A DNA stretch of 9,130 bases, taken from the NCBI GenBank assembly GCA_027021085.1, contig JALUVB010000163.1:1-9130 (forward strand), written 5' to 3'. Made by a program: the position numbers and the translations under genes. The first letter of the stretch is position 1; each line of letters opens with the position of its first letter. Under the pieces are notes generated by a model, which did no database searches, had not been told where the DNA came from, and was given only the letters and a program-made list of their open reading frames with translations. Below are positions 1 to 9,130 of this stretch, in pieces. Source of the stretch: a bacterium (GTDB taxonomy: Bacteria; CAIJMQ01; JAADFP01).

Positions 1-28
1 AGTAAACAGTAAATAGTGAACAGTGACT
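1..28. repeat. Degenerate heptamer tandem repeat
   Basis: Four consecutive 7-mers, AGTAAAC, AGTAAAT, AGTGAAC and AGTGACT, stand at the window edge. This is the same style of 7-bp-period repeat as at 4915-5231 and may continue outside the window. The rest of 29-114, between this repeat and the GH78 stop, shows only weak inverted repeats around CCGG. Confidence 0.55.
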
Positions 29-114
29 TGGTATCCTGGTTTCTTGGTTTAGGAATTGAAGCCTGACTGTGTCGTTAATCTCCGGGAATTTCATGGTTTA
101 ATGCCGGGATTCAC

Positions 115-1902
115 TCAGACATGCTCTCTTTTTATTATATGGTGTCCTGAGTCGAGCTGGTCAATAGTTAGAAACTTTCCGTTTGGCATGCCACGCATCA
201 ATTTTCCGTCCACTCTAACACTTGTATCAGCGTGAGCGGGTCGTGGAATGTCGATGCGTGCCGTGGTTCCTTCCGGAATTTCTACTTCCAGAACAAAGGG
301 CTTCTGTGGATAGTTTTCAAACTTGGCTACTACAGTCCCTCGAATTGTCGGGAGCTTTATCTCTGCGCTTTCCAGTGTTCCGGGCCGGGGCTGGATTAGT
401 ATCTTGCTGAAACCTGGTTTTAGCGGGCGGATACCCATGAGAAATCTGGGGATAATGTTAGCAGGTGCGGCCCCCCAGGCGTGATTCCAATCCAGGTTAT
501 TCTTGTACTTCCAGTCCCAGGCTTCCATGGTAATTGTAGAGCCGACCCGTATCATATTCCACCAGCTGCGCTCCTGTCGGGCAGTAAGCAGCTCGAGAGC
601 ATACCTGTCTTCTCCATTCAGGTACAGTGCTTCCAGCAGGTACTGAGCCCCGTACACACTGCAGGCCATGCCCCGGGACCTGACAAAAGAGGCTACTCTT
701 TCCCTCTGCTCTTCCGGAACCAGGCCAAAGGCAAGCGCGAACATGTTGCTGTGCAGTGAGGCGTGCCCGGAGCCCTCCCCGTCAATATATACACCGCGTT
801 CTCTGTCAAACAGCAAGCGGTTGATTGCTTCTTTCACCCGGGCTGCCTGTTTGGCAAAACGCTGCTGGTCTTCTCTACGCCCCAGAACCGAGGCGATGCG
901 GGACATGAGTATCAATACCCGATAGTGAAATGCGTTTACGACAGTGTTAACAGGAAGCATTTCATGGCCGTCGCGTTCACCCTGGGGCCAATCCACGAGG
1001 TCTCTCAGGCCATGCCTGAAGGTATAGCGGGGATGGTGAAGATGCAGTCGCTTTTCAAATTCCTCCCTGCATAGCTCGGATTCCGTGCTGATTAAGCCAT
1101 CTTCCCGGGCCAGGTCAATTAGTGTCTTAACGCATAAATCCTGGTAAAAAGTTGCAAGAGTTTGCGTCTCTCCCGTGTGCATGTAGTCTTCCCAGGCCAT
1201 CATTATGGAATGAAACTGCCATTCCGTGGGCCAGGTGGGATGCTGAATCAGGTACTCAAGGGTGTAGCGAGCCATAGAGTACTCCTTATCAACACAGTAG
1301 TGCCCAAGCTGGTTGATGTATGCATCGCCTTCGTACGGAATGCGCTCGCGGTCACCATCCACGTAAATGCCGCAAAAGGAAGTTGCCTTGATACTGTATT
1401 TGCATAGCTCCCACACGGCATTAAGTATAGAGTTAGTTGATTTGAAAGAAGAGGCATTCTCGTTAAACGGGTAATGTACGCACACCTGGCGGATAGCCAG
1501 GGGATTAATACCGGTTGCATCCTCGATTTCTGCATAACGGAAGGGAAATACTTCTCCGATATGCGGAGGCATTTTAATGGCTGCCGGGCCTGTATTTCGT
1601 TTGTCCGGCGGGATAACGATACGACAGGGATTCCGTTGCCTGTCAGGCTTCTGTTCGATACGGATATAGCGGACTGTTCCCGGAGGGTTTCGGTCGATGC
1701 GGCCGTTGCTGGACAGCTTTTCCCCCAGGTGCACGACAATTGATTTGCGGCCTGGCTTTTCCGGTAATGGCACAAGCAGCGTACCGAACGCTGCTTTCCC
1801 GAAATCAACAAAAAGTGATCCGTCAGCCATCATGCGGGTTTTTACCGGCTTTACCTCTGTCTGTATTAATTCTTTGGGCTTAACCGTGTAGCGTGTTTCC
1901 AT
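115..1902 (-). CDS. GH78-like alpha-L-rhamnosidase family glycoside hydrolase
   Basis: Predicted to hydrolyse terminal alpha-L-rhamnose from glycans or glycosides. The 595-residue protein shows the GH78 (alpha/alpha)6-barrel signature. At residues 182-194, DGDRERIPYEGDA corresponds to the family motif that carries the general acid and substrate-binding acidic residues (E186 and D193 here). The late motif TMEAWDW (458-464) carries the likely catalytic base E460, followed by NHAWGAAP (473-480) and a C-terminal beta-domain starting near LKPGFSKILIQP. Residues 1-150 form a short beta-rich N-terminal part. Many GH78 enzymes are 700-1100 residues with extra N-terminal carbohydrate-binding domains, so this is a compact form. 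I see no signal peptide, suggesting a cytoplasmic enzyme acting on imported oligosaccharides. The ATG at 1902 has only a weak purine-rich ribosome site (AAAGAGAG) upstream, but a good -10 box precedes it. Family assignment is firm; substrate specificity is inferred. Confidence 0.85.
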   Translation of the reverse strand: METRYTVKPKELIQTEVKPVKTRMMADGSLFVDFGKAAFGTLLVPLPEKPGRKSIVVHLGEKLSSNGRIDRNPPGTVRYIRIEQKPDRQRNPCRIVIPPDKRNTGPAAIKMPPHIGEVFPFRYAEIEDATGINPLAIRQVCVHYPFNENASSFKSTNSILNAVWELCKYSIKATSFCGIYVDGDRERIPYEGDAYINQLGHYCVDKEYSMARYTLEYLIQHPTWPTEWQFHSIMMAWEDYMHTGETQTLATFYQDLCVKTLIDLAREDGLISTESELCREEFEKRLHLHHPRYTFRHGLRDLVDWPQGERDGHEMLPVNTVVNAFHYRVLILMSRIASVLGRREDQQRFAKQAARVKEAINRLLFDRERGVYIDGEGSGHASLHSNMFALAFGLVPEEQRERVASFVRSRGMACSVYGAQYLLEALYLNGEDRYALELLTARQERSWWNMIRVGSTITMEAWDWKYKNNLDWNHAWGAAPANIIPRFLMGIRPLKPGFSKILIQPRPGTLESAEIKLPTIRGTVVAKFENYPQKPFVLEVEIPEGTTARIDIPRPAHADTSVRVDGKLMRGMPNGKFLTIDQLDSGHHIIKREHV

Positions 1903-1944
1903 TATTAATTACTCTCTTTTATTTCTGTTTACTTGATAGCTCAG

Positions 1945-1973
1945 ATTATAGGTTAAAAGAAGGTGGAGTGCAA
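1945..1973 (-). promoter_or_regulatory. Candidate sigma70 promoter of the GH78 gene
   Basis: On the minus strand a perfect TATAAT (complement of 1945-1950) lies 17 bp from TTGCAC (complement of 1968-1973). The -10 box is about 42 bp from the ATG at 1902. The -35 matches consensus only at TTG, so this is a moderate candidate based on sequence alone. Confidence 0.45.
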
Positions 1974-2001
1974 CTAAACGGATAAACTACAGTCCCTGGA
2001 G

Positions 2002-2018
2002 CGGGAGGAATGCTCCCG
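2002..2018. repeat. Small GC-rich hairpin after the helicase gene
   Basis: CGGGAG and CTCCCG form a 6-bp stem with a 5-nt loop, 31 bp downstream of the helicase stop codon. No T-run follows on the minus strand, so it is not a convincing intrinsic terminator. It may still protect or end the helicase transcript. Confidence 0.3.
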
Positions 2019-2048
2019 ATGCAGCATGGGGCACACATAGCGGGGATA

Positions 2049-3638
2049 TTATCTGCGTTTCTTGGCGTGAGCAATCAGCGGCTTCTGCCCTTTTTCTTTA
2101 AAGCTGGCCACGATTTCCTCTGCTTTATCAAAAGGCACCGTAATAAAAGAGAACTTCTCCATTACCTGTATATCCCTGATTTGTTTAGCCTTCACTGAAA
2201 CCCTGCTCATAATAAGCTCAACCAGTTTCCTGGCATTGATATTGTCTTTTCTGCCCAGTGCCACAAAAAGCCTTGCTTTGCCCTGCTGGTCAAGTTGCCT
2301 CCCTTTTTCTCCCACTTCTCTTACTTCACCGTAAGTATCAGGGTTGAGTTCTTCTTCGAAACAGTAGTTAAGTATGGCAGCTAATATTTCTGTCGGATTA
2401 TTATCTTCCAGCAATTTCTTGGCCCAGTTATAGTAGGCAGTGTCAATCTTGTCTTCCAGGAGGGTAGATAGGTCATCGTATATCTTTTTCTTTTTGGCTT
2501 CGATAATATCTTTCACCTTTGGCACGCTTGATTTTTTAATGTCAGTCTTGGCGAATCGCTGTATGAACATCAGCTGCTTATACTCGCTGGGAGTGATAAA
2601 CGTGATGGCAGTTCCTTCATTACCGGCCCTTCCTGTGCGGCCTATGCGATGGACATATGATTCCGGGTCGCGGGGCAGCGAATAGTTTATCACGTGCGTG
2701 AGGTTGTTGACGTCGATTCCGCGTCCTGCCACATCTGTAGCCACGAGAATATTCACTCCCTGCTTCTTAAATTTATTAAGAGTCCTCTCCCTTTGTGCCT
2801 GTGAAATATCTCCGTGAATAGCAGCCGCATCATATCCCCTGTCTATCAAATGGGATACCACGGCATCAACATCACTCTTTGTCCTGCAGAAAACCAGGCC
2901 GTAAAAATCATCTTCAATATCAATTATCCTGCATAGGGCCTCAAATTTGTCAGAGGCTTTTACCTCAAAGTATATTTGCTTGGTCAGATTAGGGGTCAGC
3001 TGCTCTTCCTTGACGGTAAGAAGCTGGTAACCCTCCATGTATTTGTAGGCGAGCTCCCTTATCTTCCCCGGTATTGTGGCAGAAAACAGCAGCGTTCTTT
3101 TGTTAGGGTTGGTATGCTGCATTATTTCTTCCATGTCCTCGATGAATCCCATATTTAGCATTTCGTCTGCCTCATCGAGTATCAAGTGCGCAATTTCCCC
3201 CAGCCTGAGTGTCTTTCTGTTCAGGTGGTCAATTATCCTGCCCGGCGTTCCCACTACGATATGCACCCCTTTTTTCAGCCTGCGCAACTGCTGGTCAATA
3301 GACTGCCCCCCATATATGGGTATTATCCTGATATCCTTATCTCCTTTGAGCGAGTTGATTTCTTCTGACACCTGGATAGCCAGCTCCCGGGTAGGAACTA
3401 AAATCAGTGCCTGCACTGTCCTGGAACTTGTATCCATCATTTCGATTAAAGGTAAGCCAAAGGCAGCGGTCTTGCCTGTGCCTGTTTGGGCCTGGGCAAT
3501 GATATTGGTATCATCCCTCAACATCACCGGGATAGTTATAGCCTGAATCGCGGTCGGCTCCTCAAATCCTTTCTTATTAATTGCCTTCAGTATATTGGCT
3601 GAAAGCCCCAGCTCATTAAATGTCTTCCTAATTGTCAT
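2049..3638 (-). CDS. DEAD-box ATP-dependent RNA helicase with DbpA-type RNA-binding domain
   Basis: Cytoplasmic ATP-dependent RNA unwinding, as in the CshA/DeaD/DbpA helicases that act in ribosome assembly, RNA decay and cold adaptation. All family motifs are intact, numbered from the start chosen here: Q motif FEEPTAIQ (25-32), motif I AQTGTGKT (50-57), PTRELA (82-87), GG (110-111), TPGR (131-134), DEAD (155-158), SAT (186-188), motif V ATDVAGRGID (300-309) and motif VI HRIGRTGRAG (330-339). Residues about 454-526 form a DbpA-like RNA-recognition domain (LFVALGRKDNINARKL, then FSFITVPFDKAEEIV), and the tail is basic (KKRR). The ATG at 3638 is preferred because GGAGAAAGGA lies just upstream and MTIRKTFNEL matches typical family N-termini. 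An in-frame ATG at 3677 would add 13 residues but lacks a clear ribosome site. The 529-residue length is normal for DeaD-type proteins. DeaD versus CshA naming cannot be settled here. Confidence 0.95.
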   Translation of the reverse strand: MTIRKTFNELGLSANILKAINKKGFEEPTAIQAITIPVMLRDDTNIIAQAQTGTGKTAAFGLPLIEMMDTSSRTVQALILVPTRELAIQVSEEINSLKGDKDIRIIPIYGGQSIDQQLRRLKKGVHIVVGTPGRIIDHLNRKTLRLGEIAHLILDEADEMLNMGFIEDMEEIMQHTNPNKRTLLFSATIPGKIRELAYKYMEGYQLLTVKEEQLTPNLTKQIYFEVKASDKFEALCRIIDIEDDFYGLVFCRTKSDVDAVVSHLIDRGYDAAAIHGDISQAQRERTLNKFKKQGVNILVATDVAGRGIDVNNLTHVINYSLPRDPESYVHRIGRTGRAGNEGTAITFITPSEYKQLMFIQRFAKTDIKKSSVPKVKDIIEAKKKKIYDDLSTLLEDKIDTAYYNWAKKLLEDNNPTEILAAILNYCFEEELNPDTYGEVREVGEKGRQLDQQGKARLFVALGRKDNINARKLVELIMSRVSVKAKQIRDIQVMEKFSFITVPFDKAEEIVASFKEKGQKPLIAHAKKRR

Positions 3639-3768
3639 ATATTTCCTTTCTCCTATGGAATTGTTATTATCATCCACTTACCCCGAGGCTAAACTGCCTC
3701 TCCCCGCCTGAAGCTAAAGATAAGAAGAGTTTCACCCGGAACCCCTAATAAACATACACCATTACCCG

Positions 3769-3810
3769 AAAAAACACAAAGGGCCCTTCCCTGAGCATCT
3801 CGGGAGGGGC
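3769..3810 (-). terminator. Probable intrinsic terminator of the alpha/beta hydrolase gene
   Basis: Reading the minus strand, about 20 nt after the hydrolase stop codon comes an imperfect GC-rich hairpin (3783-3810; arms GCCCCTCCCGAG and CTCAGGGAAGGGC around a short loop). It is followed within about 8 nt by a run of six T (complement of 3769-3774). This is a Rho-independent terminator layout with a slightly displaced T-run. It separates the hydrolase transcript from the helicase gene. Confidence 0.6.
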
Positions 3811-3829
3811 GTTGCAGCGTGGCGGTAAA

Positions 3830-4771
3830 TCAATTTCTTATTTGATTAAGAGTAATTTCCTGCATCACTGCCTTTTTAGAAACAGGAATAGTAGGATTAC
3901 CTTTCGTGTATCCATACCGGGCAAGAAACTGGTCGGCCAGGTAGAGCGTTTTGTTGAGCCAGGGGGGCTTATTGAAAAAACCGTGGCCTACGCCCTCAGC
4001 CGTGTAGAGTACTGCTGTAATACCCAGCTCTTTAGCTTTTGCGAGGTATATCTTGCCTTGAGAAAGCAGACGGTCCTCTGTGCCATACATCAATAATGTA
4101 GGTGGTGTATTCTTGCCCAGATGCAGGTTCGGCGACATTGACCGGGCAGTTTCGAGAGAACCGAATCGCTTGACTATTTTTGGAATCGAGACGTCGAGCA
4201 CAGGGTTAAAAAGAATCAGTAAATTTGCCCTGGAAGAAATACTTGTATCCTCGCCTTTGCTCTCGGGAGCTGTGGGCAGGGTGGTGCACGCGGCTATGTG
4301 CCCTCCCGCTGAGCCGCCTGCAGCCGCAATGCGGTTAGGGTCTATGCCAAGTCTTGCAGCATTTGCCCGTAACCAGCGAACAGCGCTTTTCGCGTCTTCA
4401 ACCGCCTTATCCAGAGTGGTTCCGTGCCTGCTCTTAACCCGGTAATCGGCGCGGGCCGTGACCATGCCGCGACTGGCTAAGTATTCTGCCTGGTATCTAA
4501 ACTGTGCGATTGAACCTTTATACCATCCGCCCCCAAAAAAGAATACGATGGCCGGCCGTTTATCTTGCTTGCTCCATCCGGGAGGGAAGTGTAGGTATAT
4601 TGCAAGCTTGCCCTGGGGGGTATTCTTGTAAATGTATCTCTTTATGCTCTCCCCACGCTGCATTGTGGGGGAAATCACATAATCTTGTGCTGAGGCATAA
4701 CCTGCAAAGAGCAGCACCAGGGATAACATCACGATATATTGTCCTGGAATAATTCTCGCTGTTTTACTCAT
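3830..4771 (-). CDS. Exported alpha/beta hydrolase, esterase/lipase-like
   Basis: Predicted serine esterase acting outside the cytoplasm, possibly removing acyl groups from polysaccharides or small esters. Residues 1-29 look like a signal peptide: basic start, hydrophobic YIVMLSLVLLFAGY, then ASA before QD. The mature part has an alpha/beta-hydrolase core. The oxyanion-hole segment is FFFGGGW (77-83), with Phe where the HSL/carboxylesterase family usually has His in HGGGW. The nucleophile elbow GGSAGG gives S154, followed by D233 in YGTEDRL and H263 in GVGHGFF, which completes the triad. This FFFGGGW...ASRGMV...ADYRVKSRHGT style is, to my recollection, frequent in Planctomycetota and Verrucomicrobiota. 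The ATG at 4771 is preferred, with AAAGAG 6 nt upstream; an adjacent GTG at 4774 is the alternative. The gene is monocistronic, with its own terminator. Substrate is unknown. Confidence 0.85.
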   Translation of the reverse strand: MSKTARIIPGQYIVMLSLVLLFAGYASAQDYVISPTMQRGESIKRYIYKNTPQGKLAIYLHFPPGWSKQDKRPAIVFFFGGGWYKGSIAQFRYQAEYLASRGMVTARADYRVKSRHGTTLDKAVEDAKSAVRWLRANAARLGIDPNRIAAAGGSAGGHIAACTTLPTAPESKGEDTSISSRANLLILFNPVLDVSIPKIVKRFGSLETARSMSPNLHLGKNTPPTLLMYGTEDRLLSQGKIYLAKAKELGITAVLYTAEGVGHGFFNKPPWLNKTLYLADQFLARYGYTKGNPTIPVSKKAVMQEITLNQIRN

Positions 4772-4864
4772 CACTATCTCTTTATGGAGCTGATTATATC
4801 TATCCTTTGTATTATATTATATTATAGATTATAAAAGGGCTAAGTGTAAGCCTTGGGTAAGCTG

Positions 4865-4885
4865 CTTACACCCCCGGGGTGTAAG
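4865..4885. repeat. 21-bp palindrome with 10-bp arms
   Basis: CTTACACCCC and GGGGTGTAAG are perfect inverted arms around a single C. A partial relative (GTGTAAGCC, GGTAAGC) lies immediately before it, at 4845-4864. There is no T-run on either side, so it reads more like a REP-type palindrome or protein-binding site than an intrinsic terminator. Confidence 0.6.
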
Positions 4886-4959
4886 TAAGGGGAGACCACA
4901 CCCTATGGTCTATAGGCTAAGAGTTGTGAGTCATCAGTCCTGAGTTGTTAGTTCCCTGT

Positions 4960-4975
4960 CCCGGCGTATGCCGGG
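4960..4975. repeat. REP-like hairpin CCCGGC-GTAT-GCCGGG
   Basis: A perfect 6-bp GC stem with a GTAT loop, embedded in the heptamer-repeat stretch. This resembles widely dispersed intergenic REP-type palindromes, but copy number in this genome cannot be seen from one window. Confidence 0.5.
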
Positions 4976-5110
4976 GCGCCTATGCCTCCATGTTAGACTA
5001 TGGTCTAAAAGTTGTGAGTCCCCAGTCCTGAGTTGCGAGTTCCGCCTATTCCCCCGCCTGTATCTTGTATCCTGCCTATTCCTTCACTTACTTGCTACTC
5101 CCTCTCCGTC

Positions 5111-5130
5111 ATTCCTGCGAAAGCAGGAAT
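5111..5130. repeat. REP-like hairpin ATTCCTGC-GAAA-GCAGGAAT
   Basis: A perfect 8-bp stem closed by a GAAA loop, preceded by CGTC and followed by CTATTCCCCC. Sequences of the form GTCATTCC-GCGAAAGC-GGAATC are familiar dispersed repeats in several bacterial phyla. I assign it to that type by resemblance only. Confidence 0.6.
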
Positions 5131-5244
5131 CTATTCCCCCGCTACTATCTACTCACTACCCGCTGCTCACTATACTCCCAGTCTAAAGTCTCAAGTCTAA
5201 GGTCTATAGTCTATTGTGGCCTATAGTCTAATCGGATACCTGGT

Positions 5245-5313
5245 TGATAACGCCCAAGCTCAGCGACTGGGAGCGCGCCAGCGGTCACAGTTCGCTGGAT
5301 TGAATTGTTAGAA
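5245..5313 (-). other. attC recombination site, terminal cassette
   Basis: A 69-bp site. On the plus strand it begins TGATAAC and ends GTTAGAA (inverted core sites), with inner arms AGCGACTG and CAGTTCGCT that pair apart from one extra T. The loop is about 18 nt. It begins 1 bp after the stop codon of the coiled-coil protein gene. It shares the 20-bp string TAACGCCCAAGCTCAGCGAC (5248-5267) exactly with the next attC at 5767-5786. The core at the low-coordinate end reads GTTATCA on the gene strand, departing from GTTRRRY. Confidence 0.8.
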
Positions 5314-5314
5314 G

Positions 5315-5752
5315 TTAAAACTTATCTGGGGACTCTTTAATTTCCTTCTCGTATGTTTTTATAATTTTATCGTTGATACTTAATTGAACTTGCCGTGTCA
5401 GCTTATGTAGATTTTCTTGTGTTCTGAAATGACCATCCAAACAAAATTTGATTACTCTTAAAGCTATCTGCTTGTATTTTCTGCTTCTTAATCTCAATGC
5501 AAGCTTGTTTAAATTCTCTCTATGGGAAACTAACTCTAGTTCATATTCTATTCTTTGCTCTTTGGACTCGGAGTTAATTTTCTGTAGTTGAGAGAGAGAT
5601 GCGTGATAATCAAGTAAATATGTTTCTATTTCCCAGAGCAATCGTTGATCTTCCTCTTTGCGATTTAATATTAATTGGTTTCTTTGGGCTACAAGACCAC
5701 CACCAATAGCCAAAGTAGCTCCAAACAAGGTATATAATAGTTGTTCGTTCAT
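5315..5752 (-). CDS. Small membrane-anchored coiled-coil protein, unknown function
   Basis: I do not recognise a family. The 145-residue protein begins with one hydrophobic segment (about residues 5-23, LLYTLFGATLAIGGGLVAQ). A long charged helical region rich in Glu, Lys, Leu and Gln follows, probably coiled coil, with a short basic tail. It would be a single-pass inner-membrane protein with most of its mass on one side. It occupies its own cassette between attC sites at 5764-5820 and 5245-5313. The ATG at 5752 is chosen. A TTG at 5776 would extend it by 8 residues, but that codon and most of the extension lie inside the attC site, and the added residues (GVRRKIK) look like read-through of the recombination site. 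The ribosome site before the ATG is weak (AGAAGAAAG). The low-complexity helical sequence makes homology guesses unsafe. Confidence 0.65.
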   Translation of the reverse strand: MNEQLLYTLFGATLAIGGGLVAQRNQLILNRKEEDQRLLWEIETYLLDYHASLSQLQKINSESKEQRIEYELELVSHRENLNKLALRLRSRKYKQIALRVIKFCLDGHFRTQENLHKLTRQVQLSINDKIIKTYEKEIKESPDKF

Positions 5753-5763
5753 CTTTATCTTTC

Positions 5764-5820
5764 TTCTAACGCCCAAGCTCAGCGACGGCGGTAGCCGTTC
5801 GCTGTAGCGCCTTGTTAGCC
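5764..5820 (-). other. attC recombination site between nuclease and coiled-coil cassettes
   Basis: A 57-bp site with textbook layout. On the plus strand TTCTAAC and GTTAGCC form the outer cores. The inner arms AGCGA-CGGC and GCCG-T-TCGCT pair around a GGTA loop with one unpaired T, the kind of extrahelical base that orients integrase on folded attC. The TAA stop of the nuclease-like gene (5815-5817) lies within the inverse core, a hallmark of a cassette gene trimmed to its attC. Confidence 0.9.
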
Positions 5821-6951
5821 ATTTGTTTCTTGAAATTCGCTAAGAAGTTCTTTAAGAATCTGAATTATTATATCAACCTTCGTCTCCCACTCTGTAATCC
5901 GGTAGGTTGGGTATCTATTCTGGTAATCATCTGGAACAGTTAGTCCTAACTTGCCGATGACCAAATCTTTTAAACGATCCCTGAATGACTCGACCAGTTC
6001 ATTTCCTTTAAGTGCACCGAAGTAAATTTCTAAACGTCCGTGCGAGAAAACTGTTAATACGGTTCTATGGCCACTTTGTGGCCATCTTACGAGAAATGAT
6101 CCGACAGTTTTTCCTGTACCCCAAACAATCTCACCAGAAAGTGATTTACATTCTTCAAACAGTTTTTTTATTGCACTCACACTTTTTTCTGGAAGCTGTG
6201 CATGTGCATCGGCGAAAAAACTATCATAATCCCATTGTTTCTTAGTTCCCTTTGAGACAGTAACTGTTCTCTTAACCTGACGGGCTTCCTCAGTGTAGCC
6301 GAATAGCATTGGCACAACAATTGTCATGTTATCATGCCTATACTGGCGTGCTTCGACAAGTAAAACTTCAGATCTTTCCAGTTGTTTGTTCAAAAAGTCC
6401 ACAACACTTTTAAGCTCCATCGGCGCATCTTCAAGAAAGAAAACTAATCTGACCTGACCTTCTCTTAAACTATCTTCAACTTGCTCAAAAAAAGAATCCA
6501 CGGCAATTTCTTGATCAGGTTGTAGTTTGTGTAAAGATTCCTCAAGAGAAAGTCCATTATCTTTGGCTGATTTCTCAGCAAGATCACGAATCATTTCTTT
6601 GTCCCAGTAATAGTGTCCATTAGCTGCGTATTCAAGCATTTGGCCGATTACTTCACGGCGGGAACGTGTGTCTTCAAAGCGTTTACACTCAACAAAAGTG
6701 GGCATTGCACTTTGATCAACAAAGAAAAAGTCAATACTCCATCGGTCAGTTCCAGTGTTCGGATCAGGAACAGGCATTTCCCTGGCTATTTGCAACCAGC
6801 GTCGGGGGTCTTCTGGATTAATTTGATTTCCTGGTAATAAATCAGGGTTTTTTTCGAGGATGAGCTGAAGCTCGCGTTCTTCATTCTTACACCGAACTCG
6901 TTCCATAGGCTTTGTAGAGCCATCATTCTCTACAACATAAGCAGTTGACAT
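5815..6951 (-). CDS. PD-(D/E)XK nuclease-like protein (cassette-borne)
   Basis: Predicted nuclease or nuclease-derived DNA-binding protein of 378 residues. The N-terminal third carries a PD-(D/E)XK pattern: E26 in NEERELQLIL, then D74 in DRWSIDFFFVD, then E88-C-K90 in PTFVECKRF, then the helix motif GQMLEYAA with Q104 and Y108. This resembles the core of NucS/DUF91-type and restriction-like endonucleases, in which Asp, Glu and Lys hold the metal and Gln-Tyr belongs to the following helix. Residues about 150-378 hold mixed alpha/beta sequence that I cannot assign. The ATG at 6951 follows GGAGG with 9-nt spacing. It is the only gene of its cassette, driven by the promoter at 7013-7041, and its TAA lies in the attC. 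A role in defence against foreign DNA is an inference from fold and cassette setting; no partner gene is present. Confidence 0.7.
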   Translation of the reverse strand: MSTAYVVENDGSTKPMERVRCKNEERELQLILEKNPDLLPGNQINPEDPRRWLQIAREMPVPDPNTGTDRWSIDFFFVDQSAMPTFVECKRFEDTRSRREVIGQMLEYAANGHYYWDKEMIRDLAEKSAKDNGLSLEESLHKLQPDQEIAVDSFFEQVEDSLREGQVRLVFFLEDAPMELKSVVDFLNKQLERSEVLLVEARQYRHDNMTIVVPMLFGYTEEARQVKRTVTVSKGTKKQWDYDSFFADAHAQLPEKSVSAIKKLFEECKSLSGEIVWGTGKTVGSFLVRWPQSGHRTVLTVFSHGRLEIYFGALKGNELVESFRDRLKDLVIGKLGLTVPDDYQNRYPTYRITEWETKVDIIIQILKELLSEFQETNG

Positions 6952-6995
6952 GAGTCATGGCCTCCATTTTAATATAGATAACATTCTTTTTTATA

Positions 6996-7042
6996 TTTCT
7001 TCTCTCAATTAAATAATATATTGAAAAAGGCAGGGTGTCAAA
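6996..7042 (-). repeat. 47-bp promoter repeat, copy A
   Basis: 46 of 47 positions are identical to 8454-8500; the single difference is A at 7032 against G at 8490. The block holds the -35 and -10 boxes and ends at TTTCTTC on the plus strand. Exactly 20 nt separate it from the outer edge of the core-like 7-mer in both copies. Confidence 0.9.
7013..7041 (-). promoter_or_regulatory. Strong sigma70-type promoter driving the nuclease-like cassette
   Basis: On the minus strand a perfect -35 TTGACA (complement of 7036-7041) and a -10 TATTAT (complement of 7013-7018) are separated by exactly 17 bp. The ATG at 6951 is about 60 bp beyond the -10 box. In this copy only, GGCAG and CTGCC flank the -35 box and could form a 5-bp stem over it. 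Confidence 0.75.
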
Positions 7043-7058
7043 CTGCCGAGTTGCCTCA

Positions 7059-7072
7059 GGGAAAATTTTCCC
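7059..7072. repeat. Perfect palindrome GGGAAAATTTTCCC
   Basis: A 14-bp perfect inverted repeat with no spacer, 17 bp upstream of the -35 box of the promoter at 7013-7041. The position suits an operator or UP-like AT-rich element. It is absent from the second promoter copy. Function is not established. Confidence 0.4.
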
Positions 7073-7176
7073 GAAAAGGGGAGAAAAATTAAAACGAATT
7101 GTCTCACTTAAAATCTTTATAAAAGCTATTGCTATGGTTGTGGGGGCATTCCCTGACACCGGGGGCATTATAGGGA

Positions 7177-7635
7177 TTAGGTAATATTTTTCTCTTGTAG
7201 CTTTTTTAATTCCTGGACATCCAATTTATCTTTAGGCCGAAGGGAATTCTCTTTTAACTTAATCAAACCTTCGGCATTTAAATATCTTATTTTTATACCT
7301 TTCTCTGTAATAAATATATCACTGTAGGGCAGTAAGTCTTGATAAGTATTTCCTTTTATTAAAGTAAATACATCCAAAAGAAATTCTTCTACAATACGAA
7401 TACATCCTTCCTCTAAGGTGAAATCTTCTGGATTCAACTCTCTGGCAGAACCTTTTCCAAACGATTCAAGGCAGGTGAGAAGTTTTTTGATGTTTTCTTC
7501 AGATTTCTCTACTATAATATCCACATCCATAGTAACTCTTGAAAAACCACAAATATCTACGGCCAAGCCATCTACAAGAATATAGTTAATGTTATTTTTG
7601 CTTAACCCTTCCAACAATTCTTCGAACGTTTTCAC
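7177..7635 (-). CDS. MNT/AbiEii-like nucleotidyltransferase family protein
   Basis: A 152-residue protein of the nucleotidyltransferase superfamily used in toxin-antitoxin and abortive-infection systems. The N-terminal pattern YILVDGLAVDICGFSRVTMDVDIIVE (18-43) matches the family form GG-A...R.T.D.D: T35, D37 and D39 are present, and D88 in LLDVF may be the third acidic residue. The first Gly of the usual GG is Asp (D22), which may weaken nucleotide binding. The C-terminal segment LIKLKENSLRPKDKLDV (124-140) matches the family K...R.KD..D pattern. The start is GTG at 7635, 44 nt inside the preceding small ORF; an in-frame stop lies just upstream, so no earlier start is possible. Translation is probably coupled. 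The TAA at 7177-7179 overlaps a core-like site. Substrate unknown; a regulatory or antitoxin-type role is inferred. Confidence 0.75.
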   Translation of the reverse strand: MKTFEELLEGLSKNNINYILVDGLAVDICGFSRVTMDVDIIVEKSEENIKKLLTCLESFGKGSARELNPEDFTLEEGCIRIVEEFLLDVFTLIKGNTYQDLLPYSDIFITEKGIKIRYLNAEGLIKLKENSLRPKDKLDVQELKKLQEKNIT

Positions 7636-7759
7636 TTTTAAAATCTATTCTTTCTCCCCGAAGTTCTTCAACCATTTTTTTCAGTTTAAATGCTCTCTTT
7701 AACGGAGATACCTTTTGTGCATTCCCTGCCTCTTTTCGTATCATATTTTCTTTAGACAT
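7592..7759 (-). CDS. Small basic protein overlapping the nucleotidyltransferase gene
   Basis: A 55-residue ORF starting at ATG 7759 and ending TAA at 7592, predicted as MSKENMIRKEAGNAQKVSPL at the N-terminus followed by a Lys/Arg-rich helical stretch (KRAFKLKKMVEELRGERIDF) and a basic tail. It lies directly after the attC core (7785-7791) and overlaps the nucleotidyltransferase start by 44 nt in another frame. That fills the only gap in the cassette and suggests a bicistronic pair. A G-rich ribosome site (seven G then TGAAC) sits before the ATG. I recognise no family. It could be a small nucleic-acid-binding partner or antitoxin, or only a leader peptide coupling translation of the downstream gene. 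Confidence 0.6.
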   Translation of the reverse strand: MSKENMIRKEAGNAQKVSPLKRAFKLKKMVEELRGERIDFKSENVRRIVGRVKQK

Positions 7760-7784
7760 GTTCACCCCCCCATTATTCCCTTGC

Positions 7785-7836
7785 GTCTAACATCCAGGCT
7801 CAGCAACGGATAGCCGTCCGCTGGTTTTTGTTAGGC
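7785..7836 (-). other. attC recombination site after the membrane-protein cassette
   Basis: A compact 52-bp site. On the gene strand GCCTAAC and GTTAGAC are perfect matches to the RYYYAAC and GTTRRRY core consensus. The inner arms CAGC..ACGG and CCGT..GCTG fold around a short ATAG loop with unpaired bases between stem blocks. It lies 15 nt after the membrane-protein stop codon and 25 nt before the start of the next ORF. Confidence 0.88.
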
Positions 7837-7851
7837 TTTTCAAATTTCTTC

Positions 7852-8406
7852 TCATTCGGGGTTTTCGCCTGTTTGCTGGCCTTTCGCTTTTACGAAATCT
7901 GGATACCAAGCGGTAAATTTAATAGCAGCAACCAGAACAAGAATATTAATTACCCAATCGAGCATATAAGGATTATCCACATACAGGTATGCTAAAATGG
8001 CGTTGATGGCGAATGCAATACACCAGACTGTGGTGATGGTGCGGTTCGTGCTGTAAAATTTAGGTGTATTCCAGAACTTCGGATCAACCTGCTCGTATGC
8101 ATATTGGATGGTAAATGGCTTACGAACAGCTAACGATATCGCAGCGATTATAAACATCGCGGTATCGCTGAGAGGTGTAGAATAGCGGTCTACCCAGACA
8201 ACCTTTGATAAAAAAGAAATTGCTGTCAGAACGATGAAGAATATTAATGTGCCCAGATCGAGAATCTTTATATTTCGGTTTTTGATATTTCTGACATTTA
8301 AAAAAAGCACTACTACTGTGGCCGCCAGGGTGGCTATTTGATAATTGTTGCGGCCACTTAGTGTCCAGAATACTATCCAGGGCAAGAAACTTAAAAAAAT
8401 ACCCAT
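7852..8406 (-). CDS. Polytopic integral membrane protein, unknown function
   Basis: A 184-residue inner-membrane protein with about six hydrophobic segments (roughly residues 3-17, 22-38, 49-70, 78-95, 122-142 and 148-166) and a hydrophilic C-terminal tail. Notable conserved-looking positions are FLPWIVFW near the start, LDLGTLIFF, SLAVRKPFTIQYAYEQV in the middle loop, FWNTPKF before segment five and FTAWYPDFV at the end. I believe it belongs to an uncharacterised bacterial membrane family, but I cannot name it. The ATG at 8406 follows AAAGGGGGAAAAT, a good ribosome site. It stands alone in its cassette, between the core at 8434-8440 and the attC at 7785-7836, and is served by the promoter at 8471-8499. 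An overlapping frame starting at 8422 is a shadow. Confidence 0.8.
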   Translation of the reverse strand: MGIFLSFLPWIVFWTLSGRNNYQIATLAATVVVLFLNVRNIKNRNIKILDLGTLIFFIVLTAISFLSKVVWVDRYSTPLSDTAMFIIAAISLAVRKPFTIQYAYEQVDPKFWNTPKFYSTNRTITTVWCIAFAINAILAYLYVDNPYMLDWVINILVLVAAIKFTAWYPDFVKAKGQQTGENPE

Positions 8407-8453
8407 ATTTTCCCCCTTTCATTTCTCCGTTTTGTCTAACGGCCTTTTTGCTG

Positions 8454-8500
8454 TTTCTTCTCTCAATTAAATAATATATTGAAAAAGGCGGGGTGTCAAA
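8454..8500 (-). repeat. 47-bp promoter repeat, copy B
   Basis: Near-identical to 6996-7042, with one mismatch (G at 8490). The spacing to the adjacent core 7-mer is the same as in copy A, so block and core appear to travel as one unit. Confidence 0.9.
8471..8499 (-). promoter_or_regulatory. Strong sigma70-type promoter driving the membrane-protein cassette
   Basis: On the minus strand TTGACA (complement of 8494-8499) and TATTAT (complement of 8471-8476) are separated by 17 bp. The -10 box is 31 bp from the GTTAGAC core and about 65 bp from the ATG at 8406. It points into the array, so it could also feed cassettes further downstream. Confidence 0.75.
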
Positions 8501-8631
8501 TTTTTCTCTTGGTGACCTACGAGAGTGTCTTTAATGCAATATAAGTATAGAAAAATTATTGTTATCGTCCAGGCCCAGGGGGCCTGCCAGTGGGGGCGTT
8601 GTAGGAGGCTGTTAAGCGGGGATTACTTATT

Positions 8632-8895
8632 CTATTCATAATGAGTCCACATGCGGATTACCTTTACTGTTTTAATATCTGTTAGGACTTGATATACGAG
8701 ACGATGTTGAATGTTAATACGACGGGAGTAAGCTCTGGAGAGGTCCCCCACCAATTCCTCGAACGGTGGGGGCTGTTGGAATGGATTCTCCCTCAGAATT
8801 TCTAACAAAACCTCAGCCTTTGGACGAAGCCCCGCTGCTGAAAGCTTTTTGGCATCTTTTTGCGCTTGCTTTGTGAATACTATATGCCAACTCAC
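8632..8895 (-). CDS. Txe/YoeB-family mRNA interferase toxin
   Basis: A ribosome-dependent endoribonuclease toxin that cuts translated mRNA when freed from its antitoxin. From the GTG start the protein has 87 residues and aligns end to end with Txe/YoeB: FTKQAQKDAKKL (7-18), PFEELVGDL (44-52), YSRRINIQHRLVYQV (56-70) and the C-terminal RMWTHYE (81-87). The expected catalytic residues are E46, R65 and H85, with Y86 next to it, in the places used by YoeB (E46, R65, H83). The GTG at 8895 is preferred: its first bases overlap the antitoxin TGA (GTGA), and AAGGA lies 9 nt upstream. The ATG at 8916 adds 7 residues without a usable ribosome site. It forms an operon with the upstream Phd/YefM gene and appears intact. 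Confidence 0.92.
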   Translation of the reverse strand: MSWHIVFTKQAQKDAKKLSAAGLRPKAEVLLEILRENPFQQPPPFEELVGDLSRAYSRRINIQHRLVYQVLTDIKTVKVIRMWTHYE

Positions 8896-9130
8896 CACTT
8901 TAAATCCTTGCTGCATCTCTTCACAGGAGTGTTAAGTCCTTTTCGGATGGATTCTCGCATTCCCGGAATTGACAGCAGATAAAGTGTTTCTTGAATTGCT
9001 CTCCAATCTTCCTCGGCGATAAGGACAGCATTGGCCCTCTTGCCTGTAATCTGGATGGGATGATGCGATGAGGCAGCTTCATCCAGTAGCTTGTAGAGCT
9101 TTGCCCTTGCTTCGCTGGCTGTTAATGTCA
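8892..9130 (-). CDS. Phd/YefM-family antitoxin, start codon cut by the window edge
   Basis: Neutralises the adjacent Txe/YoeB toxin and probably represses its own operon by binding the promoter. The visible 78 residues begin TLTASEARAKLYKLLDEAAS, the typical Phd/YefM DNA-binding N-terminus. PIQITGKRANAVLIAEEDW follows, then the toxin-binding C-terminal region ETLYLLSIPGMRESIRKG. The last two visible bases read TG on the gene strand just before the Thr codon, so the start codon (ATG, or GTG/TTG) lacks only its first base, outside the window at 9131. The full protein would be 79 residues, normal for the family. Its TGA overlaps the toxin GTG by 4 nt, implying translational coupling. It is missed if only complete ORFs are considered. 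The operon promoter lies outside the window. Confidence 0.88.
   Translation of the reverse strand, partial: TLTASEARAKLYKLLDEAASSHHPIQITGKRANAVLIAEEDWRAIQETLYLLSIPGMRESIRKGLNTPVKRCSKDLKW

Follow-up and report, generated by a model that had tools for sequence, protein, structure and literature searches.

In integrons, each array is served by one leader, in which a promoter (Pc) directed into the array lies just upstream of the GTT core that starts the first cassette; in class 2 integrons, the Pc promoters lie within the attI2 site (PMC8876359). Outside class 1, attI sites are poorly described and are not detected by IntegronFinder (PMC9024848). Clusters of at least two attC sites with no nearby integrase gene, called CALINs, were about as common as complete integrons in a survey; degradation of integrons has been proposed as their origin (PMC9024848), and their cassettes can be mobilised in trans (PMC12444791; PMC9668308). 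Delta-attI-type cassettes of class 1 and class 2 integrons carry attI-derived sequence in place of attC, within the array and after an ORF that lacks an attC (PMC12901181); these sequences are mostly remnants of 14-18 nt in integrase-bearing mobile integrons. Gene-less promoter cassettes of the Vibrio superintegron, which end in attC, supply internal promoters that express the cassettes following them (PMC11014356).

The 9,130-nt stretch analysed here (the window) is contig C163 of assembly GCA_027021085.1 (genome G000), a fragmented MAG with an estimated contamination of 3.9%. Two junctions in its cassette DNA, A and B, resemble attI/Pc regions in that a promoter-like sequence aimed into the array precedes a GTT core. 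They differ from attI/Pc regions in that they lack an adjacent intI gene, occur in several copies per genome and stand in tandem, and their attI role is putative. As in CALINs, attC arrays are present with no integrase gene nearby; CALINs are defined by their attC sites alone, whereas the arrays described here have a conserved promoter-bearing leader. Unlike the Delta-attI-type remnants, these leaders are approximately 100 bp long and include a whole promoter, and unlike the Vibrio promoter cassettes they lack an attC. Repeated promoter-bearing attI-like leaders without intI were not described in the literature that we searched, which left most subscription papers out of reach.

All cassettes in the window are on the minus strand. 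Read along that strand, a YefM/YoeB pair (9128-8632) is followed by junction B, a 184-aa ORF, an attC, nucleotidyltransferase-like ORFs (7765-7177) and junction A, after which come a 378-aa ORF, an attC, a 153-aa ORF, a further attC, repeat-rich intergenic DNA and ordinary chromosomal genes. The individual features are listed below; the leader model is described further on.

8632..9128, minus strand: toxin-antitoxin pair of the YefM/YoeB type, located upstream of leader B where the contig ends, with no detected attC behind the pair
8434..8553, minus strand: leader B (upstream block, promoter and core); leader-model match at 8431-8560(-) and model seed, with about 130 bp alignable with the copy on contig C289
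8531..8553, plus strand: block (TAATGCARTATAA..) common to B, C289 and C103, reading away from the array
8494..8499, minus strand: -35 box TTGACA of leader B (pattern search, promoter score)
8471..8476, minus strand: -10 box TATTAT of leader B, 17 nt past the -35 box
8434..8440, minus strand: candidate attI-like core GTTAGAC of leader B, which fits GTTRRRY; the 184-aa cassette starts here
7852..8406, minus strand: 184-aa membrane-type protein, first cassette behind leader B, with weak likeness to the VC0807 family
7784..7838, plus strand (bottom strand given): attC closing the 184-aa cassette; attC model seed, fold z -1.8
7177..7765, minus strand: nucleotidyltransferase-like ORF (152 aa, weakly DUF6036/AbiEii-like) and a 57-aa ORF; no attC detected behind them
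6976..7105, minus strand: leader A (promoter and core); leader-model match at 6973-7104(-) and model seed
7036..7041, minus strand: -35 box TTGACA of leader A (pattern search, promoter score)
7013..7018, minus strand: -10 box TATTAT of leader A, 17 nt past the -35 box
6976..6982, minus strand: core GTTATCT of leader A, degenerate and not a full GTTRRRY; the 378-aa cassette starts here
5815..6951, minus strand: 378-aa protein, first cassette behind leader A, with weak likeness to the PADLOC candidate family PDC-S11
5763..5822, plus strand (bottom strand given): attC closing the 378-aa cassette; attC model seed, fold z -3.2
5315..5776, minus strand: 153-aa ORF without a family match, second cassette behind leader A
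5244..5315, plus strand (bottom strand given): last attC of the array; attC model seed, fold z -4.0

The window also contains a perfect 14-nt palindrome, GGGAAAATTTTCCC, at 7061-7074, just ahead of the -35 box in leader A. B lacks this palindrome; a related stretch is found before a promoter-like site on contig C53 (L014:235-270). Degenerate intergenic repeats (TAGACTATAGACC-like, AGTAGTGAGTAGCG-like and CCTGTCATGCCTGCGGAAGCAGG-like) occur at 4900-5240 of the window, at L013:1-90 and 2120-2310, and at L053:2300-2600. These repeats flank arrays and may be the cause of contig breaks.

The original prediction rested on the repetition of a promoter-bearing block at the two junctions, and this observation is confirmed as real and as more than a chance repeat. 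A repeat search of the window pairs 6979-7042 with 8437-8500 (64 nt, 89%), self-BLAST of positions 5200-9130 finds 57 bp common to A and B (93%, E 1.9e-19), and the 47-bp block was correctly described as 46/47 identical, with a single base difference over its length. Across the whole assembly, the pattern TTGACACCC[C/T]GCC..TATTAT has exactly two matches, at 8471-8499(-) with no mismatch and at 7013-7041(-) with one, and a reversed control pattern does not occur there. Both junctions carry TTGACA-17-TATTAT on the minus strand, upstream of attC-bearing cassettes and aimed at the next cassette, as had been claimed; the promoter-like score of 11/12 with 17-nt spacing, reached in A and in B, was matched by none of 200 dinucleotide shuffles. 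Some details needed correction. The distance from the -10 box to GTT is indeed equal in A and B, but we count 30 nt rather than 31 bp, and the 20 nt directly left of the core show 14 identities, not 11. Beyond the block, the two copies can be aligned on the left side as proposed, but only weakly.

One suggestion had been that each junction is a long attC with an embedded promoter. The three attC-like sites of the window have TAAC..CTCAGC..GTTAG in common, and their bottom strand, which corresponds to the plus strand of the window, folds with bulged stems; two of the three fold at z -3.2 and -4.0, and the third (7784-7838) at z -1.8. A model seeded with four attCs of G000 found no match at junction A or B, whose folds are not clearly better than shuffles (z -1.6 and -1.4). 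Neither junction shows the paired R and L boxes on a folded bottom strand that mark an attC. Because A and B miss the attC model and fold close to shuffles, this suggestion is unsupported. The same results bear on the idea that A and B are promoter-bearing gene-less cassettes, or cassettes with promoters of their own, related by chance. Such promoters are documented in Vibrio gene-less cassettes (PMC11014356) and in some resistance cassettes (PMC8876359), and the leaders of the window do sit inside the array. However, A and B have no terminal attC of their own, the promoter precedes the GTT core rather than lying within the following cassette, and homologous leaders start arrays beside chromosomal genes; we regard this explanation as improbable.

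These homologues were found by BLAST and with a sequence model. BLAST of junction B against 98 genomes gave matches in its own genome only, among them a third, diverged copy on C289; the copies in relatives were reached only with a profile model (R1) built from A, B and C289. This model finds two more copies in G000 (C140 and C287, both at E 1e-10). In G001, a genome of the same genus, it finds a strong match on C103 (7e-12) and weaker ones on C90 (1e-6) and C24 (5e-4). Exact 40- and 30-nt patterns had no match in viral and GTDB contigs, nor did junction B in plasmids and phages, and Rfam gave no match. A match on C53 lies upstream of an ordinary-looking promoter and was left out of the leader count, and weak R1 matches on C255, C130, C47, C15 and C96, which look like ordinary promoters or coding sequence, were dropped.

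All eight leaders of this family (f1, G000 and G001) score 10-12 of 12 against TTGACA/TATAAT with a spacing of 16-18 nt, and none of these scores is reached by more than 3 of 200 shuffles. The distance from the -10 box to the core ranges from 24 to 37 nt, so that the 30 nt seen in A and B is not universal. The core is GTTAGNN in five of the eight, GTTCGGC in C289, degenerate in A and lost in C287. Most leader ends have ATAAAARAGAAT directly before GTT, and identity drops past GTT. This end resembles the published minimal attI2, AATAAAATGTTRRRY (PMC12901181), a likeness that is short and AT-rich. More speculatively, the TAATGCARTATAA block that reads away from the array in B, C289 and C103 could be the remnant of a divergent integrase promoter.

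Every one of the five G000 leaders is on a contig with attC sites. The attC model matches C163, C289, C287, C140 and C293, all of which carry a leader except C293, where the match sits at the contig end and the upstream sequence is out of sight. That the three leader loci found without reference to attC all fall on attC contigs has a chance of approximately 6e-6 by length, an indicative figure that assumes independence among loci. In most cases, the leader forms the start of the array and a chromosomal gene lies upstream, whereas leaders A and B of the window are internal. On C289, a dehydrogenase gene is followed by the leader, a 349-aa NucS-like (PDC-S11) cassette, an attC, a 180-aa cassette and an attC; on C140, a divergent 278-aa gene is followed by the leader, a TIR/Cap12-like cassette (PDC-S35), an attC and a 290-aa ORF. 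The order on C287 is a three-attC array, repeats, the leader, a HicA-type cassette and an attC-like sequence at 2610-2680 recognised by eye only. The attC model finds sites in G001 as well, where C103 has lepA, the leader, a 545-aa ORF, an attC and a 106-aa ORF. It finds no attC behind the copies on C90 and C24, which are relic-like. The whole-genome search did not refute the original prediction, as copies scattered without core sites would have done: all strong copies are at cassette arrays, each of them next to attC sites.

Several first cassettes behind leaders resemble defence genes: a TIR/Cap12-type effector (PDC-S35), NucS-like proteins (PDC-S11), a GmrSD fragment-like ORF and a weakly AbiEii-like nucleotidyltransferase, in addition to toxin-antitoxin pairs (L052:2857-3699; L013:852-1901 and 143-685; window 5815-6951 and 7177-7635). 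A solitary attC-like site also occurs in G001 (L062:7700-7778, contig C20), between mutS-like and methyltransferase-like genes, with no leader found.

The distribution of the copies speaks to two other explanations. The original prediction had raised a small element targeting attC, and a small promoter-carrying mobile element that inserts next to cassette cores would be consistent with several copies per genome in different places and with the quick divergence left of the block. Against such an element, most other copies head arrays next to chromosomal genes, we saw neither terminal repeats nor target duplications, no strong-scoring copy lies away from an array start, and in a second family of genomes (below) this role belongs to a different leader family. 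We judge this origin very unlikely. Alternatively, the promoters could be independent chromosomal ones, with cassettes that inserted at attG-type sites and were kept once expressed. Integration at sites that are neither attI nor attC has been published (attG, mentioned in PMC12901181 and PMC12444791), and array positions differ between G000 and G001, as at lepA. In empty-site comparisons, G000 lacks an array at lepA and offers no intergenic sequence there that can be aligned, and the genes upstream of the C289 leader have no match in G001. Independent promoters, however, would not align with one another over 57-130 bp in a stretch that ends close to the core, and we give this possibility hardly any credence.

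In the second family (f2, genomes G003 and G004), array starts carry a different leader, consisting of an extended -10 sequence, TGCTATCAT (TGCTACCAT in one copy), followed by 33 nt and GTT (ATT in one copy). Four such leaders were found: one on G003:C22, one on G003:C32 and two on G004:C10. The G003:C22 leader and the second G004 leader retain a TTGACG -35 box; the two leaders that lack it score like shuffles. G003:C32 and G004:C10 represent a single chromosomal locus, where 4.36 kb of upstream sequence aligns at 76%, taking in a large cyclase-like gene (named by sequence reading rather than by family search) and ending approximately 10 nt before the core. The cassette ORFs beyond this point show no relationship to each other (best E 0.2), and past the cassettes the alignment resumes in the downstream flank. 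Therefore, at this locus the leader is conserved and the cassettes have been replaced, as would be expected of an attI/Pc platform. The second leader of G004 is preceded by a copy (90%) of 63 bp from the end of the cyclase gene, and we see no attC between this copy and the ORF before it. This arrangement points to a tandem duplication of flank and leader, and suggests how tandem leaders arise. REP-type (Y1) transposase-like genes, recognised by eye, lie beside or inside f2 cassette loci (L064:5025-5690 and L169:3020-3706).

A search with the integron integrase model TIGR02249 gave no match over the cut-off in seven genomes of the class (G000 and six others, 64-96% complete), and no intI lies beside any leader copy. 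The stronger matches come in two pieces that skip roughly model positions 185-237, which we take to be the location of the integron-specific extra domain, as expected for XerC/XerD. G000 has exactly two Phage_integrase genes (tyrosine recombinases), both Xer-like, and G003 and G004 also have two each. The absence of intI from one genome through incompleteness would be unsurprising, but its absence from all seven by chance would be surprising; an integrase may reside on unbinned or extrachromosomal DNA. The presence of leaders at the heads of arrays is odd because no sampled genome of the group has a recognisable integron integrase to load cassettes. Real IntI genes were encountered in two genomes reached via a helicase gene and labelled Desulfonema limicola and Omnitrophota, three full-length and over the cut-off in G100 (L187 = C20, L188 = C2, L189 = C192) and one in G101, broken by a contig end (L186 = C17). 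The regions examined in these two genomes contain no R1-type leader.

The window has the head-to-tail attC array of a complete integron and, in incomplete genomes and with the window ending 0.5 kb upstream of leader B, no intI beside it; it is on the integrase that membership as a complete integron fails. With three attCs and no integrase in the genome, it agrees with the definition of a CALIN, and leader A, whose derivation from an attI is putative, follows ORFs without a detected attC, as do the attI-derived sequences of Delta-attI-type cassettes.

We consider it probable that A and B are attI/Pc-like leaders, present in multiple copies and here duplicated in tandem, of arrays that have no integrase and that received their cassettes in trans or before integrase loss. 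Each leader would combine an attI-like site with a Pc of its own, namely a sigma-70-type promoter directed into the array, and the GTT core 24-37 bp past the promoter (30 in A and B) would be the joining point for cassettes. The leader promoter, about 30 bp upstream, would drive transcription of a cassette joined there, between the G and the TT. A genome would hold several such leaders, each with its own short array and no adjacent integrase gene, and cassettes would be loaded by an integrase acting in trans or since lost. The window probably contains two leader-array units in tandem that arose by a duplication including some left flank, as in G004, because the nucleotidyltransferase ORF before leader A has no detected attC and the left flanks of A and B are weakly alignable. 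The repeat, the promoter-like sequence, the array-head position, the lineage-specific conservation and the cassette replacement at one syntenic locus are direct observations, from which we infer that the leaders are transcribed and have attI activity, by which route the duplication in the window arose, and that the integrase acted in trans or was lost. Among the origins first suggested, duplicated Pc-attI relics fit best, with the surprise that no copy is beside intI and that the class yielded no integrase.

The leaders could instead be inert, with the attI/Pc of an ancestral integron duplicated, its intI long lost, and the arrays left as frozen CALINs in which the promoter block persists only to express the first gene. 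The lack of an integrase in the class, the short arrays with degenerate cores, the relic-like copies C90 and C24, and the proposal that CALINs are degraded integrons (PMC9024848) are all consistent with this history, which we take seriously while doubting it. The wholly different cassettes behind the conserved leader in G003 and G004 imply that exchange continued after these two species split, and the leaders are family-specific yet have kept promoter and core. The reading that we prefer, of attI/Pc-like leaders loaded in trans or before integrase loss, could be extended to a lineage-wide "distributed integron", with several chromosomal attI/Pc leaders per genome, each serving a few expressed cassettes that are kept and refreshed without a linked integrase, by a visiting integrase or a novel cassette-loading recombinase. 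This extension is tentative and, in our view, rather unlikely.

If it is true that integrase-less clusters carry their own promoter and an attI-like leader, then expression of such clusters is possible, and they may still take up cassettes in trans. The pair of G003 and G004 arrays, with different cassettes at the same locus, makes the idea of leader loading directly testable, and the leaders provide candidate attI sequences from a group in which none has been described. Because several of the first cassettes are defence-like, these leaders may express a changing defence repertoire.
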